Shown: in pieces, positions 1 to 64,000 of the stretch
Position numbering within the stretch: position 1 is the stretch's first letter
How the letters are laid out: every line of letters begins with the position of its first letter
Origin: Natrarchaeobius chitinivorans
GTDB lineage: Archaea; Halobacteriota; Halobacteria; Halobacteriales; Natrialbaceae
DNA length: 64,000 nucleotides
Direction of reading: 5' to 3'
NCBI RefSeq assembly: GCF_003841505.1
Contig: NZ_REGA01000014.1
Location: forward strand, 62,001 to 126,000
The notes under the pieces: generated by a model
Databases searched by the model: none
What the model was told of the DNA's origin: nothing
The model's input: the letters and a program-made list of their open reading frames with translations, nothing else
Translations under genes and position numbers: made by a program

Positions 1-507
1 GGGAAGATCGGGTGCGATCACGACGAACGTAAACGTCGTGCTGTAGTGATCCGCGTTCGCGTCGATCCACTCGACGGCGAGTTCGTGGCCGAGCGTGATC
101 AGCGACTCGAGTCGATCCTGGGTCACCCGCGGCTCTCGAGTCACGAACAGGTGTTCGTACGCTTCGTGGTGAGCGTCGGTCACCACGGGGTGGAGAACAT
201 GTTTCGAACTCTCGATCTGTGACTTCCCGTAGAGATCGAACCGCTCGGCACCGACGACCCTGTCTCTCTCGAGATCGTAGTTTGTAGACAGGCGGTCGGC
301 GACCCGATCGACGTACTCACCCTCCCAGTCGGAGAGGTCCTCTGCCCCACCGAGACTGGCCTCGTCGGTCACGTCGTCTCCATCCGTAGAGACCGGTTCG
401 TCGACCCCCTCGCTCGGTCCGGCGTCTTCGGCCGGTTCTCGAGAGAACCGGTCGGCCACGCTCCCGTTCGGTTCGGTATCGGTCCCGTCGGCAGGTCGGT
501 CGGTCAT
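1..507 (-). CDS. Hypothetical protein, N-terminal part (runs off the window)
   Basis: The reading frame opens at an ATG at 507 on the minus strand and stays open for 169 codons to the window edge, so the C-terminus is missing. The first 50 or so residues are an acidic, low-complexity Asp/Glu/Thr stretch typical of haloarchaeal linkers. A more ordered region follows, with a WEGEYVDRVADRL segment and a VTDAHHEAYEHLFVTRE segment. I do not recognise the family and assign no function. Codon use matches the neighbours. It lies downstream of moeA on the same strand, separated by about 210 bases, so co-transcription is possible but not shown. Confidence 0.7.
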   Translation of the reverse strand, partial: MTDRPADGTDTEPNGSVADRFSREPAEDAGPSEGVDEPVSTDGDDVTDEASLGGAEDLSDWEGEYVDRVADRLSTNYDLERDRVVGAERFDLYGKSQIESSKHVLHPVVTDAHHEAYEHLFVTREPRVTQDRLESLITLGHELAVEWIDANADHYSTTFTFVVIAPDLP

Positions 508-720
508 GGTACGATCTCGCTGCCGTTGGGTTTCGAGCAAGAGCACTTAAAGCGTGCGCCGCTTGCGCGAAGAATCGGTCGTCCGAATCGGCGGTCAGAC
601 GAACGGCAGTACCGGCTGCCACTGGTGGCACACTACTCGCAATCCGGGACCCCCGTTCCCGACGTTTCGCTCACGGCTCCCGCTGATCGCCGTTCGATGG
701 ACGGGATCGAAACCGGATCG

Positions 721-1947
721 TTACTCGAGGACGGGATACGGGATGACCGACACCGTTTCCCCCTGCTCGAGGGGGGATTTCGTGACGACGACGCCGTCGG
801 CGTTGCTCGCCCGTGTGCTCGAAGAGAGGACGCTCGGATCGAACTGGCGGTCGTAGACGGAAAGCGGCGAGTCGGCGTGGCCGAGCCCGGTGGCCACAGA
901 GCCGTCGTCCTCCCCCTCGAGCAGGACGGGAATGACGTACTCGAATCCCTCGGGCCCGAGTTCGACGTCGTGGGTCATCGTCGCGTCGACCGTCGCCAGC
1001 GCGGTCTCGCCCCTGAAAAACGGCCGCATCACGAGCGTCGAGATCGTGTGCGCGCCGATGGGTTTGCCCGGAATCGCGAACGCGACGGCGTCGTGGTCGG
1101 GCATGGTCGCCATCGCGATGGGCTTGCCGGGGCGGATGCGAACGCGGTGAAACGAGACCTCGCCGAGCGAGTCGAGAGCGCGGACGACGTGATCCTTGTG
1201 GCCGACGCTCGTCCCGCCGGTCGTCACCACGACGTCGTACTCGCTCGCGAGGCGATCGATGGCGGACTCGACGCGGTCGTACTCGTCGGGGACGCTTCCC
1301 TCGTAGGTGGCCTCGTGGCCCCACGAGCGCACCAGTCCGGCGAGCATGTCCGAATCGAGATCGGCGATCCGGCCCTCGTGGATCTCCGTACCGGTCGCGA
1401 GTACACCCGTCGAAAACCGCTCGTAGACGGGGACGGTCTCGCGTCCCAGGTCGCCCAGCAGGATCGCGTCCTTGGGCGACAGTCGTTCACCCCGTTCGAA
1501 CAGCGTCTCCCCCGCCGAAAGGTTGCTCCCGCGCTCGTAGGTGTACGTTCCTGGCTCGAGTTCTACGCCCCGAAGCAGGCCGTCCTCGACCGACGATTCT
1601 TCGCGTTTGAGCACCGCGTTCGCCTCCGGCGGGAGCGGTGCGCCGGTCGCGATCGCCACCGCCTCCCCGGAGTCGATGGAGGGCGGTTCGTCCTCCGGAA
1701 ACACCTCTTCGTCGACGAGCGCTAGGGGGTAGTCGTCCGTCGCGTCGAAGGCGTAGCCGTCCATCGTCGCACGATCGTGTGCCGGAACGTCGTAGTCGGC
1801 GACGATCGGTTCCGCGAGTGTCCGGCCACCGATCGCGTCGAGGGAGACCGATTCGGCCCTGTGTGACGAGAGGACGGCCGACCGCCGCTCCAGCACGAGT
1901 TCCGTCGCCTCGCTGCGCCAACGCATCTCGTCGTGTCCGTGGTCCAT
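721..1947 (-). CDS. moeA: Molybdopterin molybdenumtransferase MoeA
   Basis: The 408-residue product has the full MoeA/gephyrin-E layout. It inserts molybdate into adenylated molybdopterin, the last step of molybdenum cofactor synthesis in the cytoplasm. Visible marks are PAHDRATMDGYAF near residue 55 (the DRSxxDGYA signature), the molybdopterin-binding TGGTSVG near residue 243 and RIRPGKPIAMA just after. IPGKPIGA stands where most MoeA proteins have PGNPV. Length is normal for a single-copy MoeA without extra fused domains. The ATG at 1947 gives a short polar leader before the conserved helix, and an ATG seven codons later is also possible. No other cofactor-synthesis gene is adjacent. Confidence 0.93.
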   Translation of the reverse strand: MDHGHDEMRWRSEATELVLERRSAVLSSHRAESVSLDAIGGRTLAEPIVADYDVPAHDRATMDGYAFDATDDYPLALVDEEVFPEDEPPSIDSGEAVAIATGAPLPPEANAVLKREESSVEDGLLRGVELEPGTYTYERGSNLSAGETLFERGERLSPKDAILLGDLGRETVPVYERFSTGVLATGTEIHEGRIADLDSDMLAGLVRSWGHEATYEGSVPDEYDRVESAIDRLASEYDVVVTTGGTSVGHKDHVVRALDSLGEVSFHRVRIRPGKPIAMATMPDHDAVAFAIPGKPIGAHTISTLVMRPFFRGETALATVDATMTHDVELGPEGFEYVIPVLLEGEDDGSVATGLGHADSPLSVYDRQFDPSVLSSSTRASNADGVVVTKSPLEQGETVSVIPYPVLE

Positions 1948-2391
1948 AGCGGCGTATTGGTCGGACCGTCAGTTGAATCATGCGGTGTGTGGACCCGGGA
2001 ACATATCTGTGTGGACTATATGAGTCACCTATGTCATATCGGAATGTATGAGTCGTCGTACCTGTCGATCGAAATCGAACTCGACCCCGACAAAACTCGA
2101 GTCACGACGAACCAGTCGTGCGGTAGGTGGCTTCTGTACGGCCGGTTCGATTCGATAGCGAAATCGTTCAATTCGGGGTCCGCGTTCGAACGTGCTCCGG
2201 CACCCGAAACATCGACGTGATCGTCGAAGGAACTACTCGAGGTAGACAGCGACGGTAAGCGATTGCGATCGCTCGTAGCGGTCAGTTTCTGTGCGTGAGT
2301 CGAGAACGAACACGCGGCGGGGAGTACTGGAATCTATACTGTCGAAATCCTTCTAAATACGGTTTATAGTATAATAACTGGTAAATTTGAT
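1948..2391. other. Intergenic region without a convincing gene
   Basis: This gap separates the 5' end of moeA from the 3' end of ychF; both genes are on the minus strand. It contains a possible 58-codon plus-strand frame from an ATG at 2044, which has no recognisable homology or promoter. An AT-rich palindromic patch at about 2331-2376 (ATACT...AGTAT arms) lies just past the ychF stop and could help end transcription. Nothing else is supported. Confidence 0.5.
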
Positions 2392-3591
2392 TCAGTTGGT
2401 CGTAATGACTTCGATCACGTCCCGAGGCTGGACCTCGTAGTCCTTGCCCAGTTGGCGGTTGCTCCGACAGTCGATCGCGTGCAAGAACCCGTCACCGATG
2501 TCGGAGTGGAGGCTGTACGCGAAGTCCTCCGCACTCGAGTTCGGCGGGATCAGGTAACAGTCGGGAAGTACCTCGCCGCGCTCGTTTCCGAGACCGTTCG
2601 CCCCGCCGGGAAACACCGGTGTGACGCCGAGTACGTCGAACAGCGCGGCCTCGAGCGCCGCCTGGATGCCCGTCGCGCCGTAGTCGTCGAGAAAGTCGCG
2701 GATCTGCTCGAGGCCCTCCTCCTGTTCGTCGGAGACGTCGCCGCTGATGGCGAAGTCGTCGTCTCCGGGTCGGTAGTCGACGACGCCCGCCTTGTCGGCG
2801 GATTTGAGCGCTTTCTCGGCGTGGGCGCTACAGGGAACGATCGTGAGGTGATCGTAGTCGGGGTCGGCCGTGATCTCCTCGTAGTTCGCCTGTGCTTCGG
2901 GCGTGTCCATCTTGTTCGCCGCGATCAGCATCGGCTTGGTCTCCATCCGGATCTCGCGGGCGAGTGCGAGTTTGTCCGCCTCGTCCCACTCGTCGGGATC
3001 GAAGCCGACGTCGGTCCGGCGGATGAGCCGCTTGATCTCGTCTTCGTTCGTCTTGAACGCGCTCATCTGAGTGGCGAGTTCCTCCTCGATAGCGTCGTCC
3101 TCGGTGGTGTACCCCGACTCGTAGCGTTCGATCCCCTTCTCTAAGACGCCGAGATACCACTGGTCGAGTTCCTCCTCTAAGAACGCGATGTCCTCGCGCG
3201 GGTCGTGGCCTTCGGTGGGTTCGCCCTCGAGGTCGGTCGTCCCCGAGAAGTCGACGACGTGGACGAGGACGTCGGTTTCGTTCAGGTCGGTGAGAAACTG
3301 ATTCCCGAGGCCGTTACCCTCGTGGGCGCCGGGGATGAGCCCTGCGACGTCGACGAGTTTCGTCGGGACGAAGCGGGTGCCGTCGGCACAGAAGCCGACG
3401 TTCGGCGTACACTCCTCGTCGAACTCGGGTGCCGCACAGTCGACGCGAACGTACGCCTCGCCGACGCTCGGATCGATCGTCGTAAACGGGTAGGCCCCCT
3501 CGGGCACGTCGTTCATCGTCGCCGCGTTGAAAAAGGAGGACTTGCCGACGGAGGGTTTGCCGACGAGTCCGATCCGGAAATCCGTACTCAT
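2392..3591 (-). CDS. ychF: YchF/OLA1-family P-loop GTPase
   Basis: A 399-residue translation-linked P-loop NTPase of the Obg/YchF family, thought to act at the ribosome. It begins with IGLVGKPSVGKSSFF (P-loop) at residue 6, has DVAGLIPGA as the G3 region and NKMD as the G4 motif. NKMD is the GTP-selecting form, unlike the NMNE of the ATP-preferring bacterial and human proteins. A C-terminal TGS-like region ends at DVIEVITTN. The start at 3591 places the first P-loop strand at residue 5. The frame stays open for another 103 codons upstream, but those codons run through a palindromic mobile element and carry no protein signature, so a 502-residue call would be wrong. Confidence 0.94.
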   Translation of the reverse strand: MSTDFRIGLVGKPSVGKSSFFNAATMNDVPEGAYPFTTIDPSVGEAYVRVDCAAPEFDEECTPNVGFCADGTRFVPTKLVDVAGLIPGAHEGNGLGNQFLTDLNETDVLVHVVDFSGTTDLEGEPTEGHDPREDIAFLEEELDQWYLGVLEKGIERYESGYTTEDDAIEEELATQMSAFKTNEDEIKRLIRRTDVGFDPDEWDEADKLALAREIRMETKPMLIAANKMDTPEAQANYEEITADPDYDHLTIVPCSAHAEKALKSADKAGVVDYRPGDDDFAISGDVSDEQEEGLEQIRDFLDDYGATGIQAALEAALFDVLGVTPVFPGGANGLGNERGEVLPDCYLIPPNSSAEDFAYSLHSDIGDGFLHAIDCRSNRQLGKDYEVQPRDVIEVITTN

Positions 3592-3681
3592 TACTCGTCT
3601 CTGGGATGGCCCGCCTAAACGGGTTACTGTCTGCGGGCACATTGGTGTGCGATCACGTGGCTTATCGGACAGTTGTCGTTC

Positions 3682-3785
3682 ATACTGTCGGACAGAACTA
3701 TTTGAAGATCGGTTGCTCTCCTGCGGTCGTCTCCGATGGCGACGGCCGCGAATTTGCGACCTCACTGACTTCTGTCCGACAGTAT
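3682..3785. mobile_element. Family A fold-back element, copy A1 (MITE-like, intact)
   Basis: A 104-bp element with perfect 16-bp terminal inverted repeats: ATACTGTCGGACAGAA at 3682-3697 and its exact reverse complement at 3770-3785. Counting the element from TACTG to CAGTA, it is flanked by TCA on both sides, which fits a 3-bp target duplication. The interior can also fold, with a GCGGTCGTC arm facing GACGGCCGC. It encodes nothing of its own. Other copies are at 39117, 42479, 43080 and 44881, with single ends at 16788, 47316 and 51552. The rest of the 3592-3951 gap between ychF and the zinc-finger gene shows no gene. Confidence 0.85.
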
Positions 3786-3951
3786 CAGTACCGGTGATCG
3801 CCGACCTCATCCGGACAATCAGCGCTAAAAGACGACATCGATCCGAATCAGCCGACTCGCGGACGAGACCGAACCGGTTACTCGTCGATACCGTCATCAA
3901 ACAGTGACAGTCTGCACGACTTATTTGTAAGCCGCTGTGGATGTTGGTCGT

Positions 3952-4314
3952 ATGAGCTCCGACACCGATCCCGTGCCGACTGCCAAACCACTACCGCGGC
4001 CCGACGAACCGGACCGCGACGACCGAGCGTCGGTCGGCTGCGACGCGGTCGTTCCCGAAACCGACGAGTCGGGGCGGGACGACGACGATCCGTCGCCAGC
4101 CTCGAGCGCTTCGCGCGACGGCTCCGGAGTCGCTCGCTGTGGGACCTGCGGGGCGGCGATCGGTCCTCGAGCGTACCGACTCAGCAGAATCGTGACGGAC
4201 GGAACCGAGACGACCGCGACTCACTACTGCAGCAAGACCTGTTTCCCGGACGAGTCGACGCTCGAGCGCGAGGAGTCGTCCCGTCGGTCACGCGACTGGT
4301 CGTACTGTCGGTGA
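3952..4314 (+). CDS. Small CxxC zinc-finger protein (haloarchaeal)
   Basis: The 120-residue product has a disordered acidic N-terminal half (residues 1-60, rich in Asp, Pro and Ser). A compact metal-binding half follows, with RCGTCGAAIG near residue 67 and HYCSKTCF near residue 93. Two CxxC-type knuckles about 25 residues apart suggest one bound zinc. It resembles short haloarchaeal DUF7576-type proteins, but that family name is from memory and unverified. ATG at 3952 is preferred over an in-frame GTG five codons upstream. The role is unknown; RNA, DNA or protein binding are all possible. Confidence 0.65.
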   Translation: MSSDTDPVPTAKPLPRPDEPDRDDRASVGCDAVVPETDESGRDDDDPSPASSASRDGSGVARCGTCGAAIGPRAYRLSRIVTDGTETTATHYCSKTCFPDESTLEREESSRRSRDWSYCR

Positions 4315-4320
4315 CGCCGG

Positions 4321-4599
4321 TTAGCTCGCGATTGCCTTCCAGCTCCAGCCGGCGATCGCGACGACGATCACCGCGAGGACGACGAACGCACCCCACTGCT
4401 GCGTTTCGGTCGTCGCGACCGGCGCGAAGACGTCGACGAGCCCCGTCGCCTGCATCAGCGCGATCACGACCAACAGCATCGCGAGTATCGAGACGACCGC
4501 GATCCCGACCCAGTTGCGAGCCATCCGCTGCCCCTCCTTCTCGGCCTCCTGCTTGTCAGTCGTGGGCGTCTCGGTCGGCTCTCGATCGGGTTCGGACAT
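4321..4599 (-). CDS. Small two-helix membrane protein
   Basis: A 92-residue protein of unknown function. An acidic, lysine-containing N-terminal tail (about 27 residues) is followed by two hydrophobic helices: about residues 30-50 (WVGIAVVSILAMLLVVIAL) and about residues 69-88 (WGAFVVLAVIVVAIAGW). Both termini probably face the cytoplasm. It ends 6 bases from the convergent zinc-finger gene, and about 90 bases separate it from the aminotransferase gene upstream. This shape is common among conserved small haloarchaeal membrane proteins. Nothing in the sequence points to a substrate or partner. Confidence 0.65.
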   Translation of the reverse strand: MSEPDREPTETPTTDKQEAEKEGQRMARNWVGIAVVSILAMLLVVIALMQATGLVDVFAPVATTETQQWGAFVVLAVIVVAIAGWSWKAIAS

Positions 4600-4689
4600 A
4601 CCCGTACTTGGATCGGCGGGAGGGAAACCGTTCCACCTGCAGACTCCGGGCCGCGAGGTCGCCGGGCTGGGCGATCGATCACGGGGCCG

Positions 4690-5796
4690 TCACTCGAGGA
4701 CGGCCGCGAGCGCGTCCATCGCCCGGTCGACGCGTTCGACGCGCGCGTTGTGGCCCATGTGGCCGATCCGAAGAACGTCGTCCTCGTGGTCGCCGAGCCC
4801 GGTGGCCAGCGCCACGCCGTGTTCCTCGAGGATCGTCCGCTGGAGGTCGCCCGCGTCGTCGACCGCGAGCGCGGTCACCGTCGGCGAGCAGTCGTTCTCG
4901 TCTGCCGGAAACGGCTCGAGGCCGAGTTCCGCGGCCCGTTCGCGACAGCGTCGAGCGGCCGCCTCGTGGCGCTCGAACACTGATTCCATGCCTTCCTCGA
5001 GCAACAGATCGGCGGCCGCGTCGAGACCGGCGAGGTTGGCGGTGAGGTGGGTGTAGGGGAACCACTCGTCCTCGACGGCGGTCCGCCAGGGCTCGAGATC
5101 GGTGTAGAACGTGGCGTTCTCGACGGACTCCATCCGGTTCCAGGCGCGGTCGCTGATCGAGCAGATCGTCAGTCCCGGCGGCGCGCTGAAGCACTTCTGG
5201 CTGCCGCCGATACAGACGTCGATCGACTCGGTCGGAACCGGAGCGCCGCCGAGCGACGAGACCGCGTCGACGATCGAGACGACGCCGCGGTCCTCGAGGA
5301 GTTCGAGGATCTCCTCGAGGCCGTTCAGCGTCCCCGTCGGCGTCTCGCAGTGGACCATCGTCGCGACGTCGTAGTCGGCGTCGGCGAGTTCGTCCGCGAC
5401 GGCGTCGGCCGAGAGCGTTTCGTCGTCCGGGACGCGACAGGTGACGGCCTCGCCGCCGTTGGACTCGACGAAGTCGGCGAACCCGTCGCCGTAGGTGCCG
5501 TTCGAGAGACATAGCACTCGATCTCCCTCCCCGACCAGCGAGGCGACGGCCGCCTCGAGGCCGAGGATACCTTCGCCGCCGAGGACGACGAGGTCCATCC
5601 CCGCGTCGCCAGTTCCGGTCGGCGCGCCGGCCGCGTCCGCCCGGAAGATGCGCTCGAGTTTGTCGAGCAGTTCCCGGTACGACTCGAAGTAGTCGGGCTC
5701 GACGTCGGGGTTGGGCATCGGCTCGGCCATTCGATCCCGAATTGCGTCCGGTATCTCCGTCGGTCCCGGCGTCATCCGCAGTCTCTCGGATCCCAT
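4690..5796 (-). CDS. Class V PLP aminotransferase (alanine-glyoxylate / serine-pyruvate type)
   Basis: A 368-residue fold-type I, class V aminotransferase. It starts with RLRMTPGPTEIPDAI, the N-terminal TPGPT signature of alanine-glyoxylate and serine-pyruvate aminotransferases. VDAVSSLGGAPV near residue 195 supplies the PLP-contacting Asp. GGSQKCFSAPPG near residue 215 carries the Schiff-base lysine. The C-terminal RIGHMGHNA motif is also typical. The likely reaction is amino transfer between glyoxylate or pyruvate and alanine or serine, but the exact substrate cannot be read from the sequence. It stands alone, between a small membrane protein and a methyltransferase on the same strand. Confidence 0.9.
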   Translation of the reverse strand: MGSERLRMTPGPTEIPDAIRDRMAEPMPNPDVEPDYFESYRELLDKLERIFRADAAGAPTGTGDAGMDLVVLGGEGILGLEAAVASLVGEGDRVLCLSNGTYGDGFADFVESNGGEAVTCRVPDDETLSADAVADELADADYDVATMVHCETPTGTLNGLEEILELLEDRGVVSIVDAVSSLGGAPVPTESIDVCIGGSQKCFSAPPGLTICSISDRAWNRMESVENATFYTDLEPWRTAVEDEWFPYTHLTANLAGLDAAADLLLEEGMESVFERHEAAARRCRERAAELGLEPFPADENDCSPTVTALAVDDAGDLQRTILEEHGVALATGLGDHEDDVLRIGHMGHNARVERVDRAMDALAAVLE

Positions 5797-5898
5797 GGCT
5801 ACACCGCGGACCGCCGGGACGATAAATTCGATCCCGACGCGTCGTCCCGGCCTCCGTCGGTTCCGATTCGGATGGAGCGTCGCCGGCAGCGGTTCGTA

Positions 5899-6570
5899 TC
5901 AACCCAGCAGACGCGCCCCGGAACCCGTTCTGGTCAGCGTCCCGCGGACGAACGGGGTCACCGGAAAGACGCCGAATCGGACGCGTTCGACCTCCTCGAG
6001 CGCGAAGGCGTCGTGGGAAACGAATCGGGGAACCGTCTCGCGGTTCAGGTGACAGCCACCCGCGGCGCGCGTCCAGAGCGGATCCAGCAGGTCCTGGCCC
6101 CGCCCGCGCCAGCCGCCGGCGCGGACGTGCTCGAGGAATCGAAACTCGCCCCCGGGCTTCAGCACGCGCGCAGCCTCCTCGAGTGCGGCGTCGGGGTCCT
6201 CGATCGTACAGAACACGAGCGACGCGATGACGAGGTCGAAACTCCCGTCGGGGTACGGAAGCGACTCGGCGCGAGCACCCCGGATGTCGACCGCGAAGTC
6301 GCCGTCCCGAGCGGCCTCGACTGCCCGCCGGCGCATGTGTGGATCGGGTTCGATCGCGTGGTACTCGACGTTCTCGCCGGCGACGTACGGAAACATCGCG
6401 CCGTCGCCGGCACCGATCTCGAGGACCCGGCCCGAGAGGTCCCGCGCGAGCCACTCACGGTGCGATCGCAACAGAAGCGCGTTCGGCAGCAGGTCGTAGA
6501 CAGCGGCGAACGCGGGGTGAGAGATCTCGCGGTCGGTCCGGCTCGAGGCTCGAGCGCTCCGGTCAGCCAT
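5899..6570 (-). CDS. Class I SAM-dependent methyltransferase (UbiE/Methyltransf_11 type)
   Basis: A 223-residue methyltransferase with the Rossmann SAM-binding signature VLEIGAGDGAMFPYV (motif I) near residue 52. An acidic motif II follows (EYHAIEPDPHM), then SLPYPDGSFDLVIASLVFC (motifs III-IV) and RVLKPGGEFRFLEHV (motif V), the order seen in small-molecule methyltransferases such as UbiE relatives. The HPAFAAVYDLLP leader resembles the phospholipid/quinone methyltransferase group. The substrate is unknown. The last residues GSGARLLG end the frame normally. The next minus-strand gene downstream is the aminotransferase, about 100 bases away. Confidence 0.82.
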   Translation of the reverse strand: MADRSARASSRTDREISHPAFAAVYDLLPNALLLRSHREWLARDLSGRVLEIGAGDGAMFPYVAGENVEYHAIEPDPHMRRRAVEAARDGDFAVDIRGARAESLPYPDGSFDLVIASLVFCTIEDPDAALEEAARVLKPGGEFRFLEHVRAGGWRGRGQDLLDPLWTRAAGGCHLNRETVPRFVSHDAFALEEVERVRFGVFPVTPFVRGTLTRTGSGARLLG

Positions 6571-6646
6571 ACGCGTCTCGAGGACGGCCCAGCCGGTAAC
6601 CGTTTCCCCGTCGGTGGCGGGATCACTGGAATTCGGTGTTCGTGAA

Positions 6647-7393
6647 CTACTGGAACTCGGCGTTCGTGAGAACGTCGTTGAGATCGTCGCGGATCCGTTC
6701 GCCCATCTCGCGATCTCTGGCCGTCGTCACCACACGGTTCTCCTGTACGCTCGAGCCGTCCCGGAGGAGCATGCGAACGTTTCCGCCGTCGTCGGCACGC
6801 GTGACTTTCGCTCGGAGTCCCGATTGGGATCCCGTTCCGCCGGCGTCGATGGGACCCGGAATGACCTTCTTGACGTGTGGGTGGTCGGCGACGATGTGAA
6901 TCGCCCGAATTCCCGTCCGGCCGCCGATGAGCGTCGAGTGGCTCCCGCCGATCTTCTCGGCCGGTGGCGTCTCGACGACGTCCAGTGCACGGTTCCCTCG
7001 GCGTTCGAGGACGGTCTCGACGGGATCGTCGCCGTCGACGCGGTAGAACGGATGGTGGACCTGTTCGCGAACGGTTCGGATTACCGGCCGCGTGCCGCCG
7101 GCGTAGACCTCTTCGGGTCGTTTGCGCCGTATCTCGTCGCCGATCCGCCCTGCGAAGTTTCGGAGTTCGACGGTCTCGTTTTCGCCGTCTTCCGGCGTCG
7201 TCGTGATCGTCGTTTCCCCGATCACCGGGCTCTCGTCGTCCCGAATCGTTTCGTCGTCCTCGTCCGCGAGCATCGTCAGCGTCGCCCGATCGCGTCCCGC
7301 TTCGAGAACGATCGTCTCCGTGTTTGCCTCCCGACAGACCAGGCAAAAGTCGCCGGGCTTCTCGAGCGGCGACGCACAATGACGACACTCCAT
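6647..7393 (-). CDS. DUF2103-type conserved archaeal protein with zinc ribbon
   Basis: A 248-residue protein opening with MECRHCASPLEKPGDFCLVC, a four-cysteine zinc ribbon. Its remainder matches what I remember of the DUF2103 family, described only as predicted metal-binding. Segments such as VVETPPAEKIGGSHSTLIGG and HIVADHPHVKKVIPGPI are conserved-looking and basic, so nucleic-acid binding is a reasonable guess. The ATG at 7393 begins exactly at the zinc ribbon. The longer frame upstream has no coding character and overlaps the neighbouring surE gene in another phase. Function is unproven. Confidence 0.75.
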   Translation of the reverse strand: MECRHCASPLEKPGDFCLVCREANTETIVLEAGRDRATLTMLADEDDETIRDDESPVIGETTITTTPEDGENETVELRNFAGRIGDEIRRKRPEEVYAGGTRPVIRTVREQVHHPFYRVDGDDPVETVLERRGNRALDVVETPPAEKIGGSHSTLIGGRTGIRAIHIVADHPHVKKVIPGPIDAGGTGSQSGLRAKVTRADDGGNVRMLLRDGSSVQENRVVTTARDREMGERIRDDLNDVLTNAEFQ

Positions 7394-7518
7394 ACCGGGA
7401 ATTGTCGACCGAACTGTAAAACCAACGCGTTTCGATCCGGGAGCGGGTAACCGATCGCCACGACGAGGACGGTACGGGTGCCGACTCGCGCTATGACCCT
7501 TCAAGGGTCGGATCGCCG

Positions 7519-8385
7519 CTACAGAATCCCCTCGAGTACGTTCCTGACGGGAGGCGTGTCGACCACCTCGTAGGGGATCCGCAGGGGTGAAATCGAAACG
7601 TTGCCCTCGAGTAGCGCGTGTCGATCGGTATCCGGTGGATCGGGAATGTCGCGGTTCGCCATCTGCTGCCAGAGACGGTTGGTCAGCCGAAACTGCCCGT
7701 CCTCGAGGGTCGCGTCCATCTCGTAGACGTCGGTCGGCCGGGTGATTTCGAGGCTCGGAGACGACTGATCGGGGCGCGGGACGTTGACGTTCAGATAGTC
7801 GATCCGGTCGAACAGTCCCGTACCGGGTGCGGCGTCGACGATTGAAGCAGTTAACTCCCCCGCTCGGGAGAATTCCGCCGGCGAGAGGGTCTCGTCGTAG
7901 CCGAGCGTGTCCATCGAGACCGCGATCGAGGGCACGCCGAGAAACGCTGCCTCCATCGCGGCGCTTACCGTCCCCGAGCGAGCGAGCACGTACGCGCCGA
8001 GGTTGGCCCCGTCGTTGCAACCGGAGACGACGAGATCAGGCGCGGGATCCAGGGCGTTGACGCCGACGATCGCGCAGTCACAGGGCGTTCCGTCGACCGC
8101 GTAGCCGAGTTCGTGATCCGTATGCGGTACCGGCGACGTGAACGCCGCTTCGGCCATGTCGATCGACGACGTTCGGTTTTCGGCGGAGTCCGTATCCTCG
8201 TCGGGGCTCGCCGACTCCACCCGGCCGTAAGACAGCGACCGTCCGACTGCGCTGCGATCGCGGTCCGGTGCGACGACGGTGACCGACCCGACCGAGGAGA
8301 GTGCGTCGAAGAGGCCACGAATCCCCGGCGCGTCGATCCCGTCGTCGTTCGTCAGGAGGATTTCCGGTTCCGATGGCAGGTCCAT
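7519..8385 (-). CDS. surE: 5'/3'-nucleotidase SurE
   Basis: A 288-residue SurE survival-protein phosphatase, which dephosphorylates nucleoside monophosphates (and in relatives short polyphosphate) with a divalent metal. The family signature ILLTNDDGIDAPGIRGL starts at residue 9 and supplies the paired metal-binding aspartates. VSGCNDGANLG near residue 120 gives the second metal site (family pattern SGxNxGxN). A haloarchaeal insertion of about 20 acidic residues (DEDTDSAENRTSS) follows the first motif. The C-terminal part ends in the usual dimer-swapping region. It is not in an obvious operon; the DUF2103 gene is about 125 bases downstream. Confidence 0.93.
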   Translation of the reverse strand: MDLPSEPEILLTNDDGIDAPGIRGLFDALSSVGSVTVVAPDRDRSAVGRSLSYGRVESASPDEDTDSAENRTSSIDMAEAAFTSPVPHTDHELGYAVDGTPCDCAIVGVNALDPAPDLVVSGCNDGANLGAYVLARSGTVSAAMEAAFLGVPSIAVSMDTLGYDETLSPAEFSRAGELTASIVDAAPGTGLFDRIDYLNVNVPRPDQSSPSLEITRPTDVYEMDATLEDGQFRLTNRLWQQMANRDIPDPPDTDRHALLEGNVSISPLRIPYEVVDTPPVRNVLEGIL

Positions 8386-8659
8386 GCGAGTGCGTACGGG
8401 CTCGTGCAGGATACGCGTACCTGTCCGAGGACGCCCCCGGACGGCTCCCCGTCTGTAGATCCAGATGGACCGCCGCCTGCATGAATCGACCAGTATGGAC
8501 GCACACTACCCACGAATACGATCGAAGATGCGTACTGACAGCACCCGAGGATACGTGCTGACAGCACCTTTCGACCGAGTGCCAGTCGGCGCACCACGAG
8601 TCTCCGCCGCCGGTGATCGTGCAGAACGCTCAAGACTCGCCCGACCGAACGGTGAACAG

Positions 8660-9043
8660 ATGCATCGTCGCGCGTTCCTCTCGCTTGCGATCCTGTTCCC
8701 GGGGTGTCTCGAGTACATCGATGGAAACGGAGAGGAGATCACGGAACCGGGCGACGTCGAAGTCATCTGGTCCGATCTCCTGCGTGACGACCCCGGAACC
8801 GAGGACGAACGCGTCTACGTGTGGGGCGTCGTTCGAAACGTGGGTGAACGAACGCTGAACTACGTCGAGATCCGGGCGACGTTTTACGACGAGGAGGGAG
8901 AGGAACTCGAGAGCGTCATCGAGAACGTCGACGAGGACGTCACCTCCGGCGAGGAGTGGTCCTTCGAGGTGGAGTTTCCGGATTTCGGCGAGCGAGCGGC
9001 GGCCGTCGCGACGTACGAACTCGAGCCGGCGACGGGAGTCTGA
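8660..9043 (+). CDS. Predicted secreted lipoprotein with FxLYD-like domain
   Basis: A 127-residue protein with a short basic start (MHRRAF), a hydrophobic stretch and a cysteine at residue 16 in LAILFPGC. This approximates a lipobox, although the proline before glycine is unusual. The rest predicts a beta-sandwich: VYVWGVVRNVGERTLNYVEI followed by RATFYDEEGEELES and a closing acidic strand. That is the pattern of FxLYD domains on haloarchaeal surface lipoproteins. The ATG at 8660 is chosen because it starts the signal-like segment; the longer upstream frame lacks one. It probably sits on the outer face of the membrane. Binding partner unknown. Confidence 0.7.
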   Translation: MHRRAFLSLAILFPGCLEYIDGNGEEITEPGDVEVIWSDLLRDDPGTEDERVYVWGVVRNVGERTLNYVEIRATFYDEEGEELESVIENVDEDVTSGEEWSFEVEFPDFGERAAAVATYELEPATGV

Positions 9044-9171
9044 TGGGGTCACAGGGGCGAAACACACGGACCACGAGCCGACTCGCAAACACGCCGGCGG
9101 ATCCGACGACGGCGACGCCGGGCCAGATCCGGTGACGATGCGCCCGGCGAGCGAAACAACCAGCACGGGAT

Positions 9172-10692
9172 ATGACCGATCAGGACGAGGGCGTTTCGAC
9201 GCTCGCAAAGCAAGGTAGCATCACCTTCGTCGGAAACGTCGTCAACGGCGTGTTCGGCTTCGCCATCGTGATGCTGATGACGCGGTTCGTCAGCCCCTCG
9301 GTCTACGGGCTGTTCGTGCTCGCGACGTCCGTCATCCTGTTTATGCAGGTGTTCGCGAATCTCGGACTGCCGCTTGCGATCGACTATTTCGTTCCTCAAT
9401 ACCTGGATAAAGGCGAGTACGGAAAAGCGAAAGGAGTCATCGTCCAGGTGACTGCGACCGTCCTCGTCACGTCGTCGATCGTGGCGTTCGTCCTCGCGAT
9501 GAGTTCGGAGGCGTTCGGCCAACTCTTTCGGGAGCCGTCGATGCGGATCGCGCTGTTGCTCCTCTCGGTGACGATCCCCATGCTCGCGATATACAACGTC
9601 TTGCTCACCTCCTACTACAGCATCAAGAAACTCCAGTATCGGGTGATTATGCGGGATCTTGTCCGCCCGATCGTCCGGTTCGGCGTCACCGCTGGCCTCC
9701 TGCTGGTCGGCTACGGACTGCTCGGACTCATCGCCGGCTACGTCGTCGGACTGTTCGTCGCGATCACGATCGGTTCGGCCGTCTTCGTCTACAAGGCCTG
9801 GGACCTGCTCTCGCGGAACCTCGAGTTCGTCGCACCCGGGCCGCTGGTCACGTACTCCCTTCCCCTCGCGTTGACCAGCGTCGTCTTCGTCCTGATGGGC
9901 CACGTCGATTATTTCGTGCTCGGCTACTTTCTCGCCTCCGACGACGTCGGCATCTACCGCGTCGGCTACATGCTCGGCTCCGGGTTGATGATCATCTTCA
10001 ACTCCCTGTCTCCGGTGTTCAAACCGCTTATCGCCGAGTCCAGAGACGACATCGCGCTGGTCGAACGGCGGTTCCGGATCATGGCCCGCTGGATCGCCGC
10101 GATCACGCTCCCGATCGCGATCGTTCTCTCGCTGGGGGCGAGTTCGTACCTCGCCGTCCTCTATACCCCTCAGTACGCCGAAGCGAACGCCGTCGTCGCA
10201 TTGCTCGCCGGCGCGTTCCTGTTCAACGTGACTTTCGGTGGACCGGACGGCTCGCTGCTCCAGGGGATGGGCTACTCGCGGATCGTCTTCGCGAACACGC
10301 TCACCCTGTTCGGGGCGAACTTCCTCATCTCGATGGCACTCGTTCCAATCATCGGCATCGAAGGGGCGGCGATCGGCTCGGCGACGGCGCTGTTTCTGGT
10401 TGGTGGATTGACCCTGTTCGAGGTGTACTATCTCGACGGAATCCACCCGTTCACACGCGATTTCGCGAAGATCGTCGGTGCCGGAGTTCCGGCGACGATC
10501 GCGGGCGCTCCCGTCGTCTACTTCCTCGAGTCCGACCTCCTCGTCGTCGCGGGACTTCCGATCGTGGTCATCGGGACGTACGCGATCACGCTGATCGTGA
10601 CGGACTCGTTTACCGACGCGGACGTACAGATGGCCGCCGAATTCAGCCCGACACTCGAGAAGTGGCTCCCTGTCGGGCCGTTCGACCGGTAA
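9172..10692 (+). CDS. Oligosaccharide/polysaccharide flippase (MVF/PST family)
   Basis: A 506-residue membrane protein with about 12-14 hydrophobic helices and the N-terminal layout of Wzx/PST flippases: GSITFVGNVVNGVFGFAIVM, then RFVSPSVYGLFVLA. These move lipid-linked sugars across the membrane for glycoprotein or exopolysaccharide assembly. The mid-protein segment LMGHVDYFVLGYFLASDDVG and the late YTPQYAEA segment are typical of the family. The C-terminal tail after the last helix is short and soluble. No glycosyltransferases lie next to it, so its glycan cannot be inferred. The start is the ATG at 9172. Confidence 0.88.
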   Translation: MTDQDEGVSTLAKQGSITFVGNVVNGVFGFAIVMLMTRFVSPSVYGLFVLATSVILFMQVFANLGLPLAIDYFVPQYLDKGEYGKAKGVIVQVTATVLVTSSIVAFVLAMSSEAFGQLFREPSMRIALLLLSVTIPMLAIYNVLLTSYYSIKKLQYRVIMRDLVRPIVRFGVTAGLLLVGYGLLGLIAGYVVGLFVAITIGSAVFVYKAWDLLSRNLEFVAPGPLVTYSLPLALTSVVFVLMGHVDYFVLGYFLASDDVGIYRVGYMLGSGLMIIFNSLSPVFKPLIAESRDDIALVERRFRIMARWIAAITLPIAIVLSLGASSYLAVLYTPQYAEANAVVALLAGAFLFNVTFGGPDGSLLQGMGYSRIVFANTLTLFGANFLISMALVPIIGIEGAAIGSATALFLVGGLTLFEVYYLDGIHPFTRDFAKIVGAGVPATIAGAPVVYFLESDLLVVAGLPIVVIGTYAITLIVTDSFTDADVQMAAEFSPTLEKWLPVGPFDR

Positions 10693-10789
10693 GCAACACA
10701 GTGGCCGTCTCGTAGGACTGCCACGAGTTTTGTCGGTGAAACCTCGAATCGCCCCCGTCATCACCGGCAAACCGGTACAACGATCCATC

Positions 10790-10973
10790 ATACGGATTGC
10801 TGTAACTGTGTACCGGAGCGACCGCGGGACGGCGTCCGGTTGCACCGGTACTGATAGGGATTATCGTAGCCTCCCGGAGGTCTCGAAACCGGGCCTTCGA
10901 CACTGTGTCTCGGTTCTTCAGCGGGAAACTATGAACTCCGACGATAATCCCTATGACTTACAGTAAACCGTAT
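10790..10973. mobile_element. Family B element, copy B1, interrupted by a family C element
   Basis: The ends are ATACGGATTGCTGTA at 10790 and TACAGTAAACCGTAT ending at 10973, the inverted termini of the 82-bp family B. TCA lies on both sides of TACGG...CCGTA. The element is 184 bp long here because a 101-bp family C element (10854-10954) has landed in it. The right-hand flanking TCA at 10973-10975 is also the stop codon of the minus-strand MATE gene. The 10693-10789 stretch before it holds no gene. Confidence 0.8.
10854..10954. mobile_element. Family C element, copy C1, nested in B1
   Basis: A 101-bp element with perfect 14-bp inverted ends, ATAGGGATTATCGT and ACGATAATCCCTAT. Measured from TAGGG to CCCTA it is flanked by TGA on both sides, a 3-bp target duplication. 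Removing it restores a normal family B sequence (GTACTGACTTACAG), as seen in the uninterrupted copy B3. It has no coding capacity. Confidence 0.82.
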
Positions 10974-12457
10974 CAGTCGTCGACGAACTCCGCGTCCCCC
11001 TCGGGGGCGTGTTCGTGAGTCGACGACTCGTCGGCCGGCCCCCCGTCTCGAGGCGGTTCGTCCCCGGATTCGGACTCGTCGATGACGCCTTCTTTCCACG
11101 TTCCGAGGCGGAACCAGACGACCGCGACGACGAAAGAGACGGTCATACCGAAGGCGTACGCCCACCAGATTCCTTCGATACCCCACTCGAGCGCGGCGAT
11201 CGCGATTCCGGTTCCGGGAACGGTCACCGTCCAGGCGAACGCGAGGACGAGCGCGACCGGAATCCGGAAGATCCACCGCGAGAGAAACGAGAGAACCATC
11301 GCTTCTCGGGTGTTGCCGGCACCGCGGAACGCGCCCTGGATGACCATCACGCCGGCAAACAGCGCCCAGAAGGGTGCCATAATTCGAAGGAAGACGACTC
11401 CCTCCGCGATCACCTCGGGGTCAGCGACGAAGATTCGCATGGCCTGTGCCGGAAAGGCGACCAACACGGCCGCGATGGCGAAGATAGCGATCATCGTTCC
11501 CGCGGTCGCCGTCCGCGTCACAGCCGCTGCCCGATCGGGCGTCCTCGCGCCGAGGTTCTGTCCGACGCCGGTCGCCGTCGCGTTACCGACGGCACCCGAG
11601 ATCGCCCACGTGACCGACATCAGCCGCACGCCGATCCCGTAGGCCGCGGTCGGTGCGGCCCCGAACCGGGCGACGAACCCGGCCATCGCGACCGCTGCGA
11701 AACTCCGGGCCCAGCCGTCGATCGACGACGGATAGCCGACGTGGATCAACTGCCGCAGGATCGAGAAGTCGGGGGCGAGATCACCGAGTCGCAATCGGAT
11801 GCCGAACCCACCGTCCAGCAGGATGTATATGCCCGCCGCGGCCGCGACGCCTCGAGCGATGAACGTCGCGATCGCCGCCCCACGGGTTCCCATCGCTGGG
11901 AACGGTCCCCACCCGAGGATGAAAAACGGATCGATGACGACGTTGATGCCCGCCGAGACGAACACCAGCCACATCGCCGTCTTCGTATCACCCGCTCCCT
12001 GGAGTGACGACCGAAACGCGAAAAACAGGAAGGTAAGCGGTAATGCGAGGAAGATCACCTCGATGTACGCGAGCGACTCGACGTACACCTGGTCTCGAGC
12101 GCCGATCAGCCACACTAGCGGTCGCCGAAAGTACAGTCCAGCTGCCGCGAGCACGCTCGAGACCGCAAGCGCCAGCAGGATCGTCTGGGCGACGACCTTG
12201 TCTGCCATCCGATCGTCGTCGGCACCGACGTACTGCGAGACGAGGGCGATCGTGGCCGCGGTCAGCCCCATCGCCGTCGAAACGAACATCCACGAGAGGG
12301 GAAACATCAACGAGACGGCCGCGACCGAGACGCCGCCGTCGCCGATGCGGCCGACCCAGAACATGTCCGCCAGATTGTAGAACGTCTGAAGGAGATTGCC
12401 AAGCACGAGCGGCCACGCGAGGTGTAACAGCTTCGGCGGGATCGCTCCCGTCGTCAT
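10973..12457 (-). CDS. MATE-family multidrug/toxic-compound exporter
   Basis: A 494-residue, roughly 12-helix membrane protein of the MATE (MatE) family. These are antiporters that expel organic cations using a Na+ or H+ gradient. It starts with IPPKLLHLAWPLVLGNLLQT and NLADMFWVGRIGDGGVSVAA, the N-terminal MATE signature. The two six-helix halves repeat similar motifs (VGQNLGARTPDRA in the second half). A charged tail of about 40 residues closes the protein. The ATG at 12457 sits directly before helix 1. The frame continues upstream for about 135 codons, but that stretch runs through a non-coding 20-bp tandem repeat. Its TGA stop is formed by the TCA next to element B1. Confidence 0.88.
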   Translation of the reverse strand: MTTGAIPPKLLHLAWPLVLGNLLQTFYNLADMFWVGRIGDGGVSVAAVSLMFPLSWMFVSTAMGLTAATIALVSQYVGADDDRMADKVVAQTILLALAVSSVLAAAGLYFRRPLVWLIGARDQVYVESLAYIEVIFLALPLTFLFFAFRSSLQGAGDTKTAMWLVFVSAGINVVIDPFFILGWGPFPAMGTRGAAIATFIARGVAAAAGIYILLDGGFGIRLRLGDLAPDFSILRQLIHVGYPSSIDGWARSFAAVAMAGFVARFGAAPTAAYGIGVRLMSVTWAISGAVGNATATGVGQNLGARTPDRAAAVTRTATAGTMIAIFAIAAVLVAFPAQAMRIFVADPEVIAEGVVFLRIMAPFWALFAGVMVIQGAFRGAGNTREAMVLSFLSRWIFRIPVALVLAFAWTVTVPGTGIAIAALEWGIEGIWWAYAFGMTVSFVVAVVWFRLGTWKEGVIDESESGDEPPRDGGPADESSTHEHAPEGDAEFVDD

Positions 12458-12660
12458 GTCCACTCGCTTTCGCTCAGATCCTGTGTCCGACTCTGCCACG
12501 TATTGTGCTCCGATGAGTGTCGTTCCCGAGTCGTTGAAAAGGGATCGACTCACGTCGCGGGTTGCCGCCACCGGGAGGGCCGTATCGACCGATGGGTCGC
12601 CGGCGACTCGAGGACGACGCCGGTACGTGACAACACGCCATCGTATTCGATCCGCGACGG

Positions 12661-12840
12661 CGTCGGCCGACGCGTGGTGGTTTGATCGGACGCGTAACGG
12701 GTTGGTCGGACGCGTAACGGTTTGGTCGGACGCGTAACGGGTTGACCGGACGCGTAACGGGTTGACCGGACGCATGGCGACTTGGCCGAACGCGTAGCTG
12801 TTTGGCCGAACGCGTAGCCGCTTGGCCGACGGCTCGAACC
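12661..12840. repeat. 20-bp tandem repeat array, about eight to nine units
   Basis: The unit is close to TTTGGTCGGACGCGTAACGG and repeats with exact 20-base phase from 12681 to 12840, with a weaker unit before it at 12661. Units drift steadily (CGGACGCGTAAC on the left, CCGAACGCGTAGC on the right) around a constant ACGCGT core. Because 20 is not a multiple of three, the array is not a coding repeat. It lies in the 12458-12991 gap between the MATE and topA starts, which are divergent. The rest of the gap has no gene. Confidence 0.9.
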
Positions 12841-12977
12841 GGCTCACGCGCGTCGCGAACGCATGCACGCCCGCGCTGTCTGGCGTTTTGGCGAAAGCGT
12901 TATCAGATCCTCAATCGTAGCGAGCCACGATGCCGAATACTCGCCCGCTCGCTTCGGAGCCGATCGCTCGAGAGGAC

Positions 12978-12987
12978 GGAGGTGATC
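12978..12987 (+). promoter_or_regulatory. Strong Shine-Dalgarno site for topA
   Basis: GGAGGTGATC lies with its GGAGGTG core seven bases before the GTG at 12992. It is complementary to the 16S rRNA 3' end over at least nine bases. Most haloarchaeal genes here are leaderless-like, so a full Shine-Dalgarno is unusual. It decides the GTG start and implies a leadered transcript. Confidence 0.8.
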
Positions 12988-12991
12988 TCCG

Positions 12992-15529
12992 GTGGAGTTG
13001 ATAATCACCGAGAAGGACAACGCTGCGAGACGAATCGCCGACATCTTGAGCGGCGGTAGCTACGACTCGAGTCGCGAGAACGGGGTCAACGTCTACGAGT
13101 GGGGCGGCAAGCGTTGCGTGGGACTGTCGGGTCACGTCGTCGGCGTCGACTTCCCGTCGGAGTACTCCGACTGGCGAAACGTCGAGCCGGTCGAACTCAT
13201 CGATGCCGACATCGAGAAGACGCCGACGAAAGAGAACATCGTCGCGACGTTGCGGATCCTCGCTCGCAAAGCGACCCGCGTGACGATCGCGACCGACTAC
13301 GACCGCGAGGGCGAACTCATCGGCAAGGAGGCCTACGAGATCGTTCGCGACGTCAACGACGACGTGCCGATCCGGCGGGTTCGATTCTCTTCGATCACGG
13401 AAAACGAGGTCCAGAGCGCGTTCGCCGAACCCGACGAACTGGACTTCGACCTCGCCGCCGCGGGCGAAGCTCGGCAGATCATCGACCTCGTCTGGGGAGC
13501 CGCGCTCACCCGGTTTCTCTCGCTTTCGGCCGGCCAGCTCGGCAACGACTTCATCTCCGTCGGCCGTGTCCAGTCGCCGACGCTGAAGTTGATCGTCGAC
13601 CGCGAACGCGAGATTCAGGCGTTCGATCCCGAAGAGTACTGGGAGCTGTTCGCGGACCTGACGAAGACCGACGACGAGGCGGAGTCGTTCGAATCGCAGT
13701 ACTTCTATCGCGACGAGGACGACAACGAGGCCGAACGCGTCTGGGAGGAGGCTGCCGCCGAAGAGGTCTACGAGACGCTCTCGAGTGCGTCCGGGGCGAC
13801 CGTCGTCGACGTCAACCGGCGCACGCGGACCGACAGTCCACCGACGCCGTTCAACACGACGCAGTTCATCCGCGCGGCGAGTTCGCTCGGCTACTCCGCC
13901 CAGCGGGCGATGTCGATCGCCGAGGACCTCTACACCGCCGGCTACATCACCTACCCGCGGACCGACAACACCGTCTACCCCGACGACCTCGAACCGGAGG
14001 CGCTGCTCGACGAGTTCGTCGGCCATCCGACGCTCGGCGAGTCCGCGGAGGCGCTGCTCGAGGCCGACGATATCGCTCCGACCGAGGGAGACGAGGAGAC
14101 GACCGACCACCCGCCGATCCATCCGACGGGCGAGATTCCGAGCCGCGGCGACGTCTCCGACGACGAGTGGGAGGTCTTCGAACTCGTGGTGCGGCGCTTC
14201 TACGCGACGGTCGCCGAGGCGGCCGTCTGGGAACACCTCAAGGTCGTCGCCGACGTCGACGACTGCCGGCTCAAAGCAAACGGGAAGCGGCTCGTCGAGC
14301 CCGGCTACCACGACGTCTATCCGTATTTCAGCACCACGGAGAACTACGTTCCCGACGTCGACGAGGGCGAGCAGCTATCGGTGTCGGGCATCGAACTCGA
14401 GGAAAAAGAGACGCAGCCGCCCCGGCGGTACGGCCAGTCCCGGCTCATCGAGACCATGGAGGATCAGGGGCTGGGGACGAAAAGTACGCGACACAATACG
14501 CTGGAAAAGTTGTACGATCGGGGCTACATCGAGAGCGACCCGCCGCGGCCGACGCAACTCGCGATGGCCGTCGTCGACGCCGCCGAGAACTACGCCGATC
14601 GGGTCGTCAGCGAGGAGATGACCGCCCAACTCGAGGCCGACATGGACGCAATCGCCTCCGGCGAGGCGGGACTCGAGGACGTTACCGACGAGTCCCGCGA
14701 GATGCTCGGGGACATCTTCGAGAGCCTCGTCGACTCGCGCGAGGAGATCGGCGACCACCTCCGGAAGTCGCTCAAAGACGACAAGCGCCTCGGCCCGTGT
14801 CCAGAGTGCGGCGAGGACCTGCTCGTTCGCCGAAGCCGCCACGGTTCGTACTTCGTCGGCTGCGACGGCTATCCGGACTGTGAGTACACGCTCCCGCTGC
14901 CCTCGACCGGCAAGCCGCTCATCCTCGAAGCGGAGTGTGACGACCACGGGCTGAACGAGGTGAAGATGCTGGCGGGTCGCCAGACGTTCGTTCACGGCTG
15001 TCCGCTCTGCAAGGCCGAGGAGGCCGGCGAGGGGCCGATCCTGGGTGAGTGTCCCGATTGCGGTGACAGCGCGACGTCGGAGACGTCGCGAGACGAAGGC
15101 GGTGAAACCGCCGACGAACACGGCGGCGAACTCGCCGTCAAGACCCTCCAGAGCGGTTCCAGGCTCGTCGGCTGTACCCGGTATCCCGACTGTGAGTACT
15201 CACTCCCGCTGCCCCGTCGTGGCGACATCGAAGTCACCGACGAGCGCTGTGACGAGCACGACTTGCCCGAACTCGTGATCCACAACGGCGACGAGCCCTG
15301 GGAGCTCGGCTGTCCGATCTGTAACTATCAGGAGTTCCAGGCCCGCGAGAGTTCCAGTGGCTCCGACCTCGAGGCCCTCGACGGGCTCGGTGCGAAAACC
15401 GTCGAGAAACTCGCCAACGCCGGAATCGAGAGCATCGACGACCTGACCGATGCCGATCCGGACGACGTCGCGGAGAGCGTCGACGGTATCAGTGCAGACA
15501 GAGTGCGAAACTGGCAGGCTGAAGCCTAG
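12992..15529 (+). CDS. topA: DNA topoisomerase I (type IA)
   Basis: An 845-residue type IA topoisomerase that relaxes negatively supercoiled DNA through a tyrosine-DNA intermediate. The Toprim domain opens with LIITEKDNAARRIADIL and includes IATDYDREGELIG (metal-binding DxD-type acids). The active-site region is GYITYPRTDNTVYP near residue 325, with the catalytic Tyr in TYPRTD. The C-terminal third holds several four-cysteine zinc fingers, for example CPECGEDLL...GCDGYPDCEY, CPDCGDS...GCTRYPDCEY and CPICNY. It ends in a helix-hairpin-helix segment, LDGLGAKTVEKLANAGIE. The GTG start is fixed by the Shine-Dalgarno. It overlaps the convergent TlpA-type gene by 4 bases. Confidence 0.96.
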   Translation: MELIITEKDNAARRIADILSGGSYDSSRENGVNVYEWGGKRCVGLSGHVVGVDFPSEYSDWRNVEPVELIDADIEKTPTKENIVATLRILARKATRVTIATDYDREGELIGKEAYEIVRDVNDDVPIRRVRFSSITENEVQSAFAEPDELDFDLAAAGEARQIIDLVWGAALTRFLSLSAGQLGNDFISVGRVQSPTLKLIVDREREIQAFDPEEYWELFADLTKTDDEAESFESQYFYRDEDDNEAERVWEEAAAEEVYETLSSASGATVVDVNRRTRTDSPPTPFNTTQFIRAASSLGYSAQRAMSIAEDLYTAGYITYPRTDNTVYPDDLEPEALLDEFVGHPTLGESAEALLEADDIAPTEGDEETTDHPPIHPTGEIPSRGDVSDDEWEVFELVVRRFYATVAEAAVWEHLKVVADVDDCRLKANGKRLVEPGYHDVYPYFSTTENYVPDVDEGEQLSVSGIELEEKETQPPRRYGQSRLIETMEDQGLGTKSTRHNTLEKLYDRGYIESDPPRPTQLAMAVVDAAENYADRVVSEEMTAQLEADMDAIASGEAGLEDVTDESREMLGDIFESLVDSREEIGDHLRKSLKDDKRLGPCPECGEDLLVRRSRHGSYFVGCDGYPDCEYTLPLPSTGKPLILEAECDDHGLNEVKMLAGRQTFVHGCPLCKAEEAGEGPILGECPDCGDSATSETSRDEGGETADEHGGELAVKTLQSGSRLVGCTRYPDCEYSLPLPRRGDIEVTDERCDEHDLPELVIHNGDEPWELGCPICNYQEFQARESSSGSDLEALDGLGAKTVEKLANAGIESIDDLTDADPDDVAESVDGISADRVRNWQAEA

Positions 15530-16143
15530 AGACCGGTCTCGACCCCGAAGACGGATTCGACGGCCCCGACGATATCACGGGCGTCGATGACGCCGAGTTC
15601 GTCCCAGCGTTTCTCGCCGGCTTCGTCGATGACGACCGTCACCGGGTAGCCGACGACGCCGTACCTCGTGGCGAGGCTGGGACTCGAGTCGTACCCGACG
15701 TACCAGTCCCCACCGAGGTCGGCCCACCACGCTCTGAGTTCGTCCTCGGGCATCGTCTCCGGCGTCTGGTACGTCACCGACACGACCGTCAGCTCGTCCC
15801 CGTACTCGTCGACGAGCTGTGATCGTGCCTCGGCGAGACGCGGCATCTGGGCCTGACAGTTCCCACAGCCGGTGACGAAGAACATCACGACGGTCACTCC
15901 GTCGTTCGGGACGGAGACGGTCCCGGCTTCGCTTCCCTGTGCGTCGATCGTCCGGATCTCGAGTGGTTCCGTCGACGAGTCCGCTTCGTCGTCGGCTGCG
16001 GCGTCGCCGTCGGCTGCAGCGTCGTCGTCGGTCGCGCCATCGCCGTCGGTCCCACCGGTCGGTAATCCGCCCAGGACAATCGCGCCAGCTCCGGCGAGTA
16101 CGCCGACGCTCGCGACGCCGGCGACGAGGTCTCGTCGTCTCAT
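15526..16143 (-). CDS. Exported TlpA-type thioredoxin-fold protein
   Basis: A 205-residue thiol-disulfide oxidoreductase-like protein. The ATG at 16143 gives MRRRDLVAGVASVGVLAG, a twin-arginine-like signal, so the folded protein is probably exported and may stay membrane-anchored. A low-complexity Asp/Ala linker of about 40 residues separates the signal from the domain. The redox motif is VTGCGNCQAQMPRL near residue 90 (CxxC, TGCGNC), and the cis-proline loop is VVGYPVTVVID. Likely role: reducing or matching disulfides outside the cell, for example in cytochrome or copper-site maturation, but no such genes are adjacent. Confidence 0.85.
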   Translation of the reverse strand: MRRRDLVAGVASVGVLAGAGAIVLGGLPTGGTDGDGATDDDAAADGDAAADDEADSSTEPLEIRTIDAQGSEAGTVSVPNDGVTVVMFFVTGCGNCQAQMPRLAEARSQLVDEYGDELTVVSVTYQTPETMPEDELRAWWADLGGDWYVGYDSSPSLATRYGVVGYPVTVVIDEAGEKRWDELGVIDARDIVGAVESVFGVETGL

Positions 16144-16580
16144 TTCGATGCTCTCCCCTGATCGCACTGCGGAAGTCGGCCCCATGGCGAGTTTCGACAT
16201 CGACGACCGGTCATACACGACAGTACGGTGTGACGATAAAAGGGTTCACTGGTACGACCCCCGAAAGAAGGGATCTGGAACCGTTCCGGTACGGGCCGAC
16301 CGGCCGACCGTCTCTCGAGGGGGTTGCTGACCGCGGTGACGGCGTAACTCGTCGCCGTGACGGCCGTCGTCGACACCATCTCGGTGCTGGGGTGGCCCCA
16401 TACCGTCCGCGGCCGTGTCGATGAACAGTGATAAAACCCGCACGGACAACCGGGGACGGAGTCATGGAGCGTGTGACAGGGGTCCACAACTCCGGCCGCG
16501 TTTACGCGCTCCAGCGCTAAAAACGCGGTCACTCGTATCAGACGTTGAATTAGCCGGATGGGTCCTCGACCGAGCAGCTC

Positions 16581-16770
16581 ATACGGTTTGCCGTACGTCA
16601 GTTCCGGAGCGATCGCGGGACGACACTCGGTCGCGGTCCTATCGGTACTGATAGGGATTATCGTCGGAGTTCATAGTTTCCCGCTGAAGAACCGAGACAC
16701 AGCGCCGAAGGCCCGGTTTCGAAACCCCCGGTAGGCTACGACAATCGCTATGCCCTGCAGTAGACCGTAT
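16581..16770. mobile_element. Family B element, copy B2, interrupted by a family C element
   Basis: A diverged 190-bp copy whose ends are ATACGGTTTGCCGTA at 16581 and TAGACCGTAT ending at 16770. The flanks are TCA on the left and TTA on the right. A family C element (16651-16751) sits after GGTACTGA, the same place as in copy B1. The 16144-16580 part of this gap contains only non-coding-looking frames. Confidence 0.75.
16651..16751. mobile_element. Family C element, copy C2, nested in B2 in the opposite orientation to C1
   Basis: A 101-bp element whose left end ATAGGGATTATCGT is perfect; the right end ACGACAATCGCTAT has two changes. Its interior is the reverse complement of C1 with about 90 percent identity by eye. 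It occupies the same TGA site of the host B element as C1 does. Confidence 0.78.
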
Positions 16771-16787
16771 TAGGCCGTTCGAACTCG

Positions 16788-16804
16788 CTTCTGTCCGACA
16801 GCGT
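16788..16804. mobile_element. Solo end of family A (A7)
   Basis: CTTCTGTCCGACAG followed by CGTT matches one terminal repeat of family A, with a change at the last bases. No partner end is found. It ends 30 bases before the GTG of the LysE-type gene, where a basal promoter would be expected. Confidence 0.5.
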
Positions 16805-16833
16805 TACCTCCCTGCACCGATTCCCGTTCGATC

Positions 16834-17511
16834 GTGACTGTGGTAATTACGGCGCTCGCGGGGGTCGTCTTCGGACTCGCCCTCGCCGCACCGCCCGGCC
16901 CGATGAACGCCATCATCGCCGAGGAGAGCGTCCTCCGTGGCTGGGCGGCCGGCTTTCGAGCCGGCCTCGGTGCGATGCTCGCGGACGTCCTCTTTTTCGT
17001 CCTCGCACTCGCTGGCGTCGTGGCGGTCGTCGACCAGTATCCACCGGTTCGACCCGCACTCTACGTGATCGGCGGCGTCCTCATGCTGTATTTCGCCATC
17101 GGTGCGGTCGCGGAGGCCCGATCCGCGGCGTCGTTTACCGACGACGACCGCGGCGAATCCACGGGCTTTCGTAAGACGTTCGCCCTGTCGCTTTCGAACC
17201 CCTACCAGATCGGCTTCTGGCTCACCGTCGGCGTCGGCTTGCTCGAGTCGGGTCGGCTCGACGTCCTCTCGTACCTGCCCGGCGGGAGCGAGTCGCTCGC
17301 GGGCGTCCTGGTGGTCCAGACCGGATCCCCCTCGCTCCTGATCGGCTTTTTCGCGGGTATCGCCGTCTGGATCGTCGTCTTCCCCGCAGTGCTCGTCTCG
17401 GCCGGCCGCCGCGTCGACGCGTTCGCTCCGGCGGTCGCGGCGCTCAGCGCGCTCGTCCTGGCCGGGTTCGGACTGATCTTTCTGGCGACGGGAGCGCTTC
17501 GAGTGTTTTGA
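16834..17511 (+). CDS. LysE-family amino-acid/metabolite exporter
   Basis: A 225-residue inner-membrane exporter of the LysE/RhtB family with six predicted helices. The family start ALAAPPGPMNAIIAEESVLRG places the characteristic PPGPM motif near residue 20. FALSLSNPYQIGFWLTVG near residue 113 is the second conserved NP motif. The two halves are separated by a charged loop, ARSAASFTDDDRG. Substrate cannot be predicted; relatives export lysine, homoserine, threonine or other amino acids. Translation starts at GTG 16834. A solo family A end lies about 30 bases upstream and may overlap its promoter. Confidence 0.82.
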   Translation: MTVVITALAGVVFGLALAAPPGPMNAIIAEESVLRGWAAGFRAGLGAMLADVLFFVLALAGVVAVVDQYPPVRPALYVIGGVLMLYFAIGAVAEARSAASFTDDDRGESTGFRKTFALSLSNPYQIGFWLTVGVGLLESGRLDVLSYLPGGSESLAGVLVVQTGSPSLLIGFFAGIAVWIVVFPAVLVSAGRRVDAFAPAVAALSALVLAGFGLIFLATGALRVF

Positions 17512-17540
17512 TCGGCCGCCGAAACGACGACTCTCTCGCG

Positions 17541-18737
17541 TTATCGGTCGAGTTGGTCACTGGAGTGGGATGAACCGCCGTCCAACGCACTCGAGTCACG
17601 ATCGTCGACGGGGGTGTCCCAGGCCGGCGGGCCCTCCCAGCTGGCCGACTCGTCCCCGTCGCGATCGGACGAGTCGTCGCGTGCGGCGTCTTCGGTACCC
17701 GTCGTGATCGTCGAACCCCCACCGTCCCACGAGTCGTCCGTCCGGCTGGAGCGGCCGTGATCGTCCCGTGTGGAACCTGCAGTCGAGGTGGTTCCACCCG
17801 GTCGGATCGCCGCACGCTGGTCGGGAACGAGATCGAGACGCTCCTCGGTGTCACCGAGGATCAACAGCGCGTAGTATCGGACGTAGCTTCGGACCGGTGC
17901 CTCGACGAACGAGCGGAGGTAGAGATAGAAGAAGTACGCGAGAACACCCAGCGCGAACACGATGTACCCGAGCGCCGGATCGGATTCCATCGCCATCATG
18001 CTCGAGACGAGAAACACCATGCCGCCGAACATCGTGACGAAGAAGCCGACGAACGCGAACACGATCCAGAGAGAGAAGCCGGCTACCCACGCCACGGCGA
18101 GAAACCCGAGCGTGCCGGCGAGATTCGACCGGATCGACGATCCGACGACCACCCAGGCACTGAACGGATTCCGATCTTCGAGAAGCATTACGGGGACGAC
18201 GAACGCGTTCGTGAGGGTGGACACCACCCACAGGGCGAGGAACCCGCCGAGTGCGACGAACGCCGTCAGAACCACCTGCCCAGCCGTTACGTCGTCTATC
18301 GAACTGACGTCACCCAAGACGACGACGGCGACGACGGGGACCGCGACGAGAAGGAGCAACCCGATCCACAGCACGATCCGGAATAACAGCAGCCACAGGG
18401 CCAGCAACAGGTTTTCTCGAGCGTACCGTCGGATCGAAAACGACCTCGAGCGAAGCGATTCGACGAAGACGAACTCGAAGAGCGCGGCGAGATACCTGAA
18501 CGCGAGCCAGACGCCGAGGGCCACGAGGGGGACCAGAAGTTCGAGCGGAGCCCACTCCGGAAGCGCAGTACTGGCCGTCCCCGTGTCTGGCGGCGTTCTG
18601 AACAGTTGCGTGTTGACTTCGAGGGCGTAGACGACGAAGACGACGAGGGCGAGTTTGAGCCACCCGGACGCGCCGAGGGAGCCGAGATACTGCTTCGTCA
18701 GCCCGCCAGCGTCATCCAGGTTGTCGACTGCGTACAT
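17541..18737 (-). CDS. Multi-pass membrane protein of unknown function (haloarchaeal)
   Basis: A 398-residue protein with about six hydrophobic segments across residues 25-290, including WLLLFRIVLWIGLLLLVAVP and GYIVFALGVLAYFFYLYL. A hydrophilic, disordered acidic tail of about 90 residues rich in Asp, Ser and Thr follows. The core resembles haloarchaeal DUF7544-like membrane proteins that bear several helices around an SYVRYYALLILGD segment. No transport motif or catalytic residue is visible. Another protein of similar build and ending is encoded at 45013-45969, and the two could be distant paralogues. The 18738-18847 spacer holds the start of a family B element region. Confidence 0.65.
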   Translation of the reverse strand: MYAVDNLDDAGGLTKQYLGSLGASGWLKLALVVFVVYALEVNTQLFRTPPDTGTASTALPEWAPLELLVPLVALGVWLAFRYLAALFEFVFVESLRSRSFSIRRYARENLLLALWLLLFRIVLWIGLLLLVAVPVVAVVVLGDVSSIDDVTAGQVVLTAFVALGGFLALWVVSTLTNAFVVPVMLLEDRNPFSAWVVVGSSIRSNLAGTLGFLAVAWVAGFSLWIVFAFVGFFVTMFGGMVFLVSSMMAMESDPALGYIVFALGVLAYFFYLYLRSFVEAPVRSYVRYYALLILGDTEERLDLVPDQRAAIRPGGTTSTAGSTRDDHGRSSRTDDSWDGGGSTITTGTEDAARDDSSDRDGDESASWEGPPAWDTPVDDRDSSALDGGSSHSSDQLDR

Positions 18738-18847
18738 GTTAGTATTCTAACCATGCCGACGAAAGAAATAGCTTCTGATACGGTGGTGGAGAATGTCAAC
18801 GGCTCACTGTACACCGCGTTAGGACTGTCCCAGAAACCCGACACGGC

Positions 18848-18929
18848 ATACGGATTACTGTCACTGTGTACCGGCGCACCCGCGACCCGGGCGACGGGTG
18901 CGCCAGTACTGATTTACAGTAAACCGTAT
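18848..18929. mobile_element. Family B element, copy B3 (uninterrupted, 82 bp)
   Basis: The cleanest 82-bp copy. It runs from ATACGGATTACTGTC to TACAGTAAACCGTAT. An inner perfect inverted pair, GGCGCACCCG and CGGGTGCGCC, means the whole element can fold on itself. The right flank is TCA. It lies 22 bases past the stop of the HD-domain gene and serves as the reference for the site where C elements insert. Confidence 0.85.
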
Positions 18930-18951
18930 CAGCCGGCGGGCGGGGAGGATG

Positions 18952-19623
18952 TCAACCCATTCCAGCGATTTCGTCCTCGAGCCACTCGCGGAACCACTTC
19001 ACGCGTTTGAGCCGCTGATGGGCGATACTCTCTGCGGTGTCGCTTTGGACGCGCGAGGCGGCGTCGTACCCCCGCTCGAGCACACGTTCGACCATCTCGT
19101 CGGCGTCCATGTGCGTGCGAGCCTCGTAGCCCATGCGCAACAGCATCAACGCGGTGCCGTTCGCGCCGATTTTGTCCAGCAGATCGGCCTCGATGAGACA
19201 CTGGGTCTCGAGCCCCAGGTCCTCGAGGTCGCCCTGGTAGGAGTGGTGTTCGATCGCCTGGCACACCTGTGTGATGAACGATTCGGGGTACTCCGAACGC
19301 GATTCGAGGTACTCGCGGGCGACGCGAGCGCCGGCTTCGGCGTGGAGTTCCTGATCGGTCTCGAGTTTGGCCACGTCGTGAAAGAGGGCGGCGACGCGGG
19401 TGACGTCGACGTCTGCACCCTCTTTGCGGGCGATCTCTTCGGCGAGATCGACCACGTTGAGGATGTGGTTGTGGCGATACTCCGCGGAGTGCCACGGATA
19501 CCAGCGCATACGGCCACCTTCTTCTTCTTTCTCGACGCTGGCCGCGAGGTACTCGAAGACGAACCCTTTCATCTCCTCGAACTCGGCATCGGATACCCTG
19601 TTTTCTTTTATTTCGACGCCCAC
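18952..19623 (-). CDS. HD-domain metal-dependent phosphohydrolase
   Basis: A 223-residue HD-superfamily protein. The metal-binding residues are visible as HSAEYRHNHILNVVDLAEEI (first His) near residue 45, AALFHDVAKLET (the HD doublet) near residue 82 and IEHHSYQGD near residue 128, with a late Asp in IEADLLDKIG. Such proteins hydrolyse phosphomonoesters or phosphodiesters, often nucleotides; the substrate here is unknown. Length fits a stand-alone HD enzyme. It begins with MGVEIKENRVSDAEF. It is monocistronic, with a family B element just past its end. Confidence 0.85.
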   Translation of the reverse strand: MGVEIKENRVSDAEFEEMKGFVFEYLAASVEKEEEGGRMRWYPWHSAEYRHNHILNVVDLAEEIARKEGADVDVTRVAALFHDVAKLETDQELHAEAGARVAREYLESRSEYPESFITQVCQAIEHHSYQGDLEDLGLETQCLIEADLLDKIGANGTALMLLRMGYEARTHMDADEMVERVLERGYDAASRVQSDTAESIAHQRLKRVKWFREWLEDEIAGMG

Positions 19624-19792
19624 GAGAGATCCCTCCGCAATAGACGAACGATAGTCATTGAGAGAATGTTCGGTAGTTTCGCTCTTTAGCCTTTGGTTCG
19701 TGGGACTGATTCCTCTCGGGACTGTTCGAATACGTGACCGGTTCGGGAAACGAGTTCGGTTTCGACGCGCCCTCGGACTCGCGCCTGAATTT

Positions 19793-19803
19793 CCGTTAAA
19801 GTC
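19793..19803 (+). promoter_or_regulatory. Probable TATA box for the B12-binding subunit gene
   Basis: CCGTTAAAGTC lies centred about 32 bases before the ATG at 19830, the distance expected for a haloarchaeal promoter with a very short leader. It would drive the mutase subunit and meaB together. Confidence 0.5.
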
Positions 19804-19829
19804 AAACAGACGGCCCCGGAACTGTGTGT

Positions 19830-20240
19830 ATGACCACCACGCAAGGAGAGATCAGGTGCCTCGTCGCGAAAGTAGGTCTCGACGGCCACGATCGCGGTGC
19901 ACACGTCATCGCACGGGCGTTTCGCGACGCCGGCTTCGAGGTCATCTACTCCGGTCTCCACAAGGCACCGGAGGAGATCGTGCAGGCGGCGGTCCAGGAG
20001 GACGTCGACGTTCTCGGCATCTCGATCCTCTCGGGAGCCCACGACACGCTCGTCCCGAAGGTTATGAACGGGCTCGAGGAGTACGACGCCAAGGACGATA
20101 CCCTCGTCCTCGTCGGCGGCGTCATTCCCGAGGAAGACCGCGAGGGGCTCAAAGACGAGGGTGTGGCGGCCATCTTCGGACCGGGGACGTCGATCGAGGA
20201 GACGGTCGAATACGTCCGGGAGAACGCACCCGAACGATGA
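19830..20240 (+). CDS. Methylmalonyl-CoA mutase, B12-binding (C-terminal) subunit
   Basis: A 136-residue cobalamin-binding domain, the small subunit of the split archaeal methylmalonyl-CoA mutase, which interconverts methylmalonyl-CoA and succinyl-CoA. The B12 signature GLDGHDRGAHVIARAF begins at residue 17, with the cobalt-coordinating His in DGHDRG. LGISILSGAHDTLVP near residue 63 and LVLVGGVIPEEDR near residue 95 complete the Rossmann-like B12 site. Its stop overlaps the meaB start (ATGA), so the pair is translationally coupled. The catalytic large subunit is not in this window. Confidence 0.93.
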   Translation: MTTTQGEIRCLVAKVGLDGHDRGAHVIARAFRDAGFEVIYSGLHKAPEEIVQAAVQEDVDVLGISILSGAHDTLVPKVMNGLEEYDAKDDTLVLVGGVIPEEDREGLKDEGVAAIFGPGTSIEETVEYVRENAPER

Positions 20241-21316
20241 GTACGGGCGACGAAACGCTGCTCGAGGAGTTGCTCTCGGGCAAACACCGCGCGCTGGCCC
20301 GGACCATCTCGAAAATCGAGAACAGGTCACCGGGGTATCGCGATCTCGTCTCCGAACTGTACGCACACACGGGCGACGCGGACGTGATCGGTATCACGGG
20401 CAGTCCCGGCGCGGGGAAGTCGACGCTGGTCGACAAGCTCGCCGAAACCTACCGCGAACGGGGCGAGACGGTCGGCATCATCGCTATCGATCCGTCCTCG
20501 CCCTTTACGGGCGGTGCGGTGCTCGGCGATCGCATCCGGATGGCGTCGACGGTCGGGGACATGGACGTCTTCGTTCGATCGATGAGCGCACGCGGAACGC
20601 TGGGTGGCCTCTCGACCGCTACCGCAGACGCCGTCAAGGCGATGGACGCCTTCGGGAAGGACAAGATCATCATCGAGACCGTGGGCGCGGGCCAGAACGA
20701 GATCGACATCGTCCGCACCGCAGACACCGTGGCCGTCCTCGTCCCGCCGGGGTCGGGCGACGACATCCAGACGCTGAAAGCAGGTATCCTCGAGATCGCC
20801 GACGTGTTCGTGGTCAACAAGGCGGACCGCGACGGAGCGGACCGAACGGTCCAGGAGCTTCGGGAGATGATCGCGCTCGACGACGGCGGCGGACTCGGGG
20901 GCGGCCACCACGGTCCGGACGCGTCGACTCACCACGGAGGAGACGACGGTTCGCCAGAGGGGGAAAGCGAGCGCGACAGCGCATGGACGGTTCCCATCGT
21001 CGAGACGGTCGCCACTACCGGGGACGGCGTCGAGGCCCTCGTCGACGAACTCGCCGGCCACCGGACGTACCTCGTCGAATCGGGCGAGCGTGCCTCCCGG
21101 AGTCGGAAGCGCCACGCCGAGGAAATTCGAACGCTGCTCAGAGAAGACGTTCACACGATGCTCGAGGCGCAACTCGAGCGATCCGGCGGCGTCGACGAGC
21201 TCGCGGACGACGTCCGTCGCGGCGAAACCGATCCGTACACGATCGCGAACGAGTTGCTCTCCCCGGTCGAACGCTGCCTCGAACGCCTCGAGACGGAGCG
21301 TCCGACCCGAAACTGA
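20237..21316 (+). CDS. meaB: Methylmalonyl-CoA mutase-associated GTPase MeaB
   Basis: A 359-residue G3E-type GTPase that protects and reloads methylmalonyl-CoA mutase with adenosylcobalamin. It has GITGSPGAGKSTLV (P-loop, residues 52-65), AIDPSSPFTGGAVLGDRIRM, IIETVGAGQNEIDI and the NKAD guanine motif near residue 195. The start at 20237 overlaps the preceding stop by 4 bases. A long frame upstream is an artefact. Between residues 215 and 248 there is a Gly- and His-rich insertion (GGGLGGGHHGPDASTHHGG) followed by an acidic Ser/Glu stretch, absent from bacterial MeaB as I remember it. Confidence 0.93.
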   Translation: MSTGDETLLEELLSGKHRALARTISKIENRSPGYRDLVSELYAHTGDADVIGITGSPGAGKSTLVDKLAETYRERGETVGIIAIDPSSPFTGGAVLGDRIRMASTVGDMDVFVRSMSARGTLGGLSTATADAVKAMDAFGKDKIIIETVGAGQNEIDIVRTADTVAVLVPPGSGDDIQTLKAGILEIADVFVVNKADRDGADRTVQELREMIALDDGGGLGGGHHGPDASTHHGGDDGSPEGESERDSAWTVPIVETVATTGDGVEALVDELAGHRTYLVESGERASRSRKRHAEEIRTLLREDVHTMLEAQLERSGGVDELADDVRRGETDPYTIANELLSPVERCLERLETERPTRN

Positions 21317-21423
21317 CCCCGTCGAACCGGGTGACTGCGAGAACCCGTTTTGACACCGCGAGGAAGCGATCGTCCCTTCTCCGATCCTCACTTCTAAGAG
21401 CGTTGCCGTCGAATAGTCGTCGT

Positions 21424-22362
21424 ATGAAAGCCCGAAACGTCCTCGCCGGGGCCGTCGGTGCCGTCGGGGCAGCCGTCGTCGGCAACCGCCTCCTCGCCAC
21501 GCGTGCAGGCGACCTCGAGAACCCGCTCCCCGGCGTCGAGCGGACGTATCGATGGCGCGGAATCGAAGCGAGTTACACCGTCGCGGGCGACCCCAGCGAT
21601 CCGGATATGCTCCTGTTACACGGGGTTCACGCCGGCGCGAGCAGCCACGAGTTCGAGCCGGTGTTCGAACGACTGGCCGAACACTACCACGTCGTCGCGG
21701 TCGATCTGCCCGGCTTCGCGCGGTCGGAACGGCCGCCGCTGGTCTACTCGCCGACGCTGTACGCCGAGTTCGTCCGGGATTTCGCATCGGAAGTCACCGA
21801 CGAGCCGATCGTCGTCGCCTCCTCGCTCACCGGTGCGTTCGCAGCCGACGCAGCGACTGAAACGGAGTTCGAGGCGCTCGTATTGATCTGTCCGACCGAC
21901 GAGACGGCGACGGAACGCCCGTGGCTGCGGACCCTCGTTCGGACGCCGATCGTCGGGACGACGATCTACAACCTCCTCGCGAGCAAACCCTCGATTCGGT
22001 ACTTCTACGATCGGGACGGCTACTACGATTCGGACCGAATCGACGAGCGAGAAGTCGCCTACGCGTGGGACAGCGCCCATCAACCCGGTGCCCGGTACGC
22101 ACCGGCGTCGTTCGCCTCGGGAACGCTCGACCCCGACTTCGACCTCGCGACCGAACTCGCCGAACTCGAGACCCCGACGACGCTCGTCTGGGGGCGAGAC
22201 GCGAAACTCGTCCCGCTGCGTAACGGACGGGACCTCGCCGAAGCCGCCGACCTCGAGCTGGTCGTCATCGACTACGCGACCCAGCTCCCACACGCCGAAC
22301 ACCCCGAGCAGTTCGTCGAGTACCTGACCGCACAGCTGATCCACGCCGACCGCGGCGAGTAA
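21424..22362 (+). CDS. Alpha/beta-fold hydrolase
   Basis: A 312-residue alpha/beta hydrolase with a hydrophobic N-terminal segment (residues 1-25, NVLAGAVGAVGAAVVGN) that could be a signal or membrane anchor. LLLHGVHAGASSHEF near residue 60 supplies the oxyanion loop. The nucleophile elbow is VVASSLTGAFA near residue 137, where the usual first glycine of GxSxG is replaced. Other candidate triad members are Asp in VWGRDAKLVPL and His in TQLPHAEHPEQF. The substrate is unknown; esterase, lipase or haloperoxidase-like activity are alternatives. Start ATG at 21424. Confidence 0.82.
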   Translation: MKARNVLAGAVGAVGAAVVGNRLLATRAGDLENPLPGVERTYRWRGIEASYTVAGDPSDPDMLLLHGVHAGASSHEFEPVFERLAEHYHVVAVDLPGFARSERPPLVYSPTLYAEFVRDFASEVTDEPIVVASSLTGAFAADAATETEFEALVLICPTDETATERPWLRTLVRTPIVGTTIYNLLASKPSIRYFYDRDGYYDSDRIDEREVAYAWDSAHQPGARYAPASFASGTLDPDFDLATELAELETPTTLVWGRDAKLVPLRNGRDLAEAADLELVVIDYATQLPHAEHPEQFVEYLTAQLIHADRGE

Positions 22363-22457
22363 CGGGCGGCGGTCGCTCGAGGGGTTCGATTCAGTTTCGA
22401 AGGGTCACTCAGCGACGGCTTCGGCGAACGCCACTGGACGAACTACAATGGCCCCTC

Positions 22458-22859
22458 TCAGCCCGAAACTGGCGTGAACCCGAGAATCCGGTCGTCCGTC
22501 GTCTGCGAGACCGCGACCTCGAGTTCGACCTCGAGACCGCTCTCGACGGTCTCCGGATCGATGCCGACGATCTGCCCGGTGATCCGGACCGGTCCGAAGT
22601 CCGCGATGGCCGTCGCGTAGGGGGCGTCGTCTTCGAAGGCGGGCGTCGGAACGTGCGTGACGGTGTACGTCTCGACTTCGCCCGTCTCCGGAAGCCCGAC
22701 TCGCTCGAGGTCCGTCGCGCCACAGTCGGGACAGACTCGCCGCGGTGGGAGCGAGCCGTGGCCGTTTGGACACTCGAGATAGTACGCCTCGCCCGATTCG
22801 GCGGCATCGAGCCAGCCGTCGTAGCCCGCGTTCTGAACGTCGTCTCCGGCGTCGCTCAT
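22458..22859 (-). CDS. Zn-ribbon/OB-fold (DUF35) partner of a thiolase
   Basis: A 133-residue protein with an N-terminal rubredoxin-like zinc ribbon (LECPNGHGSLPPRRVCPDCG) and an OB-fold (VETYTVTHVPTPAFEDDAPY, then ADFGPVRITGQIVG). DUF35 proteins bind the acyl-CoA and hold a thiolase and partner enzyme together, for example in archaeal HMG-CoA formation or steroid side-chain breakdown. Its ATG overlaps the thiolase stop by 4 bases, so the two are co-translated. That arrangement is the main evidence that they form one complex. Confidence 0.88.
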   Translation of the reverse strand: MSDAGDDVQNAGYDGWLDAAESGEAYYLECPNGHGSLPPRRVCPDCGATDLERVGLPETGEVETYTVTHVPTPAFEDDAPYATAIADFGPVRITGQIVGIDPETVESGLEVELEVAVSQTTDDRILGFTPVSG

Positions 22860-24028
22860 GGCCGTCCCACCTCCTCGAGTACGTGGACCGTCGCACTCGC
22901 GACCGTGCCACCCGCGTTGTGGGCGACGCCGGTCGTCGCCTCGGCGACGTACTCGCTGTTTGGATGCTCGCCGGACAGGAGGGTTGCGACCTCTGCGATC
23001 TGTGATGCGCCGGTCGCGCCGACGGGGTGGCCCTTCGCCTTCAGGCCGCCCGAGAGGTTGATCGGCGTCTCGCCGTCGGCGGTCGTCCGACCGTCTCGAG
23101 CGGCGGAGATCCCTTCGCCGATCGGTTCTATGTCGAGTGCCTCGAGCGCGAGGACCTCGGCGATCGTAAAGCAGTCGTGGACCTCCGCGAGGTCGACGTC
23201 GGTCGCGTCGATTCCGGCGTCAGCGTACGCTTCCTCGCCCGCCTCGCGTGCCGCCGGGGAGCGTGCGAGGTACTCGCGGTCGTGAAGGGCCATGCGATCG
23301 CCGCCCTGTCCGCTCCCCGTGATCGCGACGGGTGCGTCGAGGTCGTGTTCTTCGGCGTAGGTTTCGCTCGTGAGAACGATCGCGGCCGCGCCGTCGGAGA
23401 TCGGACAGGAGTCGTAGAGACCAAGCGGACTCGAGACCTGTGGAGCCTCGAGGACGTCCTCGACCGTGATCGCGCTTTGGTACTGGGCTTTCTCGTTCGT
23501 GAGCGCGTTCTCGTGGTTCTTGACCGCCACGTGGGCCAGCTCTTCGCGCCCGCCGCCGTACTCGGAGAAGTACGCCTGCGCCATCAGCGCGTACGCCCCC
23601 GGAAACGTCATCCCGGCCCGTACCTCCCAGAGGTCGTCGGCGGCGATGGCGAGCGCCTCGGTCGCCCCAGCAGTCCCGAGGTTGGTCATCCGTTCGGCAC
23701 CGCCGACGAGTGCAACGTCGGTTTCGCCGTTGCGGATCCGGACGACGGCGTCCCTGATTGCGGCTCCGCTCGAGGCACACGCCGACTCGTAGCGGGTTGC
23801 GGGCGCTCTGACGCCCGCGGCTTCGGCCATCAGCGGTCCCTGGTGACCCTGGTGTTCGGCGAGTTCGCCCATGAAGTTGCCGTAGAAGACGGCCTCGACG
23901 TCGTCTCGAGGCACGCCGCTGTCCTCGAATGCCGCGGCGCTCGCCTGGGCGAAGAGGTCCCGCCCGGTGCGTTCGGGGACGTTCCCGAACGGGGTTAGCC
24001 CCGTTCCTGCGATACGTACCTCGCTCAT
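22856..24028 (-). CDS. Thiolase-domain protein (acetyl-CoA C-acyltransferase-like)
   Basis: A 390-residue SCP2-type thiolase. The active-site Cys lies in YESACASSGAAIRDAV near residue 85, and GHPVGATGASQIAE near residue 340 carries the conserved His. NLSGGLKAKGHPVGATG is the family C-terminal signature. The second active-site Cys found in true acetyl-CoA acetyltransferases is not evident, since the end reads VAHNAGGTVASATVHVL. In this family that loss is common in proteins working with a DUF35 partner, which is the overlapping downstream gene. Likely role: reversible Claisen chemistry on acyl-CoAs; the chain length is unknown. Confidence 0.88.
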   Translation of the reverse strand: MSEVRIAGTGLTPFGNVPERTGRDLFAQASAAAFEDSGVPRDDVEAVFYGNFMGELAEHQGHQGPLMAEAAGVRAPATRYESACASSGAAIRDAVVRIRNGETDVALVGGAERMTNLGTAGATEALAIAADDLWEVRAGMTFPGAYALMAQAYFSEYGGGREELAHVAVKNHENALTNEKAQYQSAITVEDVLEAPQVSSPLGLYDSCPISDGAAAIVLTSETYAEEHDLDAPVAITGSGQGGDRMALHDREYLARSPAAREAGEEAYADAGIDATDVDLAEVHDCFTIAEVLALEALDIEPIGEGISAARDGRTTADGETPINLSGGLKAKGHPVGATGASQIAEVATLLSGEHPNSEYVAEATTGVAHNAGGTVASATVHVLEEVGRP

Positions 24029-24173
24029 GACGTGTTCTAACGGGTCGATCGGTTAATAGTCCGCGGTTGGATATGTGACGGAACGGGTCGACGGGGGCAG
24101 CGAACGTTGAGGCGGTGTGTCCGACGCGTATGGACGACCACGGATTTATCAAAACTGACGAACTGGTGTGCGT

Positions 24174-25241
24174 ATGACGTCGACACCGTTCGATTTCGAC
24201 TTACTTGTAGAGCTCACGGAGACGAGTGGCGTTCCGGGATACGAAGACCGCATCCGCGAGATCGTCGTTCGAGAGTTCGAGGAGAGCGTCGACCGCGTCC
24301 GGACCGACGCGATGGGAAACGTCGTCGGGACGCTCGAGGGCGAATCCGACTACTCGGTCGCCGTCGCGGCCCACATGGACGAAATCGGGTTTATGGTTCG
24401 GCACGTCCGCGGCGACGAGGATGGCTTCGGCTTTCTCGAACTCGACGCGCTCGGCGGCTGGGACGCCCGCGTGTTGAAAGCCCAGCGCGTGACGATTCAC
24501 ACCGAAGACGGCGACCTTCCGGGCGTTATCGGCTCGCCGCCGCCGCACACGCTCGACGATGACGAACGCGAGAAGACGCCGAAGGTCGAGGACGTCTTCG
24601 TCGACGTGGGTCTCCCGACGGACGAACTCGAGGAACGCGTCTCGCCTGGCGACCTCGTCACGATGGATCAGACGACCGAACTGGTCGGCGAGACCGTCAC
24701 CGGCAAGGCGCTCGACGATCGAGTCTGTCTGTTCGCGATGCTCGAGGCGGCTCGTCGCCTCGAGGAGCCAGAGGCGACGATTCACTTCTGTGCGACTGTC
24801 CAGGAGGAGGTCGGCATCCGCGGCGCTCGCGCGCTCGGCGTCGACGTCGATCCCGACCTTGCGGTCGCGCTGGACGTCACCGTCGCCAACGACGTCCCCG
24901 GGTTCGACGCCGGAGAGTACGTCACGAAACTGGGTGACGGAACCGCGATCAAGCTCAAGGACTCGAGCGTCATCACGAACCCCAAGGTTCACCGCCGGAT
25001 GAAGACCGTCGCCGAGGACGCGGAGATCGAGTACCAACTCGAGGTGTTGCCCGCCGGCGGCACCGACACTGCGGGGTTTCAACACTCCGCCGGCGCGAAA
25101 CCGGTCGGAGCGATCTCCGTCCCGACGCGGTACCTCCATACGGTCACCGAAGCGGCTCACGTCGACGACGTCGCCGCGACGATCGACCTGCTCGAGGCGT
25201 TCCTCGAGAGCGAGGCCGGCGACCACGACTACACGCTCTAG
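24174..25241 (+). CDS. M42-family metallo-aminopeptidase (TET type)
   Basis: A 355-residue di-metal aminopeptidase or deblocking peptidase of family M42, which forms TET dodecamers in other archaea. Metal and catalytic residues are visible: AAHMDEIGFMV (His and Asp), GKALDDRVCLFAMLEA (bridging Asp), ATVQEEVGIRGA (catalytic Glu pair), ALDVTVANDVPG (Asp) and PTRYLHTVTEAAH (last His). The ATG at 24174 is two codons inside a GTG alternative and gives a normal N-terminus, TPFDFDLLVELTETSGVPG. It degrades peptides in the cytoplasm downstream of the proteasome. It is monocistronic. Confidence 0.92.
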   Translation: MTSTPFDFDLLVELTETSGVPGYEDRIREIVVREFEESVDRVRTDAMGNVVGTLEGESDYSVAVAAHMDEIGFMVRHVRGDEDGFGFLELDALGGWDARVLKAQRVTIHTEDGDLPGVIGSPPPHTLDDDEREKTPKVEDVFVDVGLPTDELEERVSPGDLVTMDQTTELVGETVTGKALDDRVCLFAMLEAARRLEEPEATIHFCATVQEEVGIRGARALGVDVDPDLAVALDVTVANDVPGFDAGEYVTKLGDGTAIKLKDSSVITNPKVHRRMKTVAEDAEIEYQLEVLPAGGTDTAGFQHSAGAKPVGAISVPTRYLHTVTEAAHVDDVAATIDLLEAFLESEAGDHDYTL

Positions 25242-25295
25242 ATCCGCCTTCGGCTCGGGATCTGCACTCGAGACCGAACCAACACGGCGGCGCGG

Positions 25296-25895
25296 TTAGC
25301 GAAACAGTTCGAGTACCGTCAGCGTCTCGAAGGGAAACGACTCGTCAGCGACGGCGGCGGCGCTGAATCCTTCCTCCCCCGCACGGTCGACGATCTCCTC
25401 GACGCCCGCGAGACTGCTGACGAGCAGGTAAACGACGCCCTCGGGCGCGAGCACGCGGCCAACGCGCTCGAGGAACGGATCGACGACCGCCCGCCCGTCT
25501 TCGCCGCCCGAGAGCGCGCGTTCCATCCAGTCGTCCCACTCGTTGTCCGGATCGGTCGGCAGGTACGGCGGGTTGAACAGGACGGCGTCGAACGCGCCGT
25601 CGGCGAACGGAGAGACCAGATCGGCCCGGACGGCCTCGAGACCCGCATCGGCGGCCTGCCCGACCGCGTGTGGGTTCAGGTCGGACGCGATCACGCGGGC
25701 CTCGGTCTCCTCGGCGACGCGGGCGGCGACGTAGCCCGACCCGGTTCCGACCTCGAGGACGAGCGGCCGATCCTCGTCGCCCCCGTCTCCGCCGGATGGC
25801 AAGCGGCTACAGGCGGCGTCGGCAAGCAGTTCCGAGTCCTCGGCGGGCTGGTAGACGTCGGTTTCCAGTCCCCGCCTCGTCGCGAGATCCGTCAT
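25296..25895 (-). CDS. HemK2/Mtq2-type protein (release factor) methyltransferase
   Basis: A 199-residue SAM methyltransferase. The substrate-defining motif NPPYLPTDPDNEWDDW near residue 108 is the NPPY of amino-methyltransferases that modify glutamine in the GGQ loop of release factors. Motif I is LVLEVGTGSGYVAARV. The N-terminal DVYQPAEDSELLADA segment is typical of archaeal and eukaryotic Mtq2/HemK2. Target in haloarchaea: probably aRF1, inferred from the family. Its ATG overlaps the MscS gene stop by 4 bases, so the two are transcribed together although their jobs are unrelated. Confidence 0.88.
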   Translation of the reverse strand: MTDLATRRGLETDVYQPAEDSELLADAACSRLPSGGDGGDEDRPLVLEVGTGSGYVAARVAEETEARVIASDLNPHAVGQAADAGLEAVRADLVSPFADGAFDAVLFNPPYLPTDPDNEWDDWMERALSGGEDGRAVVDPFLERVGRVLAPEGVVYLLVSSLAGVEEIVDRAGEEGFSAAAVADESFPFETLTVLELFR

Positions 25896-27094
25896 CGCTC
25901 TTCCGGCCCCGTCATCCGATACTGTTCACCGTCGTCCGGTTGCGAGTCGTCGTGAGCGGCGGTTTCTCCGCCGATAGAGCCCTCGGAGCCGCGGTCCGGG
26001 GTTTCGTCTCCCGGTTCGACTCGAGCACCCGCGCCGGGTCGACTCGAGAGTTCGCGCTGGGGGAACGGGATCCCAATCCCCTCCGCCGCGAACTCGCGTT
26101 TGATCGCGTTGATCGCGGCGGTTCGGGCCCGCCACCGGCGTTTCGAACTCGGTCGGTCGATCCAAAACCGCACACCGAGGACGACCGCGGAGTCGCCGAA
26201 CTCCTTCGTGACCACCTGGGGACCCGGCGCGGACAGCGAGTGCTCGAGATCGGAGACGGTCCGTTCGGCGACCGCCGCTGCGTGCTCGGCGTCGTCCTCG
26301 TAATCGACGCCGACGTCGATCTCGATCCGCAACCTGCCGCGTTTCGACCGATTCGTTACCATACTCGTCGAGATCACGTCGTTCGGGACCATAACGTACT
26401 CTCCGTCGAACGAACGGATTCGCGTGTTGACGATCGATATGTCGGTGACGATCCCCTCTCTGTCCTCGACTTCGATCCAGTCGCCGATCTCGAACGGGCG
26501 ATCGAACATGAGGACGAAACCGGCGAGGACGGTCCCGAGGGTCTGGCGGGCTGCCATCCCGACGACGATTCCGAGGAAGCCGGCCCCGACGAGCAGCCCG
26601 CTCAGGTCGTCGATCCAGACGCCGAGGACGATGACGAGTGAAATCGACCAGATTATCACCTGTGCGATCCGATGGCTGATCTCGCGCTGGTGGGCGGTCA
26701 CTGCGGATGCCGACCCGAGGATTTCGTCGAGCGCCCGCTTGACGAACCGCCTGAAAATCACGGTTCCGACGAGCAAGATGAACGAGACGATCGCTCGAGC
26801 GACGATTTCCCCGCCGATGTCGAGTTGTGCGTAGCCTTCGCGGATCGTATCGGTTTGCTCCCAGACGCCGACGACGACGGCGAGGCTGAGAAGAAACGTC
26901 GTCGTAAGGACCGTCGTCGAGACGATGTCGCCGTACAGCGGTTTCGCTCGGTCGCTGATCGCCGTCTGCAACTGCCGATACGAGAGCAAGACGAACAGCA
27001 AGATCCCGACCGCCGCGAAGGTAACGGCGAGTTTCAGTTCGATCGGCTCGACGGTCTCGGCCATCCAGTCGAGCACCGCCAGTACCTCGGACAT
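25892..27094 (-). CDS. Small-conductance mechanosensitive channel, MscS family
   Basis: A 400-residue MscS channel that releases solutes on hypo-osmotic shock. Four N-terminal hydrophobic helices precede the pore-lining helix and beta domain: LLVGAGFLGIVVGMAARQTL is the Gly/Ala-rich TM3, then GTVLAGFVLMFDRPFEIGDW and IVNTRIRSFDGEYVMVPND, the core MscS signature. A disordered Ser/Asp/Glu tail of about 60 residues follows. The start ATG at 27094 gives MSEVLAVLDWM. It overlaps the methyltransferase gene by 4 bases. For a halophile a channel of this kind is a direct safeguard against dilution. Confidence 0.9.
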   Translation of the reverse strand: MSEVLAVLDWMAETVEPIELKLAVTFAAVGILLFVLLSYRQLQTAISDRAKPLYGDIVSTTVLTTTFLLSLAVVVGVWEQTDTIREGYAQLDIGGEIVARAIVSFILLVGTVIFRRFVKRALDEILGSASAVTAHQREISHRIAQVIIWSISLVIVLGVWIDDLSGLLVGAGFLGIVVGMAARQTLGTVLAGFVLMFDRPFEIGDWIEVEDREGIVTDISIVNTRIRSFDGEYVMVPNDVISTSMVTNRSKRGRLRIEIDVGVDYEDDAEHAAAVAERTVSDLEHSLSAPGPQVVTKEFGDSAVVLGVRFWIDRPSSKRRWRARTAAINAIKREFAAEGIGIPFPQRELSSRPGAGARVEPGDETPDRGSEGSIGGETAAHDDSQPDDGEQYRMTGPEER

Positions 27095-27180
27095 GGTGAA
27101 CGCTGTCTCGGCCTGTCGTCCGTCCAGCTTTGAGTATCCGTCGGTCGGCGATTCGTCGGTGGCTTGCCACGCCGTCAGTT

Positions 27181-28032
27181 TCAGCCGTCGACAGCGGGGG
27201 TGTCGACCTCGAGTGCGAGCTGTGCCAGTTCGGCGAACGCCGAGGGTGACATCGCGTCCGGTCGCTTCCGAAGGACGTCCTCGTCGGCAGCGTCGACGAC
27301 CGCATCGGGGCGTTCAAGCCCGGATATGTGTGCCGTGTTCCGGATCCCGTTTCGAATCGTCTTCCGACGCTGGGTGAACAACGCTTTCACGAACCGCAAA
27401 AAGAACTCCTCGTCGTCGACCTCGTAGTCCGGGTCGCGAGGTCTGGCACGGATCACCGCGCTCTCGACGGCCGGCGGCGGGGAAAACGCCTCCTTCGGAA
27501 CGGTCTCGACGAGTTCGACGTCCGCGTAGTGCTGGGTCGACACCGAGAGCCGTCCGTACTCGGACGTTCCGGGTTCGGCGACCATCCGTTCGGCGAACTC
27601 TTGTTGAAACATCAACACGAGCGGCCGTTTTTCGGGCAACAGCCGGAACGCAATCTGACTCGAGACGCCGTACGGAAGGTTCGAGACGGAGGCGGTGAAC
27701 GCGGGGAGGTCGACCTCGAGGGCGTCGCCCTCGATCACCGTCAACCGATCGGCGTCGATCTCCTCACGGAACTCCTCGCGGAGAAACGCCGCGAGATCGC
27801 GGTCGCGTTCGACGACGGTCACGTTGCCGTCGTCGCCCGCCAACGCGAGCAACCGATCCGTCAGCGCACCGGTCCCACCGCCGATCTCGAGGAGGTGAGA
27901 CGCGTCCGCGTCGATCTCCGTTATATACGTCGGCAGTCGGTCGAGTACGCGATCGTCGACGAGAAAGTGCTGGTCGCGGTCCGGATCGCCGCGGACGCCC
28001 GCCCTGGCGAGCAGTCGATCGGGGTCCCTCAT
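27181..28032 (-). CDS. ksgA: 16S rRNA dimethyladenosine transferase KsgA/RsmA (Dim1)
   Basis: A 283-residue rRNA adenine N6,N6-dimethyltransferase that modifies the two adjacent adenines in helix 45 of 16S rRNA. The family order is intact: DQHFLVDDRVLDRLP, motif I LEIGGGTGALTDRLL near residue 47, and the catalytic motif IV SNLPYGVSSQIAFRLL (NLPY) near residue 117. A C-terminal helical domain has QRRKTIRNGIRN. It closes the conserved archaeal run L21e, RpoF, DUF655, KsgA, here interrupted by a universal stress gene. Confident call. Confidence 0.95.
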   Translation of the reverse strand: MRDPDRLLARAGVRGDPDRDQHFLVDDRVLDRLPTYITEIDADASHLLEIGGGTGALTDRLLALAGDDGNVTVVERDRDLAAFLREEFREEIDADRLTVIEGDALEVDLPAFTASVSNLPYGVSSQIAFRLLPEKRPLVLMFQQEFAERMVAEPGTSEYGRLSVSTQHYADVELVETVPKEAFSPPPAVESAVIRARPRDPDYEVDDEEFFLRFVKALFTQRRKTIRNGIRNTAHISGLERPDAVVDAADEDVLRKRPDAMSPSAFAELAQLALEVDTPAVDG

Positions 28033-28153
28033 TGACCCCGCTTCGAGGCCGTCGCGTGTAAACGCACCGTCTTCGCTCGTCTGTGCGTCGCTTCCAATCG
28101 AGATACTGACCGGTCGAACCCCGACCGGGTCGACGACAGTAGCCGGACCGAGG

Positions 28154-28630
28154 TTAGATGGTCCCTTCGCGGACGTACGTCACCGGACAGGGCGACGTGA
28201 GCAACACCTGTTGGGCGGTGCTGCCGAACACGGCTTTTCCGGTCGGCGATCGCTTCCGGCCGCCCACGACGACGTTGTCCGCATCCGTCTTCTCGGCCAA
28301 CGCGACGATCTCTTCCGCTCGATCGCCGACGACACCGCGGACGTCGACCTCGAGGTCGGCTTCCTCGAGTCGCTTCGCAATCTCGCCGACTGGTTCCGTC
28401 TCCCGTGCCAGCGACTCCGGCGGTACGTCTCCGTGTTCGATATCGAGTCCCATCCGGTCGATCGCGTCGTGATAGCTCCGGAGTTCGTCTTCGTACTCGT
28501 CGGCAGAGATGACGTGGGCCAGTACGACCGTCGCGCCGGTCGGTTCGGCGACGGCTATCGTCTGGGTCGTGAGTTCCTCGACGCGGTCGCTGTCACCCGG
28601 TCCGACTGCGAGCAAAACGGTTTCGATCAT
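28154..28630 (-). CDS. Universal stress protein, UspA family
   Basis: A 158-residue UspA domain protein. It begins with MIETVLLAVGPGDSDRVEEL and ends with the nucleotide-binding segment VVVGGRKRSPTGKAVFGSTA, followed by VLLTSPCPVTYVREG. The G-2x-G-9x-G(S/T) pattern of ATP-binding Usp proteins is matched by GGRKRSPTGKAVFGS. Start at the ATG 28630, with a promoter box 27 bases upstream, so it has its own promoter within the ribosomal-type cluster. The molecular role is not defined for this family beyond stress tolerance. Confidence 0.88.
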   Translation of the reverse strand: MIETVLLAVGPGDSDRVEELTTQTIAVAEPTGATVVLAHVISADEYEDELRSYHDAIDRMGLDIEHGDVPPESLARETEPVGEIAKRLEEADLEVDVRGVVGDRAEEIVALAEKTDADNVVVGGRKRSPTGKAVFGSTAQQVLLTSPCPVTYVREGTI

Positions 28631-28652
28631 CACTCTCCCCTTCGTGTCTGCG

Positions 28653-28662
28653 CTCTTAAATG
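28653..28662 (-). promoter_or_regulatory. Probable TATA box of the UspA gene
   Basis: On the minus strand CATTTAAGAG is centred 27 bases before the ATG at 28630, the standard haloarchaeal spacing for a nearly leaderless transcript. Confidence 0.6.
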
Positions 28663-28707
28663 TGCACGAAATCGAATTCGAACGCAGGTAGTGCCCGGAC
28701 CCGGCCG

Positions 28708-29298
28708 CTACGATCGGTCCTCGTCCCGGCCCACGAACGTCTGATACTTCAGATCGTCGTCGCGTAGCTCCTCTAAGATGCGCTCGACGAGAATCTCGTC
28801 CGGGTCGTGGAGTCCGGAAACGCGTTCGGACAGTTCGTCGAAGCTCTCGAACGGCTTGCGCTTTCGCTCGTCGAGGATGCCGTTGCGGAGTTTCTTCCCG
28901 ATACCGGGCAACAGGTTCAGCTGATGGAGCCGCAGGGTGATCGGCTGAGCCTCGTTGTAAAAGTCGACGAACCGCTCTTCGTCCTCCTCGACCACGTCCT
29001 GTACGACGTACTCGAGTTCGGACTTGGATCCCGAGGAGAGGTCCTCGTACTCGACCCGTCGACACTGGGTGACGACGTCGCGTTCTTCGGGGGGTTCGAC
29101 GACGACGGTGCTACCGATCGTCAACCGTTCGTCTTCGTCGAAGGCGACCTGGTACAGTTCGAAGTGGTCGACGTCGATAGCGTACCCTGCCGGTGACTTT
29201 TCGTACTGCGGTCGTCCGTCGTCCGACAGACCGTGTGCGAGGTAATCCAACACGACCGCGCGTCGAACGTCCGTCTCGTCGCTGTCGGCTTCGCTCAT
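28708..29298 (-). CDS. DUF655 (YhaM/helix-hairpin-helix) nucleic-acid-binding protein
   Basis: A 196-residue archaeal DUF655 protein. An N-terminal OB-like half (RAVVLDYLAHGLSDDGRPQY and LTIGSTVVVEPPEERDVV) precedes a helix-hairpin-helix motif in LHQLNLLPGIGKKLRNGILD near residue 125. The HhH and conserved position between rpoF and ksgA suggest an RNA- or DNA-binding role tied to ribosome synthesis, which is inference. The ATG at 29298 (MSEADSDETD) lies 28 bases from a good TATA box and is preferred to an ATG eight codons earlier. Confidence 0.85.
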   Translation of the reverse strand: MSEADSDETDVRRAVVLDYLAHGLSDDGRPQYEKSPAGYAIDVDHFELYQVAFDEDERLTIGSTVVVEPPEERDVVTQCRRVEYEDLSSGSKSELEYVVQDVVEEDEERFVDFYNEAQPITLRLHQLNLLPGIGKKLRNGILDERKRKPFESFDELSERVSGLHDPDEILVERILEELRDDDLKYQTFVGRDEDRS

Positions 29299-29320
29299 TG
29301 TCACCCGATACGGCGACGGC

Positions 29321-29332
29321 ATACTTAAAGAG
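29321..29332 (-). promoter_or_regulatory. Probable TATA box of the DUF655 gene
   Basis: The minus strand reads CTCTTTAAGTAT, centred 28 bases before the ATG at 29298. It lies between rpoF and DUF655, so the latter can be transcribed independently of the L21e promoter. Confidence 0.6.
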
Positions 29333-29367
29333 TCGGCCCGCTCTCGGCCCGCTGGAGCCCGACCGAA

Positions 29368-29724
29368 TCAGGCGTACTGTGCGACGACGTTGAGTATCTC
29401 GTCGAGTTCGTCCCCTGACAGCGAGTACCGCTGCTGGGCGTACACCGACCGCAACTCGTCCCGGTTTCGCGGCAGGAGATTGGCGATCTTGTACGCGGTC
29501 GGCTCGTCGACTTTCTCTACCTCCTGTAAGTCGTCGACGAGTTGCTGTGCGTCTGCCGGCTCGAGGACTGCGAATCGATTGGCGTGCTCGATCGCTCGTG
29601 CGAGTTCGTACGGCAACTCGCGGTCCTCGTCCATTGCGCGTTCGGCTTCGATGTCGGCGAGCAGTTCCTTCGTTTCCGAAACCGTGAGGAACTCCTCGTC
29701 GACGATCTCTTTGAAGATCGTCAT
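29368..29724 (-). CDS. rpoF: DNA-directed RNA polymerase subunit Rpo4 (RpoF)
   Basis: A 118-residue Rpb4-like subunit. With Rpo7 it forms the stalk of archaeal RNA polymerase and helps initiation and RNA binding. MTIFKEIVDEEFLTVSETKE opens the HRDC-like fold, and DELRSVYAQQRYSLSGDELD near the end matches the family core. It starts 12 bases past the L21e stop, in the universal archaeal order L21e-Rpo4-DUF655. The assignment rests on both motif and context. Confidence 0.93.
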   Translation of the reverse strand: MTIFKEIVDEEFLTVSETKELLADIEAERAMDEDRELPYELARAIEHANRFAVLEPADAQQLVDDLQEVEKVDEPTAYKIANLLPRNRDELRSVYAQQRYSLSGDELDEILNVVAQYA

Positions 29725-29736
29725 ACCAGTCTCGGA

Positions 29737-30045
29737 TCAGACCCGGTCTTCGGAGCGGTCCTGGGCGCGCAGGTGGGGCGCGGTGACGATCAGGGTCTTT
29801 TTCTTGTTTCCGTCGGTGATCTCGACTTTGAACGCGTTCCCCTGTTTCCCGATCACTTCGCCGGTTCGACCGTCGAAGCGCGGGTGGAATCGACCCTTGG
29901 GGACGCTCGGGTCGATCTTCAGGTGGACTTTTTCACCCGCTTCGTACTGCTGGATCGCACGCTGTGGCGGAGACGAGCCGCGATCTCGAGGAGCGTTCGC
30001 GAGTTTCTTCCGGGTTCCCTGACGAGGGCCATTAGAGTTGGGCAT
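29737..30045 (-). CDS. rpl21e: 50S ribosomal protein L21e
   Basis: A 102-residue archaeal/eukaryotic-type ribosomal protein, an SH3-like barrel on the large subunit. Typical segments are [55 protein letters not shown] and [17 protein letters not shown], all close to the family consensus. It is the first gene of the run L21e-RpoF-DUF655 and is preceded by a clear TATA box. A strong, single-choice call. Confidence 0.97.
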
Positions 30046-30073
30046 AGTCGTACGACCCTCTTACTTGGTGACG

Positions 30074-30083
30074 GTTATAAAAC
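30074..30083 (-). promoter_or_regulatory. Probable TATA box of the L21e-RpoF operon
   Basis: On the minus strand GTTTTATAAC is centred about 33 bases upstream of the L21e ATG at 30045, leaving a very short leader. It is the best-looking promoter in this stretch. Confidence 0.7.
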
Positions 30084-30168
30084 GCACGTTCCGGATCGGT
30101 CGGCACGGGCCCGCGTCGACGAGCAGGACGGGGTAAACGTGACGTGGGTTGGACCCCTCGGGGTGGAT

Positions 30169-31347
30169 ATGGACGACGACCCGGCCGATGGCCACGAGTA
30201 CCGGATCGAAACGCGATCGATCCACGCCGGACAGCATCCGGACGAGGAAACCGGCGCGTTGATGACGCCGATCCACGCCAACTCGACGTACGAACAGGAC
30301 GCCCCGGGCGAACACCGCGGGTACGAGTACTCCCGGACCGGAAACCCGACGCGAACCGATCTCGAGGCCAACCTGGCGAGCCTCGAGAACGCCGAGTACG
30401 GCCGGTGTTTTTCGAGCGGAATGGCTTCGATCAACACCGTGCTCAACCTCCTCTCGGCTGGCGATCACGTCGTGACCGGCAACGACGTCTACGGCGGCAC
30501 CCACCGCATCTTCACGCAGGTCTACGAGGAGTACGACCTCGAGTTCTCGTTCGTCGATATGACGGACCTCTCGGCGATCGAGGACGCGTTTCGAGACGAG
30601 ACGGAACTCCTCTGGCTCGAGACGCCCACGAACCCGCTCATGTCGATCGTCGATATCGAAGGGGCGGCAGACATCGCCCACGGACACGACGCGCTCTGTG
30701 CGATCGATAACACGTTCGCGACGCCGTACCTCCAGCAACCGCTGGATCTCGGTGCGGACGTCGTCTCACACTCCCTGACGAAGTACCTCGGAGGCCACTC
30801 CGACGTCGTCGGCGGTGCGCTCGTGACCAACGACGAGGAGTTAGACGAGCAATTCGGCTTCTACCAGAACGCGGTCGGGGCGACGCCGGGCCCGTTCGAG
30901 TGTTTCCTCGTGTTGCGAGGCACCAAGACGCTCCCCGTCCGGATGGATCGCCACTGTGAGAACGCCAACGTGCTCGCGGCGTGGCTCGAGGGTCATCCAG
31001 ACGTCGATCGTGTGTACTACCCGGGACTCGAGTCCCACCCCGGCCACGACATCGCCGACGAGCAGATGGCCGATTTCGGCGGCATGTTGAGTTTCGAACT
31101 CGACGCGAGCCTCGAGGAGGCGAGCGCGGTCGTCTCGAACACTGACGTCTTCACGCTGGCGGAGAGTCTGGGCGGCGTCGAGAGTTTGATCGAACAGCCC
31201 GCACCGATGACTCACGCCGCAATACCGCGGGAAGAACGCCTCGAGGCCGGCCTCACCGACGGGCTGATCCGGGTGAGCGTCGGCATCGAGCACGCCGACG
31301 ACCTGATCGCGGACCTCGAGGGAGCGATCTACACGGCGCTTTCGTAG
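30169..31347 (+). CDS. Cys/Met-metabolism PLP enzyme (cystathionine gamma-synthase/lyase type)
   Basis: A 392-residue trans-sulfuration enzyme. The PLP lysine lies in SHSLTKYLGGHSDVVGGAL near residue 203. Other marks are YEYSRTGNPTRTDLEANLA (phosphate-binding Tyr/Arg) near residue 55, LWLETPTNPLM near residue 148, AIDNTFATPYLQQPL near residue 180 and ESLIEQPAPMTHAAIP near the end. Reaction: gamma-replacement or elimination linking cysteine and homocysteine. Synthase, lyase and O-acylhomoserine sulfhydrylase cannot be told apart here. The ATG at 30169 follows a region with no coding signature; a much longer frame upstream is an artefact. Confidence 0.92.
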   Translation: MDDDPADGHEYRIETRSIHAGQHPDEETGALMTPIHANSTYEQDAPGEHRGYEYSRTGNPTRTDLEANLASLENAEYGRCFSSGMASINTVLNLLSAGDHVVTGNDVYGGTHRIFTQVYEEYDLEFSFVDMTDLSAIEDAFRDETELLWLETPTNPLMSIVDIEGAADIAHGHDALCAIDNTFATPYLQQPLDLGADVVSHSLTKYLGGHSDVVGGALVTNDEELDEQFGFYQNAVGATPGPFECFLVLRGTKTLPVRMDRHCENANVLAAWLEGHPDVDRVYYPGLESHPGHDIADEQMADFGGMLSFELDASLEEASAVVSNTDVFTLAESLGGVESLIEQPAPMTHAAIPREERLEAGLTDGLIRVSVGIEHADDLIADLEGAIYTALS

Positions 31348-31500
31348 GTTCTCGACGCCGGACTGGTTTCTGGCACCGATCCAGTGTTGATTCTCGATCC
31401 GGGGTCAGCGACTGAATGCGGTCGAACTGACTCGAGTCCGTCTCCGAACCCTAAGGGCTCCCCCTGACGCCCGTAAACACATACGTGGCGCACGTCAACT

Positions 31501-31523
31501 GCCTCGGGGTCAAGCCCCGAGGC
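31501..31523 (-). ncRNA. Right-end hairpin, candidate 3' part of a TnpB guide (omega/sot) RNA
   Basis: GCCTCGGGG...CCCCGAGGC is a perfect 9-base stem around a five-base loop (TCAAG on the plus strand), 19 bases past the tnpB stop. In characterised TnpB systems the guide RNA comes from the 3' end of tnpB and ends at this kind of structure, with the guide read from the flanking host DNA. Transcription here is not shown. Confidence 0.45.
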
Positions 31524-31542
31524 TTGTCAGTGGACTCCCGTT

Positions 31543-32814
31543 CTACCCGAGTAACTCGGCAGGTGTGTAAGCACCGTTCACGTTCAGCGTCCCTGACTTG
31601 AGGGCCAGTTGACTGGTGGCCCATCCACCGCGAGACTTCTGCCCGCGATGGATATACCCGCAGTATCGGTTGGCGATGTTCTTCGCCGCGTTGTAATCCG
31701 CGTTCACCTCATACCCACAATCCACGCATTCGAACTGCTTGTCGTTGCGGTTATTCTCGTGGGTAAACCCACAGCAAGAGCAACGCTGCGACGTGTACGC
31801 AGGATTCACAGTATCCACGAACAACGCCGTGGATTCAACTTTGTACTCCACGAGTTCCACGAACCTCGCGTACGCCCACTGCTGGAACTTACTGCCGTTG
31901 GCGATGTTCTCGCGGATGTGGTCAAGCTTCTCGAAAATGATGCCGTCCACATCCGCTCTCTGGGCTTCCACGATGAGGTTGTTCGCCCGATTGTGGAGCC
32001 AGTCCAACGACCAATCACTGAACTTGCTGCCGATGGATTGAATCGTGAGATGCGCGGAGCGAGTACCCGTCTGTTGCAGTTTGGCGCGGCGTTGTTCGTA
32101 CTGGTCGCGTTTGTGGGTGAGGTAGTCCGCACTGCCGATGAATTTGCCCGTGCTGGTGACGGCAAACGCGCCAGTCACGTTCAAGTCCACGCCGAGAACC
32201 ACTCCGTTCTCGGCACCATCATCATCGTGACTGGCTTCTTGGCGTTCCGTTCCGTCACCCTCGTAGTCGGGGTTCTTCAGCGTAACGTGCAGGTAGAACG
32301 TGTCGTCCTGCTCGTCGTACTGAAGCGTGGCACTCGACGCATCCCAATCGTCGTTCTCGTAGTACCTGCCGAATGGCGTGTCTTCTCGCTCCTCTTTGAG
32401 CGGGAATACGTATTCGCAGGTGACTCTGGCGTTCGGCGTGGACAGCGTGGCGTGGTCAGTGTTGAACGTTGCGGAGCGTTTGTCGTAGACGACGCTCCAC
32501 GAGTCGAACTCGGGTTGGCTAGTCTTTTCGCCCTTCTTCAACTTCTCGACGCCACCTTGGACAGCTTCGATGGCGCGTCTGATGCCTTTCTGGACGAGGT
32601 TGGCAGTGAGGTCGGTTTCCTCGCGCAACTCGTCGTACAGGGCGTTTTCGGCTTTGTTCTTGCTGGTGACACAGTAGTCGTCGTAGCGCCACGCCCACTC
32701 CGAGGTTCGGTTGGTGCAGTGCAAGAACTGGTCTTTGGTTTGATGGAGGTCGCCACGACGCTCTCTGGGTACGTCGAGTTTGATTTTGACGGTGCGTCGT
32801 GGCGCGACGTCCAT
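31543..32814 (-). CDS. tnpB: TnpB, RNA-guided nuclease of IS200/IS605 elements
   Basis: A 423-residue TnpB (OrfB) with all catalytic parts present. The RuvC acids are Asp210 in GVDLNVTGAFAV, Glu295 in GIIFEKLDHI and Asp373 in NADYNAAKNIA. A zinc finger lies between the last two (Cys345/Cys348 in RCSCCGF and Cys363/Cys366 in FECVDCGY). The N-terminal helix-turn-helix region is basic and resembles haloarchaeal TnpB proteins. The C-terminal tail LNVNGAYTPAELLG is intact, with no frameshift or internal stop. It is probably an active guide-directed DNA endonuclease, unable to transpose without a TnpA from elsewhere. Confidence 0.93.
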   Translation of the reverse strand: MDVAPRRTVKIKLDVPRERRGDLHQTKDQFLHCTNRTSEWAWRYDDYCVTSKNKAENALYDELREETDLTANLVQKGIRRAIEAVQGGVEKLKKGEKTSQPEFDSWSVVYDKRSATFNTDHATLSTPNARVTCEYVFPLKEEREDTPFGRYYENDDWDASSATLQYDEQDDTFYLHVTLKNPDYEGDGTERQEASHDDDGAENGVVLGVDLNVTGAFAVTSTGKFIGSADYLTHKRDQYEQRRAKLQQTGTRSAHLTIQSIGSKFSDWSLDWLHNRANNLIVEAQRADVDGIIFEKLDHIRENIANGSKFQQWAYARFVELVEYKVESTALFVDTVNPAYTSQRCSCCGFTHENNRNDKQFECVDCGYEVNADYNAAKNIANRYCGYIHRGQKSRGGWATSQLALKSGTLNVNGAYTPAELLG

Positions 32815-32920
32815 CCGTGATTTATATTTACACCTACTGCCTAATAAAAATTTACGTGTAGGATAGGGAGAGTCGAACTTGTCATCAAACGTGGTTTGTC
32901 GAATGGAGTGTCAGCTTCCT

Positions 32921-32941
32921 CCACGGGGTCAAGCCCCGTGG
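32921..32941 (-). repeat. Left-end hairpin of the tnpB element
   Basis: CCACGGGG...CCCCGTGG forms an 8-base stem with the same TCAAG loop as the right-end hairpin and in the same orientation. It lies about 110 bases before the tnpB start. The MBL hydrolase ATG is 34 bases further on, so the insertion may separate that gene from its old promoter. Confidence 0.65.
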
Positions 32942-32974
32942 CATCCGCCTCGATTATTCTGTGAACGTACCCGT

Positions 32975-33658
32975 ATGCCACGCGAAGAAAAGGCGGGCGT
33001 TCACGTCCTTCCGATCAGCGTCGAGTACGGCGGCCGCGAACTCACGATCACGCCGACGGCCGTCGAGACCGACCGCGGACTCGTTCTGATCGACGTCGGG
33101 CCACCGGGAGCCGTCGACCCGCTCTCCGTTCACCTCGAGAGCCTGGGGTACGAACTGGCCGACGTGTGGCTGGTCGTCCTGACACATCACGACGGCGATC
33201 ACGCGGGCGGACTCTCGGAACTGCTCGAGCGAGTCGACGCCGTCGTCGCGACACACCGGGAGGAAGCGCCGTTCGTGACGGGTTCACGCGATCCGATCAA
33301 GGGAAGCGGGGACCGCTACCCGCCGGCTGCAGTCGACGTCGAACTCACCGGCGGGGTGCGTATTCCGACGCTCTCTGGACCGATGGAAGTCGTCGAGACG
33401 CCCGGCCACGCGCCCGGGCACGTGTCGCTTTACGTTCCCGAGGGCGGGTTGCTGATCGCCGGCGACGCGCTCGTGGCCGACGGCGAGGAACCGCTCTCGG
33501 GGCCGAAACCCGAGTTTACGCCCGAAATGGATCGGGCCCTCGAGTCGGTCGCCGAACTCGCGACCCTCGAGATCGATCGGACGATCTGTTTCCACGGCGG
33601 CTACGTCGACCGGGGCACCGACGCAATCCGGGACGTTGCTAATCGGGCGATCGAATAG
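32975..33658 (+). CDS. MBL-fold metallohydrolase
   Basis: A 227-residue metallo-beta-lactamase-fold hydrolase. The metal motif is VVLTHHDGDHAGGLSELL near residue 68 (THxHxDH pattern given as THHDGDHAGG). Further ligands are VVETPGHAPGHVSLYVP near residue 138 and LLIAGDALVADGEEPL near residue 157, with a last His in CFHGGYVDRG. This set fits glyoxalase II-like or related hydrolases; the substrate is unknown. It starts at the ATG 32975, just past the tnpB element. No partner gene is evident. Confidence 0.85.
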   Translation: MPREEKAGVHVLPISVEYGGRELTITPTAVETDRGLVLIDVGPPGAVDPLSVHLESLGYELADVWLVVLTHHDGDHAGGLSELLERVDAVVATHREEAPFVTGSRDPIKGSGDRYPPAAVDVELTGGVRIPTLSGPMEVVETPGHAPGHVSLYVPEGGLLIAGDALVADGEEPLSGPKPEFTPEMDRALESVAELATLEIDRTICFHGGYVDRGTDAIRDVANRAIE

Positions 33659-33797
33659 GGATTGGTGTCCCGATTGACCGGTGTACCCCCAGTCCGATCG
33701 AGGTGGCACCGGGACTGGTTTCCGACAGTCCCGCTGACTCCGGCGTCCGGTCTCCAGAACGGAATCCTCATCGGCCTCGAGTGACAACCTACTCACA

Positions 33798-34235
33798 ATG
33801 CGAATCGAACTGCGCGTCTGTCAGCACTGTCTCGACGGCGACCACGAGCCAGGGGCACAAAAGTCGGCACTATTAGAGGACATGGTCGCCTGTGCCGAGC
33901 GAATCAAAGAGTACAAAGAAGTCATCGACCTCGAGGAAGTCCACATCCGGAAGGTACGCGACGACGAACACGGAAAACCCGCGGCGCTGCCGGTCGTCGC
34001 CGCCACGATCCAGAACGATCAGATCGTCCTGAACGACACGCAACTCGTCGCCGAGGGCCAGGATGGAAACATGCTCCTGTACTCGAACCCCCGCGACATC
34101 CTGACGGTACTGGCCGGTAACGTCGACGAGATCAGCAAGGCCGTCCACGGGGACGTCACCGTCGAACTCTCCGAACCGGGAGCCGAGATCGTTTCGCAGG
34201 CGGACCTCGGTGCGAATCGGAACCGGGACGGCTGA
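33798..34235 (+). CDS. Conserved hypothetical protein
   Basis: A 145-residue soluble protein that I do not recognise. It begins with RIELRVCQHCLDGDHEPG, where CQHC followed by a His could bind a metal. A helix (SALLEDMVACAERIKEYKEVIDL) and alternating beta segments follow, such as LPVVAATIQNDQIVLND and GNMLLYSNPRDILTVLAG. Codon use and acidic composition are normal for the region, and no shadow frame competes with it, so it is very probably a real gene. It is monocistronic. Confidence 0.65.
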   Translation: MRIELRVCQHCLDGDHEPGAQKSALLEDMVACAERIKEYKEVIDLEEVHIRKVRDDEHGKPAALPVVAATIQNDQIVLNDTQLVAEGQDGNMLLYSNPRDILTVLAGNVDEISKAVHGDVTVELSEPGAEIVSQADLGANRNRDG

Positions 34236-34323
34236 ACGCGCCGCGACGGCACGTGGTCACCGGACGGATTCGTGTTGGAGCGACAACTGAAGAACTCGGC
34301 GACGATCTGTCTCGAGGGTGAAC

Positions 34324-34407
34324 TATAGTAGCCACTGAACGTCATTGGACACCCGATCGCGGGACGAATCGGCGATCGGTGTGTAACTCGTTTCAGTTGT
34401 TACTATA
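34324..34407. repeat. Family D palindromic repeat, copy D1 (84 bp)
   Basis: The arms TATAGTAGCCACTGAACG and CGTTTCAGTTGTTACTATA are near-perfect inverted repeats, and an inner pair (ACACCCGATCGC and GCGATCGGTGTG) extends the stem. The whole unit can fold into one long hairpin. It is unrelated in sequence to families A-C and no 3-bp duplication is clear. A decayed copy is at 62589-62671. The surrounding gap (34236-34705) has no other feature I can name. Confidence 0.75.
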
Positions 34408-34705
34408 CGTATTGTGTCACCCTCGGCCACGTGCCGACGGGTAACTGGTTTGGAATCCAAAGAATCACCCTCGAAAACCACCACATTCGAAGTGAACAGG
34501 GAGAAAAACGAGTAGGCAGTACGACACTTCGTATGCTGTGTACGAGTCTGGGCGAACACCCCACCGAGCAGGTTGACGCATTACAGCCGACTCCAATTCC
34601 GCCCGATGGGCGCGAGTCCGGTCGCGAACTGTGTTGCACCGGCGTCGGCGGTTTCGCCTTCCCCCGGCCACGCTCACTGGTCCCGAAACGCCCACTCGAA
34701 CGACG

Positions 34706-35155
34706 ATGACAGGTGAACCGTCAGTGTTCGACACGACGGATCGATCGCACTCCCGGATGTTCGAACTGCTCGAGGCGACGGACGACAACGTGGTCGCAGT
34801 GGGCGTGGCCGACGGGACTCGCGACGGGTACCGGGCACTGTACGAACTGCTCGTCGAGAAGACTGCTAATCACGGATCGGTTCACCTCTACGAAGAGGTA
34901 CCGAACTGGACAGTCTCGACGTTTCTGTCTCACTACCGTGGCCTCATTCCCGACTTGCGATACGGACCGAAGTTCGACATCGGTCGGTATGCGGCGGTCG
35001 GCAATTCGATCTGGGCATCTGCCTTGTATCACCTATGGAAAGCTGTCGCTCCCGTCTTCCCCGTCAGTCCGGGCGCCATGCGCTACTACGACCCGTCGGA
35101 GCGCTTCAGAGCCCTCGAGTGGGTGCGGACCGGTGACGACGGACCGAGTCAATGA
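34706..35155 (+). CDS. SpoIIAA-like (STAS/SEC14-type) domain protein
   Basis: A 149-residue protein whose core resembles the small SpoIIAA-like/STAS domain family: VVAVGVADGTRDGYRALYE, then HLYEEVPNWTVSTFLSHYRG, YAAVGNSIWASALYHLWKAV and FPVSPGAMRYYDPSERFRAL. In that family the fold binds lipids or acts in signalling; no function is established for haloarchaeal members. The 20 residues before the domain are acidic. Start is the ATG at 34706. The match is by remembered pattern, so moderate confidence only. Confidence 0.65.
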   Translation: MTGEPSVFDTTDRSHSRMFELLEATDDNVVAVGVADGTRDGYRALYELLVEKTANHGSVHLYEEVPNWTVSTFLSHYRGLIPDLRYGPKFDIGRYAAVGNSIWASALYHLWKAVAPVFPVSPGAMRYYDPSERFRALEWVRTGDDGPSQ

Positions 35156-35366
35156 ACCGGCGTACCGATCTCGACACGACGGCTCACGCTCGTCCGGACG
35201 GGGAGGGATATCGAACGTCCGAGCCGAAACGCCTTCCAGTATATTAAACTCCACTCCAACAATAATAACCCTTGTAGGATAGGACTCGATTTCACATCCG
35301 AGAACACGTCACGGGCAGTGCTAACGTGTGACGAAACGAAAGAGACTGCAGTCAAACTGGCGACAT

Positions 35367-36458
35367 ATGACCGATCCATCACGAGCGAGCGACCGAACCG
35401 AGACGACGATCACGACGAGCTACACGGTGCCCGGAGCGCCCGCCGAGGTTTTCGAAACGACCATCGAGGAACTCGAGACGAGTCTTCACCGACGCGGGTT
35501 TCGATTCGAACCGGGTCCGGACGGACGGATCGCCGAGGACGGATTCGACGTCGGCCGGGTCACCGTCTGGGAACCCGGGGAGTCCATCGTCCTCGAGTGG
35601 TGCGGGGCGTCCTGGGCGCCCGAGGAGTTGACGGAACTCGCCGTCGATTTCGAAGAACTCGAGGACGGGACGCAGGTCACGGTCGAACACCGCGGCTGGG
35701 GACGGCTGATCGACGACTCGACCGACCTCGTCGGCTGGTGTGCCGACGAACTCGTCGCGCCGCTGCTCGAGGCCACGGCCCCCGAGTCGTTTGGCGACTG
35801 GCTGACCGACCGACAGGCGCGGACTCCTGCCGGCGAGCACGCCCGCGAGACCTACAGCGAACCCCTGTATCACTACCCGGCCTTTCACCTGTTGCTCGAC
35901 GAACTCGACCTTTCGCCCGACGACCACCTGCTCGAGATCGGTTGCGGCGGCGGCGCGTTCCTCGAACTAGCCCTCGAGGCTGGTTGTCACGCCGCCGCTG
36001 TCGATCACAGCCGCGAGATGGTCGAGGTCGCCCGCCGAACCAACCGCGAGGCGGTCGACGAGGGCCGGCTTCGCGTAGATGAGGCTGATGCCGAGGCCCT
36101 CCCGTTCGACGACGACACCTTCACCTGTGCGACGATGGCGAAGGTACTTGGCCTCCTCCCGGATCCGGCCGCTGCCCTCGAAGAACTTCACCGCGTGCTC
36201 GAGCCCGGCGGCCGGATCGTCGTCGAGGGAAGTGACCCCGAACTGCGGGGGACCGTCGCCGCACCCGAACCGCTCGCATCGCGGCTCGAGTTCTACGAGA
36301 GTGACGACCTCGAGGGGATCGCTCGAGACGCCGGCTTCGAGGAGGTCGAGGTCGTCCGCCGGACGCTCGAGCCGTACGCCGAAACGGTCGGCGTTCCCGA
36401 GGAACACCGCTCGCTGTTCGAGTACCGCGCTCGAGCGCTACGGGCACGAAAAGCGTAA
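35367..36458 (+). CDS. START-like (SRPBCC) domain fused to a SAM methyltransferase
   Basis: A 363-residue two-domain protein. Residues 1-160 look like an SRPBCC/AHSA1 ligand-binding fold: TTSYTVPGAPAEVFETTIEE, RVTVWEPGESIVLEWCG, VDFEELEDGTQVTVEHRGWG, then helix WCADELVAPLLEA and FGDWLTDRQARTP. Residues 175-363 are a class I methyltransferase with LLEIGCGGGAFLELA (motif I, 188-202), AEALPFDDDTFTCATMAK and HRVLEPGGRIVVEGSDP. The first domain may bind the hydrophobic substrate that the second methylates; that is inference. Start ATG 35367. There is no operon partner. Confidence 0.8.
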   Translation: MTDPSRASDRTETTITTSYTVPGAPAEVFETTIEELETSLHRRGFRFEPGPDGRIAEDGFDVGRVTVWEPGESIVLEWCGASWAPEELTELAVDFEELEDGTQVTVEHRGWGRLIDDSTDLVGWCADELVAPLLEATAPESFGDWLTDRQARTPAGEHARETYSEPLYHYPAFHLLLDELDLSPDDHLLEIGCGGGAFLELALEAGCHAAAVDHSREMVEVARRTNREAVDEGRLRVDEADAEALPFDDDTFTCATMAKVLGLLPDPAAALEELHRVLEPGGRIVVEGSDPELRGTVAAPEPLASRLEFYESDDLEGIARDAGFEEVEVVRRTLEPYAETVGVPEEHRSLFEYRARALRARKA

Positions 36459-36730
36459 CACTGCGACGCTCGAGCGGTATCGACGTCTCGAGTCACGACC
36501 GGCCGGTTCACGAATCCCACCGAGGAGTACGCTGACCGTCTCCGACGAACCGACGATCCACATCCCTCCGGGCTGATCGTCGGAGAAGACCTCCAGTTGT
36601 CTTGGCGAACCGGAAATCGCTCGAGGATCACGAGACCGAGACCGAAACCGACGCCCTCGTCTCGGATCGGCGCGAGAAATACCGGGTAGTGATCGTGAAC
36701 GCGGTGTGGCGGGCGTGTCGTCGATGCCCG

Positions 36731-38041
36731 TCAGCCGTCACGACCACCAGGATGAGCGCGGCCACGCTCTCGTTCGGTTCGACGGGACAGCCACAGCGAA
36801 CACAGGAACGCGACGGCGACGGCGGCCGAAAGGAGTCCGAACGCGATCCGGTAGCCGAGTTCGGTGTAGGCGACGGTGCCGCCGACGGTGTCGCCGGTCC
36901 GGTACGCGTCGAGGACGACGCCCATCGCGGTCGGCAACACGGTCGCGCCGACGAAACCGGCCCCGTTGACGGTCGCCGTCGCGACGCCGCTTGCATCCGC
37001 GGGGTAGCGCTCTTTGACGATCGACAGGGTGAGCATGACCGTGCCCAAAAGCAGGCCGCTGAGCAGGTAGCTTCCGGCGACGACGAAAAGCGGTGGCCGA
37101 CCGAAAACCGGGACGATGCTCAACACGATCGCGAACAGCCCGAGCCCGATCGAAAGCGGAAGCATCCGCCGTTCCACCCGGTCCGAAATCCAGCCGATGA
37201 CGGGCGAACCGACGAGGATTCCAGCGGATCCGAGCAACGTGTAGAACGAAGCCGTCGTCACGTCGAGGTCGTAGACGACGACGAGGTACGGAACGCCCCA
37301 GAGTCCGATGAGCGTCAGTATCGCTCCGTTTCCGGCGAAGAAGATCGCCGACAGGAGCCACTGGTCCGGATCCCGAGCGAGTCTGTACAGATGGGTTTTC
37401 GTCTCCGAGAGCGTGATCGAGCGCTGTTCGGGGACGCCCTCGATCGGCTCGAGTCCGGCGTCGGCGGGCGAGTTTCGGGCGAGAACGAAGACGGCCGTCG
37501 CGCCGAGAAAGCCGACGGCGGCTAACCCGAGGACGGTCGGTCGCCACCCGACGGCGTCGACGGTGACCGCGAGCGGCGTCGTCGCGAGGATCGCACCGAG
37601 GCCGGCGACGCCGGCGGTCAGGCCCGTCATCGTCGCGAACTCGTCGGCTCGATACCAGTTCGCACAGAACCGGAGGATCGAGACGAAGATGACGCCACTG
37701 CCCAGACCGATGAGCGACCGGGAGACGACCGCACCGACGTAGCCGTCACTGATCGCGAACCCGATCGCCCCGGTACTCAGGACGACCCCGCCGATCGATC
37801 CGACCGACCGGGGACCGAACCGGTCGGCGAGCACCCCGGTCGGAATCTGAATCGCCGCGTAAATCAGGAAAAACGACGCGTGGAGCGTCCCGAGCTGGGC
37901 CGCCGTCGTTCCGAAATCAGCCGTGAGTTGCTCTGAGAGGACGGCCGTCGAGAGCCGGTGGAGATTGACGAGCAAGAAGACGATAGCGAGGGCTCCCCAC
38001 GCGAACCACCGGCGTTTCGTGGGGTCGGTGAGGACGGTCAC
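36731..38041 (-). CDS. MFS transporter
   Basis: A 436-residue major facilitator with 12 predicted helices. The loop 2-3 signature is IQIPTGVLADRFGPRSVG near residue 65, and SLIGLGSGVIFVSILRF lies in helix 4. The central loop is short (LEPIEGVPEQRSITLSE). The second half repeats the pattern (SPVIGWISDRVERRMLPLS). The substrate is not predictable; similarity to nitrate/oxalate-type MFS carriers is only superficial. It is convergent with the fused methyltransferase gene across a 270-base gap that shows no feature. Confidence 0.85.
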   Translation of the reverse strand: MTVLTDPTKRRWFAWGALAIVFLLVNLHRLSTAVLSEQLTADFGTTAAQLGTLHASFFLIYAAIQIPTGVLADRFGPRSVGSIGGVVLSTGAIGFAISDGYVGAVVSRSLIGLGSGVIFVSILRFCANWYRADEFATMTGLTAGVAGLGAILATTPLAVTVDAVGWRPTVLGLAAVGFLGATAVFVLARNSPADAGLEPIEGVPEQRSITLSETKTHLYRLARDPDQWLLSAIFFAGNGAILTLIGLWGVPYLVVVYDLDVTTASFYTLLGSAGILVGSPVIGWISDRVERRMLPLSIGLGLFAIVLSIVPVFGRPPLFVVAGSYLLSGLLLGTVMLTLSIVKERYPADASGVATATVNGAGFVGATVLPTAMGVVLDAYRTGDTVGGTVAYTELGYRIAFGLLSAAVAVAFLCSLWLSRRTERERGRAHPGGRDG

Positions 38042-38171
38042 GCTCCGCTCTTCCGGGGTGGGAGTGGTAAGGATTGTGATCGAACACCGCCTCTTCCGGC
38101 GGGAATCGGCGTTGCTCGAGGTGAACGCGGCTGATTAGAAACGGGGGCCCGAGGGAAACGGAAACCCGGGA

Positions 38172-38438
38172 CTAAATTCGGCCGACGTTCTCGACGCCGA
38201 CGCTTTCGACGCCGTCGACGCCGGTGAAGTTCTCTTCGACGGTTTCGGTACCGCCGGATCCGTCGGGAACGATCACGGTCGGGTAGAGCGCCACGAGGCC
38301 GAACGCGACCTCTTCTCGCTCGACGCCGTTGATCTTCGCACCTTCGGGGAGGGAGCTCTCGAGACGCTCCTGGAGTGCGTCGAGGTCGATTTCGGGACTG
38401 TTCGGCATGACCTTGATTTTGGCGGCTACTTTTCCCAT
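38172..38438 (-). CDS. ef1b: Translation elongation factor 1 beta (aEF-1 beta)
   Basis: An 88-residue exchange factor that reloads aEF-1 alpha with GTP. The small ferredoxin-like fold begins with [18 protein letters not shown] and continues with [19 protein letters not shown], both close to the archaeal consensus, and ends in [15 protein letters not shown]. Length is typical. It lies 12 bases downstream of the zinc-finger gene and shares its promoter, a pairing that places the finger protein in translation. Confidence 0.95.
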
Positions 38439-38450
38439 AGTGGTAGTGGA

Positions 38451-38630
38451 TTACGGACCGGTGAACCCGCAGTCGGGGCACTCATAGAGGTTACTCTGTT
38501 TTCGGCACTTGGCACAGCGGTAGATCTGGGTGCCACAGTCCGGGCACTTGAACGCGGCGGCGTTCGTGCCGGCGATGTTGATCCCACAGGAGACGCAGGA
38601 TCGCGTCTCTCGATCGTCGGTGGTGCTCAT
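38451..38630 (-). CDS. Small two-zinc-finger protein (HVO_2753-like)
   Basis: A 59-residue protein with eight cysteines in four CxxC knuckles: [24 protein letters not shown] and CPDCGFTGP. That is enough for two zinc sites. It matches the haloarchaeal HVO_2753 micro-protein family by memory. The ATG at 38630 is 26 bases from a TATA box, and the gene is followed at once by aEF-1 beta. Probable role: RNA or ribosome-associated binding. It is too short to be found easily by size-based gene calling; the longer frame upstream has no coding support. Confidence 0.88.
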
Positions 38631-38650
38631 ACTCTGCTCTTCCCGCCCGT

Positions 38651-38661
38651 CGTTTTTAACC
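38651..38661 (-). promoter_or_regulatory. Probable TATA box of the zinc-finger/aEF-1 beta operon
   Basis: GGTTAAAAACG on the minus strand is centred 26 bases before the ATG at 38630, with almost no leader implied. Confidence 0.65.
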
Positions 38662-39116
38662 GTTGTCTTTTGAGAACCGAGCGCGTCGCCCCTCTCGAAC
38701 GGGACTGCAGTGAGCCGGTACCGCCGTTGTGTTAGCCGGGTATTTTCTGAATCAGAAAACACGGGTATACCTATTTCATCTCTCGGGTTGACCTTCGAGG
38801 TGCGGCCCACCGAGTCGGTGAACTGCCCGGTCGCCGATTGGGCCGTGCCTCTGACACTTCTGTTTCGTACTGCGTCGCCGACCTCGAGCGCTCTCACCTG
38901 ATTTACTGATACGTATACTCAAGCCAAATTTCCCCTCGATTGTTCGTCGAGTCTGTGCGGATCGAGATCCGCCACGATCTTCGATTTCCCACACTGGGAA
39001 AGTAGCCGGCGCTGATCGGTCGTCTCTGCAAGTGACCGGGCACTTCTATAAGAAATCTGTCATACCTACAAGCGGATTGCAATGGTGGGGAGTCCCTCGG
39101 GGGCCATCGGCCGTTC
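38662..39116. other. Intergenic region without a convincing gene
   Basis: This stretch is upstream of the zinc-finger gene and before the nested A2/B4 element. It contains a 63-codon plus-strand frame (38710-38901) with no promoter, no conserved-looking motif and a poor composition. I see no RNA gene. AT content is somewhat higher than in neighbouring genes (for example around 38904-38945). Confidence 0.45.
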
Positions 39117-39309
39117 ATACTGTCGGACAGAACTATTTGACGATCGGTCGCTCTCCTGCGGCCGTCTCCGACGGCGACGGCCGCGAATTCGTGATCGACG
39201 TCTCATACGGATTACTGTACCTGTGTACCGGCGCACCCGCCGCCTGAGTCGCGGGTGCACCGGCAATGACGTACAGTAAACCGTATCACTGACTTCTGTC
39301 CGACAGTAT
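39117..39309. mobile_element. Family A element, copy A2, interrupted by family B copy B4
   Basis: The outer ends ATACTGTCGGACAGAA at 39117 and TTCTGTCCGACAGTAT ending at 39309 are perfect 16-bp inverted repeats, flanked by TCA on both sides. The element is 193 bp long because an 82-bp B element occupies 39205-39286. Removing it leaves a normal A element in the same orientation as A1. The nreA start is 73 bases downstream. Confidence 0.85.
39205..39286. mobile_element. Family B element, copy B4, nested in A2
   Basis: An 82-bp copy from ATACGGATTACTGTA to TACAGTAAACCGTAT, the same length as B3 and B6. TCA on both sides of TACGG...CCGTA supports a 3-bp duplication of a target inside A2. It shows that B was mobile after A had inserted. 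Confidence 0.85.
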
Positions 39310-39382
39310 CACTCCGGAGGCGCCACCGCTCTCGCTGTGTGGAACTCAACATTCAAACGGTCCCCCGTTCAATCTCGAGTGA

Positions 39383-40744
39383 ATGCGCCTCGACGACTAC
39401 ATCGAGGAACTCGAGCCCGACGAGGAGGCCGAGCGACGCCGCCTCGCAAAGGAGAAGTCGTACGCGATCACGGATCACCTGGCGGAGTTCGAGCAGCGGT
39501 TCGACGACGCACTGAGCGGCGACACTCTCGTCGGCTCCACGTCGCCATCGATCTTCGTCGGGCGTTCGAACTACCCCGACATTCCGATCGGATTGCTCTC
39601 TCCGGTCGGCGACGAGGAGTCGGCCGAGGAGTACGTCACCGACGGAAACTGGTACCGGCAGGGGTACGCCATCGACGACGTGTTACAGCGCCGGACGGGT
39701 CTGCTGAACTCGAGCAAGCGGGCGAACGTCGACTCGCCGAGCATCGCGAGTCGGCTGACGCCGTCCGTCCACGACGCGTGGGACGGCTTCGTCGGCGTCC
39801 AGCGGGAGGTCGCCATCGCGGATCGACCGGTCGACCTCGAGATCGGGCTCGACGACGCGCCGGATCTCGGTCTCGATGCGGGGACGGACGTCGCGACGCC
39901 CCGCGGACCGCGGGCCAGCGCCCGGAACGCGGAGCTTCGGGAGAACCCGTACGTTCCGCGACCGGTGAAGAAGACGCTCGAGGACGACGACTGGCAGGCA
40001 CAGGGAGCGATGACCTACCTCTACCGGCGCGGGTTCGACGTCTACGACATCAACTCGATCCTCTCTGCGGGCGCGCTGGGCGAGGCGAAACAGCGTCGTC
40101 TCGTCCCCACGCGGTGGTCGATCACCGCGGTCGACGACACCGTCGGTCAGTACCTCCGCGGACGGATTCGAAACGCACCCAGCATCGACGAGGTCCAGGT
40201 CTGGGCGAACGAGTACGTGGGAAACCGGTACTGGATCGTCCTCGCGCCGGGACGCTGGGAGTTCGAACTCGTCGAGATGAAAGCCCCCGGGAGTATCTGG
40301 AACCCCGACCCACACGACGACGTCTGGATGGCGAGCGCCAGCGAGGGGTACGAGGGACGCTCGAGCTACGTCGAGGAGACCGCGGGTGCGTACTACGCCG
40401 CCCGACTCGGCGTCCTCGAGTACCTCGAGTCGATCGGCCGCCAGGCGAAGTGTCTCGTCCTCCGGGAGGTGTCCGACGACTACTGGGCCCCCGTCGGCGT
40501 CTGGCAGGTCCGCGAGAGCGTCCGGAACGCTTTCGAGGAGGCTCCCGGAAGCGCGGGCGGCCGGGAGTTCGGTCAGCGTGAATCGCTCGCCGGCGAGTAC
40601 GGCGAGGCCGAAACGTTCCACGACGCCGTCTCGGCGGTCACAACCCAGCTCCCGGTTTCACTGGACCGGTTGCGTCGGAAATCCGAACTCGCTGCCGGAC
40701 TGCAGTCGAGTCTCGACGCCTTTTCCGGTTCGAAGACTCCGTAG
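39383..40744 (+). CDS. nreA: DNA repair protein NreA
   Basis: A 453-residue Nre-family protein. In Haloferax and other archaea these have been linked to DNA damage repair through the sliding clamp. The N-terminal MRLDDYIEELEPDEEAERRR is followed by FVGRSNYPDIPIGLLSPVGD near residue 58 and by VPRPVKKTLEDDDWQAQGAM and APGRWEFELVEMKAPGSIWN, all typical. The last residues contain Q441-SS-L444-DA-F447, a PCNA-interacting motif of the QxxLxxF type. Start ATG 39383 is 73 bases past the nested element A2/B4. A confident call. Confidence 0.93.
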   Translation: MRLDDYIEELEPDEEAERRRLAKEKSYAITDHLAEFEQRFDDALSGDTLVGSTSPSIFVGRSNYPDIPIGLLSPVGDEESAEEYVTDGNWYRQGYAIDDVLQRRTGLLNSSKRANVDSPSIASRLTPSVHDAWDGFVGVQREVAIADRPVDLEIGLDDAPDLGLDAGTDVATPRGPRASARNAELRENPYVPRPVKKTLEDDDWQAQGAMTYLYRRGFDVYDINSILSAGALGEAKQRRLVPTRWSITAVDDTVGQYLRGRIRNAPSIDEVQVWANEYVGNRYWIVLAPGRWEFELVEMKAPGSIWNPDPHDDVWMASASEGYEGRSSYVEETAGAYYAARLGVLEYLESIGRQAKCLVLREVSDDYWAPVGVWQVRESVRNAFEEAPGSAGGREFGQRESLAGEYGEAETFHDAVSAVTTQLPVSLDRLRRKSELAAGLQSSLDAFSGSKTP

Positions 40745-40877
40745 GACGGGGGCCTGTGAGGGACGGCCGATCGTCGCATTCACGAACGTTCCCTGCACTG
40801 CGAAACGGCTGGTACAGGGCCGCCGATGGAGTGTCCTCGAGGGGAACGCCTTTAGTCGACCGGAACCGAGCGGGCGT

Positions 40878-41093
40878 ATGGCGCTTCCCACCGACCTCCT
40901 GACGATTCTGGCTGCGCTCTTCTTGCTGTTTGGCGTTCCGTTGATCCTCTTCTCGCTCGTTATGCTGTACACCGGCTACGTGCGATACGACGCCGAACGC
41001 TACATCGAGGAACTCGAGGAGAGCGAACGGATCGAGAGCGACGACCACGGTTCTCGGGAGGCTGGGTCCGACGAGCGGGAAGTCGATCCGTAA
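40878..41093 (+). CDS. Small single-helix membrane protein
   Basis: A 71-residue protein of unknown function. One long hydrophobic segment spans residues 8-34 (LTILAALFLLFGVPLILFSL), then a short linker GYVRYDAERYIEELEESER and an acidic tail. The helix and charged tail suggest a membrane-anchored cytoplasmic peptide. It has normal haloarchaeal composition and its own ATG. There are no partners nearby and no family that I recognise. Confidence 0.6.
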   Translation: MALPTDLLTILAALFLLFGVPLILFSLVMLYTGYVRYDAERYIEELEESERIESDDHGSREAGSDEREVDP

Positions 41094-41224
41094 CTCGTTG
41101 GTCGGGATTTCCGTTCCCGAGTTCTCCCTGGAGTGAATCGCACCCACTCTGGCGCAGTGGTACGACCAAACCTGTGCGACTGGGAGAATCGACCGGGACG
41201 ATGGCGCTCGAGGCGGTGTGAACG

Positions 41225-42310
41225 CTACTCCGTGGGGGCCGGCGGCGTCTCCTCGGCAATCGGCGTCTCCCCGTCTGGGGCCGCGGGAGTTGGCGTTTCG
41301 AAGTTATGCCTGCTGAATACGTTGAGACCAGCTTTGAACACCGCGAGGAGGACCGGGCCGAGAAACAGCCCCATGATTCCGAGCAGGTAGATCCCGCCGA
41401 TGACGCCCACGATGACCACGGCCGGGTGGAGTCCGGAACCCCGATCGACGAACAGCGCCCGGAGGTAGTTGTCGACCAGCGAGAGGACCGAAATCCCGTA
41501 GAGTAACAGCACAACGGCGGGAACGGGTCCGGCGGTCATCGCGAGATACCCTACCGCCGGGGCCCAGACGAGCCAGACGCCGATCGCCGGCAGGAACGAG
41601 ACGATGACCATGATGATCGTCCAGAACGCGACGTTCGGGATGCCGAGCAGGTAAAAGCCGATCCCGCCCAGAATGCCCTCGACGACCGCGACGAGCACGT
41701 GGCTCTTGATCACCGCCCAGGTGACGACGTTGATCTCAGCGAACAGTTCGGATCGAATCCCCTCCTCGAGCGGGACGACGTCCCGAAACCAGTCGAGAAA
41801 CGTCTCGCCGTCGGCGAGCAGGTAGTACAACAGGAAGACGAACACGATCAGGCCGAGCCCCATTTCGATGCTCGTGTTGACGAGTCCGACCAGCTCGAGC
41901 AGCGCGATCTCGAGCGCACCGGAGAGCGACGAGTCGACCTCCGCGAGGATCGCCGATTCGAGCGCCCGGACGTACTCGTCGCCGAGTCCGAGGTCGTTTC
42001 TGGCGATCTCACGCGCTCGTTCGCCGATGACCTCGCCGTCGACGGTCCCGAGAAACGAGACGACCGTCTGGAGGACGACCAGCGAGACGAGAAGGAGTGG
42101 AATCACGGCTCCAACGACGGCGACGCCGGTCAGCGCCAGTGCGGCCAGCTTCGATCCGAGCCGCGGCTCGAGTCGCTCGTAGGCGGGATAGAGCACGAAC
42201 GCGAGGAGCGCGGCGGCCATCACGTACTGCAACAGCGGGGCGATCATCAGGGTCGCGATAGCACCGAGGACGACGAGCAGGAGGGCGAAAAAGGCGGTTC
42301 GAACGTCCAT
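41225..42310 (-). CDS. AI-2E-family (PerM/TqsA-type) transporter
   Basis: A 361-residue membrane protein with about eight helices, typical of the AI-2 exporter superfamily. Conserved stretches are PLLQYVMAAALLAFVLYPAY, RSELFAEINVVTWAVIKSHV near residue 188, EGILGGIGFYLLGIPNVAFW and RGSGLHPAVVIVGVIGGIYL. The C-terminal end is Pro/Glu/Thr-rich (PTPAAPDGETPIAEE). Members export quorum-signal or act as Na+/H+ antiporters; which applies here is unknown. Three mobile-element copies (B5, A3, A4) lie between it and the DUF302 and SDR genes. Confidence 0.85.
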   Translation of the reverse strand: MDVRTAFFALLLVVLGAIATLMIAPLLQYVMAAALLAFVLYPAYERLEPRLGSKLAALALTGVAVVGAVIPLLLVSLVVLQTVVSFLGTVDGEVIGERAREIARNDLGLGDEYVRALESAILAEVDSSLSGALEIALLELVGLVNTSIEMGLGLIVFVFLLYYLLADGETFLDWFRDVVPLEEGIRSELFAEINVVTWAVIKSHVLVAVVEGILGGIGFYLLGIPNVAFWTIIMVIVSFLPAIGVWLVWAPAVGYLAMTAGPVPAVVLLLYGISVLSLVDNYLRALFVDRGSGLHPAVVIVGVIGGIYLLGIMGLFLGPVLLAVFKAGLNVFSRHNFETPTPAAPDGETPIAEETPPAPTE

Positions 42311-42399
42311 ACACCGTTGTGCGGCGGTCGATACGTAAACGTTGACATCTCTCCGGCCATCGCGTTCTCGCGTCGACCAAAGCCGGCTGTCGGAGTCTC

Positions 42400-42480
42400 A
42401 TACGGATTGCTGTCACTGTCTACCGGAAACCACGGGACCGCGCCCGGTCTCCGGAAATGACTGCCAGCAGTTCGCCCCAT
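42400..42480. mobile_element. Decayed family B element, copy B5
   Basis: The left end ATACGGATTGCTGTC matches family B and is preceded by TCA. The right end (CAGCAGTTCGCCCCAT) is recognisable but degraded. It abuts or overlaps the start of family A copy A3 by two bases, giving a head-to-tail pair. Confidence 0.55.
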
Positions 42481-42588
42481 ACTGTCGGACAGCAGTCAGT
42501 AAGAAGTCGGTCGCGGATTCGCGGCCGTCACCTTCGGGGACGGCCGCAGTAGCGCGACCGATCTCCAAATAGATCTGTCCGACAGTAT
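42479..42588. mobile_element. Family A element, copy A3 (reverse orientation)
   Basis: A 110-bp copy between ATACTGTCGGACAG and CTGTCCGACAGTAT. Compared with A1 the interior is reverse-complemented and six bases longer. The adjoining TCA at 42588-42590 is the stop codon of the minus-strand DUF302 gene. Confidence 0.8.
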
Positions 42589-43052
42589 CAATCGGTCGTC
42601 TCGGTTTCGATCGACTCCAGCCGATCGAAGGCGTCCTCGGTGAGATCGCCGGTCGCGTCGAGAATGTCGGCCCAGGCGTCGTTGTCCGGTGCTATTCCCA
42701 GTAGTCGGGCGACTTTCATGATGGAGACGTGGTAGACGCGCTGGCGGCCCGGCTCTTCCTGCCAGACGATCACGTTACAGGGGAAAAAGCCGCCGATCCG
42801 CATCGTCTCCTCGAGCGCACGGTCGGCGATGTCGGGGTTACAGGCCCCGAGGACGTAGTACGGGTCGCGGTCGGCGTCGACCTTCTCGTTTAACAGCTCC
42901 GACGGCGAGAACTCGACCGGAATGCCGAAACCGACGTCCTCACAGACCGACCGGACGTGTTCGATCGCCTCCTCGTGGTCCATCTCGAGGACGGCCTGTT
43001 TCTCGCCGAAGTCGTCGGGATCGATCGTCGCAGGGTCGATCGGGAGACTCAT
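42588..43052 (-). CDS. DUF302-domain protein
   Basis: A 154-residue protein. The DUF302 core is visible as EEAIEHVRSVCEDVGFGIPV, YYVLGACNPDIADRALEE and GGFFPCNVIVWQEEPGRQRV, then VYHVSIMKVARLLGIAPDN. DUF302 binds heme or other small ligands in a few studied cases; the role here is unknown. The ATG at 43052 is chosen because a TATA box made by the end of element A4 lies 28 bases upstream. The longer frame reaching 43169 reads through that element and would give a false N-terminus. Confidence 0.82.
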   Translation of the reverse strand: MSLPIDPATIDPDDFGEKQAVLEMDHEEAIEHVRSVCEDVGFGIPVEFSPSELLNEKVDADRDPYYVLGACNPDIADRALEETMRIGGFFPCNVIVWQEEPGRQRVYHVSIMKVARLLGIAPDNDAWADILDATGDLTEDAFDRLESIETETTD

Positions 43053-43074
43053 AGACGTCCGTTCGCCGTCCCGG

Positions 43075-43085
43075 TCCTTATACTG
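43075..43085 (-). promoter_or_regulatory. TATA box at the end of element A4, in front of the DUF302 gene
   Basis: On the minus strand CAGTATAAGGA straddles the terminus of A4 and is centred 28 bases before the ATG at 43052. The element supplies CAGTA and the target supplies TAAGGA, so the insertion appears to have built the promoter. Confidence 0.6.
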
Positions 43086-43189
43086 TCGGACAGAAGTCAG
43101 TGAGACGTCGGTCACGAATTCGCGGTCGTCGCCATCGAAGACGGCCGCAGGAGCGTGACCGATCTTCAAATAGTTCTGTCCGGCAGTAT
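43080..43189. mobile_element. Family A element, copy A4 (reverse orientation)
   Basis: A 110-bp copy with ends ATACTGTCGGACAGAA and TTCTGTCCGGCAGTAT (one mismatch). It is flanked by TTA on both sides of TACTG...CAGTA. This is the clearest case where the duplicated target is TTA rather than TCA, which shows that the 3-bp repeat is target sequence and not part of the element. Confidence 0.85.
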
Positions 43190-43268
43190 TACCCTGCTCC
43201 CTCGAGTGACGGCGACCACCGCTCGAGTACGGGTGTCCGGACGGAAGTCCCCATCCGCAGGCTCGCGT

Positions 43269-43997
43269 TTACGCCTCGCCGTAGACCGGGACGGCTGCGC
43301 CGCTGGTTACGGTCGCGCCGTCGCTACAGAGAAACGCCATCACGTCGGCGATTTCGGCCGGGTCGACCCAGCTTTCGTGGTCCGCGTCCGGCATCATTTC
43401 GCGGTTCATCGGCGTATCGATCACGCTCGGCATCACGCAGTTCGCTCGAACCGTACCGCGATTTTCCTCCGCGAGCGTCTCGGTCAGCAGCCGGATGCCG
43501 GCTTTCGTGATCCGATACGGACCGTCGCCCTCGCCGCCCTCGAGCGAGGACCGCGCGCTGACGCTGACGATGGCTCCATCCGATTCACGGAGGTGGGGAA
43601 GGGCGTGTTTCGAGGCGAGAAAGGCCGTCTTCAGGTTGACGTCCATTAGGAGTTCGAACTCCTCGAGGTCGGTCTCCGCGATCGGATCGCCGCCACGCCA
43701 GGTGCCGGCAACGTTGAGCAGGTGGTCGATCCGCCCCTGGTCGTCGACGATTTCGGAGACGAGCCTCGAGACGTCATCTTCGTCGGTTAGATCGGCCTCG
43801 TAGAAGGAAAATCCCGAGTCCTCCTCGAGTTCGAGCAGGCTGTCGTCGGCGTCGGGAGCGACGACGTCGACGCCGCAGACGGTCGCGCCGGCCGCGTTGA
43901 AACGCTCGACGGCGGCGCTTCCCAGCGCCCCACTCGCACCCGTGATCACTGCGACGGTTCCATCGAAGTCGACGTCGAACGCGGTCTGTGGTGACAT
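43269..43997 (-). CDS. Short-chain dehydrogenase/reductase (SDR)
   Basis: A 242-residue classical SDR using NAD(P)H. It has VAVITGASGALGSAAVERF (TGxxxGxG cofactor motif) near residue 15, LLNVAGTWRGGDP (NAG-like) near residue 87, IVSVSARSSLEGG (catalytic Ser) near residue 137 and GPYRITKAG (YxxxK) near residue 152. The end reads TSGAAVPVYGEA. The acidic residue after the second strand (CGVDVVAPDADD) favours NAD. The substrate, an alcohol or ketone, is unknown. The start at 43997 follows an unused in-frame ATG. The preceding gap contains a hairpin cluster. Confidence 0.87.
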   Translation of the reverse strand: MSPQTAFDVDFDGTVAVITGASGALGSAAVERFNAAGATVCGVDVVAPDADDSLLELEEDSGFSFYEADLTDEDDVSRLVSEIVDDQGRIDHLLNVAGTWRGGDPIAETDLEEFELLMDVNLKTAFLASKHALPHLRESDGAIVSVSARSSLEGGEGDGPYRITKAGIRLLTETLAEENRGTVRANCVMPSVIDTPMNREMMPDADHESWVDPAEIADVMAFLCSDGATVTSGAAVPVYGEA

Positions 43998-44040
43998 ACC
44001 GTAAGCTGTGACAGCCGACTGCATCAATTGCCAGGGTAAA

Positions 44041-44190
44041 CCCCCTCGGGGTCAAGTGGTTCGAGACGCCGTCGACGTCTCGTCATCAAGCGAGACCGGC
44101 GGTCTCGCGGACCTCGCGGAGCTTCGCTCCGCTCAGTCACGGAAATCTTTGATTTCCGTACGATCCCGAGGCACTCGGCCTGCCCCGCCT
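44041..44190. repeat. Multi-hairpin cluster enclosed by a long-range stem, IS200/IS605-remnant-like
   Basis: CCTCGGGGTC at 44044 can pair with GATCCCGAGG at 44162, enclosing four smaller hairpins: GAGACG/CGTCTC, GCGAGACC/GGTCTCGC, GCGGAGC/GCTCCGC and ACGGAAATC/GATTTCCGT. The outer CCTCGGGGTCAAG is the same sequence as the right-end hairpin of the tnpB element at 31501. The TCATCAAGCG segment also resembles TCATCAAACG near its left end. It is probably a non-autonomous relative of that element or a structured RNA. Confidence 0.55.
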
Positions 44191-44207
44191 GTAGAAGCCG
44201 ACAGTCG

Positions 44208-44657
44208 TTACGCCGTCGCCGGCGGGAGCGTCGCCTGCCTGAACCAGAAGTCGACGACGGCTTCGACCATCGTACTGAACTCCGCGGGATCGGTGGGCTT
44301 CGTGAGATATGCGTTCGCGGCGAGTTCGTAACTCTCGAGGATGTCGTCGCCGGCGTTCGAACTCGTCAACACCAGGACCGGGATTCGAGCGAGTACCGGG
44401 TCGTCCTGAATTTCCTCCAGAAACTCGAATCCGTTCGTCCGCGGGAGATTGAGGTCCAGAAGGGTGAGGTCTGGAACGGGGATCGAATCCGACGTGGATC
44501 GGTCGCGTAACTCCTCGAGCGCATCGTCCCCGTCAGTACAGACACAAAGCGTCACGTCGGTCGGCACCTCTCTGAACGCTTCTCGGGTCAGCCGAACGTC
44601 GCCCGGATTGTCCTCGACCAGCAGTATTTCCATCGGTTCGTCGAGTCGGTTCGTCAT
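44208..44657 (-). CDS. Single-domain response regulator (Rcp1-like)
   Basis: A 149-residue stand-alone receiver. It has EILLVEDNPGDVRLTREAF (acidic pocket Asp pair) near residue 9, the phosphoacceptor Asp in DLTLLDLNLPRTNGFEFL near residue 65, VLVLTSSNAGDD and AYLTKPTDPAEF (conserved Lys). There is no output domain, so it likely passes phosphate or acts by protein contact. The Rcp1-like subgroup usually pairs with bacteriophytochrome-type or similar kinases; no kinase is adjacent. An ATG at 44687 would add 10 residues; 44657 is preferred. Confidence 0.88.
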   Translation of the reverse strand: MTNRLDEPMEILLVEDNPGDVRLTREAFREVPTDVTLCVCTDGDDALEELRDRSTSDSIPVPDLTLLDLNLPRTNGFEFLEEIQDDPVLARIPVLVLTSSNAGDDILESYELAANAYLTKPTDPAEFSTMVEAVVDFWFRQATLPPATA

Positions 44658-44880
44658 CGATCGATCACCACGAATACCGTCGTTCACAAACGGATACGTC
44701 GAACATTAGATAGCGTACTCGTCTCCCTTTATCCATACCACCCTTATAAGGATACTTGCTAAAGGGTTTGGATCAGGAATGGGGGCCAACCGCCTTTTCC
44801 TCCGGATTGGGGTCGTCCGGCTGTCGGTGCGATAAGCCGGGTCGGGTGCATTCGAATGGCGCGTTTCGATCGGGGTGGTG

Positions 44881-44995
44881 ATACTGTGGGACAGCGGTCA
44901 GTGAGATGTCGGTCGCGAATTCGCAGTCGTCTCCCGTGGCAACGGCCGCAGGAGGGCGACCGATCTTCGAACATATCTATCCGACGTACGACTAT
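44881..44995. mobile_element. Decayed family A element, copy A5
   Basis: A diverged, reverse-orientation copy: ATACTGTGGGACAG at the left end and TATCCGACGTACGACTAT at the right. The interior CGGTCGCGAATTCGC and the GCAGGAGGGCGACCGATCTTC segment are clearly family A. It lies in the 44658-45012 gap, which has no gene. The remaining sequence there is somewhat AT-rich near 44735-44760. Confidence 0.65.
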
Positions 44996-45012
44996 CGGAA
45001 GCGCGGGATCGA

Positions 45013-45969
45013 TCAATCCGCCGGCGCGACCGCTGGCTCTCGGTCCCGGGTTTCGGCCTCGTCGGTCAACTCGCGGAACTTCTTCGATCTGCTCGCGATC
45101 CGGTCTGCCGTCTCGCTGTCGGGCGTATCCGATCGGGACTCGATAAGAAACGTCGTGATGACGACGGTCTTCACCCAGGGTTTGAGAACTCCCGCGTACA
45201 CCGAGAGTACAACCCCGACGACGACGACCCAGCCGGCCACCTCGAGGGCGGGGGACAGACCCCCGAGAACGCTCGCAAGCGGGGTCATCGCGAGGAGCAA
45301 GGCGAAGGCGACCGCGTACATTCCGAGGACGATCACCAGCGTCGAGCCGAGAACCGGCTTCCAGTTTTTTCCGTAGAGGACGACGCCGTCTCTGGCTGCT
45401 CGCCAGGGGTTTTCCTCGTCGGCCGTGAACATGTAGGCGATGATCGCTTCGTCGATGTACGACGCCGCGAGCGCGATCGCACGCCCGACGAGCCTGACGG
45501 CGCTTCGAAGGCCCGAGTGGAACGCAAACAGGCTCGAAAACGAGACGACCGCGTTGTTGAACTGCTTGATGATCGCTTTCACGAGTTGATCGACGGCGAA
45601 CAGCGCGCTCGTCTCGGAGAACCGCGAGCGAACCTGTGATTTGCCGAACTGGACCTGGTTCGACGGCACGTCCCCGGTTTCGACGATGTGTGCGATGACG
45701 GCGATGTGGGCCGCTTTCACCAGGTACAGCACGTACCTACTGAACAGCCGCCACGCGACGACGAAGACGAGTACCGATACCAGGAGTCCGATCCCGCCGA
45801 TCGGGCCCGAGATCGTTCCCGCCTCCAGGAGCCTGACCCCCAGCCAGACGACGATACCGAAGTAACACACCGCAGCGATTCCCAGCAAGAGCCCGACTCC
45901 GATCCGGAGCAATACGAACGGAAGGGTCTTGACGAATATGCTCGTGGCTTTGGCGAAGTGAAGTACCAT
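45013..45969 (-). CDS. Multi-pass membrane protein of unknown function
   Basis: A 318-residue protein with about six hydrophobic segments, for example FVLLRIGVGLLLGIAAVCYF at residue 18, LLVSVLVFVVAWRLFSRYVL near 80 and VLGSTLVIVLGMYAVAFALL near 207. The end is a hydrophilic acidic tail of about 40 residues. Basic loops such as KLGK-poor, FGKSQVRSRF suggest the N-terminus is inside. Build and some segments recall the membrane protein at 17541-18737. There are no catalytic motifs and no annotation beyond membrane protein is justified. The start is the ATG 45969. Confidence 0.6.
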   Translation of the reverse strand: MVLHFAKATSIFVKTLPFVLLRIGVGLLLGIAAVCYFGIVVWLGVRLLEAGTISGPIGGIGLLVSVLVFVVAWRLFSRYVLYLVKAAHIAVIAHIVETGDVPSNQVQFGKSQVRSRFSETSALFAVDQLVKAIIKQFNNAVVSFSSLFAFHSGLRSAVRLVGRAIALAASYIDEAIIAYMFTADEENPWRAARDGVVLYGKNWKPVLGSTLVIVLGMYAVAFALLLAMTPLASVLGGLSPALEVAGWVVVVGVVLSVYAGVLKPWVKTVVITTFLIESRSDTPDSETADRIASRSKKFRELTDEAETRDREPAVAPAD

Positions 45970-46148
45970 GGAGAGCCCCTTCTGATTCGGGTACCAAAAG
46001 TGATAGATGAGTTTGGAGTAACTCGTGTAGTTACGCCGGCGTAAGTTACACGGGTTACGGAGTACGACGGGATACGAAGTACGAGTGAGCGAGCGCTCTC
46101 GAGCGATCGGTATCCTTTTTGCTCCCACGTACCGTTCGTTTACCCGAA

Positions 46149-46604
46149 ATGTCCGCCGAACCCCCTCTCGTCGAGTACATCGACAATCTTGTGTACGAAC
46201 CGGCACAGGTCCACGAACACGGGGTCGATCTGACGGTCAGTGCCGTCTACGAGGTCGCGGCCCCGGGTCGAATCGATTTCGGCGGCGACGAACTCGAGGA
46301 TGCGGACCTCGAGCCAGTCCCGACGGAGCTTCGAAATCCCGACGACGAGTTCGGCTGGTGGAACCTCGACGGCGGTCAGTACGTCGTCCAGCACAACGAG
46401 TTTCTGACGGACCTGGAAGAGCCTCTCCAGCTCCAGCCGCGAAACGAACTCCTCGCCCGTGGCGGATCGCACCCGTCGATGCTGGTGGCGTCTCACCTGC
46501 CGCTCATTCCGCTTTCGGTCGCGGGGGATGGACTGCGGATCAAGGAAAACGCACGGATTTCGACACTCGTGGCGAACAGTTCGGGCGGCGATCGCGTCGA
46601 GTAG
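46149..46604 (+). CDS. dCTP deaminase/dUTPase-superfamily protein
   Basis: A 151-residue protein that looks like a member of the trimeric dUTPase/dCTP-deaminase fold: VHEHGVDLTVSAVYEVAAPG near residue 20 (the GxDL strand), GGQYVVQHNEFLTDLEEPLQ and LQPRNELLARGGSHPS. The true catalytic motifs are less clear than in housekeeping dCTP deaminases, so it may be a diverged paralogue. Cellular role, if active: keeping dUTP low and supplying dUMP. It overlaps nothing and has its own start. Confidence 0.65.
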   Translation: MSAEPPLVEYIDNLVYEPAQVHEHGVDLTVSAVYEVAAPGRIDFGGDELEDADLEPVPTELRNPDDEFGWWNLDGGQYVVQHNEFLTDLEEPLQLQPRNELLARGGSHPSMLVASHLPLIPLSVAGDGLRIKENARISTLVANSSGGDRVE

Positions 46605-46617
46605 CCGGCCGCCGTGA

Positions 46618-47283
46618 TCAGTCGCCGAGCGGAATCGGTCGATCAGCCGAGATGCAGTCGACTCCTCGCAACTCGAGTGCGGCTGCGGTCGTGCGTCGTT
46701 CGATCGACCACGCGTGAACCTCGAGCCCGACGGTCTTGGCGCGCGGGACCAGTCGCGTTCCCAGACACCGCCAGTAGTTCGCCCCGATGACGTCACAGCC
46801 GAGTTCGACCGCAGTCGTCACGGGCGAGTCGAGTCGCCGACTCGCGAGCAGGCCGGTCGGCTGGGAGGCGTCGAGTTCGCGCATCCGCCGGAGTTCCGGA
46901 ACGAGAAACGACGTCGCGACGACGCGATTGTCGACGCCGTCGATGGCGGCGAGGACGTCCTCCGCGATGTCGAGTTCCTTCATCTCGAGGTTGATTTCGA
47001 CGTCCGGCGGCACGACCGTCAGCATCTCCTCGAGGGTCGGGATGTGCTCGCTCGACTCGAGAACGGTGTGTGTCTGTAACTCCGCGAGGCTGGTGTCGGC
47101 AACCGCTCCGACGCCGCCGGTGACGCGGTCGATGGTTTCGTCGTGAATTACGACGAGTTCCCCCGATCCACACCGGCGTACGTCGAACTCGACGGCGTCC
47201 GCGCGTTCGGCCGCCGATCGGACGGCAGCGATCGTGTTTTCGGGACCGGTTGCGGCGAATCCTCGATGAGCGATCAGTCGCAT
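46618..47283 (-). CDS. Glycerophosphodiester phosphodiesterase (GDPD/UgpQ)
   Basis: A 221-residue TIM-barrel GDPD. Catalytic signatures are LIAHRGFAATGPENTIAAV at residue 3 (His, Arg and the ENT motif), VEFDVRRCGSGELVVIHDET near residue 35 (Glu, Asp and catalytic His) and VEINLEMKELDIAEDV near residue 97. It cleaves glycerophosphodiesters to glycerol-3-phosphate and an alcohol, probably in the cytoplasm since no signal is seen. The ATG at 47283 lies about 32 bases downstream of a TATATA box made by a solo family A end. Confidence 0.9.
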   Translation of the reverse strand: MRLIAHRGFAATGPENTIAAVRSAAERADAVEFDVRRCGSGELVVIHDETIDRVTGGVGAVADTSLAELQTHTVLESSEHIPTLEEMLTVVPPDVEINLEMKELDIAEDVLAAIDGVDNRVVATSFLVPELRRMRELDASQPTGLLASRRLDSPVTTAVELGCDVIGANYWRCLGTRLVPRAKTVGLEVHAWSIERRTTAAALELRGVDCISADRPIPLGD

Positions 47284-47308
47284 TCCGTTGGTAACCGAAC
47301 GCCGGCGA

Positions 47309-47323
47309 GGACTATATACTGTC
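47309..47323 (-). promoter_or_regulatory. TATA box at a solo family A end, in front of the phosphodiesterase gene
   Basis: The minus strand reads GACAGTATATAGTCC, centred about 32 bases before the ATG at 47283. The GTCCGACAGTAT part matches one terminus of family A (starting at 47316), but no second end or interior is found beyond GTCGGACCGC. Confidence 0.55.
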
Positions 47324-47464
47324 GGACCGCGACCCGCTGCGGACCCGAGGACGTGGGTACGTCATTTTGGAGCCACAAACTTTTGGAGCCACAAACGAGC
47401 GTAGGCCATCCCCATCGCGTTCGGCGGCGTCGCTGCCGACGGCCGACGCGTCCGGAGGGGGCCG

Positions 47465-48583
47465 CTACGTTCGTCGCCCCGCCGATGCCGTCGGCAACGT
47501 GACCGTAACGACGGTTCCGCGGGGATAGTTGTCCTCGATTTCGAACTCACCATCCAGCTCTTCGACGATCGTCGACACCAGAAAGAGACCTGCCCCGACG
47601 ATCGGATCGTCGGTCGTCCGGCTGGAGTTTGCGAGTGACCGTTTCTGTGCGTCCGGAACGCCGACGCCGTCGTCGGTGATCGAAAGGGAGACCCGATCGT
47701 CGGCCGTCTCGACTTCGACGGTGATACGTACCGTCTCGCGTTCCGTGTGGGCCGTCGCGTTTGTGAGGAGTTGTCTGCATACCGATCCGAGCATCGGCGA
47801 CCCGGAGACGAGAACCCGCTCTTCCGGACCGTATCGTTCGATGGAAACGTCGACGTCGGCATCCTCTCGAAGGTGAGCGATCTCCGCATCGAGGATCGAC
47901 GAGAGGTCGACCGGTCCGCGGGCGAGGTCCGCGTCGCTCGAGAGGACGTCGACCAGATCCGCGGCGGTATCCGTCAGTTCGAGGGCGTGTTCTGCGGCCG
48001 AAAGCAGTTCGTCGACGACGGCAGCCTCACGGTCGTCGACCCGTTCGTGGAGTTGGTCGCCCCAGCCGACGATCATGCTCATATCGTCACGGATACCCGT
48101 TCTGAGAAGGCGATTCAACAGCGCGAGGCGGTGGTTTCGATCGCGCAGCTCACGCTGGGTCCGGGCCCGCTCGATCGCGTATCGAAGCGTTCGCAGCAGC
48201 AATTCGGCCGTGATCGTTCCTTTGACGAGGTAATCCTGTGCGCCGCGGCGAATCGCGCGTGCACCGACGTCGGCGTCGTCTCGACCGGTGAGTACGACGA
48301 CCGGAACCGACGGCGCGTGCCCGACTACTGCGTCGACGCTCTCGAGTCCGCCGCTGTCCGGGAGCATGAGATCGAGCAGTACGACGTCAGGCGGCTCCGT
48401 ATCGATTCGTTCGAGGCCACCGTCGAGCGAACCGACGTGTTCTATCGTTTCGATCGTCAGCGCCGTTTCGCCGGTGGAGGCGTCGGACTCGGCCCGGTGT
48501 TCGACGAGCAACCGCTCGACAAAGCGGGCGTCGTCGGGGTTGTCCTCGACGAGCAGGAGATCGACGCCACCCGTGGAATCCAT
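47465..48583 (-). CDS. Receiver-histidine-kinase-like hybrid lacking the phosphoacceptor histidine
   Basis: A 372-residue protein. Residues 1-125 are a receiver with intact marks (VDLLLVEDNPDD; Asp71 in VVLLDLMLPDSG; Lys121 in YLVKG). Residues 150-372 are a kinase-like part. Its ATPase half is intact: SVCRQLLTNATAHTERETV (N box), SITDDGVGVPDAQ (G1) and IVGAGLFLVSTIVEEL (G2). The H box that should read RHDIRNDM in haloarchaeal kinases reads RTGIRDDM at residues 161-168, so the phosphoacceptor His is replaced. It may act as a phosphatase, scaffold or ligand-dependent regulator. It is divergent from the HxlR-receiver gene. Confidence 0.82.
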   Translation of the reverse strand: MDSTGGVDLLLVEDNPDDARFVERLLVEHRAESDASTGETALTIETIEHVGSLDGGLERIDTEPPDVVLLDLMLPDSGGLESVDAVVGHAPSVPVVVLTGRDDADVGARAIRRGAQDYLVKGTITAELLLRTLRYAIERARTQRELRDRNHRLALLNRLLRTGIRDDMSMIVGWGDQLHERVDDREAAVVDELLSAAEHALELTDTAADLVDVLSSDADLARGPVDLSSILDAEIAHLREDADVDVSIERYGPEERVLVSGSPMLGSVCRQLLTNATAHTERETVRITVEVETADDRVSLSITDDGVGVPDAQKRSLANSSRTTDDPIVGAGLFLVSTIVEELDGEFEIEDNYPRGTVVTVTLPTASAGRRT

Positions 48584-48718
48584 ACCACACGCCTCGAACC
48601 GAGTGAAACTATGTGTTACGGAATTACCCCGTCGTCGGTGATTACTTCGGCGCTGGGAACCGCCAGCTCGGACATCAATAGACCGAACAGTTATGAAGTG
48701 TCGCTTGGAATCGATTCC

Positions 48719-49528
48719 ATGCCGACTCACGTAGCCGACGTACCGATTTCCTCGCACGTGGCACTCGAGGCACTGTCACTGCTATCGAAGAAGTGGCACC
48801 CGGTGGTCGTTCTTACGCTCCACCACCGCGGGTCAGCTGGATTCAACGAGTTGCTGGCGGCGATCCCCGACGTTTCGGGAAAGGTTCTCTCGGAAACGCT
48901 CGAAGGGCTTGCCGACGCGGAACTCGTCGAGCGGACGGTCGTCAGCGAGTCCCCGCTCCGAGTCGAGTACGCGCTGACGAACGCGGGCGAGGATCTTCAG
49001 CCGGTGTTTTCGGCGCTCAGCGAATGGGGTGAACGTCACCTCGAGGCGGTGACGCCGACGGTGTTGCTCGCCGACGCGAACCATCGTATGACTGACATGT
49101 ACAGTCAGTGGCTTGTCGATCGATACACCGTTCGTCGAGCGCACGACGACGACGAGTTCGCCTCGAAACTCGACGAGTCGGTCGACGTCGTCTGTTTCGA
49201 CGAGGATCTCCCGGGTGTAACTCCCGCCGACCTCGTGGAATCGGTCCCACCGACGTGTCGAACGATTCTCCTCGTAGGCGATCGGCCGGCGTTCGACCTG
49301 ATCGACGTCGATTGCGACGCGCTCTTTCGAAAGCCGATCGTCAGCGAAACCGTCCGTGAGGCTATCGACGAACAGCTCCAGCGCCGAGGTGAATCCGCCG
49401 AGAACCGCGAACGAGCGTCGCTGAGTGCCAGACGCGAATTGCTCGAAGCGGCGTATCCACAGGTCCGACTCGAGGAGAACGAGGCCTACGCCGACCTGTG
49501 TGATCGCCTCGAGACCGACGACCGATGA
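48719..49528 (+). CDS. HxlR-type winged-helix regulator fused to a receiver domain
   Basis: A 269-residue protein in which an N-terminal HxlR winged helix (ALSLLSKKWHPVVVLTLHHR, FNELLAAIPDVSGKVLSETL, GLADAELVERTVV) is followed by a receiver-like domain. That domain has TVLLADANHRMTDMYSQWLV, a candidate phosphoacceptor Asp in VVCFDEDLPGV, and the conserved Lys in LFRKPIVSETV. A short helical tail (RRELLEAAYPQVRLEENEAY) resembles the HalX region of haloarchaeal regulators. Receiver and DNA-binding order is reversed relative to normal response regulators. It probably regulates transcription with the divergent kinase-like gene; target unknown. Confidence 0.78.
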   Translation: MPTHVADVPISSHVALEALSLLSKKWHPVVVLTLHHRGSAGFNELLAAIPDVSGKVLSETLEGLADAELVERTVVSESPLRVEYALTNAGEDLQPVFSALSEWGERHLEAVTPTVLLADANHRMTDMYSQWLVDRYTVRRAHDDDEFASKLDESVDVVCFDEDLPGVTPADLVESVPPTCRTILLVGDRPAFDLIDVDCDALFRKPIVSETVREAIDEQLQRRGESAENRERASLSARRELLEAAYPQVRLEENEAYADLCDRLETDDR

Positions 49529-49598
49529 CCGGTTCGGCCGCTCGAGACGGGCAGGGTAAGCGGTCGCGGACGAACTCGCCGATCGGTCGGGGAACTGA

Positions 49599-51518
49599 TC
49601 ATCCGCCCGGCGGGTCGACGGGGATAGAGACGGTCACCGACGTCTCGACGCCCGGTGTCGAATCGAGTTCGATCGTGCCACCGTGTACCGTGACTATTTT
49701 CTCACAGATGGACAGTCCCATTCCCGTTCCGCCGGAGGTCCCCGTCCTGTCCCCACGCTCGAAGAGATCGAAGACGCGGTCGGCGTATTCCGGTTCGATG
49801 CCGATGCCCGAGTCACTGACGGTGAACACCCACTGCTCGCCGTTTCGTTCCCCGGAGACGGTCACGTCGGGGGCAGTCTCGCCTGCGTTCTCGAGGGCGT
49901 TCGCGAGGAGGTTCTGAAAGAGCCGCCGGAGCAGGTGATCGATACCGAAAACCGTCGGCAGATCGTCGACTTCGATCGTCGCGTTTCGGTCTTCGATTTC
50001 GAAGCGCAGGCCGTCGAGCACGTCTGCGACGAGGCGGTTGCAGTCGACGCGTTCGAACTCTCCCGTCCCGTGTTCGATCTTCGAATACGTGAGCAGGTCA
50101 GTGATCATCTCCTGTGCTCGCTGTGCGTTCTCTCGAGCGACGGTTAGCAGTTCGGCGTCGTCCGGATCGAGTTCGCCCTCGGCGTTCCGGTCGAGAAGCG
50201 AGAGGTACCGCTCGGTCGTTCGAAGCGGCTCTCGCAGGTCGTGGGAAACGACGCCCGCAAACGACTCGAGTTCCGCGTTCGACCGACGCAACCGATCGAG
50301 AGTGTCGTCGATTTCGGCCTGCAGGCGACGGGTTTCGGTCACGTCACGGATGACGATCGATCGACCCAGTCGATCCCCGCCGACGCCGAGGACCGGGGTT
50401 GCAGAGAGTCGAAGGTGACGCCGCGTCGATCCACAGTCGGCGATAAGTTCCGCCTCGACCGGAACTCCCTCGTCGACCGGGCGACTCGGGTCGAGAAATC
50501 GGGTGTCGATCGACTCACTCGCCAGCGATTCAGGACGTACTCCGCGACTTCCGGCCGAATTCGGGCCCGCAGCCACTCCTCCGTCCGTCCGATCGGCCGA
50601 GCGGTAGACGTCCGGATCGACGAACTCGACGTCGTCGGCGAGCAACGATTCGAACGAACGGCCGATGACGTCGGGCGTCTCGACCTCGAGCAGGCGCGTC
50701 GCCGCTTCGTTGACGTCGACCACCCGGCCGTCGGTGTCGAGAACGACCATCCCCTCCTGAATCGTGTCGACGATCAGCGCCCGTGCGACCGGCGTCAGAT
50801 CGAACAACCGATAGTGGTAGATCGCGAGGAAAAATATCAGCCCGGATACCGTGAAGCTAAACGGGGTCAGATCGACGGACGGGAGCGGGCCGTGTCCGGC
50901 GTGATAGAGGACGTTCGTCACGGCGGCGATCGCCGCACCGACGATCACAAGTCCGACCTGTCGGCGATAGACCGCCGGCGACCAGAACAGCAGGTGGGTG
51001 AGCAACAGGACGCCGACGGCCATCAGCGCGTAACTGTACGCGGCGTGTGCCCAGAAGACGATCCCGAACTCGTGTTGGGAGACGAAAAGCGCACCATCTG
51101 CGACCGGTTTCAGATCGATCGGGCCTCGCACGAGGTGGTGGTACTGGTTCGTCCAGACGAACAGCAGATAGACGGCGGGAACGACCGAAAGTGCGCCGAC
51201 CGTCCACCGATTCAACCACCGATCTCTGGCGCTGAACTGCAGGGAAAAGCAAAACCAGGCGACTGGGACGACCGCAACGCCGACGTGATTCGCGTTCGCC
51301 CAGAACCCGACCGTTGCGGCGTTGGTTCCCGCGAGCTGGAACGCGTAGGTGACTGCCCACAGCGCGGTCGCCGCCATCAACGCGGCGAAGCTGGTCGCAC
51401 CCGCAACGCCACGGTTGTTCCAGGCGTAGACTCCGATCGAAGCCATGATGAGCCCAGCAGCTACCAAAATCGGTGTAAACGGCGTGTACTGTAACTCCCA
51501 GCCGACTGCCTCGAGCAC
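49599..51518 (-). CDS. Membrane sensor histidine kinase (7TM, PAS, HisKA, HATPase)
   Basis: A 639-residue kinase. Residues 1-225 have seven predicted helices of the histidine-kinase N-terminal 7TM sensor type. A PAS domain follows (VLDTDGRVVDVNEAATRLLE, ending RSIVIRDVTETRRLQ), then HisKA with the phosphoacceptor in FAGVVSHDLREPLRTTERYL near residue 433. The HATPase domain has LFQNLLANALENAGE (N box), TVSDSGIGIEPEY and GTGMGLSICEKIV. Translation starts at GTG 51518. It probably senses a small molecule or membrane state. A solo family A end makes a TATA-like box about 31 bases upstream. Confidence 0.9.
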   Translation of the reverse strand: MLEAVGWELQYTPFTPILVAAGLIMASIGVYAWNNRGVAGATSFAALMAATALWAVTYAFQLAGTNAATVGFWANANHVGVAVVPVAWFCFSLQFSARDRWLNRWTVGALSVVPAVYLLFVWTNQYHHLVRGPIDLKPVADGALFVSQHEFGIVFWAHAAYSYALMAVGVLLLTHLLFWSPAVYRRQVGLVIVGAAIAAVTNVLYHAGHGPLPSVDLTPFSFTVSGLIFFLAIYHYRLFDLTPVARALIVDTIQEGMVVLDTDGRVVDVNEAATRLLEVETPDVIGRSFESLLADDVEFVDPDVYRSADRTDGGVAAGPNSAGSRGVRPESLASESIDTRFLDPSRPVDEGVPVEAELIADCGSTRRHLRLSATPVLGVGGDRLGRSIVIRDVTETRRLQAEIDDTLDRLRRSNAELESFAGVVSHDLREPLRTTERYLSLLDRNAEGELDPDDAELLTVARENAQRAQEMITDLLTYSKIEHGTGEFERVDCNRLVADVLDGLRFEIEDRNATIEVDDLPTVFGIDHLLRRLFQNLLANALENAGETAPDVTVSGERNGEQWVFTVSDSGIGIEPEYADRVFDLFERGDRTGTSGGTGMGLSICEKIVTVHGGTIELDSTPGVETSVTVSIPVDPPGG

Positions 51519-51544
51519 TGTCGTATCGGAGACTGGAAGAGCCG

Positions 51545-51557
51545 GATACTAATACTG
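51545..51557 (-). promoter_or_regulatory. TATA-like box at a solo family A end, in front of the 7TM kinase gene
   Basis: On the minus strand CAGTATTAGTATC is centred about 31 bases before the GTG at 51518. The ACTTCTGTCCGACAGTAT part, whose right boundary on the plus strand runs from 51552 to about 51574, is one family A terminus without a partner. Confidence 0.55.
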
Positions 51558-51681
51558 TCGGACAGAAGTCAGTGCCACGGACTCGTGAAAGTATTTTCCG
51601 GTAAAACTGTAGACGGGTCGTGCTCGCACGGTACTGATGGCCAACGGTTCGTATAATGCATCTCGCGCTCGAAGTCTCCGT

Positions 51682-52410
51682 ATGGACGTTCTCGACGACG
51701 ACATCGCTCGCTTCGTTCGCACCGTCGGCCCGGATCCCGACGAGACGCTCCGCGAGATGGACGAGTTCGCCGACGCTGAGGGGTTTCCCCACGTCGGACC
51801 GGACGTTGGCGCGTTCCTCCGGTTCGTCGCTCGATCGGTCGGCGCGGACAGGATCTTCGAGTTCGGTTCGGGGTATGGCTACTCGGCGTACTGGTTCGCC
51901 GACGCGTTACCCGAAGACGGCGAAATCGTACTGACTGAGGTCGACGAGGACGAACTCGAACTCGCCAGAACGTACCTGACCGAGGGTGGGTACGACGACC
52001 TCGCCCGATACGAACTCGGTGACGCGATGGAAACGATCGAGCGCTCCGACGGTCCGTTCGACGTCGTCCTCGTCGACCATCAGAAACACCGGTACGTCGA
52101 CGCGTTCGAGGCGGTCCGGCCGAAGGTTCCAGTCGGCGGGGTGATCGTCGCGGACAACGCGATCACCGCGGGTCCGATCGAGTTCGAGAAACTGCTCGAC
52201 TCCGTCACCGGTGGCTCTCGAGAAAATGGGGCGTCAGAACGCGACGAGGGGACCGATTCCGACGCAGACCACGGCCACGCTGACGTCGAGATGAACGAAC
52301 ACACTCGGGGAATCGCGGATTATCTCGATCGAGTGACGGCGGATCCGGCGTTCGAGACGATCGTTCTCCCGCTCGGCGAGGGAATCGCGATCAGTTACCG
52401 CGTCGAGTAG
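51682..52410 (+). CDS. O-methyltransferase (class I SAM, OMT family 3)
   Basis: A 242-residue methyltransferase of the catechol/caffeoyl-CoA O-methyltransferase group. SAM motif RIFEFGSGYGYSAYWFADAL near residue 57 is followed by VLTEVDEDELELARTYL. The metal-binding and substrate acids lie in DVVLVDHQKHRYVDAF and VPVGGVIVADNAI. A Glu/Asp/His-rich insertion (ERDEGTDSDADHGHADVE) before the last helix is unusual. The ATG at 51682 is used rather than an in-frame ATG 15 codons upstream. Its 3' end overlaps the next minus-strand gene by 16 bases. Substrate unknown. Confidence 0.85.
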   Translation: MDVLDDDIARFVRTVGPDPDETLREMDEFADAEGFPHVGPDVGAFLRFVARSVGADRIFEFGSGYGYSAYWFADALPEDGEIVLTEVDEDELELARTYLTEGGYDDLARYELGDAMETIERSDGPFDVVLVDHQKHRYVDAFEAVRPKVPVGGVIVADNAITAGPIEFEKLLDSVTGGSRENGASERDEGTDSDADHGHADVEMNEHTRGIADYLDRVTADPAFETIVLPLGEGIAISYRVE

Positions 52411-52853
52411 TCCGAGGTTTCGCCCTCGAGTACCTGTTCGTCGGGGACGTCGGTCCCCGGCGAGGCGCTGTACTCTCGAAAGCCGAGAAACGTCGTCGCC
52501 GAGCACGCGGTCAGGAGCGTCGCCCACGTGATCGCCGATAGCGAGAGGCCGAGGCTATCGGCCGGTCCGGGAACGGCCGTGGCGACCGTTTCGATCCCGA
52601 CCGCGTGGATGCCCGCGACAAGCAAGAACCCGACCCAGAACGCAAGCGAAAGGTGAGCGAGCGTCTGACGCGTGACGCGGCTGGCGTAGCGGGCGACGCA
52701 GTAGACGCCGACGACGGCGAGCGCGGTCGCACCGATCGTCGGTGCGACTGCGTCGACGGTGACGTTCGCGACGCCGGCGACGGCGAAGCAAGCGAACGAT
52801 ACGGCGAGCAACAGCCGATTCGAGCGGAGTGTTGTCGAAATCACGTCGTGCAC
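52395..52853 (-). CDS. Four-helix membrane protein of unknown function
   Basis: A 152-residue protein with four predicted helices: LLLAVSFACFAVAGVANVTV near residue 14, IGATALAVVGVYCVARYASR near 39, LSLAFWVGFLLVAGIHAVGI near 68 and GLSLSAITWATLLTACSATT near 101. A short acidic tail follows. Its last 16 bases overlap the 3' end of the O-methyltransferase gene on the other strand. No known motif is seen. It is a plausible haloarchaeal integral membrane protein, not further assignable. Confidence 0.6.
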   Translation of the reverse strand: MHDVISTTLRSNRLLLAVSFACFAVAGVANVTVDAVAPTIGATALAVVGVYCVARYASRVTRQTLAHLSLAFWVGFLLVAGIHAVGIETVATAVPGPADSLGLSLSAITWATLLTACSATTFLGFREYSASPGTDVPDEQVLEGETSDYSTR

Positions 52854-53007
52854 CGCTTTGCTGGCATCTATAGCCGATCGGATTTATAGTTGTTGGCTGG
52901 TGCCGTCTCCCGGCGCCCTGTCCGAAAAACGAGAACAGATGGACCGGGGCAGCCGTCCAGTGATCCGTACAGCGGCCGGACGCCGTTTACCGTTCCGACA
53001 GGCAACG

Positions 53008-53128
53008 GTTACTGGCCCGACGGAAAAGTTACTGTCCGACGGAAAATCACGTCTGGGTGACCGAGCAACTCTCGAGCGTTTCGGCCACCGACTTCGATCG
53101 CCTGGGCCTCCGATTTCGATCGCCTGAG
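53008..53128. repeat. Two short direct duplications upstream of nikR
   Basis: GTTACTGGCCCGACGGAAAA (53008) is followed at once by GTTACTGTCCGACGGAAAA (53028). Further on CCGACTTCGATCGCCTGGG (53088) is repeated as CCGATTTCGATCGCCTGAG (53110). They lie in the 52854-53186 gap, which contains no gene. They could be operator copies for nikR or its divergent neighbour, or just tandem duplications. Confidence 0.55.
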
Positions 53129-53154
53129 CGCTCCACCGCGCAGATCGATGATAA

Positions 53155-53164
53155 GCCTTAATAG
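53155..53164 (+). promoter_or_regulatory. Probable TATA box of nikR
   Basis: GCCTTAATAG is centred 27 bases before the ATG at 53187, implying a nearly leaderless transcript. Confidence 0.65.
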
Positions 53165-53186
53165 ATTCTGCGTCTCGAGTTATTAT

Positions 53187-53615
53187 ATGGCAGTCGTAAG
53201 CGTCTCGATGCCGGACGAACTTCTCGAGCGCCTCGATCAGTTCGCCGAGGAACACGGCTACACAGGGCGAAGCGAGGTCGTCAGGGAAGCCTCCCGGAAC
53301 CTGCTCGGCGAGTTCGAAGACACCCGGCTCGAGGATCGGGACCTGATGGGGATCGTTACGGTGCTGTTCGATTACGAGACGACCAGCGTGGAGGAACGGA
53401 TGATGCACCTGCGCCACGAACACGAGGACCTCGTCGCGTCGAACTTCCACAGCCACGTCGGCGATCACTACTGTATGGAACTGTTCGTCCTCGAGGGCGA
53501 ACTCGAGGACATCTCGACGTTCGTCGGCAAGATCCGCGCGACCAAGGACGCGCTCACCGTCGACTACTCCGTGATCCCGGTCGACGAGTTCGATCCGATT
53601 TCGCAGGGACGGTAG
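53187..53615 (+). CDS. nikR: Nickel-responsive ribbon-helix-helix regulator NikR
   Basis: A 142-residue NikR. The N-terminal ribbon-helix-helix is [20 protein letters not shown] with [13 protein letters not shown]. The C-terminal ACT-like domain holds the nickel ligands [20 protein letters not shown]: the His of HEHED, the HSH pair and the Cys that aligns with the square-planar site of E. coli NikR. As a Ni2+-dependent repressor it would control nickel uptake or urease-type genes; none are in this window. Clear TATA box upstream. Confidence 0.9.
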
Positions 53616-53656
53616 ACCCGTCCGCGATCCTGCCGCTATCGGCTATCGCCGGTTTC

Positions 53657-53738
53657 ATACGAGTTACTGTACCGATCTCCCAGCGCACCCGCCGCTCGGA
53701 TCGCGAGTGCGCCGGTACTGACCGACAGTTACCCGCAT
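53657..53738. mobile_element. Diverged family B element, copy B6
   Basis: Exactly 82 bp long from ATACGAGTTACTGTA to CCGACAGTTACCCGCAT, with TCA flanking on both sides. The inner inverted pair GCGCACCCGC and GCGAGTGCGCC is partly kept. The sequence is clearly family B but older than B3 and B4. Confidence 0.65.
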
Positions 53739-53833
53739 CACGCCCCGTTCGCGGTTTCGTGCAGTCTCCGGCGTGTTCCGTTCGCACACCTGTCGTCGCT
53801 TTCCACTCGCAGCGCTTTCCTGCGTTTCTGTGA

Positions 53834-53890
53834 TCCTGTCTGACAGACGGATGTGAAGATCGGTCGCCTTCCTGCAATCGTCTCCGGAAG
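53834..53890. mobile_element. Partial decayed family A element, copy A8
   Basis: CCTGTCTGACAG keeps the family A palindrome, followed by ATGTGAAGATCGGTCGCCTTC and CTGCAATCGTCTCC, which match the left half of family A in the A1 orientation. The right half is missing and the cupin promoter begins soon after. The remainder of the 53616-53932 gap holds B6 and no gene. Confidence 0.55.
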
Positions 53891-53900
53891 TGGAACGCGT

Positions 53901-53910
53901 AGTTTTACTG
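53901..53910 (+). promoter_or_regulatory. Probable TATA box of the cupin gene
   Basis: AGTTTTACTG is centred 28 bases before the ATG at 53933. Confidence 0.5.
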
Positions 53911-53932
53911 TTGTCGCGTCAAAGAGTCACAT

Positions 53933-54310
53933 ATGTCCTACCGGAAGGTGAATTACGAGGACGTCGATCAGGTCTCGAGCGCCATGCACTTTCTCAGCGA
54001 TCCGCTCGAGACCGAGCAGGTAGGGGTGACGGTCGCTCGGTGTGATCCTGGATGGAAGAGCCGCCCGCACGACCACACCGACAACGACCACGAGGAAGTG
54101 TACGTCCTCATCGAAGGCGAGGCGACGGTCGTCGTCGACGACGATCCGATCGAGATGGAGACCGGTGACGCCCTCTGGATTCCCCCCGAATCGACTCGCC
54201 AGATCCACAACGGGGACGACGAGAGCGCGTTCGTCCTCGTCAGCGCGCCGAGTATCGGCGACGACGAGGGCGACGACGGCGAGTGGTTGCTCACCGGATT
54301 CGCGGGCTAA
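53933..54310 (+). CDS. Cupin-domain protein
   Basis: A 125-residue single cupin. Motif 1 is SRPHDHTDNDHEEVYVLIEG (two His in HDH and the later Glu), and motif 2 is IEMETGDALWIPPESTRQIHN (His in RQIHN). Together they give the 3-His/1-Glu metal site. A short acidic tail with DDEGDDGEW follows. Such proteins are dioxygenases, isomerases or sensors; no substrate can be assigned. It stands alone with its own promoter. Confidence 0.85.
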   Translation: MSYRKVNYEDVDQVSSAMHFLSDPLETEQVGVTVARCDPGWKSRPHDHTDNDHEEVYVLIEGEATVVVDDDPIEMETGDALWIPPESTRQIHNGDDESAFVLVSAPSIGDDEGDDGEWLLTGFAG

Positions 54311-54421
54311 CGGGGCCGGCGTCACGTACGGGGCCGCCACACCCCTTCTCCGCCCTCGAACCCGCGCCGGTGCGGGACGGTTTTGTACGTCGACGGCGTT
54401 TCAGCGAGCAGGTGAGTAGCG

Positions 54422-54886
54422 ATGTACTCCTCTCAGCACGCCGCGATTTCGATCGTCGCCTCGAGCGTCCTCGTGTACGCGCTTTCTCCGATCACCGTCT
54501 TCGGATCCGTCGTTCCGGCCGTCGCCGTCGTCGCCTGCGCGACCGCTCTCGGCGTCCTCATCGACCTCGATCACTTTCTCATCGCCCGCGTGAAAACGGG
54601 TAACTGGAACGCCGTCCGGTTCTGTCTCTCTCACCCCTCGGCCGCCGTCGCCGATCAGGGGCGAATCTTCGACCGGGGGGACGTCGGTGCCCTGTCGCGG
54701 CTGTTGAGCCACCTCGTTCTCGCGGGGGTCCTGGTCCCGGCCGTCGCACTCGCGAGTACCGGACTGGCAGTCGTGATCGGCGTCGTTCTCTACGTCCACG
54801 TCGTCTGTGACGTCGCCTGGGACATCAGACGGTTTCGACGCGAAGCCGTCCCGTCACCGGACGAGGATCCGCACACACTCCGGTGA
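54422..54886 (+). CDS. Membrane protein, possibly a metal-dependent hydrolase (YdjM-like)
   Basis: A 154-residue integral membrane protein. The start SSQHAAISIVASSVLVYALS and the GVLIDLDHFLIARVKTGNWN segment near residue 42 recall the small membrane-bound metal-dependent hydrolases of the YdjM/DUF457 kind, which have an early His and a DxDH motif. A further two helices (VLVPAVALASTGLAVVIGVV and a preceding one) and a C-terminal basic stretch complete it. The fit is from pattern only. It is followed by the acyl-CoA dehydrogenase on the same strand, 209 bases away. Confidence 0.6.
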   Translation: MYSSQHAAISIVASSVLVYALSPITVFGSVVPAVAVVACATALGVLIDLDHFLIARVKTGNWNAVRFCLSHPSAAVADQGRIFDRGDVGALSRLLSHLVLAGVLVPAVALASTGLAVVIGVVLYVHVVCDVAWDIRRFRREAVPSPDEDPHTLR

Positions 54887-55062
54887 GCGCCGTCCGTCTC
54901 GAGCGATGGGGACTATCTGTCTGGCGGGAGGGCGAATGAGGTCTGCCCGACTGGAGAGCGAGACGACGGGTCGCGCCTCTGGGCGCGGTCGGGATATGAG
55001 ACGTATCTGCGGTGCGTACGCTACCTCCTTCTTCCCCACCTCAGGATGCGTACTCCACCCAC

Positions 55063-55072
55063 GGCTATATTC
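55063..55072 (+). promoter_or_regulatory. Probable TATA box of the first acyl-CoA dehydrogenase gene
   Basis: GGCTATATTC is centred 29 bases before the ATG at 55096. It supports that start over earlier in-frame codons. Confidence 0.55.
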
Positions 55073-55095
55073 CGCTCGCCGTCGACCTGGATGAC

Positions 55096-56250
55096 ATGGA
55101 CTTGCTCGAGGAAAGCATCGTCCCCGAACACGCACGCGACGTCAAAGACGAAGCGCGCCAGTTCGCCCGCGAACAGATCGAACCCGGCGCACAGACGCAC
55201 TTCCAGTCCGGCGAGTACCCCCACGAGATCCTCGAGGCCGGCCAGGAGGCGGGTCTCGTCGCTCAGGACATCCCCGAGGAGTGGGGTGGGCGGGGCCTCG
55301 ACCTCCCGCAGTTGCTCGCGGTCACCGAAGAGTTCTACCGGGCGGACGCAGGCATCGCACTGACGCTCCAGCTCGCGAGTTTCGGCTGTGAGATGACCTA
55401 CGAGTACGGCACCGACGACCAGTGCGAAGCGTACATTCGGCCAGTCGCGGAGGGCGATCAGCTGTCGGGACTTGCCGTCTCGGAGCCGGAGACTGGAAGC
55501 GACCTCGCCGGAATGGAAACTCGCGCCGAGAAGGACGGGGACGAGTACGTCATAAACGGCGAGAAGTACTGGATCGGCAACGGCGTCGAGGCCGACTGGG
55601 TGACCCTCTACGCTCGAACCGGCGACGACGAGACCAACCGGTATGGCAATCACTCGCTGTTTATCGTCCCGACCGACGCGGACGGCTACGATGCAGAACA
55701 CATCCCCGAGAAGATGGCGATGCGGGCCTCCAAGCAGGCGCACGTCACGCTCGAGGACTGTCGAATCCCCGAGGAGAACCTGATCGGAACCGAAGGCGCG
55801 GGATTCTGGATGCTCGCGGAGTTTTTCAACCACGGGCGGGTGATCGTCTCCGGCCACGGCCTCGGACTCGCCGCGGCCGCCATCGAGGAAGCCTGGGAGT
55901 TCACCCACGACCGCGAGGAGTTCGGCCGAACGATAAGCGAGTTTCAGTCGGTCCAACACGACCTCGCCGACATGTTGATCGACTTCGAGCGGGCGCGCGC
56001 ACTCTCCTGGCGAGCGTGTGAGAAGGTCGCAGACGGCGAACGCGCCGGCTACTGGGCGGCGCTGGCGAAGACGAACGCGACGGAGGCGGCTGTCGACGTC
56101 TCCGAGCGCGGGATGCAACTCCACGGTGGACGATCGGTGCTCGACGAGCGACGGATCGCCCGCGTCTATCGAGACGCCCGAATCCCGGTCATCTACGAGG
56201 GCGCAAACGAGATTCAGCGAAACTTGATATACAGGCAAAGCCCCTCGTGA
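55096..56250 (+). CDS. Acyl-CoA dehydrogenase (first of two)
   Basis: A 384-residue FAD-dependent acyl-CoA dehydrogenase that introduces the alpha-beta double bond in fatty-acid or branched-chain breakdown. It has LAVSEPETGSDLAGMETRAE near residue 126 (FAD loop), EKYWIGNGVEADWVTLYAR, and the C-terminal IYEGANEIQRNLIYRQ near the end. The catalytic base is expected in YEGANE (Glu). The start at 55096 is chosen from a TATA box and a normal N-terminus. A solo IS605-type hairpin begins 4 bases past the stop codon. Electrons presumably go to ETF. Confidence 0.9.
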   Translation: MDLLEESIVPEHARDVKDEARQFAREQIEPGAQTHFQSGEYPHEILEAGQEAGLVAQDIPEEWGGRGLDLPQLLAVTEEFYRADAGIALTLQLASFGCEMTYEYGTDDQCEAYIRPVAEGDQLSGLAVSEPETGSDLAGMETRAEKDGDEYVINGEKYWIGNGVEADWVTLYARTGDDETNRYGNHSLFIVPTDADGYDAEHIPEKMAMRASKQAHVTLEDCRIPEENLIGTEGAGFWMLAEFFNHGRVIVSGHGLGLAAAAIEEAWEFTHDREEFGRTISEFQSVQHDLADMLIDFERARALSWRACEKVADGERAGYWAALAKTNATEAAVDVSERGMQLHGGRSVLDERRIARVYRDARIPVIYEGANEIQRNLIYRQSPS

Positions 56251-56253
56251 ATC

Positions 56254-56275
56254 GCCTCGAGGTCAAGCCCCGAGG
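56254..56275. repeat. Solo IS200/IS605-type end hairpin
   Basis: GCCTCGAGGTCAAGCCCCGAGGA is nearly identical to the right-end hairpin of the tnpB element (same TCAAG loop and strand), but no tnpB is near. It directly follows the acyl-CoA dehydrogenase stop. The rest of the 56251-56562 gap contains only the N-terminal extension of the next gene. Confidence 0.55.
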
Positions 56276-56562
56276 AATTCTCCGATACCGCTTGTAGAGT
56301 ACTCGAGTGCGAGCGGGGAGAATCGGTTCGGCGACGACGATAGCCGTTTCTTGCCGCGAAACGGGTGTGTGCGTTTCGAGCGGTGCCGAAAGAACAATCC
56401 GTACAGAAGTGAATCCTCAACTGATGCCTGTCAGAAAGCGTGGATGATCCGGCGGTAGACGCCGCGGAGAATACGGTATCCGATACGCCGCTGACAGGGG
56501 CGGTCTCGGTCCGCTGTGAAAACGGGGACCGAAACCAGCCGACCAAAGAGAACCCAGTCCCT

Positions 56563-58509
56563 ATGACCCGACCGCGCGTCCTCTGTGTGAGCACCGATCG
56601 GGCGACGCGTGCGTCCGTCACGCTCTCGCTTACCGACGCACCCGTCGACGTCGTCATCGCCCAACACCCCTCGGAAGCCGTCTCCCACCTCGAGAACGCG
56701 GATGCGATCGACGCCGTCCTCGTCGATGCGAGCACCGTCGAGAACGTCCCGGACGTGGTCGACGCCGTCGACTCCGAAGCGCCCGGCGTTCCAACGTTCG
56801 TCCACTGGAGTGCAGAAAGCGGGCCACGAAACGACTCCGTCGCCGTGCTGAGCGAAGTCTTCGCCCGGGCGGAGGACGCGGATCCGTCGGCGAGGTTGGC
56901 TGACGTCGTGACCGCCCAGATCGACGCGGACGGAACGACCGACGACGGCCGGTCGGCCCGAGACGGTACCGACCTCGACCGGATCGTCGACGAGTCGAGA
57001 CGACGACTGGTCGACGTTCGTTCGCCGCTTACGGTCGAACGGATCCTGCGTGAATCGATCACGTCGAGCGATCGGTTCCTGTTCGTCTGGGTCGGCGAGT
57101 ACGACCGCAGAGAGCGAGAGATCGTTCCCTGGCTCACGCCCTCGACGGGATCCGAGTGGCCGCTCCGGCGAACGTTCGCGATCGGGACCGGCAAACACCC
57201 GATGCTCGATCGACTGATCCGAAGCCGTGACCTGCAGGTCCACCAGCCACTCGAGAGCGACCCCGAGGACGTCCCGTTCGGCGAACTCGCGTTGGGGCGG
57301 GGTGTCGACGCAGTCGCTGCCGTCCCGCTCGGGACCCCCGAGGAACTGTACGGCGTCCTCGTCGTGTACGGACTCGAGCCGTTCTCGTCGCCCGGACGGG
57401 ACGCGATCCAGTCGGTTGCCGACGCCGCGTCGTACGTTCTCGAGACGATCGCCGTCCACGGCCGCCTCGAACAGTGCGAGCGGGCGCTCCAGCGGTACGA
57501 GCGGCTCGTCGAAACGGCGGGCGACGGCATGTACGTTCTGGACGATCAGGGCCACTTCATGACGGTCAACGACGCGCTCGTCGAGATGACCGGATACAGT
57601 CGGGAAGGGTTACTCGGCGAACACGCGTCGATACTGGTCGAGGGGCCGGGCGTCGAAGCCGGTGAAACGACGATCGAGTCGTTACTCCGTGCGGAGGGCG
57701 GACGGACGACGGATACGATCGAACTGAGCTTCGAGACGAAAGCGGGCAAGACGATCCCCTGTGAGGTGCAGGTATCCGTGCTCGTCCGCAACGGGACGTT
57801 TCTCGGGTCTGTCGGCGTCGTTCGTGATATCACGGAGCGAAAACGACGCGAACGAAAACTCCAGCAGCGAAACGAACGCCTCGACGCCTTCGCGCGAATC
57901 GTCAGTCACGACCTTCGGAACCCGCTCAGCGTCTCGCAAGGATATCTGGACGTGATCGAGGAGACGGGATCGCTCGAGCACGTCGAAAACGTCCGGGGCG
58001 GCCTCGACCGGATGGAGTCGATAATAGAGGACGTCCTCGCGATCGCACGCGGCGGGGAGTGGGCGGCCGAAACGGAATCCGTCGACGTCGAGTCGGTCGC
58101 CGAGAGTGCCTGGGGTCACGTCTCGACGGGGGACGGGACGCTTTCGGTTCCCGGATCGATGACCATCGAAGCGGACCGAGAACGGCTCCTTCGACTGCTC
58201 GAGAACCTGTTTCGTAACGCCATCGAACACGGGGTTGACGGATCGGGAGAGGCAATCTCGGTCCGAATCGGCCCGCTCGATGGCGACGAATCGGGATTTT
58301 TCGTCGAAGACGACGGACGGGGCATTCCCCGGGACGTTCGCGAAGATCTTTTCGACCCCGCCGTGTCGTCTTCGTCGGACGGGCTCGGCATCGGACTCTG
58401 GATCGTCAGAGAAGTCGCTACCGGACACGGGTGGTCGGTCACCGCGACGGAGAGCGAGAACGGGGGCGCACGCTTCGAGTTCGGGTTCGCCGATCAGTTT
58501 TCGGGCTGA
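56563..58509 (+). CDS. Sensor histidine kinase (receiver-like, GAF, PAS, HisKA, HATPase)
   Basis: A 648-residue soluble kinase. Domains in order: a degenerate receiver (residues 1-110, RVLCVSTDRATRASVTLSLT, without the usual acidic pair and Lys); a GAF domain (about 150-300, LFVWVGEYDRREREIVPWL to YGLEPFSSPGRDAIQ); PAS (MYVLDDQGHFMTVNDALVEM to VVRDITERKRRERK); HisKA with His in FARIVSHDLRNPLSVSQGYL near residue 448; HATPase with LENLFRNAIEHGVDG, FFVEDDGRGIPRDV and GLGIGLWIVREVA. The ATG 56563 starts the receiver-like domain; an upstream GTG would add 41 residues. It overlaps the convergent regulator by 16 bases. Confidence 0.88.
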   Translation: MTRPRVLCVSTDRATRASVTLSLTDAPVDVVIAQHPSEAVSHLENADAIDAVLVDASTVENVPDVVDAVDSEAPGVPTFVHWSAESGPRNDSVAVLSEVFARAEDADPSARLADVVTAQIDADGTTDDGRSARDGTDLDRIVDESRRRLVDVRSPLTVERILRESITSSDRFLFVWVGEYDRREREIVPWLTPSTGSEWPLRRTFAIGTGKHPMLDRLIRSRDLQVHQPLESDPEDVPFGELALGRGVDAVAAVPLGTPEELYGVLVVYGLEPFSSPGRDAIQSVADAASYVLETIAVHGRLEQCERALQRYERLVETAGDGMYVLDDQGHFMTVNDALVEMTGYSREGLLGEHASILVEGPGVEAGETTIESLLRAEGGRTTDTIELSFETKAGKTIPCEVQVSVLVRNGTFLGSVGVVRDITERKRRERKLQQRNERLDAFARIVSHDLRNPLSVSQGYLDVIEETGSLEHVENVRGGLDRMESIIEDVLAIARGGEWAAETESVDVESVAESAWGHVSTGDGTLSVPGSMTIEADRERLLRLLENLFRNAIEHGVDGSGEAISVRIGPLDGDESGFFVEDDGRGIPRDVREDLFDPAVSSSSDGLGIGLWIVREVATGHGWSVTATESENGGARFEFGFADQFSG

Positions 58510-59066
58510 ATGTCCTGGAACGCACCGACGAAGTCGTCGTGACTCGTCAGACCCGAGACTCCCTCGTCGACGCGCTGTTCGAGTTCCTCGATGCGCTCGC
58601 ACAGGTGCTGGTACTCCTCGTTGGTCGCGAGCGTTCGATCGGCCTTTTCGGACTCCAGTAGCGCTTTCTTCGAGACGAGCGCGTAGTATTCGAGGATGTC
58701 CGACTCGTACTCGGACCGGTTCGAGACCTCGTCGACGATGTCCAGGAGTTCGTCCTTCGAGACCGGTTTGACGAGATAATCGTCGAATCCCATCTCGATG
58801 ATGTCGAAGTCCGGGTCGACCGCAGTCACCATGACGACCCGACAGTCGTAGCCGTCGTCGCGGATCACTTCGAGGACGTCGTCTCCTGACAGTCCCGGCA
58901 TTCGACGATCCAGGAGGACGACTTCGACCGACTCCGCCATCTTCTCGAGCGCTTTTTCGCCGTCGTAAGCCGTACCGACGGACCATTCGCTCTCGAGCCA
59001 CGTGGCAAACAGGTCTGCGAGACGGGCCTCGTCGTCGACGACGAGCACCTCGGGTCCGTCACTCAC
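58494..59066 (-). CDS. HalX-type response regulator
   Basis: A 190-residue regulator: a receiver (EVLVVDDEARLADLFATWLE acid pair; phosphoacceptor Asp in VVLLDRRMPGLSGDDVLEVI; Lys in DYLVKPVSKDELL) followed by a HalX domain (ADRTLATNEEYQHLCERIEE), the helical output domain special to haloarchaea. HalX has no known DNA-binding motif; it may work by protein contact. The 3' end overlaps the kinase gene on the other strand by 16 bases, and the two are a likely cognate pair, although convergent genes need not be co-regulated. Confidence 0.9.
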   Translation of the reverse strand: MSDGPEVLVVDDEARLADLFATWLESEWSVGTAYDGEKALEKMAESVEVVLLDRRMPGLSGDDVLEVIRDDGYDCRVVMVTAVDPDFDIIEMGFDDYLVKPVSKDELLDIVDEVSNRSEYESDILEYYALVSKKALLESEKADRTLATNEEYQHLCERIEELEQRVDEGVSGLTSHDDFVGAFQDIQPEN

Positions 59067-59235
59067 CGAGTACCCCCTCCGTTCTCTTCATCGATTACAG
59101 CCACAGGTCACCAATGGTACCTCTGGGTGATAAATCTCGCGACCAGCTATCAACCTTCTTTCCGTTCTCATGGTTCAATTAACCGGAATTTCGGTTAGTA
59201 CACGCTGGATGCCGATGATCGGTCGGCGAGCGTCG

Positions 59236-61209
59236 TTACTTGCCTTCGAACTCCGGATCACCGTCCCCCATAAACGCCGTGATCCCTTCCATCAGGTCGT
59301 CGGTCGCCATCAGGTGGCCGAACGCCGACGCCTCGTACTCGAGTCCAGCGTCCGTGTCGTCTCGGCCGGCAGCCATCGCACGCTTCGTGAACTTCTGGGC
59401 GATCGGCGGGCCGCCGGCGAGGTCCGTCGCGAGATCGAGCGCGCGCTCGTCGAGTTCGTCGTTGCCGACGACGTCGTTGACGAAGCCGTACCGTTCCATC
59501 GTCTCGGCGTCGTACCGATCCGCGGTAAAGATGATCTCTTTCGCGCGACCCTCGCCGACGATGTGCTTGAGCCGCTGGGTCCCGCCCCAGCCGGGAATGA
59601 GTCCGAGGTCGAGTTCGGGTTGGCCGAACTCGGAGCGCTCGCTCGCGATCCGGATGTCGGCACAGGTCGCGAGTTCCATCCCACCACCGAGACAGTAGCC
59701 GTCTATTCCGGCGACGACGGGCATGTCACACGACTCGAGTTCGCCGAACGTCGACTGGCCAGTCCGGGAGAGTTCCTGTCCCTCGATCGGATCCGCGCCA
59801 GCGCCAGCCATGCTCTGGACGTCCGCCCCCGCGGAGAACGCCTTCCCGCCTTCGCCGGTGATCAGGACGGCCCGAACCGACTCGTCGTCTTCGAGCATCT
59901 CGATGGCCGTCGAGAGCTCCTCGAGCAACTCGTCGCTGATCGTGTTCATGCGGTGTGGACGGTCGAGAACGACGTGACCGACCATATCGCCCGGATACTC
60001 GACGCGGATGGATTCGAACTCGACGCCGTCCGCGTCGTCCTCGAGGTCGTAAAAGCCGCCGGCGTCGGCGCGTTCGACGAGGTACTCGGCCGGCCTGTAG
60101 CGGTCGTGTCCCGTCTCCTCGTATGCCTCCTCGAGGACTCCGTGGAGTTCCTCGAGACCGTACTCGTCGACGAGCTTGACCGGACCGTCGGGGAAGCCGG
60201 CACCGAGTTGGGTCGCCTCGTCGATCGATTCGGGCGGAGCGACGTCGCCGCCGATCAGCTTTGCGGCCTCGTTGGCCATCGTCGCGAGCAGCCGCCGTTC
60301 GACGAGTTCCGACTGCTCGTCAGACGGGATCTGGACGCCGTCACCGTCCTCGTAATCGTAGAATCCTTTCCCGCTTTTCCGGCCGAACTCCTCGTTTTCG
60401 ACTTTCTCCTCGAGCAACGGCGCTGGCTCGTAGGCCTCGCCGAGTACGTCGTGCATGTAGTCGAGAACGTGGTAGCTGACGTCGTTGCCGACCTGATCGC
60501 CCAGTTCGAAACTCCCCATCGGAAGCCCCATGCCGTACTTCGTCGTCGAGTCGACCTCAGCGATCGTGGCCTCGTCTTCGGTGACGAGCCAGCAGGCCTC
60601 GTTCATTAGCGGAACGAGAATCCGGTTGACGATGAAGCCGGGGGAGTCCTTGTGGACGCGCACGGGCGTCTTGTCGAACGCCTCTGCGAGTTCCTCGGTC
60701 ACCTCGAGGGTCTTTTCGTCCGTTTCAGCGCCGGAGATGACTTCGACGAGTTGCATTCGAATCGGCGGGTTGAAAAAGTGCATCCCGCAGAACCGTTCCG
60801 GTCGCTCCGTAAACGACGCGAGTTCCGTAATCGAGAGACTCGAGGTGTTGGTCGCGAATATCGCGTGATCCGGCGCGGCCGACTCGAGTTCTTCGTAGAC
60901 GTCCTCTTTGATCTCCATCTGTTCGGGGACGGCCTCGATGACGAACTCCGCATCCGAGACGGCCTCCTCCATGTCGACCAGCGGCGTCACCCGCTCGAGG
61001 GCGGCGTCGGCTTCATCTCGAGAGAGCTGGTCCTTTTCGGCGAGTTTGTCGAGCGACCACTCGATGTCGTCGTACCCGCTCTGGACGAACTCTTCGTTGA
61101 TGTCGCGCATGTTCACGTCGTAGCCGGCGATCGCGGCGACCTCCGCGATTCCGTGGCCCATGCTCCCTGCTCCGAGAACTGCGATGGTGTTGATATCTTC
61201 CACTTCCAT
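59236..61209 (-). CDS. Bifunctional 3-hydroxyacyl-CoA dehydrogenase/enoyl-CoA hydratase
   Basis: A 657-residue fusion with the dehydrogenase first. Residues 1-300 have TIAVLGAGSMGHGIAEVAAI (NAD motif), FVIEAVPEQMEIKEDVYEEL and HFFNPPIRMQLVEVISGAE, then the C-terminal HADH fold (GLPMGSFELGDQVGNDVSYH). From about residue 395 an enoyl-CoA hydratase domain follows: YPGDMVGHVVLDRPHRMNTI, LITGEGGKAFSAGADVQS and DGYCLGGGMELATCADIRIA. The order is opposite to bacterial FadB but like the crotonyl-CoA hydratase/3-hydroxybutyryl-CoA dehydrogenase of other archaea. It catalyses hydration and NAD-linked oxidation steps of beta-oxidation. It is divergent from acyl-CoA dehydrogenase 2. Confidence 0.93.
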   Translation of the reverse strand: MEVEDINTIAVLGAGSMGHGIAEVAAIAGYDVNMRDINEEFVQSGYDDIEWSLDKLAEKDQLSRDEADAALERVTPLVDMEEAVSDAEFVIEAVPEQMEIKEDVYEELESAAPDHAIFATNTSSLSITELASFTERPERFCGMHFFNPPIRMQLVEVISGAETDEKTLEVTEELAEAFDKTPVRVHKDSPGFIVNRILVPLMNEACWLVTEDEATIAEVDSTTKYGMGLPMGSFELGDQVGNDVSYHVLDYMHDVLGEAYEPAPLLEEKVENEEFGRKSGKGFYDYEDGDGVQIPSDEQSELVERRLLATMANEAAKLIGGDVAPPESIDEATQLGAGFPDGPVKLVDEYGLEELHGVLEEAYEETGHDRYRPAEYLVERADAGGFYDLEDDADGVEFESIRVEYPGDMVGHVVLDRPHRMNTISDELLEELSTAIEMLEDDESVRAVLITGEGGKAFSAGADVQSMAGAGADPIEGQELSRTGQSTFGELESCDMPVVAGIDGYCLGGGMELATCADIRIASERSEFGQPELDLGLIPGWGGTQRLKHIVGEGRAKEIIFTADRYDAETMERYGFVNDVVGNDELDERALDLATDLAGGPPIAQKFTKRAMAAGRDDTDAGLEYEASAFGHLMATDDLMEGITAFMGDGDPEFEGK

Positions 61210-61293
61210 GCTCGAATATGCAATGCGCTCCCGTTTGAACGTTTCCCTGTTTGATTGGAAAAACTACAATTAAGTTCATATCTGGTTACAAAG

Positions 61294-61303
61294 GTCTTTA
61301 TCG
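61294..61303 (+). promoter_or_regulatory. Probable TATA box of the second acyl-CoA dehydrogenase gene
   Basis: GTCTTTATCG is centred 26 bases before the ATG at 61324. The 114-base space shared with the divergent HADH/ECH gene is AT-rich and could hold a common operator. Confidence 0.6.
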
Positions 61304-61323
61304 GCCGGTCGAGAAGGTCCACT

Positions 61324-62475
61324 ATGGAATTCGGCCTCACCGACGAACAACAGCAAATCCGCGAGGAAGTTCAACGATTCGCCGAGAACGAGATCGTTCC
61401 CGTCGCCGAGGAGTACGACGCCGAGGAGACGTACCCCCACGACGTGGTCGAGGAGGCCGCCGAGATGGGGATGACCGGCGCGTACATTCCGATGGAGTAC
61501 GGCGGTGCCGGCTACTCGATTCTCGACACCGCGATCATCACCGAGGAACTGTTCGCGTACGACGCCGGTATCGGGCTCTCGATCGTCTCGACGTCGTTCG
61601 GGTGCGAGTCGATCATGAACTTCGGCACCGAAGATCAGAAAGAACGATACCTGGAACCCGTCGCACTCGGGGAGAAAATCTCCGGCGCTGCGATCTCCGA
61701 ACCGGATACGGGATCTGACGTCTCCTCGGTTTCGACGCGTGCCGAGAAAGACGGCGACGAGTGGGTGATCAACGGAACCAAGATGTGGATCACCAACGGG
61801 ACGGTCGGTGACTTCTTTGTCGTCCTCTGTGAGACGAATCCCGACGCCGAGGGACGGTACAACGGCTTCAGCCAGATCGTCGTCGAATCCGACCGCGACG
61901 GTTTCTCCGCCGAGAAGATCACCGGGAAACTGGGCATTCGCGCCTCGGATACCGCCGAACTCGTCTTCGACGACGTCCGCGTTCCCGAGGAGAACCTGAT
62001 CGGAACCCGAGACGCCGCCTTCATGCAACAGATGCAGTTTTTCGACGAGACGCGGACCGCCGTCGCCGCACAGGGCGTCGGCATCGCGAAAGGAGCGACG
62101 CGCGCCGCCCTCGAGTACGCCCAGGATCGCGAGCAGTTCGGGCAGTCGATCTCGGAGTTTCAGGCGATCCAGCACAAACTCGCGGAGATGGCGACGAACA
62201 CCGAAGCGGCCCGCAACCTGACGTACAAAGCCGCCTGGAACGTCGACCAGGGCGAGGACATCACGAAACTCGCGTCGATGGCCAAAGAGTACGCCTCCCG
62301 AATCGCCGTCGAGGTCGCGGACGAAGCCGTCCAGATCCACGGCGGTGCCGGCTACGTCAACGACTTCCCCGTCGAACGGTTCTACCGCGACGCCAAGATC
62401 ACCCAGATCTACGAGGGAACGACCGAGATTCAAAAGAACATCATCGCCCGCGAGATGCTCGGAAAGGGATTCTGA
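61324..62475 (+). CDS. Acyl-CoA dehydrogenase (second)
   Basis: A 383-residue short/medium-chain-type acyl-CoA dehydrogenase. It has [60 protein letters not shown] near residue 123 (FAD contact), [20 protein letters not shown] near residue 260 and [18 protein letters not shown] near the end, where the Glu of YEGTTE is the expected base. Divergent from the HADH/ECH fusion with a 114-base intergenic space, which places two consecutive beta-oxidation steps next to each other and suggests shared control. Confidence 0.93.
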
Positions 62476-62512
62476 TCGGAATCGCTGTCCCGGGTAAGCA
62501 GCAACGGTTCGC

Positions 62513-62552
62513 GTCGGGACGTCGGGACGTCGGGTCGTCGGGTCGTCGGGAC
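62513..62552. repeat. 8-bp tandem repeat, five units
   Basis: GTCGGGAC, GTCGGGAC, GTCGGGTC, GTCGGGTC, GTCGGGAC follow one another without gaps, 37 bases past the acyl-CoA dehydrogenase stop. The unit length is not a multiple of three. It is a candidate site of length variation by slippage. Confidence 0.75.
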
Positions 62553-62588
62553 AGCAAACCGTCTCGCTCTCTCGAGTCGGCCCGCCAC

Positions 62589-62671
62589 TGTCGTAGCCAC
62601 TGCACGTCGTCCAGCACCTGATCGCCATGATGATCGTCTAGGGGTGTGTCGATCGGTGCAGTTCTTACATA
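62589..62671. repeat. Decayed family D repeat, copy D2
   Basis: TGTCGTAGCCACTGCACGTC at the left and GATCGGTGCAGTTCTTACATA at the right align with the arms of D1 (34324-34407) at almost the same spacing (83 versus 84 bases). The middle is scrambled. The rest of the 62476-62795 gap is AT-richer toward the MFS gene and has no coding frame. Confidence 0.5.
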
Positions 62672-62795
62672 GTTCTCACTCCAGTGTCCGTCCGTAGCAT
62701 TATCGAAAAACAGGTTGGAAACTTATCCGAAATATAGACGGATCGGTAATTTGACGTACGACAGGCACCTCGTTTTCTACACTTCTCGAACCGAT

Positions 62796-64000
62796 ATGAG
62801 TGCAGAATCGACCGGTAATCGTGAGTCATCGGCAATTCCGTGGGACTCGAGTGCCCTGTACGTAATTCTCACGAGTTCGCTGATGGGCGTGATGGGAGTG
62901 CCGCTTATCAGCCCCGTTCTCCCGGAGTTGCGCCCGGTGTTCGGCGTGACGGACGCACAGATCGGTCTCGTCATAACCGCGTACACGCTTCCGGGCATCT
63001 TTCTGACGCCGTTTATCGGACTGGTCGCCGACCGGATCGGCCGCCGCCGTGTCATTATTCCGCTTTTGTTCACGTTTGGAATCGGTGGCGCGGGAATCGC
63101 GTTCGCGACCAGTTTCACCGAACTGCTGGCGCTTCGGTTCCTGCAGGGAATCGGAGCGAGCGCCCTCGTTACGCTCGCGGTGACGCTGATCGGCGATTTC
63201 TACGAGGGGGGTCGACAGAACGCCGTCATGGGACTCAACTCGAGTATGATCGGAACGGGGGCTGCGGCGTATCCGCTCATCGGGGGTGGGCTGGCCGGAA
63301 TTCGGTGGAACGCACCGTTTCTCTTTTTCGGAGTCGGGATACTCATCGGTGTGTTCGCGTTGCTTACGCTTCCGGAACCGGAGGGGAAGCAATCGAGCGA
63401 CGTGAAGACGTACCTTCGACGGCTTCGGGACGTCTCCGTTCACCCGCAGGCGCTCGCGATTTTCGTCGCGATCTTCGCGATCTTTTTCGTGTTCTTCGGT
63501 GCGATTCAGACGGCGTTGCCGTTGTTGCTCAGCGACGAGTTCGCGCTGTCGTCCGGCGAGATTGGGCTGACGTTGGCGATGGTCTCGGTCGCCAGTGCGA
63601 CCGTTTCATCCCAGTACGGGCGCATCTCACAGTGGCGAACGTCGCCCGAACTGATCGCGCTCGGCTTCGTCGCCTACGGAACGAGTCTGCTCGGCGTCTG
63701 GATCGCACCGTCGCCCCTGCTCATCGGCGCTTCGTTACTCGTGTTCGGCGTCGGGTTGGGAATCGCCATGCCCTCGGTCGATACGACTATCGTGACGTTC
63801 GTCTCCAATCGACTACGGGCGGGAATGATGGGGATGCGAACCAGCATGCTTCGACTGGGACAGACGCTCGGCCCGATCACGTTTACGTATCTCGCCGAAA
63901 CGGCGTTTCCGTCGGCGACCGAGGGGTACCGTTTTCTCATCTTCGTCTCGGGAGCGTTGATTCTCGTCACGGGGCTGATCGCCTACCCGATCCTCCGCAG
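62796..64000 (+). CDS. MFS transporter, N-terminal part (runs off the window)
   Basis: The frame opens at the ATG 62796 and is still open after 401 codons at the window edge, so the last part is missing. It begins with a soluble polar leader of about 20 residues, then helix SALYVILTSSLMGVMGVPLI. The MFS loop motif is IGLVVTAY-like (IGLVITAYTLPGIFLTPF) with GLVADRIGRRRVIIPLLF, and the second half begins after KQSSDVKTYLRRLRDVSVHP. About eleven helices are visible. It resembles drug-exporter-type MFS proteins; substrate unknown. Confidence 0.85.
   Translation, partial: MSAESTGNRESSAIPWDSSALYVILTSSLMGVMGVPLISPVLPELRPVFGVTDAQIGLVITAYTLPGIFLTPFIGLVADRIGRRRVIIPLLFTFGIGGAGIAFATSFTELLALRFLQGIGASALVTLAVTLIGDFYEGGRQNAVMGLNSSMIGTGAAAYPLIGGGLAGIRWNAPFLFFGVGILIGVFALLTLPEPEGKQSSDVKTYLRRLRDVSVHPQALAIFVAIFAIFFVFFGAIQTALPLLLSDEFALSSGEIGLTLAMVSVASATVSSQYGRISQWRTSPELIALGFVAYGTSLLGVWIAPSPLLIGASLLVFGVGLGIAMPSVDTTIVTFVSNRLRAGMMGMRTSMLRLGQTLGPITFTYLAETAFPSATEGYRFLIFVSGALILVTGLIAYPILR

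Follow-up and report, generated by a model that had tools for sequence, protein, structure and literature searches.

Prokaryotic MITEs with promoter activity have been described, among them the Correia elements of Neisseria (reviewed in PMC10969869). Like family A, the haloarchaeal element family considered here, Correia elements are short, non-coding inverted-repeat elements that lie beside genes and contribute sequence to a neighbour's promoter. Correia promoters, however, are of the sigma-70 type, whereas family A contributes to an archaeal TATA box that spans the element junction, is half host sequence and predates the insertion; we claim no Correia membership for family A. The MITEs of Haloquadratum walsbyi, as described in the available portion of PMC3119063, resemble family A in being haloarchaeal, non-coding, mostly under 500 bp, bounded by inverted ends and often flanked by target duplications; no register with TATA boxes or stop codons is reported in that portion, and the likeness is one of description only. 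SMR-A of Haloquadratum also recalls family A in its length (∼110 bp), prominent inverted ends and tens of copies, but according to the same portion of PMC3119063 it makes no target duplication and prefers palindromes of IS605-type elements and PATEs; the TNA duplication of family A sets the two apart, and we rejected identity with SMR-A. In the available portions of the literature, nothing on MITEs that sit at TATA boxes or stop codons of haloarchaea lies closer than PMC3119063 and PMC10969869.

Among the protein-coding transcripts of Haloferax volcanii, 72% lack a leader and have TATA and BRE elements upstream, which places the TATA box at -28 from the ATG; CGAAA has been proposed as the haloarchaeal BRE upstream of the TATA box (PMC4983044). 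The window (the whole stretch of DNA analysed here, 64,000 nucleotides) carries on its minus strand a DUF302 gene (42588-43052) encoding 154 aa, with its ATG at 43052-43050 and a TGA stop codon at 42590-42588. Its product matches PF03625 at 66 bits, and orthologues with the same initial ATG support the start codon. Upstream lies A4 (43081-43188), a gene-free, near-palindromic MITE of 108 bp with the ends TACTGTCGGACAG / CTGTCCGGCAGTA, inverted as TACTG...CAGTA, and flanked by two copies of a TTA target duplication (43078-43080 and 43189-43191). The left copy, TAA on the gene strand, gives the TAA of a putative TATA box at 43076-43085 on the minus strand, CAGTA|TAAGG, in which CAGTA belongs to A4 and TAAGG is ancestral.

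An earlier note had joined CAGTA to the flanking TAAGG in a sequence centred 28 bases before the ATG at 43052, and had considered this the right place for a haloarchaeal TATA box. Direct reading bears out the first point exactly (43076-43085 is CCTTATACTG on the plus strand and, from 43085 to 43076, CAGTATAAGG on the minus strand; the centre of the 10-mer is 28.5 bases from the ATG). The second point holds as well: the T of TAA, at 43080, is 28 bases from the A of the ATG, inside the interval of ∼26-30 bp before the start codon that is expected of a TATA box, and boxes in control promoters peak at the same distance. On the BRE side the junction reads CCGACAG, a middling fit to a local promoter matrix built from ∼500 promoters of these genomes. 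The junction as a whole scores 4.76 bits, at the 57th percentile of promoters and the 96th of background. TBP would be expected to use the junction, and transcription of the DUF302 gene presumably starts at the ATG.

Family A is a MITE by form. A BLAST-type search of 41 genomes with a 110-bp A4 query gave matches in 17, including the host, and recovered at least 40 full or near-full copies from the host genome; the family is present in other Natrialbaceae besides the host (the relatives G002 and G003 fall in the host's genus as grouped in our analysis). Its members are short (size classes of 108, 107, 102 and 78 bp), carry no transposase gene, and end in terminal inverted repeats (TACTGTCGGACAG / CTGTCCGACAGTA); they are multicopy and dispersed, at sites that are empty in relatives (A4 and the amidohydrolase copy discussed below). 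A4 itself is a long imperfect palindrome, with a single-stranded DNA fold z of -5.5. Identical TNA triplets flank 49 of 81 copies, as against 0-4 identical triplets at shifted offsets. TCA and TGA predominate among these 49 intact duplications, in which TTA and TAA occur seven times each. In a larger set, 152 of 216 full elements have a 3-bp TNA duplication. An Rfam search of the 64-kb window returned no family.

Insertion sequences of the IS5 type (IS1031 and ISL2 groups) make 3-bp TNA duplications and would give the duplication of family A, but none of the DDE_Tnp_1 loci inspected in the host and three relatives, which were scanned for terminal inverted repeats and TNA duplications, is bordered by family A ends. 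Since no transposase with such ends was found at these loci, the TNA target rule is defined by the duplications alone. A second MITE family of 80 bp (TACGGATTACTGT...ACAGTAAACCGTA) is inserted at 39206-39285, within the A copy at 39118-39308, with a TCA duplication, and so follows the same TNA rule as family A; related copies lie near 10789, 18847 and 53656. The window also holds a truncated A copy at 51553-51575, with the left end only (TACTGTCGGACAGAAGTCAGTG) and no right end nearby, and, at 12657-12836, an array of ∼nine 20-base direct repeats (ACGGGTTGGTCGGACGCGTA-like). Elsewhere, a related class of ∼66-78 bp with TACTATCGGACGTAA-like ends and the same TNA duplication occurs in three genomes (L340-L369 in G019, G041 and G070), and near-identical copies of it in G019 suggest recent activity; one further genome (G015, L182-L201) holds ∼20 near-identical A copies, a recent burst.

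The DUF302 box can be compared with its counterparts in relatives that lack A4, which have a box at the same distance, in the form CTAAGG, TTAAGG or TATAAGG: CAGACTAAGG in Natrarchaeobius chitinivorans (L035, 2.0 bits), CCTATAAGG in Natrialba swarupiae (L040, 5.6 bits), GGTTAAGG (L037, 3.3 bits), CAGGTTAAG (L065, 6.3 bits) and CAGACTAAG (L097, 2.9 bits). Other DUF302 orthologues show CTAAG, TTAAG, TATAAG or TTTT-type boxes in the same place, and the boxes of relatives overall score from 2.0 to 8.8 bits. Over the 28 bases from box to ATG, 21 positions match N. chitinivorans, TAAGG included. Because a box stands at the same place in relatives without A4, TAAGG is ancestral, and A4 replaced the upstream half only. 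This divides the proposal in the earlier note that A4 supplies a TATA box to the gene: the upstream half does come from the element end, but the gene is not otherwise boxless, and the check named there as able to overturn the proposal, an equally good box in relatives without A4, came out largely against it (2.0-6.3 bits vs 4.8). The companion idea of a mobile promoter half fared similarly, in that the element end is one half of an older box, and recurrently so in the family, but no promoter was brought to a gene lacking one. Transcription of the DUF302 gene from some other promoter, for example in one unit with the SDR gene that lies upstream on the same strand, would leave the junction a chance resemblance; we regard this as very improbable, since orthologues from many genera retain a box at that distance and the same element register recurs at many unrelated genes.

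Joining A4's own flanks restores an empty site, GGGTAAGG, that is weak (-0.85 bits). The insertion could have improved the DUF302 box relative to this rebuilt site, and the far flank of A4 may have decayed since insertion; when the old upstream half was sought in that flank by comparison with relatives, similarity to most of them was not significant. These scores bear on the mobile promoter half in its full form, in which the element end carries the upstream half of a BRE/TATA promoter, creates or strengthens promoters and is kept for doing so, with ends that may outlast the decayed remainder. In its favour, the A4 junction far outscores its rebuilt empty site, and 12 of 20 junctions score above theirs; against it, the box was already at the site in element-less relatives, and over the 20 TATA insertions the median gain is small (3.2 filled vs 2.8 rebuilt-empty). 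Boxes are preserved rather than created by insertion.

The DUF302 gene carries both types of insertion found in the family: A4 on its TATA box and, on its stop codon, A3, a second 108-bp copy (42480-42587) that follows directly after it. The target duplication of A3 is the stop codon itself (42588-42590; TCA on the plus strand, TGA on the minus strand), and the other duplication copy, at 42477-42479, reads CCA, with one change. Because of this coincidence we computed the stop-codon statistic family-wide. Of 402 ends, 56 have as their duplicated TNA the exact stop codon of a coding gene running into the element (TGA 41, TAA 15, TAG 0), as against 0-3 ends at each other stop-to-end distance from 1 to 59; BLAST-found copies alone give 25 exact stop-codon ends vs 15 over distances 1-59 together. 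TNA density is ∼0.7 at stop codons vs 0.03 downstream, and the excess is significant over TNA density (4e-10) and over a target model (1e-5). By these criteria, stop codons account for 11 and TATA boxes for 4 of the 38 scored copies of the host genome. The stop-codon count is independent of the ATG-requiring pattern by which many elements were collected, and the stop-codon pattern is the stronger half of the evidence relative to the TATA pattern. It also weighs against retention for promoter function: stop-codon insertions are the commoner of the two, and a promoter benefit cannot explain them.

The -28 register of A4 is likewise no coincidence. Around the 81 copies found regardless of genes, 54 gene starts are predicted within 200 bp, 7 of them at 27-30 bp, and a one-ended pattern run on 125 Natrialbaceae genomes gives an ATG peak at 28-29 bp; ∼1/5 of the motifs it retrieves are without a detectable far end and are excluded from the full-element statistics. 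For the 216 distinct full elements (413 ends), the distance from an end to a coding ATG is 27-30 bp in 20 cases, as against 18 cases over 28 neighbouring positions (15-26 and 31-46), a several-fold excess; many of these elements were collected via a pattern needing an ATG 14-44 bp away, which inflates starts in that range but cannot alone make the 27-30 peak. All statistics were computed on retrieved loci, with predicted start codons and a heuristic coding filter (ORF length, acidity, codon-position GC), and therefore include some false starts and stops; a small number of ends count in both the TATA and stop classes, and a small number of orthologous insertions are left in the counts. At one locus of G003 (L134, C26 near 131121-131340), an A element lies between divergent genes, one of which starts 29 bp from an end; the ATG of the other lies 30 bp from a GACAGTATAAGG box of its own.

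In 503 control promoters, TNA frequency is 0.15 at position 28 vs ∼0.04 around it, and hits on TATA boxes are therefore to be expected of an element that targets TNA. The number of insertions seen there still exceeds what follows from TNA density (p=2e-4) and from a symmetrised, fitted target model (p=5e-6); over TAA/TTA density alone the excess is not significant (p=0.08). The last comparison overstates the expectation, because TAA and TTA make up only 14 of the 49 intact duplications. Target preference of the transposase for TNA, AT-rich or TBP-melted DNA, with survival playing no part, would draw on the same densities (a 3-4-fold TNA enrichment at -28 over its surroundings, and a higher one at stop codons) and on the non-significant TAA/TTA comparison; both classes nevertheless exceed what TNA density and the fitted target model predict, and we hold preference alone to be possible but somewhat unlikely. 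The excess over target-site density would instead reflect selection against insertions at neighbouring positions.

We consider it probable that family A MITEs target TNA, that an insertion regenerates the signal hit, be it a TATA box or a stop codon, and that such insertions are tolerated for that reason. The non-autonomous element inserts at a TNA and duplicates the triplet. A TNA often occurs in the TATA boxes that haloarchaeal leaderless genes have at about -28, and it occurs in the stop codons TGA and TAA; this shared three-letter target would explain the recurrent landings on both. With an insertion at a stop codon, the gene would retain TGA or TAA through the duplication. With an insertion at a TATA box, it would retain the 3' half and gain ...CCGACAGTA, giving GTATNA from the duplication and the terminal GTA of the element. 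At the DUF302 gene, A4 split an older box, leaving TAAGG as the old half, adding CAGTA as the new one and shifting the former upstream sequence 111 bp away. In each case the signal would be rebuilt on the gene side, and the insertion would therefore be tolerated.

Boxes older than the insertion are found at other genes. In this genome an element sits on the box of an amidohydrolase gene (PF01979); the same place reads TATAAGG or CTAAGG in ∼30 relatives, at least nine of which have GACAGTATAAGG, identical to what the element junction makes. At an M24-peptidase-like gene (PF00557), the corresponding sequence is ATTCAAG or TTTCAAG in most relatives and GTCCGACAGTATCAAG or TATGAAG in five genomes; GTCCGACAGTAT at -28 of this gene is common to five related genomes (L490-L494 in G085, G087, G100, G103 and G086), only two of which retain a longer stretch of the element end. 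Solitary ends at -28, with no detectable far end, occur at four further loci (L304, L299, L301 and L291), where 11-13 of 13 inner bases are kept, with a chance probability of 0.002 or less each. To judge from such sequences, element ends may sometimes outlive the element as promoters.

The solitary ends, the shared GTCCGACAGTAT of the five related genomes and the excess at the TATA position beyond target density all speak for promoter halves being kept for their function. Solitary ends are also found away from promoters, however, and promoter-side ends proved no better conserved than distal ends (mean of 1.25 mismatches on each side), and that reading appears to us decidedly unlikely. A related view, that the family supplies exchangeable promoter halves in archaea, with insertions at TATA boxes replacing the BRE side and all upstream control by the element's end, some swaps kept by selection and ends outliving the element as ordinary-looking promoters, we find doubtful, if a little less so.

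Regeneration of the signal by a TNA-targeting MITE would offer a testable rule for where mobile elements can insert harmlessly: short signals that contain the target triplet and are rebuilt by its duplication. The same rule would explain insertions at both TATA boxes and stop codons, and it predicts the sites of other TNA-type elements. For genome annotation, a solitary GTCCGACAGTATNA motif at -28 may be what is left of an element. For haloarchaea, family A provides some two dozen natural promoters in which a single step replaced the upstream half, so that the contribution of the BRE side and of upstream control would become measurable.
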